From: Mesorhizobium sp.
Lineage (GTDB): Bacteria; Pseudomonadota; Alphaproteobacteria; Rhizobiales; Rhizobiaceae
Assembly: GCF_016793485.1 (NCBI RefSeq)
Contig: NZ_JAEULZ010000046.1
Coordinates: 355,789-419,788 of the forward strand
Length of the DNA stretch: 64,000 nucleotides
Direction of reading: 5' to 3'
Made by a program: the position numbers and the translations under genes. The notes below the pieces were generated by a model. That model was not told the origin of the DNA and did no database searches. It worked only from the letters and a program-made list of their open reading frames with translations. This document shows, piece by piece, positions 1 to 64,000 of this stretch; positions within the stretch are counted from its first letter, which is position 1; each line of letters starts with the position of its first letter.

Positions 1-2
1 CG

Positions 3-116
3 CTTGCCTCGACACATCTCGCGTCTCGCAAGGGTCTGCTCGATCAGGTTTTCGCCGGGCTGATCTTCGTCGTTGCGGTCTATGTGATCTACCGCAGTTC
101 GGGCTCCCTGGGATGA
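3..116 (+). CDS. TauE/SafE-family permease, C-terminal fragment cut by window edge
   Basis: An open frame runs in from the left edge and stops with TGA at 114-116; only the last 37 codons are visible. The translation is a short basic segment followed by one hydrophobic helix (LIFVVAVYVIY) and a small Ser/Gly tail, which matches the last membrane helix of TauE/SafE sulfite exporter-like permeases. The family call also leans on context, because TauE/SafE, DUF2892, MBL-fold and rhodanese genes commonly sit together in sulfide and metal detoxification loci. The start lies outside the window. Confidence 0.45.
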   Translation, partial: LASTHLASRKGLLDQVFAGLIFVVAVYVIYRSSGSLG

Positions 117-193
117 TGCCGTAGTTCCGATCGCGCCGATGAAAACACGGGCAAGGATTGCGATCACATCGAGGGTCATCTTGGCGCCTTGGT

Positions 194-412
194 TCAGCTC
201 TCGTTCCAGCGCGCAGCCTGGAGAAGATGCGCCATGGCGCGAGACCGGGTCGGGCCGGCATAGACAAGTCCGGCTCCGATCAAGCCAGCCAGCGCGAGGA
301 TCGCGGGGTGTATGATGAGTCCACCGAGCAAGCCGATGACGAGGGAGACTCGCCCGCGGCGATCAGAGCCTGATGCTGGAGTTGCCGATAGACGACGCAG
401 TCCTGTCGTCAT
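194..412 (-). CDS. DUF2892-type small membrane protein
   Basis: A 72-residue protein with one or two hydrophobic segments (about residues 22-52) and the pattern usual at the end of DUF2892 proteins, a YAG-x-T motif followed about 17 residues later by RWN. Family members are small inner-membrane proteins, often fused or adjacent to rhodaneses. The usual Cys of the C-terminal motif is replaced here (SRAMAHLL). It starts inside the last codons of the merR gene (409-412 overlap), so the two are probably translationally coupled and share the merR transcript. Role unknown; the link with sulfur or metal handling is by context. Confidence 0.6.
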   Translation of the reverse strand: MTTGLRRLSATPASGSDRRGRVSLVIGLLGGLIIHPAILALAGLIGAGLVYAGPTRSRAMAHLLQAARWNES

Positions 413-837
413 AAGGATTTCTGGCCGGGCCGCGCGGCCAGCGCAACGTGATCGGCCAACACTTCGATGATCCGGCAGTCGGCGACCTTTCCGTTCGCGC
501 AGGATTCGATCATGCGCGTTAGCTCGTCCTTCAAGCCCAGCAGCCGTGAGATGCGATCGTCGACCGCCGCGAGTTGATCTTGGGCGATCCGGCTGACCTC
601 TTCACAGGAGGCATCGGGCATCTCTCGCAGCCCGAGCATCGTGCGGATTGTCGAGATCTCGAATCCAAGTTCGCGCGCGTGACGGATGAAGGCGAGTTGC
701 TTAACGTCCGGTGTCCCGTATCGACGCCGCCCACTCTCCGTTCTGCCAGGCTTCGGCATTAGCCCGATCCGCTCGTAGTAGCGGATCGTCTCGATATTGA
801 CCCCTGTGCGTCGGGACAAGTGTCCGATAGCGATCAT
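409..837 (-). CDS. MerR-family metal-sensing transcriptional regulator
   Basis: A 142-residue protein of normal MerR length. The N-terminal winged helix-turn-helix (residues 1-70) contains the signature IETIRYYERIGL and GRRRYG. A dimerisation coiled coil follows, then a C-terminal metal loop. Cys near residue 78 (ASCEEV), Cys near 112 (ESCANG) and Cys near 119 (ADCRII) match the three-Cys arrangement of the MerR/PbrR/ZntR branch, so it should bind a thiophilic divalent ion (Pb, Cd, Zn or Hg; the exact metal cannot be read off). It is transcribed away from the ligase/P450 operon, with a MerR-type operator between them, and three more copies of that operator lie further along the cargo. By family knowledge it would untwist the 19-bp-spaced promoters when metal is bound. 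Confidence 0.9.
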   Translation of the reverse strand: MIAIGHLSRRTGVNIETIRYYERIGLMPKPGRTESGRRRYGTPDVKQLAFIRHARELGFEISTIRTMLGLREMPDASCEEVSRIAQDQLAAVDDRISRLLGLKDELTRMIESCANGKVADCRIIEVLADHVALAARPGQKSL

Positions 838-843
838 CGGGGG

Positions 844-874
844 TTGCTCCTGTAGTGGCTACAGGAAGTATGTA
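844..874 (+). promoter_or_regulatory. MerR-type operator/promoter, copy 1
   Basis: The -35 element TTGCTC (844-849) and the -10 element TATGTA (869-874) are separated by 19 bp, the overlong spacer typical of MerR-activated promoters. The spacer holds a perfect dyad, CCTGTAG (849-855), TGG, CTACAGG (859-865). It lies between the divergent merR gene and the ligase/P450 operon, so it probably activates the operon and autoregulates merR. Confidence 0.85.
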
Positions 875-894
875 TAGCAAGTGGTCGGAGGTGT

Positions 895-2286
895 GTGAAC
901 CTGGGAACGATAATGACCGAGCATGTCATAGGCCTGATCTGGGACGCCTGGCGCGCTCGAAGGAGCGAAGTCGGCGCAATCGCCCAACGCCAACGCGCCC
1001 GTCTCGCCGACATGGTCGCCCATGCCCGGGCCGGCTCGCCGTACTACCGTGAGTTGTACCGCGAGCTGCCGGATCGGGTTGAAAGCGCTGAGCGGCTTCC
1101 TGTTACCGACAAGAAGACGTTGATGGCTCGCTTCGACGATTGGTGTGTCGATCGGGAGGTAACCGAGGAACGGGCGCAAGCGTTCGCAGAAGATGCGAAG
1201 CTAATCGGCGAGCGTTTCCTGGAAAAATACACGCTGCTGACGACCTCGGGCACGACGGGGACGCGCGGAGTCTTCGTGCTCGATGACCGGAGCATGGCCG
1301 TCACCACCGCGATGGCCTTTCGCATGCTGACAACCTGGCTCGGTGCGGGGGATTTCATTCGGATCGTGGCGGGAGGAGGGCGCATGGCGATGGTCATGGC
1401 GACGGGCGGCCACTTTGCCTCGGCGGTGGCTGCGGCACGCCTGAAGAAGAGCCGAGGCCGACGCCTCGAAGTGCTGTCGGTGCACATGCCTTTGCGGGAG
1501 CTCGTGACCCGGCTCAACCAATTCCGACCGGTGCTCCTCGCGCCTTACGCGAGCATGGCGGCGCTGCTTGCGAGCGAACAAGAAGGCGGCCGTCTGCACA
1601 TCAATCCGGCGTTATTGGCGCTCTCCGCCGAAGGGCTGCCGGAAGGCGAGTACGATCGAATCGCCCGAGCATTTAAGGCAAAGGTCGGCAACAGCTACGC
1701 CGCTACCGAGTGTCCGTTCTTCAGCTACAGCTGCGAGCATGGGTGGTTGCACGTCAACAGCGACTGGGTGGTGTTTGAGCCGGTCGACGCGGGCCATCGG
1801 CCGGTGCCGCCAGGTGAGCCGTCCCATACGGTGCTCATCAGCAATCTCGCCAATCGAGTGCAGCCCATTTTGCGCTACGATCTGGGTGACAGTGTCTTGC
1901 AGCAGGCGGGACCTTGCCGGTGCGGCAATCCATTTCCATCGATCCGTGTGCAAGGTCGATCATCGGAGGTCCTGATCTTCCGCACCGATGGTGGCGACCG
2001 GGTAACTGTCGCGCCGTTGGCCTTTGCCACTTTGGCCGATCATGCACCGGGACTGCAGATGTTTCAGATCGTGCAGACTGCGCCGGCCAGTCTGCGCGTG
2101 CGTTTGCAGACGCGTGACGCTGATTCGGATCGTGTCTGGGAAGCGGTGCAGGCCGGCATAAGACGTTTGCTCGCCGATCATGGCCTCGCTCATGTGGCCG
2201 TGGAGCGCGCTGAAGAAGCGCCGGAGCAGTCGAAGGGCGGCAAGTTTAGGCAAGTTCTCCCGCTCGTGGACAGCCCCCGCTCGTAG
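895..2286 (+). CDS. Adenylate-forming ligase of the phenylacetate-CoA ligase (PaaK) type
   Basis: A 463-residue member of the ANL adenylating superfamily. The AMP/phosphate-binding loop TTSGTTGTRG is at residues 116-125. A second motif, NSYAATECP, fits the adenine-binding A5 region, and a C-terminal YDLGD...CRCGNPFP...VQGRSSE block matches the PaaK/F390-synthetase hinge. Such enzymes activate a carboxylic acid as an acyl-AMP and usually pass it to CoA; the substrate here is unknown. It is the first gene behind MerR box 1 and precedes a fatty-acid peroxygenase gene by 53 bp, which suggests a fatty or aromatic acid substrate. The start is uncertain: GTG 895 follows GGAGG (887-891) very closely, and ATG 913 is the alternative. 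Confidence 0.8.
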   Translation: MNLGTIMTEHVIGLIWDAWRARRSEVGAIAQRQRARLADMVAHARAGSPYYRELYRELPDRVESAERLPVTDKKTLMARFDDWCVDREVTEERAQAFAEDAKLIGERFLEKYTLLTTSGTTGTRGVFVLDDRSMAVTTAMAFRMLTTWLGAGDFIRIVAGGGRMAMVMATGGHFASAVAAARLKKSRGRRLEVLSVHMPLRELVTRLNQFRPVLLAPYASMAALLASEQEGGRLHINPALLALSAEGLPEGEYDRIARAFKAKVGNSYAATECPFFSYSCEHGWLHVNSDWVVFEPVDAGHRPVPPGEPSHTVLISNLANRVQPILRYDLGDSVLQQAGPCRCGNPFPSIRVQGRSSEVLIFRTDGGDRVTVAPLAFATLADHAPGLQMFQIVQTAPASLRVRLQTRDADSDRVWEAVQAGIRRLLADHGLAHVAVERAEEAPEQSKGGKFRQVLPLVDSPRS

Positions 2287-2339
2287 GTCGCCTGTGGCAA
2301 GGAGGACGTGCGAGACAGGATATCAAGAAGGACAGATCG

Positions 2340-3587
2340 GTGCCCCGAATTCCACGTGAGAAGGGACTGGATTCGACGCTCGCCCTTGCCGGAGATCCAT
2401 ACAGATTCATCTCGAACCGGTGTCGACGCTACCGATCGGACCTGTTTGAAACGCGGCTCCTGCTGCGGAAAACTATCTGCATGACGGGCCCCGAAGCGGC
2501 GCGGCTGTTCTACGATCCGAGTCGGTTCGTGCGCTGCAGTGCCACGCCAAGGGCGATCCAGAAGACATTGCTCGGGGAAGGTGGCGTACAGGGCCTCGAC
2601 GACGGGGCGCATCGACATCGTAAGCAGATGTTCATGTCCCTGATGGCGCCCGAGCGCATCGAGCAGCTCATAGAGCTGACCGGCGCGGAGTGGAGGGTCC
2701 GCGTGCGCAAGTGGGAATCGATGCACAAGGTCGTGCTCTACCCGGAGTTTCACGAGCTTTTGACGCGCGCGGCGTGTGCCTGGGCCGGCGTGCCACTGGC
2801 GGATTCAGAGGTCGATGCGCGAACGCGGGAGATTGCCGCACTGTTTGACCATGCGGGTTCGCTCGGACTTAGGCATTTGTGGTCGCGGTGGGCTCGAAAA
2901 CGGGCAGACCGCTGGCTGGAGGAGGTCATCGAAAAGATCCGTAATGGCCGACTCCACCCGCCCGAACAGTCGCCCGCCCACACCATAGCGTGGCATCGTG
3001 ATTTGAATGGCGAGCTGCTGACGCCCCACGTCGCTGCTGTCGAGCTGCTCAATGTGATCAGGCCGACGGTCGCTGTCTCGGTCTACATGCTCTTTGTCGC
3101 GCATGCATTAAACGCGCATCCTAAACTCCGAGAGGCGGTTCTGGCCGACCATGATGGCTACGCCGGCCGCTTCGTTCAGGAGGTTCGGCGATACTATCCC
3201 TTCTTTCCGGCGGTCGCTGCACGGACGCGGCAGGCGTTTGAATGGAACGGATATCAGTTCCCCGAAGGTCGACGCGTGATCCTTGATTTGTACGGAACCA
3301 ACCAGGACCCTCGGACGTGGGGGAGGCCGGAGGAGTTCGAGCCCGAGCGATTTCGGCGGTGGGACGGGAGCTCCTTCAATTTCATCCCTCAGGGTGGCGG
3401 GGACCACAATGTTGGTCATCGCTGTCCTGGCGAATGGATCGCGATTGAGCTCATGAAGCTCGCAGCAGATTTTTTCACCCGGCGCATGACCTACGACTTG
3501 CCGGAACAGGATTTGCGGATCGACTGGTCGCGGCTGCCCGCGTTGCCGCGTAGTCGGATGGTGATCAGCAACGTGAGGGAGATTTAG
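2340..3587 (+). CDS. CYP152-family cytochrome P450 fatty-acid peroxygenase
   Basis: A 415-residue protein that follows the CYP152 (P450 BS-beta / SP-alpha) pattern along its whole length. The heme ligand Cys362 lies in GHRCPGEW, and Arg241-Pro242 in NVIRPTVAV corresponds to the carboxylate-binding Arg-Pro pair that replaces the usual acid-alcohol pair. Residue 84 is Gln (GVQGLD), as in the hydroxylase BS-beta, whereas the decarboxylase OleT has His. By family knowledge it uses H2O2, without a redox partner, to hydroxylate fatty acids at the alpha or beta carbon. It starts with GTG 2340 and shares an operon with the upstream adenylating enzyme under MerR box 1. Finding this enzyme under a metal-sensor promoter is unusual. 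Confidence 0.93.
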   Translation: MPRIPREKGLDSTLALAGDPYRFISNRCRRYRSDLFETRLLLRKTICMTGPEAARLFYDPSRFVRCSATPRAIQKTLLGEGGVQGLDDGAHRHRKQMFMSLMAPERIEQLIELTGAEWRVRVRKWESMHKVVLYPEFHELLTRAACAWAGVPLADSEVDARTREIAALFDHAGSLGLRHLWSRWARKRADRWLEEVIEKIRNGRLHPPEQSPAHTIAWHRDLNGELLTPHVAAVELLNVIRPTVAVSVYMLFVAHALNAHPKLREAVLADHDGYAGRFVQEVRRYYPFFPAVAARTRQAFEWNGYQFPEGRRVILDLYGTNQDPRTWGRPEEFEPERFRRWDGSSFNFIPQGGGDHNVGHRCPGEWIAIELMKLAADFFTRRMTYDLPEQDLRIDWSRLPALPRSRMVISNVREI

Positions 3588-3631
3588 CGCCTCAATTTAG
3601 GTTTTCGCTTCGGTACTCACCAGGTGGACAC

Positions 3632-4168
3632 ATGACAGTCTTGTTCGGAATCCCAATACCGTCTGTCGATCCAATATTTCTGAGCATTGTCGTCTTTCAT
3701 ATCCTTGTTGGCTTGCCCACCGTGATCGTGGGCGCGGTAGCAATGCTTAGCCGCAAAGGGAGCCTTCGACATTCCCGGTTCGGATCGCTTTATTTTTGGC
3801 TGCTCTCGATCTTATTCATCTCTGCAACAGTTCTTGCTGCGATGCGCTGGGAGCACGACTATCATCTGTTCATTCTCGGAGTTTTGTCGTTCTCGGCAGC
3901 GGTTTTTGGCAGAACCGCCGCGCGTCGCCGCTGGCCGCAATGGCCGCGCCTTCACCTCTCTGGGATGGGGGGATCGTACATCCTGATGCTGACGGCCTTC
4001 TTGGTGGACAACGGGCAGTTTCTGCCGGTCTGGAGAGATCTGCCGCACTTGACGCTCTGGTTCGTGCCAAGCGTGCTCGGCTTGCCGTTTCTGATGAATG
4101 CGCTGATCAGGCATCCGCTGGTCATTGACTATGGTCGGCAGACCTCGTCGTACCGACCCTCAAACTGA
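3632..4168 (+). CDS. DUF2306-like integral membrane protein
   Basis: A 178-residue, very hydrophobic protein with about five predicted membrane helices (near residues 13-38, 50-68, 75-92, 108-125 and 135-158). Conserved-looking polar positions include the HLSGMGGSY stretch and LTAFLVDNG, a pattern seen in DUF2306 membrane proteins, which have no established function. It follows the P450 gene by 44 bp and is probably the third gene of that operon. Downstream lies MerR box 2, so transcription is re-initiated after it. A role in lipid or envelope modification is only inferred from its neighbours. Confidence 0.6.
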   Translation: MTVLFGIPIPSVDPIFLSIVVFHILVGLPTVIVGAVAMLSRKGSLRHSRFGSLYFWLLSILFISATVLAAMRWEHDYHLFILGVLSFSAAVFGRTAARRRWPQWPRLHLSGMGGSYILMLTAFLVDNGQFLPVWRDLPHLTLWFVPSVLGLPFLMNALIRHPLVIDYGRQTSSYRPSN

Positions 4169-4188
4169 CGCCCCACTCGAAATTGGGC

Positions 4189-4219
4189 TTGATCCTGTAG
4201 TCTCTACAGGAAGTAGATT
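4189..4219 (+). promoter_or_regulatory. MerR-type operator/promoter, copy 2
   Basis: TTGATC (4189-4194) and TAGATT (4214-4219) are spaced by 19 bp around the perfect dyad CCTGTAG (4194-4200), TCT, CTACAGG (4204-4210). The geometry is the same as copy 1. It sits 27 bp ahead of the MBL-fold gene start and should place that gene under the same metal sensor. Confidence 0.85.
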
Positions 4220-4246
4220 CGCTCCAAATCTACGAGGAGTCTAACG

Positions 4247-5201
4247 ATGAAAGCCGCGGTCGCTAGCGATACCGAGACTAACTTCCCCCAGACAGCGCAA
4301 CGGTCATTGCCCATCCGGAAAGGTCCGATTGTGACGGGCTTTTTCGAGAAACGGACCTCCAGCGTCCAGTATGTCGTCGCGGACCCGGAAACAAAACGCT
4401 GTGCCATCATCGATCCGGTCCTGGACTTCGATCCGAAGTCGGGCGCGATCGCCACATCGTCTGCGGACGCCCTTTTAATATACATCGATCGTGAGGGGGT
4501 ATACGCTTGAGTGGATCCTAGATACGCACCCCCACGCTGACCATTTCTCGGGCGCTGGATACCTGAGCGAGAGAACCGGAGTTCCGACCGCCATCGGCGC
4601 CAAAGTGGTCGACGTCCAGAAGTTATGGAAGGGAATTTACAATCTGCCCCTAAGTTTTCCGGCAGACGGTTCGCAGTGGCACCGGCTTTTTTCCGACGGC
4701 GAGCGCTTCAAGATCGGCAATATGGATGTCGAGGTACTGTTCACGCCGGGGCATACTCTGGCCTCGATTGCCTACGTCACTGGCGACGCGGCCTTCATTC
4801 ACGACACGCTTTTCATGCCGGACGGCGGTACGGCGCGCGCGGATTTTCCCGGCGGTAGCGCGAGTGCGCTGTGGAAGAGCATCCAGCGCATTCTGGCGCT
4901 GCCGGACGAGACGCGTTTGTTCACTGGCCATGATTATCGTCCGGGTGACAGGAAGCCGGCGTGGGAGAGCACAGTCGCCCAGCAGAAGGCAGAAAACATC
5001 CATGTGACCAAAGCGATGACGGAGGAGGAGTTCGTCGCTCTGCGGGAAGGGCGCGACCGAGAGCTGCCCATGCCGAAGCTCATCCTGCATTCGTTGCAGG
5101 TGAATATTCGCGGAGGGCGGCTGCCCGAGCCCGAGAGCAACGGTAAGCGCTATTTGAAGATCCCCCTCGATGCGCTGGAGGGCGCACGTTGGGACGAGTG
5201 A
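4247..5201 (+). pseudogene. MBL-fold hydrolase (Blh/persulfide-dioxygenase-like), split by a +1 frameshift
   Basis: Two overlapping frames together make one metallo-beta-lactamase-fold protein. Frame 1 (4247-4510) carries the N-terminus and ends abruptly after YIDREGVYA. Frame 2 (to 5201) resumes with YTLEWILD and contains the metal motif THPHADHFSG, the second metal region TPGHTLAS, and GHDYRPG. Removing one G from the GGGGG run at 4495-4499 restores a continuous product of about 317 residues. Homologues lie with rhodaneses and act on sulfane sulfur (ETHE1/Blh group). The break could be a true mutation, a slippage site or a sequencing error. It lies directly behind MerR box 2 with a good AGGAG ribosome-binding site. 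Confidence 0.8.
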
Positions 5202-5212
5202 AGGAGTCAAAA

Positions 5213-5553
5213 GTGGCCAGCGCAAAGCAACTGGTCGCCAGGGCTACCAGAGACATACAGAGCCTCTCGGCCGCGGACGCCCTAGAGCTCATGGCGGACC
5301 CAAATGTCGTGTTTGTGGACGTGCGCGAGGGGGAAGAGCTGAAAAAATGGCAGGCTCCTGGGCGCTGTGCATGTAGCCCGCGGGTTGCTCGAGTTTCAAG
5401 GCTGACCCCGCAAACCCGACCCACAAGCCGGTGCTCGGGATCGGGATGAAACTGGTGAATTGAGGCTTGGGAAGCTGTTCTGCTCTTGGGGCCAAGGCGC
5501 TCTTGGAAATGGGCGTCACCAATGTCGCGCACGTTTTTCGAGGAGAGTCATGA
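5213..5553 (+). pseudogene. Rhodanese-like sulfurtransferase remnant
   Basis: It begins well, with AAGGAG (5201-5206) six bases before GTG 5213, and its first 50 or so codons read as a normal rhodanese N-terminus ending in VFVDVREGEELKK. After that the rhodanese pattern jumps frame: PGAVHVARGLLEFQ appears in another frame near 5357-5397, and ALGAKALLEMGVTNVAHV in a third near 5481-5535. The active-site loop (CxxGxR region) appears to be deleted. At least two shifts and a deletion mean it is not repairable by one base, so this is real decay. It ends across the start of the next gene. Confidence 0.75.
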
Positions 5554-5942
5554 GCATTGTTGAATTCCCGCGCCGCGCCACCCTCCACGGGGAGTGGCGG
5601 CCGGACGAATGGCAACAGCTCGTGGCGCTGTTCTTACCCAACGCCGCGACTGTTGGCATCACATGGGATGTGGGATCGACCGAGCGGAGCGACCCGCAGT
5701 TCTATCTGCTCGGGCCTGGGCCCGATCGCGACTGCGTGCTGTGCGTGTCGCGGCTCGCGCAGGGCTACGTGCTGGAAGACGGCGAGGGCCGCCTGATCGG
5801 CGAGGCCCCCTCGCTCGACCAGTTAGCCGAGCAGACCGCACGCGCCGCGGTGCGCGGCGGACGCTCGTTCATCGCGCGCGTTGCCGGCGGCTTCCCAGCG
5901 CTTCAGCAAGCCGGCGGCCCTCTTGAGGAGGCGGACCGATGA
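5550..5942 (+). CDS. Conserved hypothetical protein of the metal-resistance cargo
   Basis: A 130-residue soluble, mildly acidic protein. I chose ATG 5550 because AGGAGAG (5541-5547) precedes it and the open frame upstream belongs to the rhodanese remnant. No domain is recognised. The middle reads as a beta-rich segment (TVGITWDVGSTERSD, then a DRDCVLCVSRL strand with two Cys) and the end (RSFIARVAGGFPAL) is a probable helix. Its stop overlaps the start of the next small gene (ATGATG at 5939-5944), so the two are probably translated together. Confidence 0.6.
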   Translation: MSIVEFPRRATLHGEWRPDEWQQLVALFLPNAATVGITWDVGSTERSDPQFYLLGPGPDRDCVLCVSRLAQGYVLEDGEGRLIGEAPSLDQLAEQTARAAVRGGRSFIARVAGGFPALQQAGGPLEEADR

Positions 5943-6061
5943 TGCACGACATGATGGGGGGCGGGATGATGTGGGGCATGAGCGTTTTCGGTCTCCTCGT
6001 CATCATCGTTCTGGTCCTCGGGGCGATAGCTCTCGCCAAATACGTCTTTTCGCGGAAGTGA
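5939..6061 (+). CDS. 40-residue Met-rich single-pass membrane protein
   Basis: A small gene overlapping the stop of its upstream neighbour. The product begins MMHDMMGGGMMWGM, seven Met plus one His and one Asp in the first fourteen residues, then one strongly hydrophobic helix (VFGLLVIIVLVLGAIALA) and a short basic end (KYVFSRK). Met/His-rich extracytoplasmic ends are common in proteins that contact soft metals, so a metal-related role is plausible but unproven. The translational coupling, a hairpin immediately after the stop, and the following MerR promoter support it as a real last gene of an operon. Confidence 0.65.
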   Translation: MMHDMMGGGMMWGMSVFGLLVIIVLVLGAIALAKYVFSRK

Positions 6062-6064
6062 GCA

Positions 6065-6086
6065 GGCCCGGTGCTTTGCCCGGGCC
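6065..6086 (+). terminator. Hairpin after the small membrane-protein gene
   Basis: GGCCCGG (6065-6071) and CCGGGCC (6080-6086) form a perfect 7-bp stem with an 8-nt loop, four bases after a stop codon and about 100 bp before MerR box 3. There is no T-run, so intrinsic termination would be weak. Confidence 0.45.
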
Positions 6087-6188
6087 ATCGCAACTAGCGC
6101 ATCTAACTGGGCCTAAAGGGTCTGAGCCCGGGAATCTGGCAGGGCAAAATCAAATGATCAGAAAGAGCCGCTCGCTGCAGCGCAGCCC

Positions 6189-6219
6189 TTGCTTCTGTAG
6201 TGACTACAGGATGTAGGGT
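6189..6219 (+). promoter_or_regulatory. MerR-type operator/promoter, copy 3
   Basis: TTGCTT (6189-6194) and TAGGGT (6214-6219) have a 19-bp spacer around the dyad CTGTAG (6195-6200), TGA, CTACAG (6204-6209). It lies 57 bp ahead of the metal ATPase start codon and is the probable metal-inducible promoter for the ATPase and the lspA-ccdA block. Confidence 0.85.
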
Positions 6220-6275
6220 TAGCAAGAGTGAGAAAGCGTGGAGCCGAGCGCAATGACAATAGTAAGGGGATTGTG

Positions 6276-9200
6276 ATGACTGTTGATGCCGCGGCGATGA
6301 GCCCTTCAAGCACCCTGCGCTTCAAAGTCGATGGCTTAGATTGCCAGAACGAGGTTCGCGCGCTTCGTGTTGCCGTGGCGCCGCTTGTCGGCGGCGACGA
6401 CAAACTGACCTTCAGTACTCAAGCCGGAGTCATGGAGGTTAAATCCGAGAACGCTTCGGCGATCGACGCCATTGAACGGGCGGTGGCGACGACCGGTATG
6501 CGAGCGCATTTCCTTGGGGAGCCAGTGCAGCCACCTGCATCGGCATTGCTGTTTCGGGTCGAAGGGCTCGACTGCAAGAATGAAGTCGCGACGCTCAAGC
6601 GTGAGATCGGTCCGCTGATTGGGGGCGAGGCTTGGCTGATGTTTGACACCGCGAAGGGCTTGATGACGGTTGGGCCACAACGACAGGCGACCATCGACGA
6701 CATCATCGCCCGCGTTGCCCCGACTGGCATGCGTGCTTCCCTTGTTGAGGTTGGCACGGCAGAGACAATGCTCTTTCGCGTCCACGGCCTCGACTGCAAG
6801 AACGAGGTGGCGGCCCTCGTGCGGGAACTGGGTCCGCTTGTTGGCGAGGACAAGCTCGCCTTCGACACCGCGCGAGGCATGATGACCGTGGCCCCCCAAA
6901 TACGGGCGGCGGCCGACGCGATCGGGGAAGCCGTAGCTCGAACGGGCATGCGCGCCGAGCCCTGGTCACCGCCGGCAGTCTCGGGCAGTGCGACCGAGCG
7001 CGCCGGAGTGCCTGAAGGTCCAGCGTGCGGCTGCACCGCAGAGGTGGAGGAGGCACTCAGTCCTCCGATTCCGACCCGCTTGGCCGGCCAAGTCGTGTTT
7101 CGCATTCACGGCATGGATTGCGCCGACGAAATCGCGGCACTGAAGCGCGAGGTCGGTCCGTTAGTCGGGGAAGACAAGCTCGTCTTCGATCTCCTCAACG
7201 GCCGTATGTCGATCGACGTGACGCCGGATGCGGCGCTCGAAGCCCGCATCGAGAAGGCGGTGGCCCGTGCCGGTCTACACGCCGAGCGCTGGATCGAAGG
7301 CGACACTAGCGAAGCCGCGCAGGCCGAAGAGCGCCGCAAACGAGTTCAGTCGTGGCTGACGACCGCAAGCGGCGTGCTCACGGCGTTGGGCTTCGCGGTC
7401 CACGCTTGGCTCGGGGGCGGCGTGATCGCGGCTTTCGAAGCAGGCGAACACGCCCTAGGCTCGACCCCGTTGCCGAGCATGGTCCTTTACGCCGTCGCGG
7501 TGCTTTGCGCGGCGCGGTACGTCGCGCCCAAGGCTTGGCTCGCGGCCAAACGGCTACGTCCCGACATGAATCTGCTGATGATGGTCGCGGTCGCGGGCGC
7601 CATCGGTATTGGCGCCTGGTTTGAGGCCGCTACAGTCTCGTTCTTCTTTGCGCTGGCGCTGGCGCTCGAGGCTTGGAGCCTCGGTCGCGCGCGGCGGGCG
7701 GTTGCCGCCCTCATGGAACTCGCGCCGCCCACAGCGCGCGTGAAGCTGGAGGACGGCTCGGAGCGCGACGTTCCGGCGGCCGAGGTTCGGGTCGGCGCGC
7801 ATATCATCGTCCGGCCGGGAGACAAGGTGCCGCTCGACGGCCGGGTTGCCGCTGGCGAGAGCGAGGTCAATCAAGCGCCGATCACCGGAGAAAGCGTGCC
7901 CGTATTCAAGGCAGAAGGCGACGAGGTCTTTGCCGGCACCATAAACGGAGAGGGTGCACTTGATGTCGTGACCACCAAAGCGGCGAATGACACGACGCTC
8001 GCCCAGATCATCCGCATGGTCGGTTCGGCGCAGAGCCGACGCGCGCCCAGTGAGCAATGGGTGGAGAAGTTCGCGCGTGTCTACACGCCCGTGGTGATGG
8101 TACTCGCCATTGCGATCTTTCTCGCTCCGCCCTTGCTCTTGGGCGGTGCGTGGGACGTCTGGTTCTACCGGGCTCTCGTGCTCCTCGTGATCGCTTGCCC
8201 CTGCGCCCTGGTGATTTCGACGCCGGTGACGATCGTGGCGGCACTCGCCGGCGCCGCGAAGCAGGGCGTCCTCGTGAAGGGCGGCACACATCTCGAAACG
8301 CCTGCGCACCTCAAAGCCATCGCCATGGACAAGACGGGCACTCTCACCGAAGGGCGGCCGCAGGTCGTCGAGATCGTGCCGCTTGGAGGCCGCAGTGAAA
8401 GGGAGCTCCTTGGCTTGGCCGCAGCCCTGGAGGCGCGCAGCGGACATCCGATCGCTCGCGCCATCCTGGCGAAAGCCACCGAACTGAAGATTGTCGCCGA
8501 GCCTGCAGAGGCCGTCCAAGCCATCACCGGTCGAGGCGTCATCGGTCGAGTGGCCGGCCGTGAGATGTGGCTCGGGTCGCGCCGCTACATTGAGGAGCGA
8601 GGCATCAACTCAGATGCAGTTCTGCAGCGGGCCGATAAGCTTTCAAGCGCCGGTCGCACCATCGTCGCGGTAGGCGATGGTCAGGACGTCTGGGGGCTTG
8701 TCGCCGTTGCCGATGCCGTCAGGCCAGAAGCGAAGGAAATTGTCACAGCGCTTCACCGCGCTGGGATCAAACACGTTGTGATGCTCACTGGAGACAACCG
8801 CGCGACAGCGGAGGCGATTGCCAAGCAGACGGGCATCGATGAGGTCCGGGCGGAACTTCTGCCCGGCGACAAGGTGGCCGCAGTCGAGGATTTGGTGCGG
8901 CGCTACGGATCGGTTGCCATGGTCGGCGACGGGGTCAACGATGCTCCCGCAATGGGACGTGCCAATCTGGGCATCGCAATGGGCGCCATGGGCAGCGACG
9001 CCGCCATTGAAACGGCCGACGTGGCACTCATGTCGGACGACCTCTCGAAGCTTCCTTGGCTTGTGCGACATTCGCGCGCGACGCTCGCGGTGATCCGGCA
9101 GAACGTTGCATTCTCCATTGCTGTGAAGCTTGTGTTCACAGCGCTGACGGTGATTGGCCTCGCATCGCTATGGGGTGCCATCGCGGCCGACGTCGGTGCG

Positions 9201-9341
9201 TCGCTGCTGGTCGTTCTTAACGGCCTGCGCCTGCTCAACCGCGGTCAGACCAGCACCCAACAGGGTGGCCCCTCCGGCGGCCTCGGCGTATCGCCGCACC
9301 GGCGTCAGGCTGCCGCATTCACCCACACGGTCCCGGGATAG
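6276..9341 (+). CDS. P1B-type heavy-metal ATPase (Zn/Cd/Pb export) with four N-terminal HMA-like repeats
   Basis: ATG 6276 has AAGGGGA just upstream, giving 1021 residues, much longer than ZntA/CadA. Four tandem HMA-like domains occupy about residues 12-350. Their metal loops read GLDCQNE, GLDCKNE, GLDCKNE and GMDCADE, so each keeps one Cys and has Glu where the second Cys of CxxC would be. A Cys pair also sits in the linker (GPACGC). The pump follows: TGES, the membrane metal site Cys-Pro-Cys (641-643), phosphorylated Asp685 in DKTGT, SGHPIA, MLTGDN and GDGVNDAP. By family knowledge it exports Zn2+, Cd2+ or Pb2+ across the inner membrane using ATP. It lies behind MerR box 3 and is followed by lspA, as in pbr loci. 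Confidence 0.93.
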   Translation: MTVDAAAMSPSSTLRFKVDGLDCQNEVRALRVAVAPLVGGDDKLTFSTQAGVMEVKSENASAIDAIERAVATTGMRAHFLGEPVQPPASALLFRVEGLDCKNEVATLKREIGPLIGGEAWLMFDTAKGLMTVGPQRQATIDDIIARVAPTGMRASLVEVGTAETMLFRVHGLDCKNEVAALVRELGPLVGEDKLAFDTARGMMTVAPQIRAAADAIGEAVARTGMRAEPWSPPAVSGSATERAGVPEGPACGCTAEVEEALSPPIPTRLAGQVVFRIHGMDCADEIAALKREVGPLVGEDKLVFDLLNGRMSIDVTPDAALEARIEKAVARAGLHAERWIEGDTSEAAQAEERRKRVQSWLTTASGVLTALGFAVHAWLGGGVIAAFEAGEHALGSTPLPSMVLYAVAVLCAARYVAPKAWLAAKRLRPDMNLLMMVAVAGAIGIGAWFEAATVSFFFALALALEAWSLGRARRAVAALMELAPPTARVKLEDGSERDVPAAEVRVGAHIIVRPGDKVPLDGRVAAGESEVNQAPITGESVPVFKAEGDEVFAGTINGEGALDVVTTKAANDTTLAQIIRMVGSAQSRRAPSEQWVEKFARVYTPVVMVLAIAIFLAPPLLLGGAWDVWFYRALVLLVIACPCALVISTPVTIVAALAGAAKQGVLVKGGTHLETPAHLKAIAMDKTGTLTEGRPQVVEIVPLGGRSERELLGLAAALEARSGHPIARAILAKATELKIVAEPAEAVQAITGRGVIGRVAGREMWLGSRRYIEERGINSDAVLQRADKLSSAGRTIVAVGDGQDVWGLVAVADAVRPEAKEIVTALHRAGIKHVVMLTGDNRATAEAIAKQTGIDEVRAELLPGDKVAAVEDLVRRYGSVAMVGDGVNDAPAMGRANLGIAMGAMGSDAAIETADVALMSDDLSKLPWLVRHSRATLAVIRQNVAFSIAVKLVFTALTVIGLASLWGAIAADVGASLLVVLNGLRLLNRGQTSTQQGGPSGGLGVSPHRRQAAAFTHTVPG

Positions 9342-9421
9342 CGAGTTCAAGCCGCTCCGATACCATTTCGACCCAGCAAAAAGGCATTGGCCGCAAAGAA
9401 CGGCTGAACAATAGGGACTGA

Positions 9422-9949
9422 TTGATCGTGGCGTATCCGAGGTTGATTCGACGAACTGTATTGGCCGGTGGTGCCCTAGCTGCCGCCCTTGCGGTCGATT
9501 TTGTCACGAAATGGCTGATCGTCAACATCGTGATGGTGCCACCACGCATTATCGAGATCGTGCCATTCTTCAATCTCACGCTCGGTTTCAACACGGGCGT
9601 CAGCTTCGGGATGTTCCGGGATCTTTTCGTGGAGCGGCCACTGTTGCTCGCCGGGATAACACTCGTGATCGCGGCAGGAATCCTCGTCTGGGCCGTGCGA
9701 ACCGCAAAGCGCATTGAGACATTCGCCTTGGGCCTGATTGCCGGCGGTGCTGTAGGCAATGTGGTCGACCGGGTGCGCCACGGCGCGGTGACCGATTTCC
9801 TTGATTTCCACGTCGGCGATTGGCACTGGCCCGCCTTCAATATGGCGGATGTGATGATCACCATCGGCGTCGTCCTATTGATCACAAGTTCCCTCTGGTT
9901 GGCAAACCCGACGGTTCAAGAGCGGCCAAGTCGAGTGGGGCGCTCATGA
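9422..9949 (+). CDS. lspA: Lipoprotein signal peptidase (prolipoprotein SPase II)
   Basis: A 175-residue inner-membrane aspartyl peptidase with four hydrophobic helices. Both catalytic Asp motifs are present, GNVVDRVRHGAVTDFLDFH and FNMADVMI, along with the FNTGVSFGM loop. The start is TTG 9422, or GTG 9428 with AGGGA at 9413-9417. Chromosomal LspA cleaves prolipoproteins, but copies beside Pb/Cd ATPases belong to metal cargo (compare PbrC). A decayed second copy of its 3' end lies after the next gene, at 10478-10625. Confidence 0.93.
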   Translation: MIVAYPRLIRRTVLAGGALAAALAVDFVTKWLIVNIVMVPPRIIEIVPFFNLTLGFNTGVSFGMFRDLFVERPLLLAGITLVIAAGILVWAVRTAKRIETFALGLIAGGAVGNVVDRVRHGAVTDFLDFHVGDWHWPAFNMADVMITIGVVLLITSSLWLANPTVQERPSRVGRS

Positions 9950-10063
9950 GAAGTCGAGGCCGGATGTCTCGACCATGTGGGAAGTGGCAGCCGGCTTCTC
10001 ACAAACTGCTCGAGGCTGACGCGTTGAGCTTCGAAGGCAACCGAACAGGAAAGGACCAATCCC

Positions 10064-10465
10064 ATGTCAGATACAACGACGACTGCGCCTCAACCGAGAG
10101 CCCCAGGCATGTTGTGCCCCCACTGCAAGATCGATCTCGTCATGGCGGATCGCCAGGGCGTCGAGATCGACTATTGCCCCAGCTGCCGCGGGGTCTGGCT
10201 CGATCGGGGTGAACTCGACAAGATCATCGAGCGGAGTGCCGCATACGAGGCGCGTCCGCCGGCGCCGCAGGAGACAGCCCAGCCGGGCAGCGTCCTGCCT
10301 CAAGCCGCCACGCCCTTCCTCCCGCCTCAACCCGCGCCGCTCCCGCAGGGCGGCTACCCGAACCAAGGCGGCCACTATGACCAGGGCACCTACGGTCGTC
10401 GCGATGATTGTGATGATCGCGGGCGCCGGGGCAGCCGAGGGTTTCTTGGGCGGCTGTTCGACTAG
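10064..10465 (+). CDS. TFIIB-type zinc-ribbon protein
   Basis: A 133-residue protein. An N-terminal zinc ribbon (MLCPHCK at about 16-22, then DYCPSCRGVWLDRGELDKI at about 36-55) matches the zf-TFIIB family of small bacterial proteins. A Pro/Gln/Gly-rich low-complexity linker follows, with a basic Arg/Gly end (GRRGSRGFLGRLF). Function is unknown; such proteins are often near membrane or stress genes. It splits lspA from ccdA and is followed immediately by a second, decayed lspA 3' end, which suggests that it was inserted. Confidence 0.8.
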   Translation: MSDTTTTAPQPRAPGMLCPHCKIDLVMADRQGVEIDYCPSCRGVWLDRGELDKIIERSAAYEARPPAPQETAQPGSVLPQAATPFLPPQPAPLPQGGYPNQGGHYDQGTYGRRDDCDDRGRRGSRGFLGRLFD

Positions 10466-10477
10466 GAGCGGTGCCGA

Positions 10478-10625
10478 TTCCTGGATTTTCACGCCGGCAA
10501 TTGACACGGGCCGGCCTTTCAACATGGCGGACATTATGAATACCACCAGGGTCCTCATGCTGAATGCAGACTCCGCGAGATCGACGATCCCTGTCCGGAA
10601 GCGGCCGAGTCGAGCCGGGCACTGA
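10478..10625 (+). pseudogene. Decayed second copy of the lspA 3' end
   Basis: One frame reads FNMADIMNTT and ends KRPSRAGH then stop, closely parallel to the lspA end (FNMADVMITI ... ERPSRVGRS). Just upstream, DFHAGN in the neighbouring frame parallels DFHVGD of lspA, so there is a frame change as well. About 50 codons are recognisable, with no start and no first catalytic motif. It is not expressed as a peptidase; it marks a recombination or insertion event between lspA and ccdA. Confidence 0.75.
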
Positions 10626-10627
10626 CG

Positions 10628-11365
10628 ATGCCGATCATCGACGTGTCTTTACTGGGTTTGGCAACAGCAGGGACGGCGGGCGCCATTTCCTTCCTTTCGC
10701 CCTGCGTGCTGCCCCTTGTCCCGGGGTATTTGTCCTACGTCGCGGGAGGAGCCGACGGCACCGTCGGCGACGGCAGGACACGCCAGCTCCATGTTTTCGG
10801 ACCAGCGCTCCTGTTCGTGCTCGGCTTTACCACCGTCTTTGTTCTACTCGGGCTCAGTGCGATGGCCCTCGGCGGATTTCTGCAACGCTACCAGATCGAA
10901 GCGAACCTGATCGGTGGCGCGCTGGTCGTGGTTTTCGGTCTCGCGATGACAGGGCTGCTACCCGTGCCGGTCGCGCTGATGGCGGATCGGCGCTGGCGAG
11001 GGCCGAAGCAGATCGGAGGCACTTTCGGGGCCTACCTTCTCGGCATAGCCTTTGGTTTAGGCTGGACGCCCTGCATCGGCCCGGTGCTCGGCTCGATCCT
11101 CACCGTTACGGCAACCTCGGCCGGCAATGGAGCGGTGCTCCTTGGCGCCTACGGTCTCGGCCTCGGCATCCCGTTTCTGCTTGTAGCGCTGTTCTTCGGC
11201 AGCGCGGCCGTGGTCCTGAAACGCATGCGGCGCGCCGGAGCGGTCCTCAATATCGGCGCTGGGGCAGTGATGGTCGGCGTCGGCATTCTGATGATGACGG
11301 GTCGCCTGCAGGACATCGCCATTTGGATGCTGACGACGTTTCCAGCGCTCGGCAACATCGGTTGA
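10628..11365 (+). CDS. ccdA: CcdA/DsbD-like thiol:disulfide membrane transporter
   Basis: A 245-residue protein with six membrane helices. It has the two Cys signatures of CcdA: SFLSPCVLPLVPGY in the first helix and LGWTPCIGPVLGS in the fourth. CcdA carries reducing equivalents from cytoplasmic thioredoxin to periplasmic thiol proteins. In metal loci it may keep periplasmic Cys partners reduced, but that role is inferred. It starts two bases after the lspA remnant. A decayed copy of its own 3' end occurs at 12936-13104. Confidence 0.88.
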   Translation: MPIIDVSLLGLATAGTAGAISFLSPCVLPLVPGYLSYVAGGADGTVGDGRTRQLHVFGPALLFVLGFTTVFVLLGLSAMALGGFLQRYQIEANLIGGALVVVFGLAMTGLLPVPVALMADRRWRGPKQIGGTFGAYLLGIAFGLGWTPCIGPVLGSILTVTATSAGNGAVLLGAYGLGLGIPFLLVALFFGSAAVVLKRMRRAGAVLNIGAGAVMVGVGILMMTGRLQDIAIWMLTTFPALGNIG

Positions 11366-11490
11366 GGTGCGCGGCCGCATACGATCGCGCGGTCTGGGCA
11401 GACGGGCCGACTCGTCCTCGGGGCAATCGATCCGCCGCTCGACCGCTCCGTCCTGCAGGCAACACTGTCATTTGGCCTTCAAGGAAAACC

Positions 11491-12402
11491 ATGGTGGACC
11501 ATCAACCAACTAAAAGGCGCGCGCTGCTCTTCTTGAACCCGCGAAGCCGCAGCGGTGGAAATCGCGCAGCTGATGGCGCTGTTAAGCAGCTTGAGGCTGG
11601 CGGATTTATCTTGACGCACGGGCTGTGCACTCAGTCGGCAGATATGACCCGCGAGGTCAGTCGGCATGCTCATCAGGTGGACCTCGTGATCGTTGGCGGC
11701 GGCGACGGGACTGTCAACGCCGTGCTCAAGGGCGTGCTAGAGACTGGCTTGCCGCTCGGCATCCTACCGTTCGGCACGGCGAATGACCTTGCCCGGACAC
11801 TTGGTATTCCGAGTGAACCTGCAGCGGCGGTCGCGGTCATCGTCGGGGGCTGCACGAGGCGGATCGACGTCGGCCAAGTCAACGACCAGTTCTTCGTCAA
11901 CGTGGCGAGCATGGGCCTGAGCGTTGAACTCGCGCGTCGGATGACCGGCAATCTGAAGCGGCATCTGGGGCGGCTAAGCTACCCGCTGGCTGCTATCAAG
12001 ACAGTGCTTTACACGAGGCCGTTCACAGCCGAGGTGGCGACCACAGACCGCACGATCCGGCTCCGCAGTCTTCAGATCGCAGTCGGGAACGGTGTATTTT
12101 ACGGCGGCGGTATGGCTGTCTACGAGGCCGCCGCAATCGACGACCAATGCTTGGATTTCTATAGCATTGAGCCGCGACGATTTTGGCAATGGCCGCTTTT
12201 CCTGACGGCATTCCGGCGCGGTCGTAACCGGAATCTTGTCGGCATGCGGGCCTTCTGCAGCCCTGGTCCGCTTGAGATCCGAACCGACCCACCGCTACCT
12301 ATCAACACTGATGGGGAAATCACCACAATGACGCCAGCCCGATTCAATCTCTTGCCGCGTGCGGTGTCGGTCTTCGTACCAGCGGATCAAGCCCCAGCGT
12401 AA
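11491..12402 (+). CDS. YegS/diacylglycerol-kinase-like lipid kinase
   Basis: A 303-residue DAGK-catalytic-domain protein. ATG 11491 has AAGGAA about five bases upstream; a much longer open frame runs 5' of it but overlaps ccdA and looks like noise. The nucleotide-binding motif VGGGDGTVNAV and the LPFGTANDLAR motif are intact, and the C-terminal half has the usual beta-sandwich pattern with GDxE near the end (NTDGEIT). Family members phosphorylate diacylglycerol or related lipids, making a phosphatidate-like product at the inner leaflet. With uppP nearby it adds to a lipid-phosphate theme. It is separated from ccdA by 125 bp without an evident gene. Confidence 0.85.
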   Translation: MVDHQPTKRRALLFLNPRSRSGGNRAADGAVKQLEAGGFILTHGLCTQSADMTREVSRHAHQVDLVIVGGGDGTVNAVLKGVLETGLPLGILPFGTANDLARTLGIPSEPAAAVAVIVGGCTRRIDVGQVNDQFFVNVASMGLSVELARRMTGNLKRHLGRLSYPLAAIKTVLYTRPFTAEVATTDRTIRLRSLQIAVGNGVFYGGGMAVYEAAAIDDQCLDFYSIEPRRFWQWPLFLTAFRRGRNRNLVGMRAFCSPGPLEIRTDPPLPINTDGEITTMTPARFNLLPRAVSVFVPADQAPA

Positions 12403-12417
12403 CAAACGGAGATCGGT

Positions 12418-12894
12418 ATGACAGAGACATATTGGGGTATTTGGAGCGACGTTCCCACCCATCTTATACGTCTTGGATTGGCGTTCATGTTCGCCGTCCC
12501 GATCGGGTGGCATCGGCAGCGCAACGAGCGCAGCGCTGGCCTGCGCACGTTTCCAATCGTGGCTATCGCGAGCTGCGGCTTTGCAATCCTTGCGATCGAG
12601 ATTCTCGGTCGGAATTCACCAGAGCAGGCTCGAATCCTAGCAGGCCTAATCACCGGCGTGGGTTTCCTTGCGGGCGGCACCATTATCGGTTTTGGCTCCG
12701 ACGTTCGTGGCACCGCTACTGCAGCGAGTCTATGGAACGTAGGCATCATAGGAGTTGCAGTAGGCTTCGCCTACTATGATCTCGCCCTTGTCCTTTCTAT
12801 CGCTAACTTTGGAGTACTTGCTCTAATCACCCCGTTAGAGCTGAAAGAGCACCGCGAGCTCGAAGTACCTGCCGCAGACCGGGTGGAGAAGTAG
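12418..12894 (+). CDS. mgtC: MgtC/SapB-family membrane protein
   Basis: A 158-residue protein with about four helices and the family landmarks: IRLGLAFMFAVPIGWHRQ at the start, AGLRTF, GVGFLAGGTII and TAASLW. MgtC-like proteins modulate P-type transport or the F-ATPase and help under low Mg2+ or stress. It lies 15 bp after the lipid-kinase gene, so they are probably co-transcribed. Many MgtC proteins have a longer C-terminal domain; this one ends after the membrane part. Confidence 0.88.
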   Translation: MTETYWGIWSDVPTHLIRLGLAFMFAVPIGWHRQRNERSAGLRTFPIVAIASCGFAILAIEILGRNSPEQARILAGLITGVGFLAGGTIIGFGSDVRGTATAASLWNVGIIGVAVGFAYYDLALVLSIANFGVLALITPLELKEHRELEVPAADRVEK

Positions 12895-12935
12895 CGGAAG
12901 TGAGGTCACCTACAGCGCCGCACTTCGGCAATGCA

Positions 12936-13104
12936 GCTTTAGTTGCATGCGCGCCGGCGCAGCGCTCAACGTGGCGCAGGCACCGTGATCGTCGGCGTCT
13001 GCGTTTTTATGAAAGCGGCTCCCCTTCAGGAGATCGCCATTTGGATTCTGACAACACTTTTAGTTCTCGGGCAGGATTGGTTGAAGCACGCAGGAATCGG
13101 TTGA
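12936..13104 (+). pseudogene. Decayed second copy of the ccdA 3' end
   Basis: The frame ending at TGA 13102-13104 reads AGTVIVGVCVF and then LQEIAIWILTTLLVLG, against AGAVMVGVGIL and LQDIAIWMLTTFPALG at the end of ccdA. It ends GIG then stop, like NIG then stop in ccdA. Homology extends upstream to about 12936 with small indels and an in-frame stop. It sits between mgtC and uppP, so the lipid-kinase/mgtC pair is flanked by an intact ccdA and a broken ccdA 3' end. Confidence 0.75.
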
Positions 13105-13194
13105 TCAATCGGCTTGAGCGTCTCTCCCGGGGAGCGGGCTCGCGAATTCGTTATGGACCCCGTCGAACCAGCCTCCAAAATTGCAGGAGCAAGT

Positions 13195-14067
13195 ATGACC
13201 GCAGGGTGTACTCAGGGCGTCGACACCGGGTTCGTGGCGTTGGGGTATGGCAAAGTCGCCCTGCTGGGCGTTGTCCAGGGGATCACCGAACTGCTACCGA
13301 TCTCGTCGACGGCGCACATGAGGATCGTACCTGCGTTGCTCGGTTGGCAGGATCCGGGCTCCGCCTTCTCCGCCGCCATGCAGCTCGCAGCACTGGCTGC
13401 CGTCGTCAGCTATTTTTGGGACGACGTGAGCCAGTTGGCCACGAACTCGCTTCGCGCCGTTGTGCATCGGGACTTACGGGACCGACACTTCCGCTTCTCT
13501 GTTTGGATTGGTCTCGCGACGATCCCGATCGGCGTGGCTGGCTTGTCTTTGTCGGGAGTGCTGAACGCCTGCGGTTCTCCCTTGCGCAGCCTCACCGTGA
13601 TCGGCTGGGCTTGCATCGTGATGGCCATCCTGCTCGCGCTCGCGGAGATTTATGCCCGCCACAGACGGACGCTAGAAAATGTATCGGTGATCGATGCGAT
13701 GATCGTGGGCATCGCTCAGGTTGGAGCATTGATCCCAGGTGTGTCGCGCTCGGGCTCTACCTTGACCGCGGCGCTTGCGCTCGGCCTAAAACGGGAAGAG
13801 GCGGCGCGATTCTCCTTCCTCCTTGGCCTGCCGGCAATTTCCCTCGCTGGCTTCAAAGAACTTTGGGAACTGTACAAAGCTCAATTGTCTCTCGACGGCT
13901 GGTCCATCCTTCTCGTTGGGCTCGCGGTGGCTTCTATTTCAGCTTTCTTCGCGATCTGGGGGCTAATGCGCGTGCTCGAGCGCTTTTCGGCTTGGCCCTT
14001 CGTGATTTATCGAGGTGCCCTCGGCATCTTTCTCATCACCGCCATTGCATTGGGCCGAATCACTTGA
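13195..14067 (+). CDS. uppP: Undecaprenyl-diphosphate phosphatase (UppP/BacA type; PbrB-like)
   Basis: A 290-residue inner-membrane phosphatase. ATG 13195 follows GGAG (13186-13189). Both catalytic motifs are present: GVVQGITELLPISSTAH and PGVSRSGST. The enzyme dephosphorylates undecaprenyl diphosphate, and in lead-resistance operons the UppP-like PbrB supplies phosphate for extracellular Pb precipitation. Its position after a metal ATPase and lspA supports the lead-type reading. It is followed by a cation diffusion facilitator after 22 bp. Confidence 0.92.
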   Translation: MTAGCTQGVDTGFVALGYGKVALLGVVQGITELLPISSTAHMRIVPALLGWQDPGSAFSAAMQLAALAAVVSYFWDDVSQLATNSLRAVVHRDLRDRHFRFSVWIGLATIPIGVAGLSLSGVLNACGSPLRSLTVIGWACIVMAILLALAEIYARHRRTLENVSVIDAMIVGIAQVGALIPGVSRSGSTLTAALALGLKREEAARFSFLLGLPAISLAGFKELWELYKAQLSLDGWSILLVGLAVASISAFFAIWGLMRVLERFSAWPFVIYRGALGIFLITAIALGRIT

Positions 14068-14089
14068 TTTGCGAACGTTGGAAATCTGC

Positions 14090-14713
14090 ATGAGTGCGAA
14101 CGACAACAAAGAAGAATCCGAAATCGAACTTGACGCGAGTAACGCCGCCCAACGCAAGAGCTTGCTGTGGGTGCTCGGCATCAATTTCCTGCAAGTCATA
14201 GTCGCCGGGCTCGTAGGAGTTATTGCAGACTCCACCGGTCTGCTGGGTGCCGCCCTCGATAATTTAGGAGACGCCGCTGTCTATGCCGTCAGCATCTATG
14301 CCGTTGGGCGGACGATCGTGGCCAAGGCGCGTGTCGCACGGCTGTCCGGCATCCTTCTGATCGTTTTGGGCCTCGGGCTGCTCGTGGAGGTTCTTCGACG
14401 TTTCTTCGTGGGCGCTGAGCCGATCGGCTTAGCCATGATTGTTACGGCCATCGCAAACGCCGCGACCAATCTGTTTTGCCTCCGGCTGCTGCGTGCGCAT
14501 CGAGACGAGGGCGTGCACCTGAAGGCGTCCTGGATCTTTACGACTAACGACATGCTGGCCAACGCTGGCATCGTTGTTTCCGGCGCCGCAGTCATGTTCT
14601 TCAGGTCACCGCTTCCCGATTTGATCATAGGGTTGGTGGTTGTTGGGATCGTTCTCAAGGGCGGCTGGGATATTCTGAAGGAGGCGCGCGAGGCGCAACG
14701 GGAGGCATTGTAG
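14090..14713 (+). CDS. Short cation diffusion facilitator (CDF)-type transporter
   Basis: A 207-residue six-helix protein. The second helix has DSTGLLGAALDNLGDA, matching the metal-binding segment of CDF transporters, and the fifth-helix region has KASWIFTTNDMLANAGI with the usual Asp/Asn pattern. It lacks the cytoplasmic ferredoxin-like domain that makes typical CzcD/ZitB proteins about 300 residues long, and it ends soon after the sixth helix. Likely role: proton-driven efflux of Zn2+ or a similar ion. ATG 14090 was chosen; the frame is open further upstream but overlaps uppP. Confidence 0.82.
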   Translation: MSANDNKEESEIELDASNAAQRKSLLWVLGINFLQVIVAGLVGVIADSTGLLGAALDNLGDAAVYAVSIYAVGRTIVAKARVARLSGILLIVLGLGLLVEVLRRFFVGAEPIGLAMIVTAIANAATNLFCLRLLRAHRDEGVHLKASWIFTTNDMLANAGIVVSGAAVMFFRSPLPDLIIGLVVVGIVLKGGWDILKEAREAQREAL

Positions 14714-14957
14714 GTCAACGAAAAATGATGAGCGAGCGGTCCCTCCGCCTTGCTCGGATCGTACTCGCGGCTTGAGGCAGCAGCCTGACTTAACTGCGAC
14801 GAATGGCCTTACCGCAGCACTTCCGCCTCGGCTCCGAAAAAATCGGTTCCGCTGCGAGTGCGTGGCGACGAAGACGAATCTGATGCGCTCGCGAGGCTGC
14901 GGATCGTTTCACTGTTCAAGCCTAGAGAACAAACCTCCGATCTCGATCACATTTTTC
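14714..14957. other. Intergenic stretch before MerR box 4; no gene seen
   Basis: These 244 bases, with the following 149 up to the LysR start, hold no credible coding frame. Apart from MerR box 4 no clear hairpin or repeat was noticed. Confidence 0.5.
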
Positions 14958-21765: not shown

Positions 21766-24230
21766 GAAGATACCTCCTGGCTGGTGGGAATGACGGTCTG
21801 GGGGGTGACGTTGGTGAGGTCGGCGATGAGATCCGCCGCCCAGCCGAGCGAGCATTGGGCGAGCCATGCGTGCAGGAAGCCGTCGCGGCCAACGCGGGCG
21901 AATACCTCGGCGATCAGCGCCTGGTGCTGTTTCGAGGACGCGGCGCAGAGAGCCAGCGCGACGTCGGACAGTCCCAGCTCGAACAGTCGGTTGCCGCGTC
22001 GTGACTGGCAGTAGTAGTCGCGCTTCGGTATGGCCCGCGCGAGGATCTCGATCTGGCGGTCGTTGAGACCGAAGCGGCGATAGATGGCGGTGATCTGCGG
22101 CTCGATCGCGCGTTCGTTCGGGAGCAGCAGACGTGTCTGGCAGCTTTCGATGATCGCCGGCGCGATGGCGGAATTGTCGATGTCCGACAGCGACTGTGTG
22201 GCGAAGATGACGCTGGCGTTCTTCTTGCGCAGCGTCTTCAGCCACTCGCGGAGCTGGCCGGCGAAACCCTCGTCGTCGAGCGCGAGCCAGCCTTCATCGA
22301 CGATCAACAATGTCGGCCGGCCATCAAGCCGGTCCTCGATGCGATGGAACAGATAGGCGAGAACGGCGGGCGCGGCGCCGGTGCCGATCAGGCCCTCGGT
22401 CTCGAAGGCTTGGACCGTTGCTTCACCCAGATGCTCGGCTTCGGCGTCGAGCAGCCGACCATAGGGACCGCCAACGCAGTAGGGCCGCAGCGCCTGTTTC
22501 AGGTCGCTCGATTGCAGGAGGACGGCGAGGCCGGTGATGGTGCGCTCGTTGACGGGGGCGGAGGCCAATGAGGTCAGCGCCGACCAGAGATGCTCCTTGA
22601 CGTCCGGCGTGATCGACAAGCCTTCGCGCAGGAGGATCGCGACGATCCAGTCCGCCGCCCAGGCGCGCTCCGGCACCTCATGGATTCCGGCCAGTGGCTG
22701 GAGCGAAACGGAGGAGTCCGACCCCTCGGTCAGGCCACCGCCGAGATCGTGCCAGTCGCCGCGCATCGCCAACGCCGCCGCGCGGATCGACCCACCGAAG
22801 TCAAAGGCGAAGACTTGGGCGTCCCGGTAGCGCCGAAATTGAAGCGCCATCAGGGCCAGCAGCACTGACTTGCCGGCGCCGGTCGGTCCGACGACGAGCG
22901 TGTGGCCGACGTCGCCGACATGAAGGGAAAACCGGAACGGGGTGCTTCCCTCGGTCTTGCCATAGAGCAAGGGGGGCGACCCGAAGTGCTCATCCCGTTC
23001 CGGCCCCGCCCACACCGCCGAGAGCGGGATCATGTGGGCGAGATTGAGCGTGGAAATCGGCGGTTGCCGTACATTGGCGTAGACGTGGCCGGGCAGAGAG
23101 CCGAGCCAGGCGTCTACGGCATTGATCGTCTCCGGCATTGCCGTGAAATCGCGGCCCTGGACGATCTTCTCGACCAGCCGCAGCTTTTCGGCGGCGATCC
23201 GCGAATGCTCATCCCAGACCGTGATGGTCGCTGTCACATAGGCCTGGCCGGCATAGTCGGCGCCGAGCTCCTGAAGGGCGAGGTCCGCGTCCGCCGCCTT
23301 GTTGGCGGCGTCGGTGTCCACGAGGACGGAAGCCTCATTGGTCATCACCTCCTTCAGGATGGCGGCGATCGATTTGCGCTTGGCGAACCATTGCCGCCGG
23401 ATCTTCGTGAGCAGCTTGGTCGCATCGGTCTTGTCGAGCAGGATGGCGCGCGTCGACCAGCGATAGGGAAAGGCGAGCCGATTGAGATCGTCGAGCAAGC
23501 CGGGCGTGGTCGCTGTTGGAAAACCGACGATGGTGAGCACGCGCAGATGCGCCGTTCCCAGTCTCGGCTCCAGCCCGCCGGTGAGCGTCTGGTCGGCTAT
23601 CAGGGCATCGAGATACATCGGTGTCTCGGGCACCCGGACGCGCTGGCGTTTGGTCGAGACGCAGGAATGGAGGTAGGTCAGCGTCTCGCCGTCATCGAGC
23701 CAGACGCATTCCGGCATGAAGCCTTCGACGAGCTGCAGCACGCGATCGGTGCGGTCGATGAAGCCGCGCAGGATCTCATGGGCGTCGATGCCCGACTGCT
23801 CGCGGCCCTCATAGAGCCAGGCTTCCGTGCGCGCGGCATCCTCGGCCGGTGGTAGATAGAGGAAGGTCAGGAAGTAGCTGGACTCGAAATGCGTGCCCGC
23901 TTCCTCGAAATCGGCCTTCCTCTCGGCATCCAGCAGACCGGACGCTGAATCCGGAAACGTGCTTGAGGGATAGGTCGCAGCGGCGTGGCGCTGCGCCTCG
24001 ACGAAGATCGACCAGCCGGAGCCGAGACGCCGGAAGGCGTTGTTGAGCCGGCCAGCGACGGCGACCAGTTCGGCCGGCACGGCGGAATCCATATCCGGGC
24101 CACGGAATCGGGCCGTGCGCTGGAACGAGCCGTCCTTGTTGAGAACGACGCCTTCGCCAACCAAGGCGACCCAGGGCAGGAAGTCGGCGAGCCGGGTGTT
24201 GCGATTGCGATATTCGGCAAGATTCAACAT
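21762..24230 (-). CDS. trbE: TrbE, VirB4-like T4SS ATPase
   Basis: 822 residues. Starts MLNLAEYRNRN. The N-terminal CagE/TrbE domain spans about 1-400. The P-loop VVGPTGAGKSVLLAL is near residue 450 and the Walker B VDEGWLALDD near 645, followed by the ATQSLSD motif. It powers pilus assembly and DNA transfer at the inner membrane. Full length and intact. Confidence 0.95.
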   Translation of the reverse strand: MLNLAEYRNRNTRLADFLPWVALVGEGVVLNKDGSFQRTARFRGPDMDSAVPAELVAVAGRLNNAFRRLGSGWSIFVEAQRHAAATYPSSTFPDSASGLLDAERKADFEEAGTHFESSYFLTFLYLPPAEDAARTEAWLYEGREQSGIDAHEILRGFIDRTDRVLQLVEGFMPECVWLDDGETLTYLHSCVSTKRQRVRVPETPMYLDALIADQTLTGGLEPRLGTAHLRVLTIVGFPTATTPGLLDDLNRLAFPYRWSTRAILLDKTDATKLLTKIRRQWFAKRKSIAAILKEVMTNEASVLVDTDAANKAADADLALQELGADYAGQAYVTATITVWDEHSRIAAEKLRLVEKIVQGRDFTAMPETINAVDAWLGSLPGHVYANVRQPPISTLNLAHMIPLSAVWAGPERDEHFGSPPLLYGKTEGSTPFRFSLHVGDVGHTLVVGPTGAGKSVLLALMALQFRRYRDAQVFAFDFGGSIRAAALAMRGDWHDLGGGLTEGSDSSVSLQPLAGIHEVPERAWAADWIVAILLREGLSITPDVKEHLWSALTSLASAPVNERTITGLAVLLQSSDLKQALRPYCVGGPYGRLLDAEAEHLGEATVQAFETEGLIGTGAAPAVLAYLFHRIEDRLDGRPTLLIVDEGWLALDDEGFAGQLREWLKTLRKKNASVIFATQSLSDIDNSAIAPAIIESCQTRLLLPNERAIEPQITAIYRRFGLNDRQIEILARAIPKRDYYCQSRRGNRLFELGLSDVALALCAASSKQHQALIAEVFARVGRDGFLHAWLAQCSLGWAADLIADLTNVTPQTVIPTSQEVSS

Positions 24231-24242
24231 TGGTGCGCCTCC

Positions 24243-24524
24243 TCAGACCGCTAGGTGGCCGGGGATGCGCAGATGGCGGCGCACGACGTCGACGAATTGG
24301 GGATCGCGCTTGGCCGCCCAAACGGCGGCGAAGTGGCCAATGGCCCAAAGGCCAAGGCCGACCAGCCAGAGGCGAAGGCCGAGGCCGAGCGCCGCGGCCA
24401 GCGTGCCGTTGAGGATGGCGATTGAGCGCGGGGCGCCGCCGAGCAGGATGTGCTCGGTCAGCGCCCGGTGGACGGGCACGCTGAAGCCCGGCACCTCGCC
24501 GGCGTGATCGGCCGGACCCGCCAT
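24243..24524 (-). CDS. trbD: TrbD, VirB3-like membrane protein
   Basis: 93 residues. FSVPVHRALTEHILLGGAPR is the family signature (FxxPVHRAL, LLGGVPR) and is followed by one or two membrane helices and a basic end. It partners TrbE at the inner membrane. Its start overlaps the trbC stop (TGATG around 24524). Confidence 0.92.
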   Translation of the reverse strand: MAGPADHAGEVPGFSVPVHRALTEHILLGGAPRSIAILNGTLAAALGLGLRLWLVGLGLWAIGHFAAVWAAKRDPQFVDVVRRHLRIPGHLAV

Positions 24525-24856
24525 CAGACGAGCGCTCCGCCGCCGAACGAGAAGAACGACAGGAAGAACGAGCTGGCCGCGAACGCGATCGACAGGCCGA
24601 AGACGATCTGGATCAGCCGGCGGAAGCCGCCCGACGTGTCACCGAAGGCCAGCGTCAGGCCGGTGACGATGATGATGATCACCGCGATGATCTTGGCGAC
24701 CGGGCCTTCGATCGACTGAAGGATCTGCTGGAGCGGCTGCTCCCACGGCATCGACGAGCCCGACGCGCGGGCGGCGGGCGCCAGAGCGATCGATACGAAG
24801 GTGACACACGCCGCCGTCGCGATGTGACGGCGTATGCGGAGCGAATGACGGATCAT
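24524..24856 (-). CDS. trbC: TrbC, VirB2-like pilin
   Basis: 110 residues from ATG 24856; the upstream open frame overlaps trbB. A signal peptide (to about residue 35, APAARASGS) is followed by two hydrophobic segments (IIAVIIIIVTGLTLAFG and IVFGLSIAFAASSFFLSFF), the VirB2/TrbC pilin layout. In RP4 this pilin is trimmed and made cyclic by TraF; a TraF-like peptidase is encoded at 31649-32194. Confidence 0.93.
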   Translation of the reverse strand: MIRHSLRIRRHIATAACVTFVSIALAPAARASGSSMPWEQPLQQILQSIEGPVAKIIAVIIIIVTGLTLAFGDTSGGFRRLIQIVFGLSIAFAASSFFLSFFSFGGGALV

Positions 24857-25836
24857 GCTGGATCTCCTGATGGTTCGGATGCTACGAGGGTGATGACGTA
24901 GTCGCCGGTCGGGCCGAGCCCATCGACGCGGGCAAGTTCGGCAAGGCGACGCTGGGCGCCGCGGCCGGAAAGCACGGCGACGATATCGATGGTCTCGGCG
25001 ATCAGCGCGCGCGGGACGGTGACGACGGCTTCCTGGATGAGTTGCTCGAGGCGGCGCACTGCGCCGATCGCCGTGCCGGCGTGGATGGTGCCAATGCCGC
25101 CCGGATGCCCGGTGCCCCAAGCTTTCAATAGGTCGAGGGCCTCAGCGCCTCGGACCTCGCCGATCGGAATTCGGTCTGGGCGGAGCCGCAGGCTGGAGCG
25201 CACCAGATCGGAGAGCGAGACCACGCCGTCCTTTGTGCGCAGCGCAACGAGATTGGGCGCGGCGCACTGCAGCTCGCGCGTATCCTCGATCAGGACGACG
25301 CGATCGTCCGTCTTGGCGACTTCGGCCAGCAGTGCGTTGGTGAGTGTCGTCTTGCCGGTCGAGGTGCCGCCGGCGACGAGGATGTTTTGCCGAGACGCCA
25401 CGGCATCGCGTAGCGCCTCGGCTTGGGGCCCCGTCATGATCCCGGCGGCGACGTAATCATCGAGGGTGAAGACAGCGACGGCGGGTTTGCGGATGGCGAA
25501 GGCGGGCGATGAGACGATAGGGGGCAGCAGACCTTCGAACCGCTCTCCTGTTTCGGGTAGCTCGGCGGAGACGCGGGGGCTGCCGGGATGGACCTCGGCG
25601 CCGACATGGTGCGCGACCAGGCGCACGATCCGCTCGCCATCGGCGGCGGAGAGGCGCTCACCCGTATCGGCAAGCCCTTCGGAAAGGCGGTCGATCCAGA
25701 GCCGTCCGTCGGGGTTGAGCATCACCTCGACGATCGCGGGATCCTCCAGGAACCGGGCGATGGCGGGGCCAAGGGCGGTGCGCAACATGCGCGCACCCCG
25801 CATGATCGCTTCGGATTTCTGGTGTGCTGCCGCCAC
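24853..25836 (-). CDS. trbB: TrbB, VirB11-like hexameric T4SS ATPase
   Basis: 327 residues from GTG 25836. The Walker [17 protein letters not shown] is near 150, the Walker B-region [11 protein letters not shown] near 180, [12 protein letters not shown] (Asp box) near 215, and [13 protein letters not shown] (His box) near 240, all intact. It supplies energy and switches between pilus growth and DNA transfer. First gene of the trb block; the 170 bp upstream up to copG probably hold its promoter, although no clear site was picked. Confidence 0.95.
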
Positions 25837-26006
25837 GTCGTCCCCGTTCTTTCGCGGGCGCGCACGACGCGCGGCCCTGGATCGGGGATGATTAAAAGAG
25901 CCAGAAGTCGGGCCGGTTCAACAAGTTTAGACCGTCGTAGTAGCCTAGCGTGCAAATACAGGAGAACGGCGGAATCGGTTCCGACTTGATCGACGACGAG
26001 CGCACA

Positions 26007-26459
26007 CTATCGGTCATCTGGCGGCGAGTCGTCGTCATCGCCGAACACCCTTCCGGCAATATCGTCCGGGATTTCCCGGAGGAAGCTTTGACCCTTCTGA
26101 AGCTTTTTGCCGAGCGTCTCGACGAAACCTTCGAAGCGCTCGCGACCCTTGATCTGAGCCGCGGCCTGCACGTCGCCCGGCAATGGCGGGGTGATCGTCA
26201 GCCAGAAGCGGACGAAGAGCGCCAGCGTTTCGGCCGTGACGCCGAGATCGCGCTCGAGGCGTTGCGCCTGGCGCGAGAGCCGGTCCATCCGGCGGGTGAA
26301 GGCGGCTTCGCGTCGATCGGCGGCGTCAGGCGAAAGGAATGACGCCACGGCCGCCTCGACGATGGCCGATCGCGGGATCTTCTTGCGTTCCGACAGCTCG
26401 TTGATCCGGCTGATCATCTCGACGGGCAAGGTAAGGTTCAGGCGGTCCCGCATGGCCAC
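26007..26459 (-). CDS. CopG-like ribbon-helix-helix protein next to traG
   Basis: 150 residues. The N-terminus (RLNLTLPVEMISRINELSERKKIPRSAIVEAAV, in two pieces) is a ribbon-helix-helix DNA-binding domain. A long charged helix and an acidic end (FGDDDDSPPD) follow. Such CopG genes lie regularly between traG and trbB in Trb ICEs and are thought to regulate transfer. A strong AGGAGG overlaps the traG stop. Confidence 0.85.
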   Translation of the reverse strand: MAMRDRLNLTLPVEMISRINELSERKKIPRSAIVEAAVASFLSPDAADRREAAFTRRMDRLSRQAQRLERDLGVTAETLALFVRFWLTITPPLPGDVQAAAQIKGRERFEGFVETLGKKLQKGQSFLREIPDDIAGRVFGDDDDSPPDDR

Positions 26460-26462
26460 CTC

Positions 26463-28451
26463 CTAGAGGTCCATGCCGTCATTGGGATCGAGCGAGACCT
26501 GACGCGCCACGCCGGTCATCTGCCGGCGCAGCGCCTGACGCTGGGCGACATCTTCGGGCTCCTCGTCGAGCATGATCGCGAACTCCTCCGCCGGTTTCTG
26601 GTCGGTCGTCTCCTTCACGATGGCGACATGGTCCGGAAGCTCGGGTTCCCGGCGCAGGCCGCTATTGGCCTGGTCGCCCTGCGCCTTCTCCACCTCGGCC
26701 AGTAGCGCCACGTCCGGCTTCGGTGGGACAAGCGTCGACCAGCCGTCAGCGCGGGATGTGCGCCCGCACCTCTGCGGATCGGGCGGGGACAGCACGCGTT
26801 CCTTGAACCGGGGATCCTCGTAGTAGCGTGCTTTCTTCGCTCGGATCGGCGCGGTGCCGGCGACCATGACGATCTCGTCTGCGGGCGCGAGCTGCATCAC
26901 CTCGCCGGGGGTGAGCAGCGGGCGGGCAGTCTCCGAGCGTGAGACCATGAGGTGGCCGAGCCAGGGCGAAAGCCGGTGTCCGGCATAGTTCTTCATCGCC
27001 TTCATCTCGGTCGCGGTGCCGAGCGCATCGGAGACGCGCTTCGCGGTCCGTTCGTCGTTGGTCGCGAAGCTGACGCGGACATGGCAGTTGTCGAGGATCG
27101 AGTTGTTCGCCCCGTAAGCCTTCTCGATCTGGTTCAGCGACTGCGCGATCAGGAAGCTCTTGATGCCGTAGCCCGCCATGAAGGCGAGCGCGGACTCGAA
27201 GAAGTCGAGGCGGCCAAGTGCCGGAAACTCGTCTAGCATCATCAGCACGCGGTGCTTACGCTCCTTGGCGTGCAGGTCTTCCGTGAGGCGCCGGCCGATC
27301 TGATTGAGCACGAGGCGGATGAGCGGCTTGGTCCGCGAGATGTCGGATGGCGGCACCACGAGGTAGAGCGTCGCCGGCCGCGGATCGGCAATCAGGTCGG
27401 CGATGCGCCAGTCGCAGCGCCGCGTCACTTGGGCGACGACGGGATCGCGATAGAGGCCGAGAAACGACATGGCGGTCGAGAGCACGCCGGAGCGCTCGTT
27501 GTCGGATTTGTTCAACAGCTCGCGCGCCGTGGACACGACCACGGGATGCGGTCCGGCTTCGCCGAGATGCGGCGTGGTCATCATCGCCTTCAGCGTGGTT
27601 TCGATCGGCCGCTTCGGATCCGAGAGGAAGCCTGCGACGCCGGCGAGTGTCTTGTCCGCCTCGGCGTAGAGGACATGCAGGATCGCGCCGACCAGCAGCG
27701 AGTGGCTGGTCTTCTCCCAGTGATTACGCTTGTCGAGCGAACCTTCCGGATCGACCAGCACATCGGCGACGTTCTGGACGTCACGGACTTCCCAATCACC
27801 GCGGCGGACCTCGAGCAGCGGATTGTACGCGGCGGATTTCGGGTTGGTCGGATCGAACAGGAGCACGCGACCATGCTTCGCCCGGAAGCCGGCGGTGAGC
27901 TGCCAGTTCTCTCCCTTGATGTCATGGACGATGGCCGAACCCGGCCAGGTGAGCAGCGACGGCACGACCAGGCCGACGCCCTTGCCGGAGCGTGTCGGCG
28001 CGAAGCACAGCACATGCTCGGGCCCGTCGTGGCGCAGATAGTCGCGCTCCAGCTTGCCGAGCACCACGCCATCCGGGCCGAGCAGCCCGGCCGCCTTCAC
28101 CTCTCCCTTCTCGGCCCAGCGCGCCGAGCCGTAGGTCTCGACATTCTTGGCTTCCCGTGCCCGCCAGACCGACATGCCGATGGCGACCGCGATTGAGATG
28201 AAACCGCCCGACGCGGCGATGAAAGCGCCCTTGGTGAAGATCTCCGGTGCATAGGCGTCGTAGGAGAACCACCAGGCAAAGAAGGCCGGCGGGAAATAGA
28301 CCGGTATTCCCCCGAGCCTGAACCACGGCGCTCCGAGCTGGGCCTGAAAGCCGAGCTGCCAGGCGACATACTGCGTGGCCGCCCAGGTCGTGATCAGCAC
28401 GATCAGGAAGACGATGGTGATCTGGCCCCAGAGGATTTTGGTCGCGGACAA
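26463..28451 (-). CDS. traG: TraG/VirD4 coupling protein
   Basis: 662 residues from TTG 28451, supported by AAAGGAG seven bases upstream and by the family N-terminus (SATKILWGQI); the longer open frame is not used. Two to three N-terminal membrane helices, Walker A PTRSGKGVGLV near 165, and Walker B MMLDEFPALGRL near 410 are intact. It docks the relaxase-DNA complex at the T4SS. It is followed by a hydrophilic, acidic C-terminus. Confidence 0.93.
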   Translation of the reverse strand: MSATKILWGQITIVFLIVLITTWAATQYVAWQLGFQAQLGAPWFRLGGIPVYFPPAFFAWWFSYDAYAPEIFTKGAFIAASGGFISIAVAIGMSVWRAREAKNVETYGSARWAEKGEVKAAGLLGPDGVVLGKLERDYLRHDGPEHVLCFAPTRSGKGVGLVVPSLLTWPGSAIVHDIKGENWQLTAGFRAKHGRVLLFDPTNPKSAAYNPLLEVRRGDWEVRDVQNVADVLVDPEGSLDKRNHWEKTSHSLLVGAILHVLYAEADKTLAGVAGFLSDPKRPIETTLKAMMTTPHLGEAGPHPVVVSTARELLNKSDNERSGVLSTAMSFLGLYRDPVVAQVTRRCDWRIADLIADPRPATLYLVVPPSDISRTKPLIRLVLNQIGRRLTEDLHAKERKHRVLMMLDEFPALGRLDFFESALAFMAGYGIKSFLIAQSLNQIEKAYGANNSILDNCHVRVSFATNDERTAKRVSDALGTATEMKAMKNYAGHRLSPWLGHLMVSRSETARPLLTPGEVMQLAPADEIVMVAGTAPIRAKKARYYEDPRFKERVLSPPDPQRCGRTSRADGWSTLVPPKPDVALLAEVEKAQGDQANSGLRREPELPDHVAIVKETTDQKPAEEFAIMLDEEPEDVAQRQALRRQMTGVARQVSLDPNDGMDL

Positions 28452-28479
28452 GGGCGTGCTCCTTTCTTCTTGTTCGTGG

Positions 28480-30237
28480 CTAAAGGCCAAGGTCGCGTTT
28501 GCGCCCCAGACTCCATTCGATGCCGCCGCCATCGCGGGCGACGCCGGCGATGTGCTGGCCAAGCTTGCGCTCGAGTTCGCGCGCCCAGGGCACGAGCTGG
28601 AAGCCGAGTCCGTTGTCGATCATGGCGAAGCGGCCCGAGGAGAGCGTCAGGCGCTGGCGATAGACGCCCGAGACATGCTCGCCGGCCGCGGCCTTCACAT
28701 GCGGCAGGCCCGTCTCGGCCGACAGCTTCTTGCCCAAGGCGTCCAGCTCGCGGCGGCGCAGCGTGTTGAGCAGATCGCGTTGGAGAATGATGCGCTGGCC
28801 TTGGCGGCGGGCGAGCCCCTCGTCAGCAAGATGTTCGGCGCGGGCCTGCATGGCGTCGCGCGCCTGGCGGCCGAACCCGCCCATGGAGAGCGGCATCTGT
28901 TCGCGCTCGACCAGGCGGTGGTCGAGCCAGGTGGCGCCCGGCGCGGTGATCTGGGTGCGAAGATCGAGATCGGATCGGGTCGCGAGCACCAGCGTCGGCC
29001 GCTGGTCTTCTGGGCCGCCGAAGCGCCGAACCTCGACGATGCCACCGACAGGCGGCGCATGTTCGAAGGCCTCGATGCCACGGAAGCGGACATGGTGGGC
29101 GCGGCCGTCGGTGCCGTCGATCACGGCATAGGCTTCGCCGGTCAGCTCGTCATGGAGACCCTTGTCGACCAGCCAGCCGATGATCGGCGAACCAGCCCCG
29201 CCGTCGATGACATAGTCGGCGACGCCGCGATCCTGGCCGCGTTCGGTGAAGGCGCGGTGCATGGTCTTGATGATGTCGCCGCGCATGCCGAGGTCGCGAA
29301 GATTGCGTTCGGCTTCCAGCCCAACCATCCATTCGCCGGGGCCGGCTGTGGTGGCGAGCCCCATCTTCTCCAGATGCTGAAGGCGGCCGATCATCAAGCG
29401 GCAGGTCTCGGGATCGGCCGTGCCGCGTACGCCAGGACGCAGATCGATATAGCCGACGTCATCGGCATGACCGCGGATCTCGACATCGAGGCGCGTCCAC
29501 CGCTCGGCGGCGACTTCCTTTTCCAGGGCGTTGCGGATTTCGTGCTCGGGCTTGGGACCAAGCTCGATCGACACCAGATCCTCGGCGCGTGAGCGAAGGC
29601 CACGGCTGATATAGTCGCGCGAGATCACGAGATCGGCGCCGGTCTCATCCACGCCGCGCACGAGCAGGTGGACGTGCGGATTGTCGGTGTTCCAGTGATC
29701 GACGGCGACCCAGTCGAGCCGGGTGCCCAGATCGGCTTCCATCTGCTGCGCGAGGTCGCGCGTGAAGGCCTTGAGGTCGGTCATCTCGCCGGCGTCCTCG
29801 GGCGAGACGATGAAGCGGAAATGGTGCCGGTCGTCCTTGCATCGGTCGGCAAAGGCGAGATCGTCGGAGCGATCGGAGCCAGCGTCGAACATGACGCCTT
29901 TTTCTCCGTCCCGGCTGACACCCTCGCGCCTGAGGTACGACAGGTGCGCGGACAGCGGCGCGGAGCGGAAGGAGCGGCCCTGGTGGCGAGCCACGCGCGC
30001 TTTCACGACGACGCGGCGAGTCGAGCTGAACAGGCGGTTGCGGCTGAAACTTCCGCGCCCCCGGCCGAAGGTCGAGCGGCCATAGCCCGACGCGCGCCGA
30101 CCTGACGCCGGCGCAGCGGTATGACCCGCCTTCTTCGCGGCCCGCAGCACTTGGTTGAGGAAGCTCTTCGCCTTCGGCGCGCGCGTGTTCTTGATGCGGC
30201 CAGGCCGGACCCGAAAATCGCTGTCGCCCTCGCTCAT
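28480..30237 (-). CDS. VirD2/RlxS-like conjugative relaxase (DUF3363)
   Basis: 585 residues. A basic N-terminus precedes the relaxase domain. The metal-binding histidine motif HWNTDNPHVHLLVRG is near residue 190, with RHHFRFIVSPEDA upstream. The C-terminal half is the DUF3363 region typical of relaxases in these ICEs. The enzyme should nick oriT and stay covalently bound to the 5' end; the catalytic Tyr is probably in the YLRREGVSRD or later region but was not fixed. It lies upstream of traG by 28 bp. Confidence 0.9.
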   Translation of the reverse strand: MSEGDSDFRVRPGRIKNTRAPKAKSFLNQVLRAAKKAGHTAAPASGRRASGYGRSTFGRGRGSFSRNRLFSSTRRVVVKARVARHQGRSFRSAPLSAHLSYLRREGVSRDGEKGVMFDAGSDRSDDLAFADRCKDDRHHFRFIVSPEDAGEMTDLKAFTRDLAQQMEADLGTRLDWVAVDHWNTDNPHVHLLVRGVDETGADLVISRDYISRGLRSRAEDLVSIELGPKPEHEIRNALEKEVAAERWTRLDVEIRGHADDVGYIDLRPGVRGTADPETCRLMIGRLQHLEKMGLATTAGPGEWMVGLEAERNLRDLGMRGDIIKTMHRAFTERGQDRGVADYVIDGGAGSPIIGWLVDKGLHDELTGEAYAVIDGTDGRAHHVRFRGIEAFEHAPPVGGIVEVRRFGGPEDQRPTLVLATRSDLDLRTQITAPGATWLDHRLVEREQMPLSMGGFGRQARDAMQARAEHLADEGLARRQGQRIILQRDLLNTLRRRELDALGKKLSAETGLPHVKAAAGEHVSGVYRQRLTLSSGRFAMIDNGLGFQLVPWARELERKLGQHIAGVARDGGGIEWSLGRKRDLGL

Positions 30238-30347
30238 ATTGAGGCTCCGGACAGCGGCAATTCAGGGCCGTGCATACGGAAGCCTTGAAATCCTTCACAA
30301 AAACCGGGCTTCATGCCCGCGACCGACCGCCATGCACGCCAAAACGC

Positions 30348-30365
30348 AAGCCTCTTCAGAGGCTT
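30348..30365. repeat. Inverted repeat upstream of the relaxase; possible oriT part
   Basis: AAGCCTCT (30348-30355) and AGAGGCTT (30358-30365) are perfect 8-bp arms separated by two bases, in the 247-bp gap between the relaxase start (30237) and the lytic transglycosylase stop (30485). A second small repeat, GGGC/GCCC, is at about 30306-30318. oriT often lies in such a gap, but no nic site was established. Confidence 0.35.
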
Positions 30366-30484
30366 ACAGCGTTTCGGGCATGCGCTTTTATCTCGCCGTC
30401 TGTTGGTCGTGTCTTCCTGCCACCCCCGTCCTTCCGCCCGACCTAACCGGAAGCGCTCGACACCGCGCCAGAGTGCGAATGCGG

Positions 30485-31261
30485 TCATTGCGGCTCTCCC
30501 GCACGATTACGAGCGACGAAGAGACCGCCCGATTGCGGGGAGATGGCGGAGACGTCGCGCACTGTCGTTGCTGTCGGCGCGTCGTCGTGAGTGCCCCCGC
30601 GCTGTACGGTATCGGCCGCGGGCGTGCGTTCGGACTGCCCGATGAACAGCGGCGCGCGGGTCCAGGCTCGCGGATCGGCGGCGGCAACGACCGTCGCAGG
30701 AGCGACCAGTTCACCGCCGCCGAAGATAGGGAGGAGCGCGGCCACGTAGGCGCGTGTCTCAGCCGGCAGGGGACGGCCGGCGAGATACTCTTCATATCGG
30801 CCAGGCCCCGCATTGTAGGCTGCGAGAAAGCCGGGCGAGCCGTACCGATCGTGCATTTCGCGGAGATACGCTGCGCCCGCCAGGATGTTGTCGCGCGGAT
30901 TGAAGGGATCCGTGCCGAGCGAATAGCGGACGCGCAGACCAGCCCAAGTCTCGGGCATGATCTGCATCAGGCTCATCGCGCCCTTCGGCGAGACGGCACG
31001 CACATCGCTGGCGCTCTCGACACGCATGACCGCCCTGATCCATGCCGTGGGAATGCCGAAGCGCTGTGCGGCCTCCGCGATGTGAGCGGCATATGGATCG
31101 GCCAGGGCCGGGCGTTCGACTGGCGCGCTCTGCGCCAGCGTGACGGCTGATGGTGCGCCGACGAGAAATAGGCCGGAAAGGAGAAGGAGGCCTGCATGCC
31201 GGGCGGCGCGATGACGCCCGGCAGCGGTGACGTGGCGCGCTGATGGGGATGGCCAGCGCAT
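30485..31261 (-). CDS. Lytic transglycosylase (VirB1-like)
   Basis: 258 residues from ATG 31261; upstream in-frame codons overlap the DUF736 gene. Signal peptide or membrane anchor at about 20-45, then a GH23 SLT domain: catalytic Glu in MRVESASDVRAVSPKGA, with the AxGxMQxMP-type motif GAMSLMQIMPETW, the NPRDNILAGAAYL segment and AAYNAGP. It opens peptidoglycan locally for T4SS assembly. Next to TraF and DUF736, as usual for this ICE type. Confidence 0.93.
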   Translation of the reverse strand: MRWPSPSARHVTAAGRHRAARHAGLLLLSGLFLVGAPSAVTLAQSAPVERPALADPYAAHIAEAAQRFGIPTAWIRAVMRVESASDVRAVSPKGAMSLMQIMPETWAGLRVRYSLGTDPFNPRDNILAGAAYLREMHDRYGSPGFLAAYNAGPGRYEEYLAGRPLPAETRAYVAALLPIFGGGELVAPATVVAAADPRAWTRAPLFIGQSERTPAADTVQRGGTHDDAPTATTVRDVSAISPQSGGLFVARNRAGEPQ

Positions 31262-31265
31262 CGGC

Positions 31266-31601
31266 TCAAGCCCGCTCGCCGCGCTTGGGGGGGCGGTTCC
31301 AGTGCAGGCCCCAGGCGGTGTTGTCGTCACCCGACTGGAACAGGTTTGCGCGGATCGGCTGCACGAAGGCGGGATCGTCGAGCAGCAACGAGACGTAGTC
31401 GCCGGCGCGTTCGCCGGTGCGTTTCCAGCCGGCGCCGACCTCCGGCCCGTCCTCGTCGCGGAGGTGGATGCGATAGTCCGGGGCGTTCTCGGCGTCGGAC
31501 GGCTCGGCCGGAACCAGGGTCAGCTCGATGTCGAGCGAGAGGGTGCGGATGCGGCCGGAATAGCCCGATTTCGTGCGAGTGAATTCTCCGATCTGGGGCA
31601 T
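31266..31601 (-). CDS. DUF736 protein, copy A
   Basis: 111 residues from ATG 31601. Begins MPQIGEFTRT and follows the DUF736 pattern (GxIRTLSLDxELxLVPA, YRIHL...GPEVGAGWKR, YVSLLLDDPAF, ANLF). Function unknown; DUF736 genes accompany transfer regions of alphaproteobacterial elements. A second, diverged DUF736 gene is at 36906-37235. Confidence 0.88.
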   Translation of the reverse strand: MPQIGEFTRTKSGYSGRIRTLSLDIELTLVPAEPSDAENAPDYRIHLRDEDGPEVGAGWKRTGERAGDYVSLLLDDPAFVQPIRANLFQSGDDNTAWGLHWNRPPKRGERA

Positions 31602-31648
31602 GGGACGACTCCTTTGCTGTGCGGTGGAGGACGGGATGGACGCGCGCG

Positions 31649-32194
31649 TCACCGCGTCGGCGCGCGCCATTCGAAGCGGCCGTTGCCTTCTTCGTCGGTG
31701 TAGAGAGGCGTCGCCCGGCCGATGATCGTGTCGGCAGCGACGGGCCCGAAGTAGCGGCCGTCGAGGCTGTCGCGGACCTGCCAGTTCATCAGGAAGATCT
31801 CGCCCACGGCGATGATGCGGCAGCCTTGCCAACTCGGCAGGGCGCGGCCCAATCGGTCGCGATCAAGCGCCTCGGCAATGTCAGTGCCATCGACCGAAAT
31901 CGTGCGGCCCGTCCGACAGACGCGTTGCCCGGCAACGCCGGCGACGCGCTTCATCAAAGGCACGCCGCGTGGCAGGTAACCGCGCTCGGCCAGGAAGGTC
32001 GCGAGCGGTTCGGGTGCCTCGATGGCGACGAGGTCGGTGACCTCGAGCAGTTCATCGGAATCGATCGCGTAGAGCCCAATCGGGGCGCTCGCTGAGGCGT
32101 TCCAGATGAGTTTCAGCGGCAACGGAAGGAAGGCGGCGATGGCAACACCCATCGTCGCGAAATATGTCGCCATGACGTAGCCGAAACGGCTCAT
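31649..32194 (-). CDS. traF: TraF-like S26 signal peptidase of the conjugation system
   Basis: 181 residues. One N-terminal membrane helix (about 10-30), then the S26 catalytic Ser region NASASAPIGLYAI (near 40) and the Lys region PLMKRVAGVAGQRVC (near 80), and the late motif DSLDGRYFGPV. In RP4 TraF processes and cyclises the TrbC pilin; the same job is likely here. It overlaps the upstream DUF2840 gene by four bases. Confidence 0.92.
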   Translation of the reverse strand: MSRFGYVMATYFATMGVAIAAFLPLPLKLIWNASASAPIGLYAIDSDELLEVTDLVAIEAPEPLATFLAERGYLPRGVPLMKRVAGVAGQRVCRTGRTISVDGTDIAEALDRDRLGRALPSWQGCRIIAVGEIFLMNWQVRDSLDGRYFGPVAADTIIGRATPLYTDEEGNGRFEWRAPTR

Positions 32195-32709
32195 GGCTCG
32201 GCCCTCCGGCGGAGAAGGAAGGCCCGATGTTGCTCAGCGCTGTAGGCGCGCGGTGCCTCGCCGACGGTCAGTCGATTGTGGATGTGGCGCCAGTGATCGG
32301 GTGAAACGTCGACCGGATCGACGCCGATGGCCTCGATGGCGTCGATCGCTTGCAGCACGCGCTCGACCTTCGGCCAGCCTTCGATCTTCAGCAGGATATC
32401 GCCGCCAGGCCGCACGAAGGGCAGCGTCTGGAAGGGCTCGCCGGCACCAACCGTGCGCACGATGTCGATGCGCGAGATGATTGTGCCGAACTCGTTCCCG
32501 GCCCAGCGCACGAAGGCGAAAGCGCTGTTCGGCGGAAAGCCTATGACACGGCGGCGGCGATCGAGAATCTGCTCGTAGGTGTCGTGGCCGAACCGGATCC
32601 AGTTCTCGATTTTCTTCTCGATCCAGGTCAGTTCGACCAGCGTCGTGAAGGGAGCCGCGCTAGACGGCGCAGGGCCGCCGCGCTCGCGGGGGGCTGCCCT
32701 GACGGTCAT
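32191..32709 (-). CDS. DUF2840 protein
   Basis: 172 residues from ATG 32709; the frame is open further upstream but overlaps the next gene. Characteristic DUF2840 segments: TTLVELTWIEKKIENWIRFG, then GFPPNSAFAFVRWAGNEFG and VDPVDVSPDHWRHIHNRL. Function unknown; the gene sits between traF and parA in many Trb-type ICEs and may support replication or partition. Confidence 0.87.
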   Translation of the reverse strand: MTVRAAPRERGGPAPSSAAPFTTLVELTWIEKKIENWIRFGHDTYEQILDRRRRVIGFPPNSAFAFVRWAGNEFGTIISRIDIVRTVGAGEPFQTLPFVRPGGDILLKIEGWPKVERVLQAIDAIEAIGVDPVDVSPDHWRHIHNRLTVGEAPRAYSAEQHRAFLLRRRAEP

Positions 32710-32960
32710 GACGGGTCTCCTTCGGCGCTTGGGAATTCGCGCGCGAGCAGATCGCGCAGCATGTCGGCGACGGTGACGCCGCGCTGGAAGGCGGCGATCT
32801 TGATGCGCCCGCGCAGATCCGACGTGACGTCGATGGTCAGCCGGGCGGTGTAACCGCCGTCGGCCGACCCGCGCGTGGAGGGCGCATTTGACGCTTTGAT
32901 CCAGCTCTCGGGATCGGCGGGACGCGTGGCGAAACTGCGCTTCGGGGATCGCTCGGTCAT
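32706..32960 (-). CDS. Small ribbon-helix-helix protein partnered with ParA
   Basis: 84 residues from ATG 32960. A basic N-terminus precedes TARLTIDVTSDLRGRIKIAA and the helix GVTVADMLRDLLAREF, a ribbon-helix-helix fold like ParG/CopG. It overlaps the parA stop by four bases, so it is a good candidate for the DNA-binding partner of ParA in a two-gene partition unit. Confidence 0.8.
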   Translation of the reverse strand: MTERSPKRSFATRPADPESWIKASNAPSTRGSADGGYTARLTIDVTSDLRGRIKIAAFQRGVTVADMLRDLLAREFPSAEGDPS

Positions 32961-33595
32961 GGCGCGATCCTCCCGATCTCGGCGCACAGCGCCGCGATCT
33001 CACGGGCGGCGAGGCTGTCTTCGTCGAGTTCGGAAACCAGGCGGCCGGATTGCGCGGCGTCCGCGAATGCGACGCGCTGGCCGATGGTGGCGCCAAGCAC
33101 CGGCGGATCGTGATCGGCAAGCGTCTCGGCCGTCGCGCGGGCGATGACGGTGCGCGCCTCGCAGCGGTTCAGCACGAAGCGGGCGGCGAGTTGCGGGCGA
33201 TAGATGCGCGCCTCGCCGAGCAGCGATAGCATCTCGGCCGATGCCCAACCGTCGAACGGCGACGGCTGCACCGGGATCAGCACCAGGTCGGCGGCGAGCA
33301 GCGCCGAGCGCATCAACCCGGCGACACGGGGCGGTCCGTCGATGACGATGTGATCGGCGTCGCGCGCCAGCTCCGGAGCCTCGCGATGCAACGTGTCTCG
33401 CGCCAGGCCGACGACGCCGAAGAGCCTCGGAAGGGGTTCACGAGCGCGCTGCTGCGACCAGTCGAGTGCGGAGCCTTGCGGGTCCGCATCGATCAGCGTG
33501 ACGCGTTTTCCCCTCGCGGCCCATTCGCCGGCAAGATGCAGGGCCAGCGTCGTCTTGCCGACGCCGCCCTTCTGGTTGAGGAGCGCGACGATCAT
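32957..33595 (-). CDS. parA: ParA-family partition ATPase
   Basis: 212 residues, a small ParA without an N-terminal HTH. The deviant Walker A LLNQKGGVGKTTLALHLA is at about 5-22, the ADPQGSALDW motif near 40, and HIVIDGPP (Walker B) near 82. It should segregate the element when it is excised or replicating. It overlaps repA upstream and the RHH gene downstream by four bases. Confidence 0.92.
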   Translation of the reverse strand: MIVALLNQKGGVGKTTLALHLAGEWAARGKRVTLIDADPQGSALDWSQQRAREPLPRLFGVVGLARDTLHREAPELARDADHIVIDGPPRVAGLMRSALLAADLVLIPVQPSPFDGWASAEMLSLLGEARIYRPQLAARFVLNRCEARTVIARATAETLADHDPPVLGATIGQRVAFADAAQSGRLVSELDEDSLAAREIAALCAEIGRIAP

Positions 33596-34740
33596 TCCGC
33601 CTCTCCCGATGCTTGATCGAGAGGCCGGCGAGGTGCGCTCGCAGTATTTCCGGATTTGCGGAAAGTCGTATCGGGCCGAACGTCGTTCGGTGGCTCATCG
33701 GAAGTTTTTTCAGGACGGCTGGCGATGTTCTCCACATCACCCGTGCGTCTTCTAAAGTTAGATTCTTGGTTAGACTCTAAGTTAAGGGCGCGATTCCGGT
33801 TTTGTTTTCCGTAGCTTATGCCCTGTTTGGGTTCCCGATAGCACGAGCCTGCGGTTCCCGATGGCACGATAGTCCGGGTTCCCGATAGCACGAGGCCGTC
33901 CACAGCTTGTCCACAGGGCGCCGACGGTTCGAAGGCGAGCAGCACGCGGCCACCGATCTCGACCTCGATGAACAGCGTGTAGCCGGGCAGCGGCTGTCGG
34001 CGGATGATGTCGCGCAGCTCGAAGGCGAAGCGCTTGAAAGGGGAGAGGCTTCCGGATTTCTGATGGAGATGACGGAAGTCGAAGCGCCAGCCGGTGCGCT
34101 GCTTGCCGCCGTGCTTGCGCACCAGGCGATAAAGCCAGCGGTCGAGCCCGCCGGTGAGTTCGAAATACGCGCGGTCGATGGTGAGCACGAGCGCGTCATC
34201 GAGGACGGCGCGATAGAACCAGTCGGGGACGATCAGCTCGATGCCTGCCGGCCTGCCGTTGCGGTCGGTGCGCTCCTGCCATTCATTGATCCAGGAAAAG
34301 CGATGTCGGCGACCTTCCGCCGGCTGGCGGATCGAGGTGGCAACGGTGGTCGACTGAAGGCGGTCGAGGGCGGCCTTCAGCCGCTGGTAGTCACGCAGGC
34401 TGACGCCGCGGCCGATGAAATTCAGAATCTCATAGGGCGTCGCCGCCATCAGGCGCGAAGTGCGCAGCCCCGCGTCGCGTGCCTCGACGATCTGGCTTGC
34501 GGCCCAGATCAGGATGTCGGCGTCCCAGATGGTGGCCATGCCATAATCGGGCACCGCCTCGACGCGGATCGACACATCGCCGGCGACGAAGTCGATCGGC
34601 GCCATGCGATGGGATTTGGAGAGGGAGAAGAACGGATAGGCCATGAGATCCTGCGCGTCGCGAGGCGCGAAGTCGCCGGGGAGCGCGTGGAACAGGTCGA
34701 GCTGTCCGCGCTCCGAGACTGGGCGATGTCGCGCCGTCAT
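33592..34740 (-). CDS. repA: RepA-like replication initiator protein
   Basis: 382 residues. The N-terminal 270 residues follow the replication initiator protein A family of alphaproteobacterial elements (YPFFSLSKSHR, EILNFIGRGVSLRDYQRLK, FSWINEWQER, SGSLSPFKRFAFELR), with winged-helix features. The last 110 residues are low-complexity and appear to be encoded by DNA with other jobs: three iteron-like repeats (33830-33893) and one short palindromic repeat (33647-33664) lie there. It probably starts replication of the excised circle. Confidence 0.87.
   Translation of the reverse strand: MTARHRPVSERGQLDLFHALPGDFAPRDAQDLMAYPFFSLSKSHRMAPIDFVAGDVSIRVEAVPDYGMATIWDADILIWAASQIVEARDAGLRTSRLMAATPYEILNFIGRGVSLRDYQRLKAALDRLQSTTVATSIRQPAEGRRHRFSWINEWQERTDRNGRPAGIELIVPDWFYRAVLDDALVLTIDRAYFELTGGLDRWLYRLVRKHGGKQRTGWRFDFRHLHQKSGSLSPFKRFAFELRDIIRRQPLPGYTLFIEVEIGGRVLLAFEPSAPCGQAVDGLVLSGTRTIVPSGTAGSCYREPKQGISYGKQNRNRALNLESNQESNFRRRTGDVENIASRPEKTSDEPPNDVRPDTTFRKSGNTASAPRRPLDQASGEAE
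33647..33664. repeat. Short palindromic repeat inside repA
   Basis: TTTCCG (33647-33652), GATTTG, CGGAAA (33659-33664), a perfect 6-bp inverted repeat, read on the - strand as TFRKSGN. The same element lies in trbG and, degraded, in the helicase gene. Confidence 0.65.
33830..33893. repeat. Three iteron-like direct repeats within the repA 3' part
   Basis: GGTTCCCGATAGCACGA occurs at 33830-33846, with one change (G for A) at 33853-33869, and exactly again at 33877-33893; spacing is 23 and 24 bp, about two helical turns. On the coding strand two copies are read as VxSGT and the third in another frame as SCYREP, so the DNA sequence and not the peptide is conserved. A RepA binding site or replication origin is the natural guess. 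Confidence 0.75.
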
Positions 34741-34761
34741 TTGAGAGGGAGCCCGAAGCGG

Positions 34762-35043
34762 TCAGCGCGCGTAGCGGCCGGTATGCGCGGGTGGCGCGGG
34801 CTCATGGCGCTTGGCGGGAAGCAGCGTGCCGCGCGGATCCGAGGTCGAGGTGACGGCGCCGCGTTCGGTCCAGGCCTGCAGGTCATCGACGGCGTAAACG
34901 ACACGGCCACCGAGCTTGCGATAGGAGGGGCCGGTCCCGTAGGTGCGGTGCTTCTCCAGGGTGCGGGCAGACAAGCCCAGGAAGTGCGCGGCTTCCTTGG
35001 TGCGTAGAAAGCGCGGCGGCAACTCTCTGAGATTGGGCGTCAT
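34762..35043 (-). CDS. AlpA-like helix-turn-helix (excisionase-type) protein
   Basis: 93 residues. PPRFLRTKEAAHFLGLSARTLEKHRTYGTGPSYRKLGGRVVYAVDDLQAWTE is the MerR-like HTH of AlpA/excisionase proteins, covering about residues 8-60, with a Pro/basic tail. Such genes sit directly upstream of repA in these ICEs and may regulate excision or replication. Confidence 0.88.
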   Translation of the reverse strand: MTPNLRELPPRFLRTKEAAHFLGLSARTLEKHRTYGTGPSYRKLGGRVVYAVDDLQAWTERGAVTSTSDPRGTLLPAKRHEPAPPAHTGRYAR

Positions 35044-35183
35044 GATCGGGCCTCCGTGGTGTCCGTTGGGGCCGCTGGCGTTCAGCGGCTGACGAAGGCC
35101 ACGATGGCGAAGGGAAACCGCGTAGATGCAGTGGGGAGTTGGGGGGTGCTAAATTCCCACACCGGCGGTCGCCTGTGATCCGG

Positions 35184-35958
35184 CTATGGGCGGCGGCGAT
35201 GACGGAGCAGTTTGCGGTAGCCGCCCGCGATCATGGCGAGGCCGTCCTTGATCAGGTCCATCGTCGCGTAGCGCTCAGGCGCGGTTTGCCAGTCGTCGCG
35301 CCCGATGGGCTTGAGCCGGAAGATCACCTTGGCGATCTCGCGCTGGCTCGCGCCAGCGCGGTGCCCATCGACCGCCTGCAGCATGCGCCTTGCGCGGGTC
35401 CGTTGCTGACGCGTAAGGCGCGTGTCGGGCGGAATCGCGCGGCCGTGCAGGGAGGCCAGAAGCCGAGCGAGGGCTTCCATGCGATCGAAGCCCTCGATGC
35501 CGAGTGGGATCACGGCCACGAGCGGCTGGTCGGGCGATCCGTCAGCGGGAAGCGCCAAGTGTAGGCGTTGCCCGTTGCTCAAATCGTGCAGGATGTGGAG
35601 GCTGTGTTCGGTCGGCTGGGCGGCAGACCGTCCCGGTTGCGGGAGGGGCGTGCTATCCGCAGCGATGGATGCCGGCGCCGGTGTCAGTATCACCGATCCG
35701 GTATCTTCCTCCGGAAGCCAGAACACTTGCGCCTCTGTGGACTTCAGAGCAGGGGCGACGAGGAAATCGTAACCCCCACCGCCGGCCGGCGCGCTCGATC
35801 AGCGGGGGAGACTCGCTCGAAGCACTGGTGAGTTCGGCATAGTCGCGCTGATAGTCCTCGTTTCGTCGCAGCCATTCCCAGCCGATATCTGGAGGGGTGA
35901 GCTGGTCGACGTAATCGTAGCTTGATGACGATCGCCACCGGGATGTGTCGGGCGACAT
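35184..35958 (-). pseudogene. DUF6499-DUF2285 regulator gene split by a single-base frameshift
   Basis: The N-terminal half (ATG 35958, GGAGG upstream) reads DYVDQLTPPDIGWEWLRRNE, the DUF6499 pattern. The C-terminal half (35184-35726) is a DUF2285 domain (RLTRQQRTRARRMLQAVDG, GASQREIAKVIF, DLIKDGLAMIAGGYRKLLRH in pieces). The halves are in different frames; the junction lies at or near the five-C run 35773-35777 (G-run on the coding strand), after which VAPALKSTEAQVFWLPEED continues the protein. The locus is 775 bp, one base more than a 257-residue gene. Family members are one continuous protein, probably a transcription regulator of the ICE. Real mutation or read error cannot be told apart. 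Confidence 0.8.
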
Positions 35959-36075
35959 CGAAATCCTCCAGGCTCGCATTTGAAGTGCGTTTGAGCCGGG
36001 CACGATTCCCAGTTGAGCGATTGGAAGGAAGTCCCCGACTTGGCAACGGGTGTTGCCGCAGCGGCATCACCAGCC

Positions 36076-36342
36076 TTAGTGACGGTAGCCTTCGCGCACG
36101 AGCTCGCGGTAGCCGTGGGTCGTCATCCAACGGGCCCGGGCGAGATGGGCGTCATGGACGCGCCGGGCGCGGTCGGGGTCGCCTTCAGGGTCGAGGCCGA
36201 AGAGAATATGGACGGCTTCACGCCAATCGGCGCCGTCCGCGGCTGCGTCGAGCAGGCGCAGATAGAGCTTCATGTGCTCACGATCATAGGTCGTAAGCAC
36301 CGCGCAATCCGGCGGCCTGTCTAAGAAATCTGTCTTGGTCAC
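36076..36342 (-). CDS. Small DUF2285-related DNA-binding-like protein
   Basis: 88 residues. YDREHMKLYLRLLDAAADGADWREAVHILFG, then GDPDRARRVHDAHLARARWMTTHGYRELVR in two helices, a pattern commonly found next to DUF2285 genes in these ICEs and resembling the helical DUF2285 core (W-R-E...IFG...R..HL.RA.W....GY..L). Likely a small regulator; function not established. Confidence 0.7.
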   Translation of the reverse strand: MTKTDFLDRPPDCAVLTTYDREHMKLYLRLLDAAADGADWREAVHILFGLDPEGDPDRARRVHDAHLARARWMTTHGYRELVREGYRH

Positions 36343-36468
36343 AACCTTCCCCTGGAATCATTTTATCCATTCCGGAGCGAATTGTTAACCATATGCAGGT
36401 TGCACCACAGCTGAACCTGCGCCGTTGGTGAACGGCCCGGCGCAGGCGTGCCGTTCACCAAAGAGGCG

Positions 36469-36714
36469 CTATCGCTTGTCGGCTTTCCCACGGACCACCA
36501 TCACTCCCTCGCCCTGGTCGGTGGTCAGGAGGAGGATGCCATGGCTTTCAAGCGCCCGCCGGACCTGATCGCGCGTGGTCTCATACACCTCGAGCCCGCT
36601 TGCGGATTCGAGGCGTTTCAGCGCGGTCAGCGATACCTGGGCCTTGTCAGCGAGCGTCTCCTGGTTCCATCCGAGCAACGCGCGTGCGGCCCGCGATTGT
36701 CGGGCGGTGATCAT
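36469..36714 (-). CDS. XRE-family helix-turn-helix regulator
   Basis: 81 residues from ATG 36714. MITARQSRAARALLGWNQETLADKA followed by VSLTALKRLESASG is a one-domain XRE helix-turn-helix, with a short beta end (ILLLTTDQGEGVMVV). Similar small genes repress excision or transfer functions in ICEs. Start chosen at the first Met that begins the domain; upstream codons are not protein-like. Confidence 0.85.
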   Translation of the reverse strand: MITARQSRAARALLGWNQETLADKAQVSLTALKRLESASGLEVYETTRDQVRRALESHGILLLTTDQGEGVMVVRGKADKR

Positions 36715-36861
36715 GCATGACCACCTCCCACCAACCGGAACCAACACGCCAGAACTACGACTATAATAGTCGTTCTTAGTGGTCGGCGCTAGCCGATACT
36801 GCCTTGGATGGTTGGCACCTACGCCGCTCAGGCGTGAACTGATTCGGTCGCCCACAAAGCG

Positions 36862-36896
36862 CAGGGCCCCGCCCGGTTCGACCGGGCGGGGCCCTG
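36862..36896 (-). terminator. Strong hairpin after the second DUF736 gene
   Basis: CAGGGCCCCGCCCGGT (36862-36877) and ACCGGGCGGGGCCCTG (36881-36896) are perfect 16-bp arms around a 3-nt loop, nine bases past the stop of the leftward DUF736 gene. No U-tract follows, but the stem is very stable and should terminate or block readthrough. Confidence 0.65.
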
Positions 36897-36905
36897 GTGG
36901 GGGCC

Positions 36906-37235
36906 TTACTCCCCGTTGCGGCGGCCGTTGGGGCGGGACCAGATGAGGCTGTAGCCTTCGCCGTCCTCGTCGTCGAAGAGGTTGGCGTAGATCGGAGCGG
37001 TGAAGCTCGGATCGTCCAGCTTCAGGCCGAGATAATCGCGGCCCTCATTGGAGCGCTTGGACCAGGCGGCGCCGATCTCGACCCGGCCGACGAAGACGCG
37101 GTGGCTGGGGGCGTTGTCGCCGGAGCGGTTGGCCTCAGGCACGACGCGGACGTTCTTGGTCTGGAGCGAGAGGGTGACGATTTCGCCGGTGAACTCGTTG
37201 TTGCCGGACTTCTTGAAGGTGCCGATGGTCGCCAT
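36906..37235 (-). CDS. DUF736 protein, copy B
   Basis: 109 residues from ATG 37235 (GGAG upstream). [19 protein letters not shown] and [34 protein letters not shown] follow the DUF736 family. It is diverged from copy A at 31266-31601. It is likely well expressed: a conserved structured region lies upstream and a strong hairpin downstream. Function unknown. Confidence 0.88.
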
Positions 37236-37275
37236 GGTAGTTCTCCTTGAACTCTGTTCCGAGCCCGCACCATTG

Positions 37276-37413
37276 CGGCCTCGATGGCGATCGAGGGGCC
37301 GGAGGCGACCGACGCCGCATCGCTCGCGACCGCAGCGCCAGCGGAGGACGGCGCGAGAGCGACTTTGTTGTTTCGCGAGGAATGGGCGCAGCCCAGGGGA
37401 AGAAAGTCGCGTC
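37276..37413. other. Conserved structured non-coding element, family II copy 1
   Basis: This block aligns with 40604-40742 through shared stretches such as GCGGCC, GATGGCGA and AGCGCCAGCGGAGGACGGCG (37334-37353). An outer stem GCGACTTT (37359-37366)/AAAGTCGC (37403-37410) and an inner stem TGGGC (37383-37387)/GCCCA (37391-37395) around loop GCA are kept in the other copy with compensating base changes. It lies just upstream of the leftward DUF736 gene. Whether it acts as RNA (and on which strand) or as DNA is not known. Confidence 0.55.
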
Positions 37414-37823
37414 CGCGCCGTTGCGGCAGAGGCGGTCGAGGCGCAGCCGACCTTCGGCCAGATCAGCCCATTGAAGAGGCCGTTTTGGAGCGGTCGACCT
37501 GACAGAGACGGATCAACGGAGAACGTGGCGACACCGTCGCAACCGCTGCGATCCCGCTTACGACGTCCACCGGCGAAGATGGCTTTTCCGCGCAGGCCTT
37601 CAAAAACTCGAAAGCTGTCGCTCAAGGCCTCGCTCAAGACACGGGCACCGACCGCCCATCGTCAGGCCGGGATGTGCGTCATTCGACCTCATCCATCGCT
37701 CCAATGAGACGACAGATCGGCTGGGTTGCTTGTCCGTGCCAATGCTGCGTCTGCCAATGTCGCGACGATGCTGGTGGCCGGGCACGTCCAACCGTCTGGT
37801 CCGGCCCGGTCGTCTCGGTGCGT
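37414..37823. other. Intergenic stretch; no gene seen
   Basis: About 410 bases between the family II element and the stop of the next leftward gene. Open frames here lack protein character and ribosome-binding sites. It probably holds the DUF736 promoter; no site was singled out. Confidence 0.5.
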
Positions 37824-38264
37824 TCAGCCCCGCGCCAGGCCCTGTCCGGTCGAACTGGGCGTCGCCATCGCCGCCATCCGGATCAGCGCCGTCACGGCGA
37901 CGGCGACCGCGCCGACAACGGAAAAGGTAAGCTGCCAGCCTTCCGACGGCATGGTGTGTTTCACGATGCCATGGGTGGCATGGTAGCCGGCGATCGCAGC
38001 CGGAGCGACGAAGGCGAGCGCGATGACGACGCGCGCCCAGAGCGGTCGGACGAAGACGAGAAGGAGCTGGCCGATGCCGAAAGTCAGCCCGGCCGCGAGC
38101 GCGCCGACGAGGATCGCGCCGAGCCAGCCGGCGCCGGTGTCATAGGCCCACATTCCAGCCGTGACGCCCGCGAAGAAGGGCAAAGCGAAAACGGCGAGCG
38201 TGAACAGCAGCCAACAGAAAAAGCCGATGGCCGCGATACTGAAAAGAATGCCGATCAAGATCAT
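37824..38264 (-). CDS. Four-helix membrane protein, hypothetical
   Basis: 146 residues from ATG 38264. Four hydrophobic helices (about 3-30, 42-62, 68-88 and 108-128) with Gly/Ala-rich packing and a short polar end (MATPSSTGQGLARG). No domain is recognised. It is in the leftward ICE series and may be a backbone accessory gene. Confidence 0.65.
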   Translation of the reverse strand: MILIGILFSIAAIGFFCWLLFTLAVFALPFFAGVTAGMWAYDTGAGWLGAILVGALAAGLTFGIGQLLLVFVRPLWARVVIALAFVAPAAIAGYHATHGIVKHTMPSEGWQLTFSVVGAVAVAVTALIRMAAMATPSSTGQGLARG

Positions 38265-38405
38265 GGTGGTGGTCTCCGTGAGATAAAGGTCTGACGGTCG
38301 CACCTTCCACCACCACCACGGCGCGGGTTTGAGTATAGCCGAAGAAGAGCGGTGGCGGGAGCGGAAATCCGGCAAAGATCTCCGCTTCGCGAGAGCGACG
38401 CCCCG

Positions 38406-38570
38406 TCAGGGGGCGAAGGGATCGATTTCCGCCACGACCTCGGCGTCGCCGTCGAACTCGGTGACGGGCGTGACTGAATGCGTGCCGTCGCCTGCCTTGA
38501 AGATGACGATGGCGACCATGAGGGTGGTGGCGAGGCTGAAGGCGAAGGCGTGTGCATCGTTGAGGGACAT
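38406..38570 (-). CDS. 54-residue hypothetical protein
   Basis: MSLNDAHAFAFSLATTLMVAIVIFKAGDGTHSV and then an acidic end (EFDGDAEVVAEIDPFAP): one hydrophobic helix (about 9-25) and a charged tail. It starts at ATG 38570. It is short, but the composition is protein-like and it lies in line with the other leftward genes. Confidence 0.45.
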   Translation of the reverse strand: MSLNDAHAFAFSLATTLMVAIVIFKAGDGTHSVTPVTEFDGDAEVVAEIDPFAP

Positions 38571-38866
38571 CGTTCCGGCTCCCGTCTTGGAGGCGGGAGG
38601 GCATCTCCCGCGCGACAGGCGCCCGATGTGTCCGGCCGAGGGCCGCAATCACCGCGAAGGTGAAGCCGAAGCGGCGGCATGCTCGCATAGCCGACCCTTT
38701 ACGGGTTGATGGCGTCAGGCCTTCGGCCGGACCAAGGATCAGCGCAATGGAAGCGGGGGATGGTCTCTCGCTTTGTGCGGGTGCTAGGATCGCCTCTCAA
38801 CAGCTTCGCTGCGTTGGATTCGAGCCGTGTCCTGGTCGTCCGCGTTGGAAGGCAGGAGGACACGGG

Positions 38867-39619
38867 ATGGCAGCCGGATTCTACATACCAGACGGTAACG
38901 AGGCCCTCCGGGAGGATATCCCCGCGGTGGTCGAACTGATCGAGCGGACAGCCCGCTGGGTCAATCCGGAGACATTCCGGCGTCTGCCGGTATGGGCGCC
39001 ACATACGGCTCGCGGTCGGCCACTCTACGACGCGGGCTGGTCGCGTCGCTATACGAATACTCGAAAGGCGACGAAGATCACCGCCGAGAAGTTCGAGGGC
39101 AATGTCGCTGCGCTCAACACGCTAGTAGCGGCTCTCGGCGTCGCGTCACCGAAACCGAAGAATTGGACCGTTTGTCATATCTGGGGATACGACGATCCAT
39201 CGTTCGCTCAGCAAAGCAGCGTGGTGCAGGATCCGCGCTACTTCTCGTGCGTGGCCAATATGGTGTGGTTGCCAACGCCGCTCAAAGGTTTCACGGACAC
39301 GCTGCCCGAAATCAAGGCTATGCTGCGGGTCTGCGCCTTTCACCTATATGGCTGGGCTTGCGAGCATCCGTCGGTTGCCGAGCAATCCGAGAAGGTCAAG
39401 GGCGGGTGGATCCCGGGAGGCTATCCAAGAACTTGGCCGAGCCCCGAGCGCCCGGGGATTATTCCCCCTGGAACAGCGCCGTTCGGCGAACGGATCGAAC
39501 GCGAGATTGCGAAGCGCAAACGCAAGCTGAAGGCCGACCTCGCGAATGCTGCCTTTCTCCATTACCCCAAAGAGGAGGTGCTTGCCGTCCTGAAGTTCTG
39601 GGGCGTCGAACTGGACTGA
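38867..39619 (+). CDS. Unknown 250-residue protein in reverse orientation to the ICE backbone
   Basis: ATG 38867 has an excellent AGGAGGA (38854-38860). The frame is open further upstream but without a better start. No family was recognised with confidence. WTVCHIWGYDDPSF, FSCVANMVWLPTPLKGFTDTLPEIK and AFHLYGWACEH carry spaced His, Asn and Cys residues that recall HNH-type nucleases, but the match is weak. The end is lysine-rich (KRKRKLKADL). It is the only rightward gene among leftward ones here, so it is probably cargo acquired by the ICE. Confidence 0.7.
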   Translation: MAAGFYIPDGNEALREDIPAVVELIERTARWVNPETFRRLPVWAPHTARGRPLYDAGWSRRYTNTRKATKITAEKFEGNVAALNTLVAALGVASPKPKNWTVCHIWGYDDPSFAQQSSVVQDPRYFSCVANMVWLPTPLKGFTDTLPEIKAMLRVCAFHLYGWACEHPSVAEQSEKVKGGWIPGGYPRTWPSPERPGIIPPGTAPFGERIEREIAKRKRKLKADLANAAFLHYPKEEVLAVLKFWGVELD

Positions 39620-39625
39620 CGGCGC

Positions 39626-40561
39626 TCACGCGCCGCCTCCTTTTGGCCGGAAGTCGAAGACCGGGATGCCGAGCTTTCTGGCCTTGTCGGCGAGATTGTC
39701 CTGGATGCCAGTGCCGGGGAAGACAATCACCCCGATCGGCAGCACCTCCAGCATGGCGTCGTTGCGCTTGAACGGGGCGGCCTTGGCGTGTTTCGTCCAG
39801 TCGGGCGCGAAGCCGATCTGCGGCACCTTGCGATGATCGGCCCAGCGGGACGCGATCTTTTCGCCACCCTTCGGCGATTTGCCGTGCATCAACACCATGT
39901 CGGGGTGCTTGGCGTGGACCTGGTCGAGCTTGGCCCAGATCAGCCGGTGGTCGTTGAAGTCGAGCCCGGCAGTAAAGGCGATCTTCGGGCCTGCTGGCAG
40001 GAGCACTTCCTGCGCGGCGCGCTTCTTCGCGTTGAGGAAGTCGCGACTGTCGATCATCGCCGATGTCATCGCCTTGTGGTTGACCATCGATCCACTGCGC
40101 GGCTTCCAGCTTGATCTGGTGTGGCGCTCGTAGTGCTCGGCGGCCTGGTCGCGCATCAGCTCGAAGGCGTCACGGCGCTCGATCAGCGTCTGCCCCTCGG
40201 CCGTCAGGCGTTCCAGCTCGACGGATTTCACTTCGCTGCCGTCCTGTTCGCGCTGGCTGCGGCGCTGCGCCTGCTCGTTGTCGTCGAGTTCCCGCTCGAT
40301 CCGGTCGGTGGCGCGATGGAAGACGTTGACGATCGACCAAAGGAGATCATCGAGGTCGGGCTCGAGGCGGGTCTCTTCCAGCGTCACGATGAGGGCGTCG
40401 AAGATGTCGGCGAGGGCGCCGGCGACGTGGTGGCCCTCCGGGAGCGGTCGGGGATCGGGCTCGTCGTCGAAGGGACGGTAGCCGTAGAGCTGGAGTTCGG
40501 TGAGGACGTGATCGGTGGGTGATGCGGCGTGGTGCGGTTCGTGGTCGTCGTGCTCGCTCAT
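39626..40561 (-). CDS. DUF2493 (SLOG/YspA-like) protein
   Basis: 311 residues from ATG 40561. The N-terminal half is acidic and helical. The C-terminal half (from about 190) has the SLOG/DUF2493 nucleotide-binding pattern: KIAFTAGLDFNDHRLIWAKL, DMVLMHGKSPKGGEKIASRWA, and GVIVFPGTGIQDNLADKARKLGIPV (in pieces). SLOG proteins bind nucleotide-like ligands. A standard gene of this ICE backbone; exact role unknown. Family II leader copy 2 lies upstream. Confidence 0.88.
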   Translation of the reverse strand: MSEHDDHEPHHAASPTDHVLTELQLYGYRPFDDEPDPRPLPEGHHVAGALADIFDALIVTLEETRLEPDLDDLLWSIVNVFHRATDRIERELDDNEQAQRRSQREQDGSEVKSVELERLTAEGQTLIERRDAFELMRDQAAEHYERHTRSSWKPRSGSMVNHKAMTSAMIDSRDFLNAKKRAAQEVLLPAGPKIAFTAGLDFNDHRLIWAKLDQVHAKHPDMVLMHGKSPKGGEKIASRWADHRKVPQIGFAPDWTKHAKAAPFKRNDAMLEVLPIGVIVFPGTGIQDNLADKARKLGIPVFDFRPKGGGA

Positions 40562-40603
40562 GGGATGCTCCGTCGGTTTGACCGCGACCCTCGCGGCCTT
40601 CAT

Positions 40604-40742
40604 GGCGACGAAAGCCGGCGGGCGGGCCGGACCTGCACCCGCAGCGAAGCGGAGGGCCGAAGCGTCAGCGGAGGATGGCGAAGGCCGGCTATTTTGCCTC
40701 GCGATGGAAAGGCCCGCAGGGCCGCCGGAAAATAGTCGGCCG
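40604..40742. other. Conserved structured non-coding element, family II copy 2
   Basis: Partner of 37276-37413. AGCGTCAGCGGAGGATGGCG (40661-40680) is shared with two changes. The outer stem GGCCGGCTATTTT (40683-40695)/AAAATAGTCGGCC (40729-40741) and inner stem GGCCC (40711-40715)/GGGCC (40719-40723) around GCA keep the structure with different bases. The remaining part of the 300-bp gap holds no gene. Confidence 0.55.
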
Positions 40743-40861
40743 CAGACATTGCCGGTCCGGGCCGTTTGCTGGCCGATCGCCCTCTCGAAGGCCGGGGCGC
40801 GGTTGTCTCCGACCTCAGGGCATCCGAGCGATGCCGGCAGCGGCGCGCCCACCGCCCATAT

Positions 40862-41911
40862 TTATGCCGCCAGCGCCATGAACCGGGCGACGTCCTGCGG
40901 GGGGAGCTGGACACGGGCGCTTGCTCGTAGAGCATCGATGCCGAGCTTGCGGAGATCCTCGTTGAAGTCCCCGAGCGCGGGCGACAGCACGATCGCCTCG
41001 ATCCCGACAGCGTTCGCCCGTTCGATCAGGCTGTCACGCGCGCCGTCACCGGCCGGATCGTCGTCACGCACGATGTAGAGCCGTCTCAGCGTGTCGGGGA
41101 ACAGGATGGCCGCGAGATGCGCCGCCGAGAGTGCTGCGGCCATGGCCATGCTGGGCAAGACGCATCGAAGCGCCAGGATCGTCTCTATGCCTTCGCCGGC
41201 CGCCATGATCTCGCCCGCCACGCCGAAGCGGACCGCGTGCCCGAGCAGGTCGCCCATCGCGCGCCTCGGCGTATCGATCGGAGCCTTGTCCCTGCCGGAA
41301 GGGTCGAGCCAGGTGCGGTGTGCGCCGGTCAGGCGCCCGTCGAGGTCGGTCACGGACGCGATCATCGCCGGCCAGATCTCGGTGGGCGAATGCTCGTCAG
41401 GACGATAGTAGCAGCGCGGATGGAAACGCAGGCTTCCGGTACCGTGCAAAGCCGTAATTCCGCGATTGCGCAGATACGTCTCTACGACCGTGCCCGAAAT
41501 CGGCTGCGACATCGCGAACAGTCGACGTGCTGCTTCAGGCGATCCCGACGGTGCGGGTGTCAATGTCAGCCGGGGCGAAGTTTGCTCGGACTCGGGATGC
41601 GGCAAGCTGAGGAAGGTCCGTGCCTCGTCGGCAACGTCCTTGAAGTCGATCAGGCCGCGGCTCTCACGGATGACGTCGAGGAGATCGCCATGCTCGCCGG
41701 TCGCGGCGTCGGTCCATTTGCCGGCTGCTCCCTTGCCGGATTCGCTCCCCTTCAGCCGCACGAACATGGAGCGTCCCGGCGTGTTGCGCACATCGCCGAC
41801 GAGCCAGTAACGACCCTCACGATGCCCATTCGAAAGGTAATGACGGCACACCGCCTCAGCCTGCCGGCCGAGACGCTGTGCCAGTTCGGGTGCATCGCGC
41901 CGGGCCATCAT
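40862..41911 (-). CDS. Toprim-domain (primase-like) protein
   Basis: 349 residues. The N-terminal part (GRYWLVGDVRNTPGRSMFVRL, TGEHGDLLDVIRESR) matches the primase-associated DUF7146/zinc-ribbon-like region. The toprim domain follows from about 215: EGIETILAL (Glu motif), then YIVRDDDPAGDGA (Asp-x-Asp region). It probably supports ICE DNA metabolism after transfer. It overlaps the helicase gene by four bases. Confidence 0.87.
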   Translation of the reverse strand: MMARRDAPELAQRLGRQAEAVCRHYLSNGHREGRYWLVGDVRNTPGRSMFVRLKGSESGKGAAGKWTDAATGEHGDLLDVIRESRGLIDFKDVADEARTFLSLPHPESEQTSPRLTLTPAPSGSPEAARRLFAMSQPISGTVVETYLRNRGITALHGTGSLRFHPRCYYRPDEHSPTEIWPAMIASVTDLDGRLTGAHRTWLDPSGRDKAPIDTPRRAMGDLLGHAVRFGVAGEIMAAGEGIETILALRCVLPSMAMAAALSAAHLAAILFPDTLRRLYIVRDDDPAGDGARDSLIERANAVGIEAIVLSPALGDFNEDLRKLGIDALRASARVQLPPQDVARFMALAA

Positions 41912-44900
41912 GCAGCCTCCCGCTCGCCAATGCGCTGGACGGGATGACGCTCCAGCACCTTGGCCAGAATTGCCGACCCGGAAGCGTCGCTGGGAACGAA
42001 CATGCGCAGCTTCCAGGAGATGATCTCGTGGAAGAGGCCGTAGGCCGAAAGGCGATCGCGCATCGTGTCGGTGAAGCCCGACAACTCGATGCGGTTGACG
42101 CCCATGACGCGGCTGCGCCGAAGCTGCAGACCCTCGGCAAGGTCGAGGATCGTCCGGCCGTCCATCAGCGCGGTGAAGGCATCGCTAGCGGTGAGCGCGG
42201 ATGAGCCCGTCGCCAGCACGCCCGCGGCCCATGCGGGCGAAACCCGGCGGCCGATGATACGCTCGCCATCATCGGTCTGGAGCCGATAGACCCGAGACGA
42301 CTCGTTGGGCAGGCGCTTCCAGATCGGCAGCAGCAGTCCAGCAACGACATGGATGGTGCCATCGGTGAACTCTGGCACGTCCGCCACTTCGGCATTCCAG
42401 GCGTCGGCGAACGCGGCCTGTTCAGCCTCAACCCAGTGGCTCTCCGCCATCATCTTCAACGAGGCATGATGGTGGTCCATCGGCCGGATCAAACGGACGC
42501 GCCGTTCGATCTCGCCATCGTCGAGCATCAACGTGGGTGCTGGAACCTGCACCGCGGCGCGGCCGGAGCGGTCATTGATCAGCAGCTTCGCGCGTGGATC
42601 GTCAAGGTGCGCAAGGGCATCGGCAAGTGAGACGGGCCGATTGCGTTCGCGCTGGGTGATGGTTAGCAGCCGTGTCTCCGCGCCGGTGCCGGGATGGACA
42701 TGGATGGCGCGTCGATCGGAGACGACGAAGCTCTCCGCCTGAAGTGTTTCCAGGCCGACGTCATAGACCCCGGATGCGATGGCGCCCTCGATCTTCGCAT
42801 TGAGCAACTGCTCGAAAGCGCTGAACAGGATGGTTTGAAGCGAGATGGTGAGGGCCAGCAGGCGATTCAGGAAGGTCGTGATCGGCGGCAGCTCGTCCTT
42901 GATGCCGGTGGAATCCATAAGCGTGAGGCCGGTCGCATCCTCGAACATCTGGAGCGAGCAGCCTTCGACCTTGCCGCGTACCAGCAGCAGATAGAGCTGC
43001 CGTAGCGCGTCGCGAGCATAGTGCGATTCCAGATTGTCCTCGGGGCGGAACAGGCCCTGGCCGCCGGTCTGGCGCTGGCCGCGCGTGATGGCGCCCAGCG
43101 TGTCGAGGCGCCTGGCGATGGTCGACAGAAAGCGCTTCTCGGCCTTCACGTCGGTCGCGATCGGCCGAAACAGCGGTGGCTGCGCCTGATTGGTGCGGTT
43201 GGTGCGACCGAGGCCCTGGATCGCGGCGTCCGCCTTCCAGCCCGGTTCGAGCAGATAGTGAACCCGAAGGCGACGGTTCTTCGCCGACAGTTCGGCGTGA
43301 TAGCTGCGGCCCGTGCCACCCGCGTCGGAAAATACGAGTATGCGCTTCTGGTCGTCCATGAAGGCCTGCGTCTCGGCGAGATTGGCCGATCCGGCGCGGT
43401 TCTCGACGACGAGGCGATCGATGCCGTTGGTGCTGGTCTTTCGGACAATGCGGCGCGACCGGCCCGTCACTTCCGCCACAGTGTCGGTACCGAAGCGCTG
43501 GACGATCTGGTCGAGTGCTCCGGGAACGGGAGGGAGAGAGGCGAGCTGTTCGATCAGCCGATCGCGGCGGGCGACGGCCTCGCGGCTCTCCACGGGCTGG
43601 CCGTCGCGATAGACCGGACGTGACGACAGATTTCCTTCGCTATCGGTGAACGGCTCATAGAGTTGCACCGGGAAGGAATGCTGGAGATAGGAGAGGACAT
43701 ATTCGCGCGGCGTGATGTCGACACGAACGTCGTTCCATTCCTCGGTGGGAATTTCCGCGAGGCGGCGCTCCATCAGCGCTTCGCCGGTCGAGACGATCTG
43801 GATGACGGCGGCATGGCCCTCCTGGAGGTCGCGCTCGATGGAGCGGATCAGGGTCGGTGTCTTCATGCTGGTCAGCAGATGGCCGAAGAAGCGCTGCTTC
43901 GTGCTCTCGAAGGCCGAGCGCGCGGCGGACTTCGCCTGCCGGTTCAGCGTGCCGGTCTCGCCTGTCACATTGGCGGCCCGCATCGCGGCGTCGAGATTGT
44001 TATGGATGACGCTGAACGCCCCGGCATAGGCGTCGTAGATGCGGGTCTGCTCGGACGTAAGCTGGTGCTCGACCAGCTCGTATTCGACACCGTCGTAGGA
44101 GAGGGACCGGGCGGTATAGAGACCGAGTGCGCGAAGATCGCGGGCCAGCACTTCCATTGCAGCGACGCCACCGGCCTCGATCGCCTCGACGAATTCCGCC
44201 CTGGTCGCGAACGGGAAATCCTCGCCGCCCCACAAGCCCAAACGCTGCGCATAGGCGAGATTGTGGACCGTGGTCGCGCCCGTCGCCGAGACATAGACGA
44301 CACGGGCGTTCGGCAGGGCGTGCTGGAGGCGAAGCCCGGCACGTCCCTGCTGCGAGGCGGCGACATCGCCGCGTTCTCCCTTGCCGCCTGCGGCATTCTG
44401 CATCGCGTGGCTCTCGTCGAAAATGATCACTCCGTCGAAGTCGGAGCCCAACCATTCGACGATCTGCCGGACGCGCGAAACCTTCTCGCCGCGCTCGTCG
44501 GAGCGTAGCGTGGCATAGGTGGTGAAAAGGACGCCTTGATCGAGGCGGATGGCCCTGCCTTGCGGGAACCGGGACAGCGGCGTGACCAGCAGGCGCTCCA
44601 TGCCGAGCGCCGACCAGTCGCGCTGCGCGTCCTCGATCAGCTTGTCGGATTTGGAGATCCACACCGCCTTGCGGCGTCCTCGCATCCAGTTGTCGAGGAT
44701 GATGCCGGCAGACTGGCGGCCCTTGCCGGCGCCGGTGCCGTCGCCGAGCATGAAGCCCCGGCGGAAACGCAGGGCGGTTGCGGCGTCGTCCCGCGCGGCC
44801 GAGACGACGTCGAAGGTGGCGTCGACCGTCCACGCGCCAGCGAGGAAGTCCGAATGGGCCTGGCCGGCATAGATGACGGTTTCGAGCTGGGCGTCGGACA

Positions 44901-46269
44901 AGAGCCCGCCGGTGACGATGTTGGCGGGAAGGATCGGCCGATAGCTCGGCTTCGGCGGGGCGACCGATGCCATGGCCGCCGATTGCACCAGCTTGGTCGG
45001 ATGCGGATGGGCGCCGGGAATACGGATCGTCTGCAATCGGTATTCTTCATAGATCGCATCGGTGATCCGGCCAGTCTCCGCAGGTAGCCAGTCCAAGGTG
45101 TCGTAGGCGAGTTCGACGCCTTCCGGTTCGGCGAAACTGCGTGTGGGGAACGAGGCGGCGGATCGCGCGATAGAGCCGCTCACGGTGCGCGCCGGGAAGA
45201 CTGGCGTTGAGACGGCGGGCAAGAGGGCCGACGCGGCGACCGGCAGCCGCGCCGGAACATACTCGCCGATCCAAGCGATCATGGTGGCGACATCGGGCGC
45301 GATGCCGGGTGATGCCGGAAACGCGCCCGGACTATCGGCCGGCAGTTTGTCGATGACGGTCAGCCGCGTGTCGATGGTCGTACCATGCTTGGCGTAGACC
45401 GCGCCGTCGATCGCGGCGGTGAACACGAGTCGGCCGCGCTCCTGCAGCCGGACGAAGGCCTCGCGCCAGGCGGGCAGCTCGGGCGAGAAATTCGCGCCGG
45501 TGATCGCGACAAGCCGCCCACCATCGACGAGCCGCGCCAGCGCAGAGGCGACGTGGCGGTAGGCGGCGTCGGACATGCGGCTCGAGACGTTGGCCAGCAC
45601 CGAGAACGGCGGGTTCATCAGCACGACGCTGGGCACGACGCCGGGATCGAGATGATCATCGATCTGCGCGGCGTCGAAGCGGGTGACGGGGATGGCCGGA
45701 AATAGGAAGGAGAGAAGCCCCGCGCGGGTCTCAGCCAATTCGTTGAGCAGCAGCGTGCCGCCGCCGATCTCGGCCAGGATAGCGAGCAGGCCGGTGCCGG
45801 CGGATGGCTCCAGCACCCGGTCAGCCGGCGTGATCGCCGCCGCGGTAAGCGCCGCCAGACCGAGCGGGATGGGCGTGCTGAATTGCTGGAACGCTTCGCT
45901 CTCCTGGGAGCGGCGCGTGTGGGTGGGGAAGAGGCCGACGATCTTGCCGAGCATCGGAAGTGCTGAGGCCGGAGAACCGGCTTTGCGGAAAAGCGACTTC
46001 CCGTATTTGCGCAGAAACAGCACCGTCGCGACTTCACAGGCGTCATAGGCTGTCTTCCAGTCCCAGGCGCCGGACGCATCGGAGGCGCCGAAGGCGGTTT
46101 CCATGGCGGTGCGCAGGATCGAGGCGTCTGCGCGCTGGCCGTGTTCGAGATGGGGGAGAAGGAACTGCGCCGCGCGGTGGACCGCAGCAGCGGGATCAAC
46201 CACTGGGGATGAGACAGGCGGAAGCGGCGCGGCCGAAACGGCAGCCGCGGAAGCGGAAATATCAAGCAT
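41908..46269 (-). CDS. Strawberry-notch-like helicase fused to a SAM methyltransferase domain
   Basis: 1453 residues from ATG 46269; the open frame extends 22 codons further but lies in a structured leader. Residues about 125-290 form a methyltransferase (VLEPSAGTGLLAILAE and the catalytic MNPPFSV). Then come a SNF2/DEAD-type helicase: Walker A-like LGDGTGAGKGRQSAG near 535, DEAH-type FDESHAMQN near 630, and a C-terminal helicase domain with QGLGRTNRTNQ. The strawberry-notch family is conserved in conjugative elements and may protect or remodel incoming DNA. A degraded palindromic repeat codes for SLFRKAGSPAS near the N-terminus. Confidence 0.92.
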   Translation of the reverse strand: MLDISASAAAVSAAPLPPVSSPVVDPAAAVHRAAQFLLPHLEHGQRADASILRTAMETAFGASDASGAWDWKTAYDACEVATVLFLRKYGKSLFRKAGSPASALPMLGKIVGLFPTHTRRSQESEAFQQFSTPIPLGLAALTAAAITPADRVLEPSAGTGLLAILAEIGGGTLLLNELAETRAGLLSFLFPAIPVTRFDAAQIDDHLDPGVVPSVVLMNPPFSVLANVSSRMSDAAYRHVASALARLVDGGRLVAITGANFSPELPAWREAFVRLQERGRLVFTAAIDGAVYAKHGTTIDTRLTVIDKLPADSPGAFPASPGIAPDVATMIAWIGEYVPARLPVAASALLPAVSTPVFPARTVSGSIARSAASFPTRSFAEPEGVELAYDTLDWLPAETGRITDAIYEEYRLQTIRIPGAHPHPTKLVQSAAMASVAPPKPSYRPILPANIVTGGLLSDAQLETVIYAGQAHSDFLAGAWTVDATFDVVSAARDDAATALRFRRGFMLGDGTGAGKGRQSAGIILDNWMRGRRKAVWISKSDKLIEDAQRDWSALGMERLLVTPLSRFPQGRAIRLDQGVLFTTYATLRSDERGEKVSRVRQIVEWLGSDFDGVIIFDESHAMQNAAGGKGERGDVAASQQGRAGLRLQHALPNARVVYVSATGATTVHNLAYAQRLGLWGGEDFPFATRAEFVEAIEAGGVAAMEVLARDLRALGLYTARSLSYDGVEYELVEHQLTSEQTRIYDAYAGAFSVIHNNLDAAMRAANVTGETGTLNRQAKSAARSAFESTKQRFFGHLLTSMKTPTLIRSIERDLQEGHAAVIQIVSTGEALMERRLAEIPTEEWNDVRVDITPREYVLSYLQHSFPVQLYEPFTDSEGNLSSRPVYRDGQPVESREAVARRDRLIEQLASLPPVPGALDQIVQRFGTDTVAEVTGRSRRIVRKTSTNGIDRLVVENRAGSANLAETQAFMDDQKRILVFSDAGGTGRSYHAELSAKNRRLRVHYLLEPGWKADAAIQGLGRTNRTNQAQPPLFRPIATDVKAEKRFLSTIARRLDTLGAITRGQRQTGGQGLFRPEDNLESHYARDALRQLYLLLVRGKVEGCSLQMFEDATGLTLMDSTGIKDELPPITTFLNRLLALTISLQTILFSAFEQLLNAKIEGAIASGVYDVGLETLQAESFVVSDRRAIHVHPGTGAETRLLTITQRERNRPVSLADALAHLDDPRAKLLINDRSGRAAVQVPAPTLMLDDGEIERRVRLIRPMDHHHASLKMMAESHWVEAEQAAFADAWNAEVADVPEFTDGTIHVVAGLLLPIWKRLPNESSRVYRLQTDDGERIIGRRVSPAWAAGVLATGSSALTASDAFTALMDGRTILDLAEGLQLRRSRVMGVNRIELSGFTDTMRDRLSAYGLFHEIISWKLRMFVPSDASGSAILAKVLERHPVQRIGEREAA
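45974..45991. repeat. Short palindromic repeat inside the helicase gene (degraded)
   Basis: GAACCG (45974-45979), GCTTTG, CGGAAA (45986-45991): right arm and spacer match the copies in trbG and repA, while the left arm differs from TTTCCG at three positions. Read on the - strand as LFRKAGS, the same phase as the other copies. Confidence 0.5.
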
Positions 46270-46291
46270 GGGGAAGACCTCGGGAGAGCAG

Positions 46292-46347
46292 AACGGGACG
46301 AACCGGGACGCTCTCTCTCGACCGATCCGGCTCAAACCCGTCCCGGC
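46292..46347 (-). promoter_or_regulatory. Structured leader, family I copy A (helicase gene)
   Basis: On the - strand this leader contains GACGGGTTTGAG and further on GGTCGAGAGAGAG, shared with the leaders of parB and ardC. Arms CCGGGACG and CGTCCCGG give a perfect 8-bp stem enclosing the GAGAGAGAG segment. It ends about 22 bp before the helicase start codon, so it would be in the 5' untranslated RNA. Confidence 0.5.
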
Positions 46348-46512
46348 CGGCCTCTTCCTCTCTGGGAGCGCGGTCTTGGGGACGCGGTTGCTTTTCCGAG
46401 GCCAGCTGTGCCGCTACACTCCGTCATCCAAACATGATGGCAGCGCAGGACTCGGCGACGGGCGGCCCGCGCGTCCGTCACGGACCGAAAATGCCCGGCC
46501 GAACGGAAGGAA

Positions 46513-46878
46513 ATGGCAATGAAGGGAAGTGTGGCGGGAATCGTCGGAGCAGTATGCTTGGTGGTTGGGTTCGCGGCGGGATTCGCGCTGCGGCCATCCC
46601 TGGCGCCGAGCGGGACGGCAGTGGTGGCGGCAGCAGTGGCGGCGCAACCGAGCGAAGAGGAAGCGACCGCCGTCGTGCGTCGTCACAAGCTGTTCACCGG
46701 GACATCGCTCGCCAACGCGACATTGAAGCTCGGTGATTGCTCGCCGGGCGGCGTCGGCCCGGGCATAACCTGCATGACCCAACTCACCATGGATCCGACG
46801 AAACCTAACGCCACGCCGCAGAACCGCCCCATCGGCTTTGCCCGCGTTGGCAGTCAATGGGAAGTGGCTGTTTGGTAA
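46513..46878 (+). CDS. Small exported or membrane-anchored hypothetical protein
   Basis: 121 residues with GGAAGG just before ATG 46513. A hydrophobic segment (about 8-27, GIVGAVCLVVGFAAGFAL) looks like a signal anchor, followed by an Ala-rich linker and a domain with two Cys (KLGDCSPGGVGPGITCMTQ) and a WEVAVW end. No known family. Rightward, against the surrounding backbone genes. Confidence 0.65.
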   Translation: MAMKGSVAGIVGAVCLVVGFAAGFALRPSLAPSGTAVVAAAVAAQPSEEEATAVVRRHKLFTGTSLANATLKLGDCSPGGVGPGITCMTQLTMDPTKPNATPQNRPIGFARVGSQWEVAVW

Positions 46879-46882
46879 GTGG

Positions 46883-47119
46883 TCAGTCCGCCAAGTCGCC
46901 ATCGGGCGATGGCGGTAGGTAGGTGTCATAGGGATTGCCATCGGCCAAATGGCCAAAGGGCGTGAAGACGAAGCCACCGGACTCGCGGCCGACGGCGCAG
47001 ATGACATAACGCGCTTCGCCCGTCGCGTTGTCGGCGCATTCCATCAGCGCCAGATTGCCATCCGCTGCGGCGCGAAGCAGCGTCTTAAAGTTGGCGCGGG
47101 CATGATCGGGAATACTCAT
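46883..47119 (-). CDS. DUF6117-like small protein
   Basis: 78 residues, MSIPDHARANFKTLLRAAADGNLALMECADNATGE in pieces, then YVICAVGRESGGFVFTPFGHLADGNPYDTYLPP. This pattern (DHARANFxTLLRAAxxGxLALME) is common in alphaproteobacterial ICEs (DUF6117). Function unknown. Its start overlaps the stop of the upstream gene. Confidence 0.75.
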   Translation of the reverse strand: MSIPDHARANFKTLLRAAADGNLALMECADNATGEARYVICAVGRESGGFVFTPFGHLADGNPYDTYLPPSPDGDLAD

Positions 47120-47529
47120 CAGGCGTCTCCTTCAGCCAGATGGTCGGCGAGCCATCCGTGCGTGCCGATCCACGCGATGGTCTGTCGCGTGGCGAGATCG
47201 AGCACATGCGCCCCGCCGGAGAAGGCGTTGACGCGGGGACGCGAGCAGGTGCCAGCCCATTGGAATCCCCAGCGGCCTTGGAGATCGAAGACTTCTGCGC
47301 AGTGCAGGACGAAGGTGATCATGCTTTGCGGATCACCGGTCACGTCGTCGCGCATCCAGAGTTGCGAGCCGCCGTGCTCGGGTTCGATCGATAGGACGAA
47401 GCCATCGGAAGGCGGGTCTTCCAGCGCGTTCTCCGCCATCAACGCGTTGTAGAGGTCGAGCGCGCGAGCAGCGTTCTGGGGCGTGCCGACATCGAGCAGG
47501 CACGAGAAATGCGTGAAATAGTCAGCCAT
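47119..47529 (-). CDS. Conserved ICE hypothetical protein
   Basis: 136 residues from ATG 47529. MADYFTHFSCLLDVGTPQNAARAL, then LSIEPEHGGSQLWMRDD and WGFQWAGTCSRPRVNAFSGGAHVLDLATR, a family often found beside ParB in Trb-type ICEs; no function is known. A strong hairpin (47550-47584) sits 20 bp upstream of its start. Confidence 0.75.
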   Translation of the reverse strand: MADYFTHFSCLLDVGTPQNAARALDLYNALMAENALEDPPSDGFVLSIEPEHGGSQLWMRDDVTGDPQSMITFVLHCAEVFDLQGRWGFQWAGTCSRPRVNAFSGGAHVLDLATRQTIAWIGTHGWLADHLAEGDA

Positions 47530-47549
47530 GTCCGGCTCCTGAAACAAGG

Positions 47550-47584
47550 AGAGCCCGGCGATCGGTAAGGACCGGCCGGGCTCT
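47550..47584 (-). terminator. Hairpin between parB and the next gene
   Basis: AGAGCCCGGC (47550-47559) and GCCGGGCTCT (47575-47584) are perfect 10-bp arms; an inner CGGT/ACCG pair extends the stem. It lies after the parB stop (47645) and before the next start (47529), so it can act as a terminator or leader structure. Confidence 0.55.
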
Positions 47585-47644
47585 GGATTGGGGAAGGAGG
47601 TTGCGAGCGCGGAGCGGCCGAAGTCGCCCCGCGCGTGTGGCGAT

Positions 47645-49777
47645 CTATTCGGCGGCGACCATATGCGGTTCGCTGTCTTCGATCTCCGCCTCGTCGTCGT
47701 CGCCTGTGAGGAACTCGGGCAGCCCTTCGCCTTCGCCGTCCGCTCCGGCATCGCTGCCCGCGCCGGCATTGCCGTCGAGGTCGGCGAGGCGCAGCGGCTC
47801 GGGCAGCCAGCCGGTGTCAGCCAGCAGCCGCTCGGCTTCCTTCGCCATGTCGCCCTTTTTCAGATGGTCGATGAGCTGCGAGGCCTGTTCGCCCTTCGCC
47901 TCGCGCACCGCCTCGAGAATGCGAGGTTTGGTGACGCGGCCGAGATAGTTGCCGACGGTCGGCGTCCAACCCGCTTCGACCATGTCGAGACCCACGGCGC
48001 GCGCCAGTCGATCAGCCTGGGCGATCCGCTGCTGGACCCCATGCGCCGAGACGGCCCCGCCGCCATAGCGGTCGGCCTTCTCGTAGAGCGCGTTGACGCC
48101 GTAGCTGACGCAATGGGCGAGCAGCGCCGCGCGGCTGGTCTCGTCGAGTAGGGTGATCCAATCCCACAGTGCGTCGTCGTCGGTCGGCAGGTCCGACTTC
48201 CACGTCTCATGGCGTTCCGTCACCGACTTCGCCGGGGGGCTGTCCTTCAGCTCGTCCGCCTGGACGGGGAAGAAGACGTGCCGGACCGAGGCCTCCAGGC
48301 AACCGGTCGTGGAGCGATGCTGGAAGGTGTCGGTGACCAGCTTGTGCAGCAGCGCGGTCATGGCGACGCGCGGATTGCCGGCGAGAGCATCCCGCAGCGC
48401 CAGGGTGCGGTGGGCCGTCAGCTCTGTCACCAGACGGTCCGGTAGCGGCTTGATGGCGTCGTCCTCGTCTTCCTCGGACTCGACAGGCTGACCGCCGATG
48501 GTGATGACTGCACGCTGCACCGACGGGCTGACCGGATCGACGGACTCGCCGTCACGCTCCGATCCGTCCGTGCCGTCGATCGCGACCGACGGCACGTCCT
48601 CGGGCCGGACGAAGCCGCGATCGACCAAGAGCGAGCCATCGGCGTCGATGCTGACGAAGACGCCCGCGATGGCGACATCGGCCGGATCGAACTGCTCCGG
48701 GCGATCGTCGAAGCTGGCGAGCGCGGTCTCGATCTCTCCGAGCCGCTGATCAACTTCGTCGGGCAGCTCGTCGGCGCCCTCATACTCCGCTTCGAGCTTG
48801 GCGTATTCGGCGTTGAGCGCCTCGATGGTCGTCTGCTCTTCCGCCGAGAGGTCGAGCGGCGTCCCGGAAACCTGATGCAGGCCGCGCGCGGCGTCGAAGG
48901 AAAAGCTGACTGCGACCTCGATCCACTTCCAGCCTTCGGCGGCGATCGCCTCGGCCTCGGTCTTCAGCTTCTCGGCAACAAGGCGATCGAGCAGAGCCGC
49001 GTCCTGCAGCCAACCGCCGTCATCGGACTGGAACAGGTCGCGCGTGACGATGCCGCCAGCCGCCGCATAGGCCTCGACGCCGACGAAGACGGCCCGCTTG
49101 TCGGACGCGCGCACCGTCGTCTCGGTGAGCATGCGGCGGATCTGGTACGGCTCCTTCGACCACGCATCCTTGATCGCGTCCCAGACCTGCATCTGACGAT
49201 CGTGGTCGCCGGAGACCGTGAAGGCCATGAGCTGCTCCAGCGTCATGCCGTCCTCGGCATAGACGTCGAGGAGCGCCGGAGAGACGGACGTCAGGCGCAG
49301 CCGCTGCTTCACGACGTTGACGGGCACGAGGAACGCTGCGGCGATCTCCTCCTCGGTCATGCCCTTGGTCAGCATGTCCTGGAAGGCGCGGAACTGGTCG
49401 AGGGGATGAAGCGGCGCGCGCTCGATATTTTCGGCGAGCGACACTTCCTCGGCCAGGATGTCGCTGTCACGGTCGCGGACGATGCAGGGGACGGGCGCAG
49501 TCTTGGCGAGGCGCTTGCTCTTCACCAGCAGTTCGAGTGCCCGGAAACGCCGCCCGCCGGCCGGCACCTCGAACATGCCGGTCTCGTTGCCGTCGGCATC
49601 GGCGACGGGCTGGACGCTGAGGCTCTGAATCAGGCCGCGACGGGCGATCGAGGCCGCGAGGTCCTCGATTGAGACGCCGGCCTTGACGCGCCGGACGTTG
49701 GACTGGGAAAGCACCAGCTTGTTGAAGGGAATGTCGCGCGAGGACGACAGGGTGATCTTCTGAACGGCAGTAGCCAT
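47645..49777 (-). CDS. ParB/KorB-like nuclease-fold protein
   Basis: 710 residues. The ParB N-terminal domain (about 15-130: IPFNKLVLSQSNVRRV, IEDLAASIARRGLIQSLSV, PAGGRRFRALELL, LAENIERAPLHPLDQFRAF) is followed by a KorB-type HTH (MTEEEIAAAFLVPVNVVKQRL). A long acidic C-terminal region (to 710) is typical of the large ParB proteins of ICEs rather than chromosomal ParB. Probable DNA-binding role in maintenance or regulation. A family I leader precedes it. Confidence 0.9.
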   Translation of the reverse strand: MATAVQKITLSSSRDIPFNKLVLSQSNVRRVKAGVSIEDLAASIARRGLIQSLSVQPVADADGNETGMFEVPAGGRRFRALELLVKSKRLAKTAPVPCIVRDRDSDILAEEVSLAENIERAPLHPLDQFRAFQDMLTKGMTEEEIAAAFLVPVNVVKQRLRLTSVSPALLDVYAEDGMTLEQLMAFTVSGDHDRQMQVWDAIKDAWSKEPYQIRRMLTETTVRASDKRAVFVGVEAYAAAGGIVTRDLFQSDDGGWLQDAALLDRLVAEKLKTEAEAIAAEGWKWIEVAVSFSFDAARGLHQVSGTPLDLSAEEQTTIEALNAEYAKLEAEYEGADELPDEVDQRLGEIETALASFDDRPEQFDPADVAIAGVFVSIDADGSLLVDRGFVRPEDVPSVAIDGTDGSERDGESVDPVSPSVQRAVITIGGQPVESEEDEDDAIKPLPDRLVTELTAHRTLALRDALAGNPRVAMTALLHKLVTDTFQHRSTTGCLEASVRHVFFPVQADELKDSPPAKSVTERHETWKSDLPTDDDALWDWITLLDETSRAALLAHCVSYGVNALYEKADRYGGGAVSAHGVQQRIAQADRLARAVGLDMVEAGWTPTVGNYLGRVTKPRILEAVREAKGEQASQLIDHLKKGDMAKEAERLLADTGWLPEPLRLADLDGNAGAGSDAGADGEGEGLPEFLTGDDDEAEIEDSEPHMVAAE

Positions 49778-49792
49778 CGGGATATACTCCGC

Positions 49793-49833
49793 GACGGGCG
49801 GCCGAGAGCCTCTCTCTCGACCTCCAACCCGTC
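49793..49833 (-). promoter_or_regulatory. Structured leader, family I copy B (parB)
   Basis: On the - strand the order is GACGGG, an 8-nt GGAG-containing stretch, CGAGAG, AGAGG loop, CTCTCG, then CCCGTC: an outer 6-bp stem and an inner 6-bp stem, ending 15 bp before the parB start. The same arrangement precedes ardC. Confidence 0.6.
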
Positions 49834-49860
49834 ACGAAAATCCCGTCGCTCCTCTCCCTC

Positions 49861-50283
49861 TCAAGGCCTCGGCAGCCATAGGACGACGTCGCGAAGCAAC
49901 TGCTCGGTCATGGCGACCGCGTCGTCATAGAAAGCCGCCTGCGACGTGCGGGCGGAGAGCGCTGCCAGGCGGTGGCTCCGGTGAAAAGGCGACAGCAGGG
50001 CGACGAACGGCGCGAGCGCCGGCTCGCTGGGCCGAAAACCGAGGCGTTCAGCGGCCCCCAAAGCCTTCACCAGATCGTGGCGGATCTCGCGCCGGCATCG
50101 ATCGTCGCTCCAGCCGTGCGCCTGCAGGATCGATTTGAGGGACAGCTCGATCGCGTTCCCCAGGTTTTGCAGCAAAAGCTCGCCGGCGTGACATCCGGGC
50201 ATCGAGGCAACGTGGCGTGCTGCGGCGGCGAAGCCGAGCGCGTTGTGGAGGAGATGGCGGCCTGGCAGGTGATTGGTCATCAC
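49861..50283 (-). CDS. HEPN-like small protein
   Basis: 140 residues, mostly helical. GNAIELSLKSILQAHGW followed by RREIRHDLVKALGAAERLGF resembles the AxELxLKxxL and HDLxxL pattern of HEPN domains, but the typical R-x4-6-H ribonuclease motif is only partly present (RHDL). HEPN proteins often act in defence or toxin-antitoxin systems. It overlaps the ardC stop by four bases, so it is co-transcribed with it. Confidence 0.55.
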   Translation of the reverse strand: MMTNHLPGRHLLHNALGFAAAARHVASMPGCHAGELLLQNLGNAIELSLKSILQAHGWSDDRCRREIRHDLVKALGAAERLGFRPSEPALAPFVALLSPFHRSHRLAALSARTSQAAFYDDAVAMTEQLLRDVVLWLPRP

Positions 50284-51227
50284 GCCGCGTCCCGCTGATC
50301 GTCTTGCGAGGCGACGTGGTCGGGCAAGAAGCGGAGGAGATAGTCCGCAGCCTTGCTCGCCTGCGAGGCCGCGCGGACAATGGCGCGATTGTCCTCGCGC
50401 AACACCTCCAGCCAGGAGCCGATATAGTCGGCGTGGCGCACAGTCGGTGTGATGCCGAGCGAGGCGCAGCAGAAGGCAGCGTTCATCTCGGCGATCAGCT
50501 CCTCGAAGGCGTACTTCTTCGTGCCGAAGGAACCGGAGAAATCTCGGTTGAGACGCGAGGCGTGCCCCGTGGCGTGGCCAAGCTCATGCAGGGCGGTCCG
50601 GTGCCAGTTAATCGGCTCAAAATAGGCCTGCGGCGGCGGGACCTGCACATAGTCATGGGCCGGGACATAGAAGGCGCGGTTGCCGCCGATGCGGAAGTCG
50701 ATGCCGGTCGCCTTGATGAGCGCCTCGACCTTGGGCTCGATCAGCCCGGGCAGTGGCGGCGGCGCGACAATCGTGACGTCTTGGGGCAGACCTTCGCATT
50801 GCGCCGCGTTGAAGACGGTGAAGCGCTTCAGGAACGGGATCGCCTGGGCATCCTCGCCGGTCTCGCGGGCGCGCTTCCTCTCGTCATCGGGCACGAACCG
50901 ATCGGCATAGACGACGGTCGTCCCGTGCTCGCCCTTTCGGACATTGCCGCCGAGCGCCAGCGCCTGACGGAAGGTCAGCCAGCTCTGGCCGGGAAAGCCA
51001 TGCTCGATCACCGAACCCCAGAGGATCAGGACGTTGATCCCCGAATATTGTCGGCGGGTGGCGGCGTTCTTCGGCATGGCGAGCGGCGCCTTCGACGCCG
51101 CCGTGCCCCATGGCTGGACCCAGGGCACGCGCCCGGCCTCCAGCTCGCCGATGATCTTGTTGGTGATGTCGTCGTAGAGGTTCGACCGGTCCGATCCGGC
51201 GCTAGCGCGAGCGGTGTTTCTGGACAT
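50280..51227 (-). CDS. ardC: ArdC-like antirestriction protein (ssDNA-binding domain plus zincin)
   Basis: 315 residues. The N-terminal ArdC ssDNA-binding domain (LYDDITNKIIGELEAG, PWVQPWG, YSGINVLILW) is followed by a C-terminal metallopeptidase domain with HELGHATGH near residue 215 and the downstream Glu (YAFEELIAEM). ArdC from conjugative plasmids protects incoming single-stranded DNA against restriction. It lies at the right end of the backbone; a family I leader precedes it. Confidence 0.93.
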   Translation of the reverse strand: MSRNTARASAGSDRSNLYDDITNKIIGELEAGRVPWVQPWGTAASKAPLAMPKNAATRRQYSGINVLILWGSVIEHGFPGQSWLTFRQALALGGNVRKGEHGTTVVYADRFVPDDERKRARETGEDAQAIPFLKRFTVFNAAQCEGLPQDVTIVAPPPLPGLIEPKVEALIKATGIDFRIGGNRAFYVPAHDYVQVPPPQAYFEPINWHRTALHELGHATGHASRLNRDFSGSFGTKKYAFEELIAEMNAAFCCASLGITPTVRHADYIGSWLEVLREDNRAIVRAASQASKAADYLLRFLPDHVASQDDQRDAA

Positions 51228-51240
51228 CGCGGTTCTCCGC

Positions 51241-51280
51241 GACGGGCGCCGGAAGCCTCTCTCCCGACCTTCAACCCGTC
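51241..51280 (-). promoter_or_regulatory. Structured leader, family I copy C (ardC)
   Basis: On the - strand GACGGG, then CGGGAG, AGAGG loop, CTTCCG and CCCGTC reproduce the parB leader. One A-U pair of the parB copy is a G-U pair here, which pairs only in the RNA made toward ardC, evidence that the structure works as mRNA leader. It ends 13 bp before the ardC start. Confidence 0.6.
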
Positions 51281-51354
51281 ACGGCAAACCCGTCGGCACT
51301 CTCACTCTCGGGGCGTTGCGGGGTGTCCCCGCTGACCTGATGTCCACGGGCGCC

Positions 51355-51372
51355 GTCGCACCGCTGTGCGAC
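51355..51372. repeat. Inverted repeat ahead of the IS110 transposase
   Basis: GTCGCAC (51355-51361) and GTGCGAC (51366-51372) with a 4-nt loop lie in the roughly 110-bp non-coding leader of the IS110 gene, the place where IS110-group elements encode a bridge RNA. Confidence 0.4.
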
Positions 51373-51423
51373 CGTACGAGCCGCGCCAGCGCGGCTGGCG
51401 CGAGCACCGGACAGGAGAGATCA

Positions 51424-52546
51424 GTGGATCAGCAAGTCATCTTTGTCGGATTGGACGTGCACAAGGCGACGGTCGCTGTGGCGTTGGCGCCGGACGGCCG
51501 GTCGAACGAGGTCAGGTTCCAGGGCTCCGTGCCGCACCGGCCGGGCGCCATGGCAGACCTGGGAAAGCGGCTGCAGGGCAAAGCACCCCGGCGCTCGGCT
51601 ATCGTTCTGCTACGAAGCCGGTTCGTGCGGTTATGGTCTGGCGCGCGAGCTTACCGAGGCCGGCCACGAGTGCCTGGTGATCGCCCCATCCCTGATCCCG
51701 ACGCGGCCAGGCGATCACATCAAGACGGACAAGCGCGACGCGACCACGCTGGCGAAGATGCATCGCGCCGGCGAGCTGACGACGGTCTGGGTGCCGGACA
51801 CGAGCCACGAAGCCGTCCGCGACCTCGTCCGCGCGAGGGAAGCCGCCATGTACTGGCGCAACCGCGCCCGGCAGGCGCTCTCCAGCTTCCTGTTGCGGCA
51901 CGGCTACCACTATGGCGGCCGAAGCGCCTGGACCGCCTCGTACTGGCGCTGGCTGGCGACGCTGAAGCTCGAGCATCCCGCTCAGCAGATCACGATGCAG
52001 GAGTACATCCTGGCGATCCAGGAAGCCGACGCCCGACACGACCGTCTGGTGAAGCAGATCGAGGGGATCATCCCGACCTGGTCGATGGCGCCGCTGGTGA
52101 TCGCCCTGCAGGCCATGCGCGGCGTGGCGATGATCACGGCGGCCACGATCGTGGCCGAGATCGGCGACCTCGCCCGCTTCACCACGCCGCGCAAGCTAAT
52201 GGCCTACCTCGGCCTGGTGCCGGCCGAGCACTCCAGCGGCGCGAAGATCCGCCGGCGCGGCATCACCAAGGCGGGGAATACCCGGGCCCGCCGGCTGCTG
52301 GTCGAGAGCGCCTGGACCTACGCCAAGCCTCCTCGGATCGGCCAGGAGATCCAGCGCCGGCAGGAGGGCGTCGAGCTGGAGATCGTGAGGATCGCCTGGA
52401 AGGCGCAGCTACGGCTGCATGATCGCTATCGACGGCTGGCGGCAACGGGCAAGCCGAAGAACGTGGTGATCACCGCCATCGCGCGCGAGCTGGTGGGCTT
52501 CATCTGGGCCATCGGCCAACGCGTCGCGGCGCCGGCCGTCGCCTGA
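51424..52546 (+). pseudogene. IS110-family transposase, frameshifted
   Basis: GTG 51424 (AGGAGA at 51412-51417) opens VDQQVIFVGLDVHKATVAVAL, the N-terminal DEDD domain with its first Asp. After about residue 52 the protein continues in the next frame (HPGARLSFCYEAGSCGYGLAREL) and runs to 52546. An extra A in the AAA at 51580-51582 explains the shift; the locus is one base too long (1123 bp). The C-terminal Transposase_20 part is intact (MRGVAMITAATIVAEIGDL, YLGLVPAEHSSG, ITKAGNTRARRLL). Probably inactive unless frameshifting occurs. IS110 elements lack inverted ends, so borders were not fixed. It sits between the ICE backbone and the defence genes. Confidence 0.85.
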
Positions 52547-52981
52547 GTAGGAGATCGTCACCAACACGCGTCCATACGCAGTATCGGGGGCGGGGCCGGT
52601 AAGGAGATCTCTCGACCCCTTCGTGTGGCCGGTCATCGAACCGACGCCCGCCCGCTGACAGAGCAAGCTCCGAGACGAACACCGCGGTCCTGCGGTAGCC
52701 AACCCGCGCATGAGTGTCTGATCTACCGTCGTCTTGAGCCCCGCCTCCGACCCTGCGCATGGACTCCAAAGGCTGCGCTCGGCCCATCGGCCGGGCGCTT
52801 CATCGTGCCCCTCAGCTTGACAAATGGACATGAGAGAAGGGGTCGGCCGAGACGCAAGGCTCGGACGCAGGGGAAGGCTTTCCCCTTCGACTCTCACATT
52901 GAATAAGGCCGCTTCACTGACCATATTTTTCGCATAGGCGCACCGGAACGGGAGACGCGTCGACAGGGGAAGGTCAGATAA
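52547..52981. other. Non-coding stretch after the IS110 gene
   Basis: 435 bases without a credible gene. The first 200-300 bases are probably the right end of the IS110 element (a GGGGCCGGTAAGGAGA-type segment near 52592). The last 100 become AT-richer and should hold the promoter of the following operon. Confidence 0.45.
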
Positions 52982-53893
52982 ATGGCGCCGGGGCGTAACG
53001 ACGACTGTTGGTGTGGGAGCCGGCGCAAATACAAGCATTGCCACTATCAAATCGATACGGCAGCCCAAGATCAGAAATATGCTGCATCGCAGGCCGTCTA
53101 TGCCCGGAATTGGAAGGGGACGGCACAGCATCACTTCGATGGCCGCGTCTATCACTGGCTGGCGGAGCAGCTGGCGGACGCCAAACCGAAACGCGTCCTG
53201 GATGTGGGTTGCGGCAGCGGCCACGGCCTGCTCGCGCTTCGCGAGGTTCTCGGCTCCGACGTTCAGATTGTCGCCATCGATGAGAACCGGGCCTGTCTGC
53301 AGGAGGCGCGGGAGACACTGGGGCGGAGCGGTGTCGACGCTCAGGTCATCAACCGCATGGCGGTTTCCCGCACGCATGAAGGATACAACCACGTCGCCGA
53401 GCCGTTGGCGTTTCCGTTGGACGCCGCATGCTCGCTGATCGAGTCCGACGTCTGCAACGATCCCTATCTACTGCCGGCACTGCGTGCGTCAGGTCCGTTC
53501 GACGCCGTCACCATATGGCTGACAGGCGTCCATATGCTTCGCCAGGAGAACGTGAACGTGCAGGCGCACGGGATCGACAGTGACGGTGCACATCGTCTTT
53601 ACGTTCAGAACGCGACGTACGAATTGGCGGACTCGGTCCTGAGACCCGGTGGTGTTCTTCAGGTTGGCGACAGAGGTGTGGCCCCCGACTCGCCGTTGTT
53701 GCGCGCCGATGTGCTCCAGGCGCACGAGCAGCAGGCCTCGGTGACGTCCCTGCGAGTTCGATCGCTCACACATCGGCTCTACGACGAACCGAACACTGGT
53801 CGAACGCCCATGGGCCTCACGCCGGGTACGTCGGGACTTGTGCCGGTCGCCTTCCAACTTGCTGTGCTGTCTATCGTCTCGGAGAAACCATGA
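52982..53893 (+). CDS. SEC-C zinc-motif protein with a SAM-dependent methyltransferase domain
   Basis: 303 residues. The first 20 residues are a SEC-C motif (GRNDDCWCGSRRKYKHCH: CxC-x8-CH), a zinc-binding tag known from SecA tails and various enzymes. From about residue 70 a class I methyltransferase follows (RVLDVGCGSGHGLLALR, then VAIDENRACLQEAR for the ribose-binding acid). The substrate is unknown. Its stop overlaps the start of the next gene (ATGA at 53890), so the two act together. It is placed in a defence island beside Qat. Confidence 0.8.
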   Translation: MAPGRNDDCWCGSRRKYKHCHYQIDTAAQDQKYAASQAVYARNWKGTAQHHFDGRVYHWLAEQLADAKPKRVLDVGCGSGHGLLALREVLGSDVQIVAIDENRACLQEARETLGRSGVDAQVINRMAVSRTHEGYNHVAEPLAFPLDAACSLIESDVCNDPYLLPALRASGPFDAVTIWLTGVHMLRQENVNVQAHGIDSDGAHRLYVQNATYELADSVLRPGGVLQVGDRGVAPDSPLLRADVLQAHEQQASVTSLRVRSLTHRLYDEPNTGRTPMGLTPGTSGLVPVAFQLAVLSIVSEKP

Positions 53894-55176
53894 GCGGGGC
53901 GGCGCCGACCGATACGAGTGCAGGGCTGAAGCGGCTCAACGATGCCGTGCTGAGGCCTGGCGATATCGTTCTCACGACGACGACGGCGGCGGTCAGCAAG
54001 GCTATTCGCGTCGCGACCGGCAGCGACATCTCGCATGCGATGCTGTGCGTCGAGGATCGATCCGTCATTGACGCCACCGGGGAGGGCGTTCAGGCCCGCA
54101 ATACACAGCGGCTGTTCTTCGAGGACGAGTGCTCGATCCACGTCCTGCGCCTGCGCGACGGCATCTCCGGTGCACAGCTCGCGGCGGTTCGAACCTACAT
54201 GCGCGGGCACATCGGCACGCAATATTCCACCAAGGAGGCGATGCTGACGGTGCTGGGCGGGGCCCGCCAATGGAGCAAGAAACAGTTCTGCTCGCGCCTC
54301 GTCGCGCAAGCCTTCGCGTCCGCGGGCATCCGGCTCGTCGGCGACCCGAACTTCTGCTCGCCCGCCAATCTCAAGGACAGCCTGCTTCTCGCCGCCGTGC
54401 CGAACGCGACCGTGCCGGTGACAGCGGAGGAAGCGGCATGGTGGGAAGGGAATGAGGATGTCCCGCAACGTATGCGAGACGCGATCAACGCCGTCCTGGA
54501 CGGGGCCCGCGCAAAAAACCCGGACATACAAACGTTCGATGATCTCCACCGCCATCTGGTGAGCCATCCGGAACACGACGACAGCTTCTGCCGGTTGCTT
54601 GAGACGTCGGGCTATCTGTCGCTCTGGAAGATCGAGCGGGACAAAAATCCGTGGCAGTATGATTTCGCTCTCATGAGCACGGCGCCGGCGGGTCAAGTCG
54701 AGGCATATTGCTGGAGCGTGCTCGAGAATGAGGATGGGGGGCCGAACCGCTATGTTGTCAATCGCGGCGGATACCTCCTCTTCTCCCGGCAATATGATCT
54801 TCAGTTTTTCCAGGTGATGGCGGCGTTGTACGAACAGCTGGCAGCGCTCCACCGGCAGCGCGTGGATGTCGCGGCCAAGTGGCTTGAAGCGAATGGTCAT
54901 CTGGCGCGGCCGGGGCCATCTCATCTCACGCCGCACACGCCGGAGTGGTTTGCAGCTCTGGAGCAATGGGATCCGCCCAAGGCGATGATGACGCGCAAGA
55001 TCATCGAACTCACTGGTCGAACGGACGTCTGTTCGATTTGCGGCGACGACCCGGCAAGCGATTATCGCCTCGAGGAAGAGCATCGGCCGGCCGGCGCCGC
55101 GGACACGCTCCGGCTGTGCGAGGACTGCGTCCGGATCCGCCGAGCGAGCGGAGAGCCGTTCACGGTTCTCTCGTAG
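53890..55176 (+). CDS. Permuted-papain (YiiX/NlpC-P60-like) protein with a C-terminal zinc-ribbon-like segment
   Basis: 428 residues. LRPGDIVLTT and TGSDISHAMLCV give the catalytic-His part, and QFCSRLVAQAFASAGI the catalytic-Cys part, in the His-then-Cys order of permuted papain-like YiiX/YebB proteins (amidase or thioesterase). The middle (about 190-370) is unassigned. Near the end DVCSICGDDPASDY and LRLCEDCVRIR give two CxxC pairs, probably binding zinc. Translationally coupled to the SEC-C methyltransferase. The target bond is unknown; this looks like an effector enzyme. Confidence 0.75.
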   Translation: MSGAAPTDTSAGLKRLNDAVLRPGDIVLTTTTAAVSKAIRVATGSDISHAMLCVEDRSVIDATGEGVQARNTQRLFFEDECSIHVLRLRDGISGAQLAAVRTYMRGHIGTQYSTKEAMLTVLGGARQWSKKQFCSRLVAQAFASAGIRLVGDPNFCSPANLKDSLLLAAVPNATVPVTAEEAAWWEGNEDVPQRMRDAINAVLDGARAKNPDIQTFDDLHRHLVSHPEHDDSFCRLLETSGYLSLWKIERDKNPWQYDFALMSTAPAGQVEAYCWSVLENEDGGPNRYVVNRGGYLLFSRQYDLQFFQVMAALYEQLAALHRQRVDVAAKWLEANGHLARPGPSHLTPHTPEWFAALEQWDPPKAMMTRKIIELTGRTDVCSICGDDPASDYRLEEEHRPAGAADTLRLCEDCVRIRRASGEPFTVLS

Positions 55177-55202
55177 GACCGGGAAAGTGGAGAGTCCGGG
55201 CC

Positions 55203-55958
55203 TCAGCGCAACAGCGTTTGAAGATTGGTCCGAACCGCCGTGGCGATCGCATCGGTCCTCAAATTCCGCACGCGAGCGACGGCTTCGATCGCCATCCGTG
55301 CGTCCGCCGGTTCAGTGGGGCGTCCGTCAATCTGGGTGAACGGGCCATCCGTTTCGGTGAGGAGGCGGTCCATCGGCAAGTCGGCGACGAGCGCGCGGCC
55401 CCGGTCCGAACGGGTCATCTCGGCGTTGACTGAGAAGTAGCAGCCGAGAGCCGCTGCGCGCCGTGCCTCGGCCTTGCTTCCGGTAAACCAGTGCATCACG
55501 ACTATGCCCCGATCGCACGGCAGATAGCGTTCGACCATGTCGAGCACCATCGGCACGCTGCGGACGCTGTGGACGGTGAGAATCTTGCCACCAGCTTCCG
55601 CGCATCGTTCGAGGACGGTGCGAAACACCTGCTTCTGAGAACCGAGGGATTTGTAGAATCGCGGACCGGCGTCGAGGCCGACCTCGCCGATATAGCGGGT
55701 TTCCGACAGATGGCGTTCCCACAGCGTCAATTCGCCAGCTCGCTCCGCGACCAGCTGCGGATGCAGGCCGAGCGCCGCCCGCACATAGCGGGTGCCGCGC
55801 GTGAGCTCATAGTTGCGGGGCCATGCTTTCGGGGTCGTGGTGACGGTCAACGTGTAGATGCGCGCCGCCTCCGCTTTTGCGATTGCGACTTCCAGGTCCG
55901 GATAGAGATCGAGATGGCAGTGAAAATCCACGCCGCCGACCGGAAGATCATTGGTCAT
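55203..55958 (-). CDS. qatD: QatD, TatD-family metal-dependent DNase of the Qat defence system
   Basis: 251 residues. TatD signatures: VDFHCHLDLYPD (His13, His15), IGEVGLDAGPRF (Glu), VVMHWFTGS (His) and LLTETDGPFTQIDG (Asp). Follows qatC with a four-base overlap and completes the order qatA-qatB-qatC-qatD. In the known system the four genes together give phage resistance; QatD supplies a nuclease-like activity. Confidence 0.9.
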   Translation of the reverse strand: MTNDLPVGGVDFHCHLDLYPDLEVAIAKAEAARIYTLTVTTTPKAWPRNYELTRGTRYVRAALGLHPQLVAERAGELTLWERHLSETRYIGEVGLDAGPRFYKSLGSQKQVFRTVLERCAEAGGKILTVHSVRSVPMVLDMVERYLPCDRGIVVMHWFTGSKAEARRAAALGCYFSVNAEMTRSDRGRALVADLPMDRLLTETDGPFTQIDGRPTEPADARMAIEAVARVRNLRTDAIATAVRTNLQTLLR

Positions 55959-57325
55959 CCAGGCCGCGTCCTGACTCCGGCCAGCAGCACGCCCACCTCC
56001 TCCAGGCCACGGCGATAGACCTCGGCGAGCGCGGTTTGGCGGGCCGGCGACTCATCGAAGAGCGGACCGGGCTTGTGGATCAGTATCGGCGCCAGTGCGG
56101 GCCTGGCGCGGAGCCGCTCGATCGCGAGCTGGAACGATCGGATCTGAACGCCCTCAGACTGTCGGGTATCGAGCGCCCGGGTGGTCAGATCGTCGACGGT
56201 ATAGACGGTGGGGTCAGTGTCGGGACGCAAACCGGTGACCAGGGCCGCGCGTCGAATGAGGCATGGCAGGCAATAGCCGCAATGCTGAGTTCCGAGACCC
56301 TGCCAGCGGCCCTTGGTCGGGGAAGCGCACGACATAGAGGTAGGGGTGAGGCGGCGGAGCAAAGCGCCGTTGGCGCACGCCGCCACCATCTCGCCTTTCG
56401 TCTTATCCCAGTAGGGATTCTCGATCCGTCCATTGACGCCCAGGCCCGCGAGAGCGTCGTTCCAACGCGCGATATAGAATGGATGCGTCGTGCGCGTGCT
56501 CAATGCCCCGAGGCGGAGGGGATCGAGCGGAACATTGACCGCGATCAGACCATTCTCGGGCACCTTCAGGGTGAATGGTCCATCGAGGCCGCTGCCGGCG
56601 AATACACCCAGCGCGAAGAAGAGGAAGGAACGCCCACGGGTGGTGTTCTCTCCGGCCGATCCACGAACGAGGCCGTCCGGAAACGCCATCCAGAGGCGCA
56701 AGCGTTCAAAGGCGCGGCCATGATAATGCGCCTTCAATGCGTCGAAGATCGTGGACTGCGCGTCGCTTGTCGCTCCCTCGCCGGCGTGACTGATGAGAAG
56801 CGGCGTCCGGCCGGCTTCGAGGGCGTCGATGGCGCCGATCAGGCTATCGAGACCGCCGGAGAAGAGCGCCAGGTCGTCGAAAGGGGGACCGATGAGCCTG
56901 CCTGCAGGTGTCGGCGCGACCCGTGCGAAGCGGCGCGGTCGAGCGCGAAAGGCGATCGACCAGCGATCGCCGGTGAGGAAATTCAGCATCCGAACGAAGG
57001 TCGGCGCGGCGGCCGTCCAGCGCTCGGGATCGGAGACCGGTACGACCAAGCGCATTTCGCGGGTCCAGCCATCCTGGGATTCGCTGGCGCGCGAGATGCG
57101 TGTGTCGGCCGCATGGACATGCGCGGCCAGCACAAGGACATCCACGCCCATCTCGGACGGATGAACGCCAAGCCGTACCAAATCCCGAAGCGCACGACCG
57201 ATCCCATGATCGAGCGAGCGCTCTCCGATGACCAGGTCGAGGCGGGTTTCGACTTCTCCGTCGCCGAGCGGCAGCCGGCCGCGGTCGCCTGGGCCGTAGC
57301 GGCCGATGATGACGTGTCGCCTCAT
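55955..57325 (-). CDS. qatC: QatC, QueC-like PP-loop protein of the Qat system
   Basis: 456 residues. The PP-loop ATP pyrophosphatase motif LALFSGGLDSLIGAID is near residue 150, and a QueC-type Cys cluster (QHCGYCLPCLIRR) near 345. The domain is longer than housekeeping QueC (about 230 residues), with an extra N-terminal region. QueC makes 7-cyano-7-deazaguanine; QatC may modify a nucleic acid or protein in a related way. Overlaps both neighbours by four bases. Confidence 0.92.
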   Translation of the reverse strand: MRRHVIIGRYGPGDRGRLPLGDGEVETRLDLVIGERSLDHGIGRALRDLVRLGVHPSEMGVDVLVLAAHVHAADTRISRASESQDGWTREMRLVVPVSDPERWTAAAPTFVRMLNFLTGDRWSIAFRARPRRFARVAPTPAGRLIGPPFDDLALFSGGLDSLIGAIDALEAGRTPLLISHAGEGATSDAQSTIFDALKAHYHGRAFERLRLWMAFPDGLVRGSAGENTTRGRSFLFFALGVFAGSGLDGPFTLKVPENGLIAVNVPLDPLRLGALSTRTTHPFYIARWNDALAGLGVNGRIENPYWDKTKGEMVAACANGALLRRLTPTSMSCASPTKGRWQGLGTQHCGYCLPCLIRRAALVTGLRPDTDPTVYTVDDLTTRALDTRQSEGVQIRSFQLAIERLRARPALAPILIHKPGPLFDESPARQTALAEVYRRGLEEVGVLLAGVRTRPG

Positions 57326-58224
57326 GCTGCCTCCGCTTCCGCATCACCCATGATCTGCAGGATGCCGAATGCTTGCTCGTAGATGCGTCCGACGAATCCG
57401 AGCACGCGATCAGGCGTCAGCGCGGCGGCGGCGGCGCGAGCAGAGGTGAGCGCATCGGCCACGCCGCGCCGGATGAAGTCGTTCAACTGCGCCTGCACGC
57501 GCGCGGCCGCCCGGCTGTCGGAGGGCAGCGTCACCGTCTTCGCACCGATGTCATTGCACAGCCGGGCCTCGATGGCGTTGGTTGCGTAGAGCTCAAAAAC
57601 AGTCTGCATCTGGTCGGCGGTCAGTCCGTCGATATCGGTGATCCCGGCCCCGGCGAGATCGGTGATCGTCTCGATGAAGGCCTCACGCGCGATACCTTCA
57701 TCGATCGAGCCGCCGTCTGGGCACACATAGTCGGTGAGCCCCAAGAAGATCTCTTCGATTGGCCGACCGGCGAGCGCGCCGAGATTGAGCGTGCGGAGAG
57801 CTTCAGTCGCGCCGCGTGTGACCGCGTCAGACAGGAAGCCAAGCAGGCGGCTGCCTGCGCCCCGCGCCGATCCCATTCTGGCGGCCGCCGTGCGTGCGCC
57901 GCCCGAGGATGAGCCGACATAGTGCGACACGGCCCGGCCGAGGCTCCTGCGGTCGTCGCCGCCAGAGCCAGCGAAGCGGGAGAAGTTGTTGCGGGCCGCC
58001 GAGAATCGCGTTGGATCGGCGGCCGGCGGGATGGGTGGCCTCGCCGGCGGCGCGCTGGGCGGGTTCGGGCCATCTGCCGGAGCGTCGGGAGGCGGGCCGC
58101 CTGGTGGTATCCCGTCAGGGGGCACTCCGTCCGGTGCGGCCGGTGGCGCGCCGCCATCGCCAAGCCAGCTCGGGACAAGCGGCGTACCTCCTCCCTGGCC
58201 GCCGAATGCGCTGGAGGTGCCCAT
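57322..58224 (-). CDS. qatB: QatB, Qat system protein of unknown fold
   Basis: 300 residues from ATG 58224, which shares its A with the qatA stop (TGATG); the longer frame is inside qatA. Starts MGTSSAFGGQGGGTPLVPSWL in parts, the typical QatB opening, followed by a Pro-rich segment (about 25-75) and a helical C-terminus (RNNFSRFAGSGGDDRR, GRAVSHYVG). Its role in defence is unknown. Confidence 0.88.
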   Translation of the reverse strand: MGTSSAFGGQGGGTPLVPSWLGDGGAPPAAPDGVPPDGIPPGGPPPDAPADGPNPPSAPPARPPIPPAADPTRFSAARNNFSRFAGSGGDDRRSLGRAVSHYVGSSSGGARTAAARMGSARGAGSRLLGFLSDAVTRGATEALRTLNLGALAGRPIEEIFLGLTDYVCPDGGSIDEGIAREAFIETITDLAGAGITDIDGLTADQMQTVFELYATNAIEARLCNDIGAKTVTLPSDSRAAARVQAQLNDFIRRGVADALTSARAAAAALTPDRVLGFVGRIYEQAFGILQIMGDAEAEAA

Positions 58225-60209
58225 CAGCGACCTCCCTGGCGGGTGCGGAGCACGCCGGTGGCCGCGACCTTCAGCATCGGGCCGCCATCCTTGCCCCACG
58301 CCTGAAGCAGGCGGTCAAATCGCTGAGTCGCGTCGGGATCTTTGAGAACGCCTTCCCAGCCGCTGCAAGCCCATGGGCCCAACCGATCTCGGGGGAGCGC
58401 GTCGAGGAAGTCGACGAGGTTCCCCTGAAGTGTTGGATGCGCTTTGACGAGGATCGCCAAGCCGGCTGTGCCGGGTGGCTCGGTGTCGAAGCTGTCTCCT
58501 CCGACGATGCGGCCGCGGACCGCCTCGAACACCTGGGCGGCTTCGGGTGGAGCAAGCCGCTTGAGGTCGGGCTCAAGGCCTTGCACGGCAAATTTCCCGC
58601 CGAAGAGCTGTTCGACGACGGCGGCCAGGTGACCGAGCACCGACGCGGCGCCGAAGTAATCCTTTCGATCCTTGGCGACGAAGAGGTAGGGGCGGAGGTC
58701 CTCGTCTCCGATCGCGGTCGGCACTGCAGCCCAGGCCTTGACCGCAGGCGATGAGAGCCACTCGCTCAGAAGCGCGCTCTCGGTCGTTTTCACGGCCTCC
58801 AGCTTCGGCACGGCCTTGGCCGTATCGCCGCTCTTCCCGCCGGAGGGCGCCTTGTCCGGCTTGGCCACGCGCTTGGGGTCTTCCTTTGCGGTGGCGGCCG
58901 CTTCGAGCGCGGCCAGATCCGGGCACTTGCCGTTTGGCGCCGCCGCGGCGGCAGCCGCGATCTGGTCGAACAGGCGCGGGATGAAACGCTCCGCGAGCAT
59001 CAGCTTGGCGAGAACCGGCAGCTTGACGTCATCGCCGAACCCGCGCGCCTCGGCTGTGCGCTGCCGCAAGACAAGCGTGTTGAGGAATCGTTTGATCTGA
59101 CGAGGGTTCCCCTTGGTGCCGCTGGCCAAGATCGGCCCTATCTGATCGCTGAGCGCCAGGGCGTTGTTGGCCCGAGAGGCCTTGTCTCCGAGTGCGGTTC
59201 TCACCGTCGCCGCATCGAGCGCACCGGATGTCCACGGTCGCTTCAGTCGCTCCCTGGCGACGCCGATCAGAGTGTTGAACGCCGGGTCGTTGTCGCCGAG
59301 CTCGGCGCCCACAAGAAGGAGTGTCACGTAGATACGCGTCTCCGTGTCGCCGAGCGCCGGGATACGGAATGGCACCTGGATCAGCTTCTCCAGATAGTTC
59401 CGCGCATAGGTCTGCGGACCGGTGGTGTCCGGCAGATCGGGAAAATGTTTGCGTACCGCGTATTCGATCATTGCCTCATCGGCGGCAACCACGAAAGCCG
59501 TTCGCGACGTGAAGACGAAGAGGCGCACCGCCTCTAGCGTTTCGATCGCCGTGTCGGGGAGGCAGCGATCGAGGTCGTCGATGAGAACGACCAACTGCTC
59601 GACGCCGGCCTTTTCGAGGAGATTGTCAAACGCCTTGCGGAACGCGTTGATTTCCTCGGGCACGTTGATTGAGTCGCCTTCACCCTCCGGCTTCAGCAGG
59701 CCTTTCACGCCGTCGATGGCTGCTGTCACATTATCCTTCGTGACGAGCTTTGCGGGATCGGCGAGAACGCCCTCCAGCGTGCCGACGATGGCCTGGATCT
59801 GGTCCGGCGTCGGGATGCCGGTGAAAGCCGTGAATGCGAGGCCGCCCGCCTTCTTGGCCACCTTGAGCCAGTCGATTCGGCGAAAGACATCCTTCACTGC
59901 CTCGCCCGCTTTGGTGAGCGCGGGACGTTTCTCGATCAGGCCGGTGACGATGCCCTCGATGAGCGCGATCTTGGCGTCCTCGAATCCCTGAAAGCGCCAG
60001 CCGTTGAATTTGAGGCAAAGCACCTTCGCTTCGCCGTCGAATCCGGCCTCGATCATCTCCAATACGCTCGATTTGCCGGCGCCCCAGTCGCCATGGACCC
60101 CGACAGTCACAGGCTGGTCGGGCCGGTCTCTCAGAAGCGTAATGATCGTTTTCGCGATCGCCTCGTTGTTGAGGAGGTCGACCTTGGTTTCGTTGTCGGT
60201 CAGAATCAT
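58224..60209 (-). CDS. qatA: QatA, KAP-family P-loop ATPase of the Qat system
   Basis: 661 residues. Walker A GDWGAGKSS (about 40-48), KFNGWRFQGFEDAK, and Walker B LVVLIDDLDRCLPDT (about 205) mark a KAP NTPase. There is no clear pair of membrane helices between the Walker motifs, unlike many KAP proteins. A charged Ala/Lys-rich linker near 430-480 separates a C-terminal domain. Overlaps the upstream nuclease-like gene by four bases, so that gene is in the same operon. Confidence 0.92.
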   Translation of the reverse strand: MILTDNETKVDLLNNEAIAKTIITLLRDRPDQPVTVGVHGDWGAGKSSVLEMIEAGFDGEAKVLCLKFNGWRFQGFEDAKIALIEGIVTGLIEKRPALTKAGEAVKDVFRRIDWLKVAKKAGGLAFTAFTGIPTPDQIQAIVGTLEGVLADPAKLVTKDNVTAAIDGVKGLLKPEGEGDSINVPEEINAFRKAFDNLLEKAGVEQLVVLIDDLDRCLPDTAIETLEAVRLFVFTSRTAFVVAADEAMIEYAVRKHFPDLPDTTGPQTYARNYLEKLIQVPFRIPALGDTETRIYVTLLLVGAELGDNDPAFNTLIGVARERLKRPWTSGALDAATVRTALGDKASRANNALALSDQIGPILASGTKGNPRQIKRFLNTLVLRQRTAEARGFGDDVKLPVLAKLMLAERFIPRLFDQIAAAAAAAPNGKCPDLAALEAAATAKEDPKRVAKPDKAPSGGKSGDTAKAVPKLEAVKTTESALLSEWLSSPAVKAWAAVPTAIGDEDLRPYLFVAKDRKDYFGAASVLGHLAAVVEQLFGGKFAVQGLEPDLKRLAPPEAAQVFEAVRGRIVGGDSFDTEPPGTAGLAILVKAHPTLQGNLVDFLDALPRDRLGPWACSGWEGVLKDPDATQRFDRLLQAWGKDGGPMLKVAATGVLRTRQGGR

Positions 60210-61027
60210 CGTTGGTCCCCTGCGGTCTGTTGGCCGAAGAGGTCCTTCACGGCGATGAAGGGATGCCCTGTTTCAGCGGCGCGGCGCACTTTGCGTTCGA
60301 GGACGGCCTTCAACGGAATATGTCGGTCGAGCGCGTCGTAGATATCCCGGCCGTCCATGCAGACGAGCCGCTTGCCGGCCCCGAACGCCACCAGTCCTTC
60401 GGCGGTGAATCCGTTGTAGCTGACGAAAAGCCCGCGAGCCCAGGCGGCTTTTTGCTCGAGCTTGCCGTGGAACACATGCAGATCGGCCACGCCGGTCGGA
60501 AGCGAATGCCATTTTGCTTCCAAGAGGTAGGTCTCCTCGCCCAACAGAAAGCTGCCGTCGATCTGCTCGCCGACGTTGCGGAATGGCTCGCGCGCCGTCA
60601 GGCCGGCCATGTCAAAGGATCGCTTGAGGAAAGCCTCGAAGGCGTAGCCTCGTTCATGCGGTTGAAGGGATGCGATCTGGACCAGCTCATCGCGAAGCTC
60701 ACCGAGCAGACGCCAATCGGATGCTGGACGGGGTGATTCTCCGTTGATGGCCGATGACTGACCCGACAGTTTTGCCACGAGGGACAGGTATCGACCTTCC
60801 GCGTTCGGCACGGGATCGGGCTGTCCGGTCCGCGTCAACAACTTCGCGCGATGCTCCCAGAGAGCTTGCAGAGTTCGGACGGCCGCGGCGTCATCGACCT
60901 TCTGGAGAAAGCAGCGCAGGCGCTTGCCCTTGGAGCCGCCATGCTCGGCATAGATCGGATCGTCGATATCGACGTCGAGTTCGGTCGCGAAGAATTCAGC
61001 AAAGCTCGGATCGGAAAAGTCCAGCAC
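60206..61027 (-). CDS. Mrr-like PD-(D/E)xK nuclease co-operonic with qatABCD; start codon altered
   Basis: 273 residues from the first usual start (GTG 61027). The C-terminal half is a restriction-endonuclease (Mrr_cat) fold: RGYAFEAFLKRSFDMAGL (helix with Glu), EQIDGSFLLGEETYLLEAKW with catalytic Asp157, Glu170 and Lys172. The N-terminal part has VLDFSDPSFAEFFATELDVDID. The same frame is protein-like for 24 more codons upstream (SSIRSIDLKLVDDLVDFIRG) to codon ATC at 61097-61099, which has AAAGG correctly placed before it. So the natural start was probably ATG, now ATC. The stop overlaps qatA. Role: DNA cleavage, by inference. Confidence 0.8.
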   Translation of the reverse strand: MLDFSDPSFAEFFATELDVDIDDPIYAEHGGSKGKRLRCFLQKVDDAAAVRTLQALWEHRAKLLTRTGQPDPVPNAEGRYLSLVAKLSGQSSAINGESPRPASDWRLLGELRDELVQIASLQPHERGYAFEAFLKRSFDMAGLTAREPFRNVGEQIDGSFLLGEETYLLEAKWHSLPTGVADLHVFHGKLEQKAAWARGLFVSYNGFTAEGLVAFGAGKRLVCMDGRDIYDALDRHIPLKAVLERKVRRAAETGHPFIAVKDLFGQQTAGDQR

Positions 61028-61180
61028 ATAGCCGCGCCCTCGGATGAAATCGACGAGGTCGTCTACGAGCTTTAGATCGATGGACCGGATCGAGCTGATA
61101 GAGTGGGCCTTTCTATTATTGCGTTTCGACTCGAAGGCGTCGAGTGCGCTCGGGGAACCCCGTGCCGTCTTGAACGCCGC

Positions 61181-61612
61181 TCAATTGGCGCTGCGTAGTG
61201 GATTGATGATCTCGATGTCCTGGAAATCCTTCTCGTTGTCAGTGACGACAACGCATCCGTTCGCCTCGGCAACGGCCGCGATGATCGTGTCGAGGCCGCT
61301 GCGCGGGCGGCCCTTGGCCTTTCCATCTGCCATCAGCCGCGCCCAGATCAGACCTGCCTTCTCGTCGAATGCGAGGATGCGGTCGGCAAAAAGAGCCTGC
61401 GGGCCCTCCGGACCCGTGAACCATGACTCCAACTGATCGCGCTTCTTGCCGGCAGGTTTTTCGAGGACGCCGCGACGGATTTCGGCGACGGTCAGGGAAG
61501 AGATGAAGAGGTCCGTGTCGGTCTGCTCGGCCATCCAGGCCAAGAGGGCCTCCGATGGCGCGGGTTTGGTGGCGTTGCTGAGGATGTTTGTGTCGAGCAG
61601 ATATCGCATCAA
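61181..61612 (-). CDS. PIN-domain toxin (VapC/FitB type)
   Basis: 143 residues. MRYLLDTNILSNATKP (Asp7), LTVAEIRRGV (Glu), GLDTIIAAVAEANGC (Asp) and VTDNEKDF (Asp) give the four acidic residues of a PIN ribonuclease. Full length. It overlaps the antitoxin stop by four bases. It ends about 80 bp before the natural start of the nuclease gene, without a clear terminator, so readthrough into the Qat operon is likely. Confidence 0.92.
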   Translation of the reverse strand: MMRYLLDTNILSNATKPAPSEALLAWMAEQTDTDLFISSLTVAEIRRGVLEKPAGKKRDQLESWFTGPEGPQALFADRILAFDEKAGLIWARLMADGKAKGRPRSGLDTIIAAVAEANGCVVVTDNEKDFQDIEIINPLRSAN

Positions 61613-61920
61613 AGGTCGACCTTGCGACCTTCCTCGCGGGGACGGGTCAGGTCGAGGTCAGCGCCGACCATGGGAGAGCGGCGGAGTGCGGCCAGGATGC
61701 CGCCTTTCTTCGGCGGCTCGCCACTGATCGTTTGACTGACCGAGGCCCGCAAGCGCGACGCTTCGGGTCCGTCCTCGGCGAGGCGACGCGCAAGAGAGCG
61801 GATAAGATCTCGGTCGCTATCGAGCCCCAACACCTCAAAGCGTGCTAGGCCGCGCTCGCTCAAGCGAGATCGATAGTTTTGGATGGCGCGCTTCTGTGAA
61901 CTGCCCACGGTGACCTCCAT
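61609..61920 (-). CDS. Antitoxin of the PIN toxin-antitoxin pair
   Basis: 103 residues from ATG 61920. QKRAIQNYRSRLSERGLARFEVLG opens a DNA-binding-like N-terminus, and PPKKGGILAALRRSPMVGADLDLTR is the C-terminal toxin-binding tail usual for this partner family of VapC/FitB-like toxins. A longer open frame to 62127 crosses the promoter and is discarded. Confidence 0.85.
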   Translation of the reverse strand: MEVTVGSSQKRAIQNYRSRLSERGLARFEVLGLDSDRDLIRSLARRLAEDGPEASRLRASVSQTISGEPPKKGGILAALRRSPMVGADLDLTRPREEGRKVDL

Positions 61921-61932
61921 CTTATTTCCAGT

Positions 61933-61961
61933 AATATAGCCAGAGAATCGGCGTTCGGCAA
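61933..61961 (-). promoter_or_regulatory. Promoter of the toxin-antitoxin and Qat gene series
   Basis: Read on the - strand: -35 TTGCCG (61956-61961), 17-bp spacer, -10 TATATT (61933-61938). Transcription would begin about six bases before ATG 61920, so the antitoxin mRNA is nearly leaderless. Confidence 0.6.
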
Positions 61962-62472
61962 GGTGTGGGCTGTCGGTTGCGCGGCTTGGCCGCCATCCGA
62001 CGGCATCTGCCAGCTGCGCGTGATATGGCGTAGTGACGGTATTTTTAGAGGCCGAGCCGGTTGTGTCGCTCGACGCCACGAGGTGAGTAAATCGACCGAC
62101 TGGCCCCGATAGTCGGCGAAACCTCAAAAAAAATTTCGCGGCGATTTTTCCTCTAAAATCAATAGCGTAGCTTTTTGACGGTGCTGGCGTCGGAATTTGC
62201 TCACCGCCAGAATAAATTTGCTAGTAATTTCAAGGTGTTATAGGTTGATTAAACAATCGAGTGGGAGTGACGGATGCGCAAGCGGTGGTAACATCGTAGT
62301 TTCGACGACGGCTTCGAGATCATCAGCCAAAGACTTGAGATTTATGTGAAGCCCGCGCGGCGAAGGGCCGGCGCCAAGCGCGATGGTAACATGAAAAGCT
62401 GAGCCTTGCCGAAGCCAGCGGCCCTTGAGCAGGGATCGTGTCCCGTGGCGTGGTGTAGCTTACGGCATTGGT
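61962..62472. other. Non-coding stretch between the antitoxin and IS256
   Basis: About 510 bases without a credible gene. The part 62130-62260 is clearly AT-richer than the rest (runs of A and T near 62126-62175 and 62210-62250), unlike the G+C-rich backbone. No tRNA, direct repeat or hairpin of note was found. It could be the border of the defence cargo or a remnant of an older insertion. Confidence 0.45.
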
Positions 62473-63759
62473 CGCCGTGCTTTCCGGCATGAGCCGGGTT
62501 GATCAGCGCGCCACTGCTGGCAGACTGATGAGAGGATCATCCCTCATCTGGCCGATGGTTTCCAGCGTCATGTATCTGGCGCGCTGGACGGCCCATTCAT
62601 CGTTCTGCTCGAGCAGCAGAGCGCCGACGAGACGCACGATGGCGTCGTCGTTGGGGAAAATGCCGACGACCTCGGTGCGCCGCTTGATTTCGCCATTCAG
62701 ACGCTCGATCGGATTTGTCGAATGTAGCTTGGCACGGTGCTCCTTGGGGAAGGTCATGTAGGCCAGCACATCATGTTCAGCATCGTCCATGATTGTCGCC
62801 AGCTTCGGCACCTTGGGTCGGATCTGGTCGGCGACAGAGCGCCATTGCACGCTTGCGGCCTCAGGTGTCTCCTGAGCAAAAGCGGTGGCGATGAAGGCCG
62901 AGACGACACGCCGCCCGCTCTTGCCGGCATGGGCGAGAACGTTGCGCATGAAGTGGACGCGGCAACGTTGCCAAGTCGCGCACAGCACCTTGGTGACAGC
63001 GGCCTTGATGCCTTCATGCGCGTCGGAGACGACGAGCTTGACCCCGCGCAAACCGCGCCGGGTGAGCTTGCGGAGAAACTCGGTCCAGATCGGTTCGGCC
63101 TCCGATGTGCCGATCTCCATGCCCAGCACCTCGCGCCTTCCGTCCGCGTTGACACCGACGGCAATGATGACGGCGACCGACACGATGCGCCCGCCGCGGC
63201 GCACCTTCAGATAGGTCGCGTCGATCCAAAGATATGGCCATTCGCCCTCGATGGGACGATCGAGGAAGGCCTTCACCTTGCCGTCGATCTCCTCGCACAA
63301 TCGGCTGACCTGGCTCTTGGAGATGCCGCTCATTCCCATCGCCTTGACCAGATCGTCAACCGAACGGGTCGAGATGCCCTGGATGTAGGCCTCCTGGATA
63401 ACGGCGGTGAGCGCCTTCTCGGCCATGCGGCGCGGTTCGAGGAAACCTGGAAAGTAGCTTCCCTTCCTCAGCTTCGGGATGCGCAACTCAACGGTCCCGG
63501 CTCGGGTCTCCCAGTCGCGGTCGCGATACCCGTTGCGCTGGGCAAGCCGAAGCGGTGACTTCTCACCATAGGTAGCGCCGGTGGCAGCGCCCACCTCCAA
63601 TTCCATCAGCCGCTCGGCGGCGAAGCCGATCATCTCGCGCAGCAGATCGGCATCGGGTGTCTTCTCTACGAGCGTGCGCAGGTTCATCATGTCGTCGGTC
63701 ATCGGTGGTCCTTCCAAACGGGGTTGGTGTTAGCAACCAGACCCTACCGGAAAAGCGCC
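62473..63759 (-). mobile_element. IS256-family insertion sequence
   Basis: The transposase gene is flanked by imperfect inverted ends: at the left TGCTTTCCGGCATGAGCC (62478-62495), and at the right, read inward, GCGCTTTTCCGGTAGGG (about 63741-63757). Only the TTTCCGG core and a few further bases match, so the borders are approximate. No target-site duplication was recognised. Confidence 0.7.
62503..63717 (-). CDS. IS256-family DDE transposase
   Basis: 404 residues, full length and in frame. DDE motif: [15 protein letters not shown] (first Asp), [14 protein letters not shown] (second Asp) and [16 protein letters not shown] (Glu), with the mutator-type signature [14 protein letters not shown] upstream. 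It catalyses copy-paste transposition. It is intact, so the element could still move. It lies at the right border of the defence genes. Confidence 0.95.
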
Positions 63760-64000
63760 GATGACCACCGACACGCCGCTCACTCGCTACCGCGCTATAA
63801 AGCGCGCGCCCGCGAGCGGCTCGTCATTGCCGAGCTACACCACCTGGTGGGACACGACCATGCGTTTTGGCGTACTTTTTACTCTAACCAAATCTTGAAA
63901 AGGCCATAGTAAGTACGGCTTTGATTTTATCACGCCGAGCAAATTGCTGATGGTCTCATAAACCCCACCAGCCTCGGCTAGTTGACAATAAAGCATGAGT
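63760..64000. other. Right window edge; no gene seen
   Basis: 241 bases after the insertion sequence. A 61-codon open frame spanning 63724-63909 crosses the insertion-sequence end and lacks a known pattern. From about 63860 the sequence is AT-richer, like the left flank of the insertion sequence, consistent with the IS having landed in one AT-rich segment. Confidence 0.4.

What the first reader, a model, noticed from the sequence alone, without database searches (positions are those of the whole stretch)
895..3587. CYP152 fatty-acid peroxygenase plus adenylating ligase under a heavy-metal promoter
The P450 keeps the Arg-Pro carboxylate clamp and a Gln at the position that favours hydroxylation, so it should use H2O2 to hydroxylate a free fatty acid. 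The adenylating enzyme ahead of it could then activate the product. Thiophilic metals raise peroxide, so this pair may both consume peroxide and build modified lipids as a metal response. I know of no described metal-resistance operon with this pair.
Basis: partly seen in the sequence, partly recalled or inferred. Interest (0 to 1): 0.75.

Follow-up and report, generated by a model that had tools for sequence, protein, structure and literature searches.

The report
Fatty-acid peroxygenase in metal-resistance operons
A bacterial enzyme expected to use hydrogen peroxide to put a hydroxyl group on fatty acids sits, with a helper ligase, behind a heavy-metal switch, and most of its close relatives also lie among metal-resistance genes, which points to a little-known lipid or peroxide side of bacterial metal resistance.

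Summary
A MerR regulator with the three CadR-type cysteines (409-837) faces a PaaK-like adenylating ligase (895-2286) and a CYP152 peroxygenase (2340-3587; Arg-Pro, Gln and haem Cys kept). A MerR operator precedes the pair; three more copies precede blh fragments, a P1B ATPase and a LysR gene (0 matches in 100 shuffles). The cargo lies in a conjugative element beside guaA.

The link is wider. Of 62 CYP152 loci, 37 have a metal transporter nearby and 30 an lspA (about 0.4 expected). One side of a supported tree branch is metal-linked in 46 of 49 rows. It includes CYP152B1, the known Sphingomonas alpha-hydroxylase: 12 of 151 genomes of that genus carry it, each time beside P1B/MerR and/or MerR/MerT genes. 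My searches listed no paper reporting this.

Ligase and P450 lie together in 9 of 62 loci, all with a P1B ATPase, and on three actinobacterial plasmids. The pair is not obligatory; each gene also occurs in metal loci without the other.

Best reading: metal-induced, H2O2-driven alpha-hydroxylation of free fatty acids protects the envelope, and the ligase, where present, activates acyl chains. Chemistry and regulation rest on homology and sequence; the purpose is inferred.

The parts
409..837 (-). MerR-family regulator, CadR-like, Cys at the three CadR cysteine positions
   Evidence: Pfam MerR_1/MerR-DNA-bind; best PDB match CadR 6jgv with aligned cysteines; below the cut-off of every NCBIfam model listed
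844..864 (+). MerR-type operator/promoter of the ligase-P450 operon (TTGCTC, 19-bp spacer holding the dyad CTGTAG-TGG-CTACAG, then TATGTA 869-874)
895..2286 (+). PaaK/F390-synthetase-like adenylate-forming ligase, 463 aa from GTG, probable ATG 913
   Evidence: motifs
2340..3587 (+). CYP152 fatty-acid peroxygenase, 59% identical to CYP152B1
3632..4168 (+). 178-aa membrane protein, weak DUF2306 similarity, below cut-off
   Evidence: no match in the other loci searched
4189..4209 (+). second copy of the MerR operator
4247..4510 (+). fragment of a blh (persulfide dioxygenase) gene, lacking the sulfur-transferase part
   Evidence: NF040641 positions 138-200
4491..5201 (+). rest of the blh dioxygenase domain in another frame; an intact copy lies upstream of the window
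   Evidence: NF040641 positions 198-423; intact copy L129:12647-13942 over cut-off
6189..6209 (+). third copy of the MerR operator, in front of the ATPase
6228..9341 (+). P1B-type ATPase, Cd subfamily, probable ATG 6276
   Evidence: TIGR01512 512.9 bits over cut-off 313.5; TIGR01525 602 over 346.25
9422..9949 (+). LspA, lipoprotein signal peptidase
   Evidence: PF01252, TIGR00077 over cut-off
10628..11365 (+). CcdA/DsbD-type membrane thiol carrier
   Evidence: PF02683 over cut-off
11458..12402 (+). diacylglycerol-kinase-like lipid kinase (YegS type)
   Evidence: PF00781, PF19279
12418..12894 (+). MgtC-family membrane protein
   Evidence: PF02308
13114..14067 (+). UppP/BacA undecaprenyl-diphosphate phosphatase
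   Evidence: PF02673
14015..14713 (+). short CDF 'cation transporter', probable ATG about 14090
   Evidence: PF01545 over cut-off
14958..14978 (+). fourth copy of the MerR operator, inside the listed ORF but upstream of the probable start (about 15107) of a LysR regulator
14858..16030 (+). LysR-type regulator
   Evidence: PF03466, PF00126

Best explanation
This is the lipid/peroxide arm of a mobile, MerR-controlled Zn/Cd/Pb-type resistance module. Shown by sequence: a MerR of divalent-metal type and four matching operators form a local set that includes the ligase-P450 operon and the P1B ATPase. The P450 belongs to a CYP152 clade, which includes CYP152B1, whose members mostly lie in metal-resistance clusters with CDF or P1B exporters, often with LspA and CcdA. 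From homology: the P450 uses H2O2 to alpha-hydroxylate free fatty acids. Inferred: under metal stress it consumes peroxide and fatty acids freed from damaged membrane, yielding 2-hydroxy acids. Where present, the PaaK-like ligase makes acyl-adenylates or acyl-CoAs of these (or other) acids for re-use, so the envelope is repaired or made less permeable while the exporters lower the metal. The ligase step is the weakest link.
For: Operators: 4 in window, 0 in shuffles; 7 in the genome, control 0. Operator within 220 bp upstream of the ligase match in 6 of the 7 proteobacterial loci (window included; L002 lacks it) that hold CYP152 and the ligase 5' end, and before the P1B gene in 7 of the same 7. 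CYP152 neighbours: metal transporter in 37 of 62, CDF 33, LspA 30, P1B 17, ligase 9. Background in 33 of the host genomes: 81 LspA and 186 CDF in about 165 Mb, so 0.4 and 1.0 expected in the 846 kb held. Tree: the best-separating branch, SH-aLRT 97, has 46 of 49 metal-linked rows on one side, 4 of 32 on the other; 8 label changes against 24.9 shuffled. Operon packing: czcD/lspA overlap 4 bp with cypC 3 bp after; lspA/P450 overlap 4 bp; cypC/FieF-type gene overlap 4 bp. CYP152B1 is 100% identical to a P450 in a Cu/Hg-type island. Active-site residues. PMC5377825 passages: P450SPalpha hydroxylates only the alpha carbon.
Against: No expression, enzyme or phenotype data. Ligase and P450 are not an obligate pair. 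Ligase substrate unknown; its solved relatives include PaaK and AjiA1 and the fold model was poor (pLDDT 53). The metal-linked side of the tree has 3 rows without a called transporter (L028, L032, L136), though L136 lies among multicopper oxidases, a 'metal transporter' and MntR. 25 of 62 CYP152 loci have no transporter called. In a draw of 385 genomes of the class, the 4 CYP152 carriers other than the window's genome are distant copies (44-52%) with no metal genes called nearby. In front of CYP152B1 itself no matching operator was found; the one there precedes merT.
Confidence: 0.5

Rival explanations
1. Peroxide and free-fatty-acid sink only: the P450 just removes H2O2 raised by thiophilic metals, with fatty acid as sacrificial substrate; hydroxy acids are waste.
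For: H2O2-driven family; redox partners in some clusters: 1-Cys peroxiredoxin beside CDF-CYP152 (L088), thioredoxin (L086), MAPEG genes (L064, L065, L088).
Against: Catalase or peroxiredoxin would be a better sink (general knowledge); a fatty-acid enzyme was kept under purifying selection together with lipid and lipoprotein genes (LspA, DGK, UppP).
Confidence: 0.2
2. Lipid metal trap: 2-hydroxy fatty acids (bidentate hydroxy-carboxylates), possibly tailored by the ligase and neighbouring methyltransferases, bind Zn/Cd/Pb/Cu/Hg at the membrane.
For: Alpha-specific chemistry of CYP152B1 (PMC5377825 passage); ligase next to SAM-methyltransferases and ICMT/PEMT-like proteins in actinobacterial metal operons.
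Against: No binding data; 28 of 37 metal-linked CYP152 loci show no ligase; no exporter specific for such a lipid seen.
Confidence: 0.12
3. Passenger: CYP152 and the ligase merely ride on plasmids and integrative elements that also carry metal resistance.
For: The window lies in a conjugative element next to guaA; 117 plasmid records hold a CYP152 match; identical CYP152B1 in 10 of 151 Sphingomonas genomes.
Against: Tightly packed positions inside metal operons in Alphaproteobacteria and a planctomycete, and association again in Actinobacteria; shared metal operators; dN/dS about 0.15.
Confidence: 0.1
4. Ordinary sphingolipid or lipid biosynthesis: the P450 supplies 2-hydroxymyristate for membrane lipids, as CYP152B1 is held to do in Sphingomonas.
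For: 2-hydroxy sphingolipids occur in Sphingomonas and the cloned 2-hydroxylases are H2O2-dependent P450s, CYP152B1 in the cited reference (PMC10002949 passages).
Against: A copy at least 96% identical to CYP152B1 is in only 12 of 151 Sphingomonas genomes, each time among metal genes (L027); any CYP152 at E<=1e-60 in 14 of 151.
Confidence: 0.06

Closest known systems
CYP152B1 / P450SPalpha (Sphingomonas paucimobilis fatty-acid alpha-hydroxylase)
   Same: 59% identical; same Arg-Pro, Gln and haem Cys; itself inside a Cu/Hg-type island
   Different: Window copy is directly behind a MerR operator and paired with a ligase; CYP152B1 is flanked by P1B/CueR and MerR/MerT, with no ligase and no operator found in front of it
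CypC/P450BSbeta (CYP152A) and OleT (CYP152L1)
   Same: CYP152 family
   Different: The 7 Bacillota CYP152 loci in the scan (L044, L045, L047, L048, L050, L052, L060) have no metal transporter called nearby; OleT has His where this has Gln (His85 from PMC5377825 passage)
pbr/cad/znt-type metal resistance operons (C. metallidurans pbr)
   Same: MerR regulator, P1B ATPase, signal peptidase gene; here also UppP and CDF
   Different: The pbr locus as described in PMC1526738 (one passage) has no P450 and no adenylating ligase
PaaK / F390-synthetase-related ligases (TIGR02304)
   Same: Adenylating motifs
   Different: Below TIGR02304 cut-off; in a clade of 17 rows of which 16 are metal-linked (sampling biased for the proteobacterial rows)

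Membership tests
CYP152 fatty-acid peroxygenases | Arg-Pro pair in helix I in place of the acid-alcohol pair | tested here: met
   R241/P242 here; invariant in 75 of 75 rows; role recalled
CYP152 fatty-acid peroxygenases | full-length sequence similarity to solved CYP152 enzymes | tested here: met
   3awm E=3.5e-166 over residues 1-412
CYP152 fatty-acid peroxygenases | H2O2-driven hydroxylation of free fatty acids | not testable with these tools
   needs purified enzyme
CypC equivalog NF053744 | score at or over curated cut-off | tested here: not met
   575.4 bits, cut-off 600
OleT-type decarboxylases | His at the Gln position | tested here: not met
   Gln84 in the window enzyme
CadR/PbrR divalent-metal MerR sensors | three metal-ligand cysteines | tested here: met
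   aligned with cysteines of CadR 6jgv and of 5gpe; ligand roles recalled
CadR/PbrR divalent-metal MerR sensors | equivalog score TIGR02047 | tested here: not met
   102.8 bits, cut-off 151.45
CadR/PbrR divalent-metal MerR sensors | dyad inside a long (19-20 bp) promoter spacer | tested here: met
   TTGCTC-19 bp-TATGTA at 844-874
PaaK-like adenylate-forming ligases | core and C-terminal catalytic motifs | tested here: met
   SGTTG, Y..TE, RYDLGD, GR and GGK present; C-terminal Lys in 35 of 36 rows; roles recalled
F390 synthetase-related TIGR02304 | curated cut-off | tested here: not met
   115.7 bits, cut-off 251.9
Cd-type P1B ATPases | TIGR01512 cut-off | tested here: met
   512.9 bits, cut-off 313.5
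pbr-type lead operon | pbrT, pbrD and a Pb phenotype | not tested
   no PbrT/PbrD search made; phenotype not testable

The most novel reading that the evidence does not exclude
CYP152B-type peroxygenases as a class, including the textbook CYP152B1, are metal-resistance enzymes: they turn metal-provoked H2O2 and free fatty acids into 2-hydroxy fatty acids that act as a membrane-bound metal ligand or barrier lipid, and the PaaK-like ligase (with methyltransferases in Actinobacteria) builds these into a dedicated lipid.
Probability: 0.15. Interest if true: 0.9.

Novelty: new variant of a known kind. Interest (0 to 1): 0.72.

Why it matters
The natural role of CYP152 peroxygenases, and where their H2O2 comes from in the cell, is to my knowledge an open question for a well-studied, biotechnologically used family. 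The data here give a testable answer for one large clade: expression under metal sensors, in clusters with metal exporters. They also cast doubt on the assumption that CYP152B1 serves basal sphingolipid synthesis in Sphingomonas, since it is a sporadic gene of a mobile metal island. For metal resistance, they add fatty-acid chemistry and acyl activation to a field centred on efflux.

Tried and rejected
Structure of the ligase: AlphaFold with 7 sequences gave mean pLDDT 53, so no fold search was made and the substrate class stays open. Rejected: 'pair unique to this genome'; 'chance operator'; 'pseudogenes' (both frames whole, dN/dS about 0.15); 'OleT-like alkene maker' (Gln, not His). Neighbours of actinobacterial ligases with no exporter called (L108-L111) gave TetR, MFS, an FtsX-like permease, LacI and other unrelated genes, no substrate hint. 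Paper searches for a CYP152, fatty-acid peroxygenase or F390-like ligase in metal operons listed no paper whose title or abstract start reports it; several had more hits than were listed (for example 3,546 and 2,470), and searches found no paper with 4 of 6 terms. Only passages of PMC1526738, PMC5818669, PMC10002949 and PMC5377825 were seen, and PMC4447125 had no hit for my terms. One search on 2-hydroxy fatty acids and metals listed nothing to the point.

Caveats on counts. The 62-locus scan was seeded by six short peptides of the window P450 and leans to near relatives. The neighbour-calling queries were taken partly from the loci themselves; flanks are up to 7 kb and some contigs end sooner. 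One search printed 38 loci with a transporter because it counted a MerA-like hit in L032; one search gives 37 without it. The 33 background genomes were chosen by me, mostly from metal-linked loci. The tree branch was picked as the best separator of the label; 81 rows hold 75 different sequences; labels of rows L133-L138 and L158-L161 were set by hand. Rows dropped: L057-L059 and L062 as too short; L069, L058, L059, L057, L062 (broken or short) from the final tree, though they were in the first (77 rows, 6 label changes against 22.9 shuffled). In the ligase tree (34 rows, 5 changes against 11.5) the alphaproteobacterial rows come mostly from CYP152 loci, so clustering there is biased; plasmid and actinobacterial rows were found with the ligase itself.

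Of the 11 plasmid ligase hits of at least 56% identity (H41-H51) I opened 9 (not H46 and H47, same strain as H48). Seven have an exporter gene within 7 kb (H41, H43, H44, H45, H48, H49, H51), H42 has a cation transporter at about 7 kb, H50 none. CYP152 is near in 3 of the 9 (H45, H48, H51).
Full report
Observation. The P450 at 2340-3587 matches CYP152B1 over nearly its whole length (3awm, E=3.5e-166) and is 59% identical to it. In a 75-row alignment the Arg, Pro and haem Cys are invariant and the Gln is kept in 71 rows; the exceptions are Glu (L054, L055), Ala (L056) and His (L073). The ligase at 895-2286 is a remote PaaK/F390-synthetase relative with its catalytic motifs intact. Both give dN/dS of 0.13-0.16 against their nearest relatives.

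Regulation. The divergent MerR aligns best with CadR and carries cysteines at the three CadR cysteine positions (which residues bind metal is recalled). The operator TTGNNNCTGTAGNNNCTACAG occurs four times in the window (844, 4189, 6189, 14958), against none in 100 shuffles. It precedes the ligase-P450 operon, the blh fragments, the P1B ATPase and a LysR gene. The whole genome has seven; the other three lie in two mer loci and just before another P1B gene beside MerR genes. The same operator precedes the ligase in 6 of 7 and the P1B gene in 7 of 7 proteobacterial loci (window included) that hold CYP152 and the ligase 5' end. So the operon is very likely metal-induced along with the exporter; this is not measured.

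Surroundings. Downstream come the P1B ATPase (Cd subfamily over cut-off), LspA, CcdA, a YegS-type lipid kinase, MgtC, UppP and a short CDF. Further on are conjugation genes. Just upstream of the window lie guaA and a tyrosine integrase (named from their translations, not scanned), so this is probably cargo of an integrative conjugative element; the contig ends at the window's end.

Generality. A genome scan gave 62 CYP152 loci. Within the held flanks 37 have a metal transporter, 33 CDF, 30 LspA, 24 ArsR, 23 CcdA, 17 P1B, 17 MerR and 9 the ligase; 25 have no transporter called. Whole-genome counts in 33 of the host genomes give 81 LspA and 186 CDF matches (both summed by me) in about 165 Mb, so 0.4 and 1.0 would be expected by chance in the 846 kb held. 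The 7 Bacillota loci, same family, show none of the called families, so the calling is not promiscuous. On the tree (81 rows) the best-separating branch, SH-aLRT 97, divides 49 rows, 46 metal-linked, from 32 rows, 4 metal-linked; the label needs 8 changes against 24.9 when shuffled. Against this, in an even draw of 385 genomes of the class only 5 have CYP152 at E<=1e-80, and the 4 other than the window's genome are distant copies without metal genes called nearby.

Operon packing argues against hitchhiking. CDF, LspA and CYP152 run head to tail with a 4-bp overlap and a 3-bp gap in Marinibacterium; LspA overlaps the P450 in Skermanella; CYP152 overlaps a gene annotated as FieF in a planctomycete plasmid. 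A common alphaproteobacterial order is ArsR, CDF, CaCA, CcdA, LspA, CYP152.

CYP152B1. The solved CYP152B1 chain, as printed, is 100% identical over 411 residues to a plasmid gene of S. paucimobilis FDAARGOS_908, which lies between a P1B ATPase/CueR and MerR/MerT. In a draw of 151 genomes from the genus of S. aracearum (G405), 12 carry a copy at least 96% identical, 10 of them 100%; one of the 12 (G780) has an internal stop. I opened the surroundings of 11 and already held the twelfth (L027). P1B plus MerR lie on one side in 9 of 11, and MerR with MerT on the other in 10 of 11. L151 and L156 stop at contig ends; in L157 no P1B was called in the held 8 kb. L027 has P1B, MerR and MerT hits. Such sporadic, identical copies mark recent horizontal spread and fit poorly with a core sphingolipid gene. 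That 2-hydroxymyristate is typical of the genus is recalled; PMC10002949 (passages) ties the cloned Sphingomonas 2-hydroxylases to H2O2-dependent P450s.

The pair. Ligase and P450 lie together in 9 of 62 loci, always with P1B: Alphaproteobacteria, a Burkholderiales MAG, a planctomycete (L019) and an actinobacterium (L054). They also lie together on actinobacterial plasmids of Pseudonocardia (L073), Arthrobacter AK-1 (whole 412-aa P450 with Gln, Arg-Pro and Cys) and Arthrobacter FB24 (annotated P450 lacking about the first 70 residues). The ligase also sits in metal operons with no CYP152 in the held stretch (L067, L070, L131, L132), often after ArsR and a SAM-methyltransferase, with 4- and 8-bp overlaps in Rubrobacter marinus. 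So these are two parts of one metal toolkit rather than a fixed two-step pathway.

Mechanism. Shown: gene content, operators, active-site residues. By homology: H2O2-driven alpha-hydroxylation of free fatty acids (PMC5377825 passages). Inferred: metal stress supplies peroxide and freed fatty acids; the enzyme removes both and yields 2-hydroxy acids; the ligase activates acyl chains for re-use; neighbouring LspA, lipid kinase, UppP and CcdA point to the envelope as the target. A pure peroxide sink and a lipid metal trap are not excluded.

Novelty. Eight paper searches surfaced no report of CYP152 or this ligase as part of metal resistance. Only listings and a few passages were seen, and subscription journals are largely missing from the library.

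Noticed in passing
L083:4573-10438; L027, L084, L138, L147-L157: CYP152B1, a textbook enzyme, is encoded in a P1B/CueR/MerR/MerT/CDF island shared nearly unchanged among Sphingomonas species.
   Followed up: yes
window 4247-5201: blh lacks its N-terminal domain and is split between two frames, yet has its own MerR operator; an intact blh (431 aa, NF040641 727.9 bits over cut-off 625) lies about 2 kb from the MerR gene in the same genome (L129:12647-13942).
   Followed up: partly
window 6276-7300: The P1B ATPase has four N-terminal HMA-like repeats in which the usual CxxC reads CxxE (GLDCQNE, GLDCKNE twice, GMDCADE), seen in the translation; the best Pfam HMA stretch is the fourth.
   Followed up: no
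window 14858-16030: A LysR-type regulator has a copy of the metal operator upstream of its probable start, so the metal signal may be passed on to a second regulator.
   Followed up: no
L067, L070, L073, L131: In Actinobacteria the ligase lies beside ArsR and a SAM-methyltransferase, in two cases also an ICMT/PEMT-like protein (L067, L070), suggesting a tailored small molecule or lipid in metal resistance.
   Followed up: partly
L129:6554-9680: guaA-like gene followed by a tyrosine-integrase-like gene: likely insertion site of the conjugative element that carries the window's metal cargo.
   Followed up: no
window 10064-10465: Small protein with two CxxC pairs (zinc-ribbon-like) between lspA and ccdA; no NCBIfam match.
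   Followed up: partly
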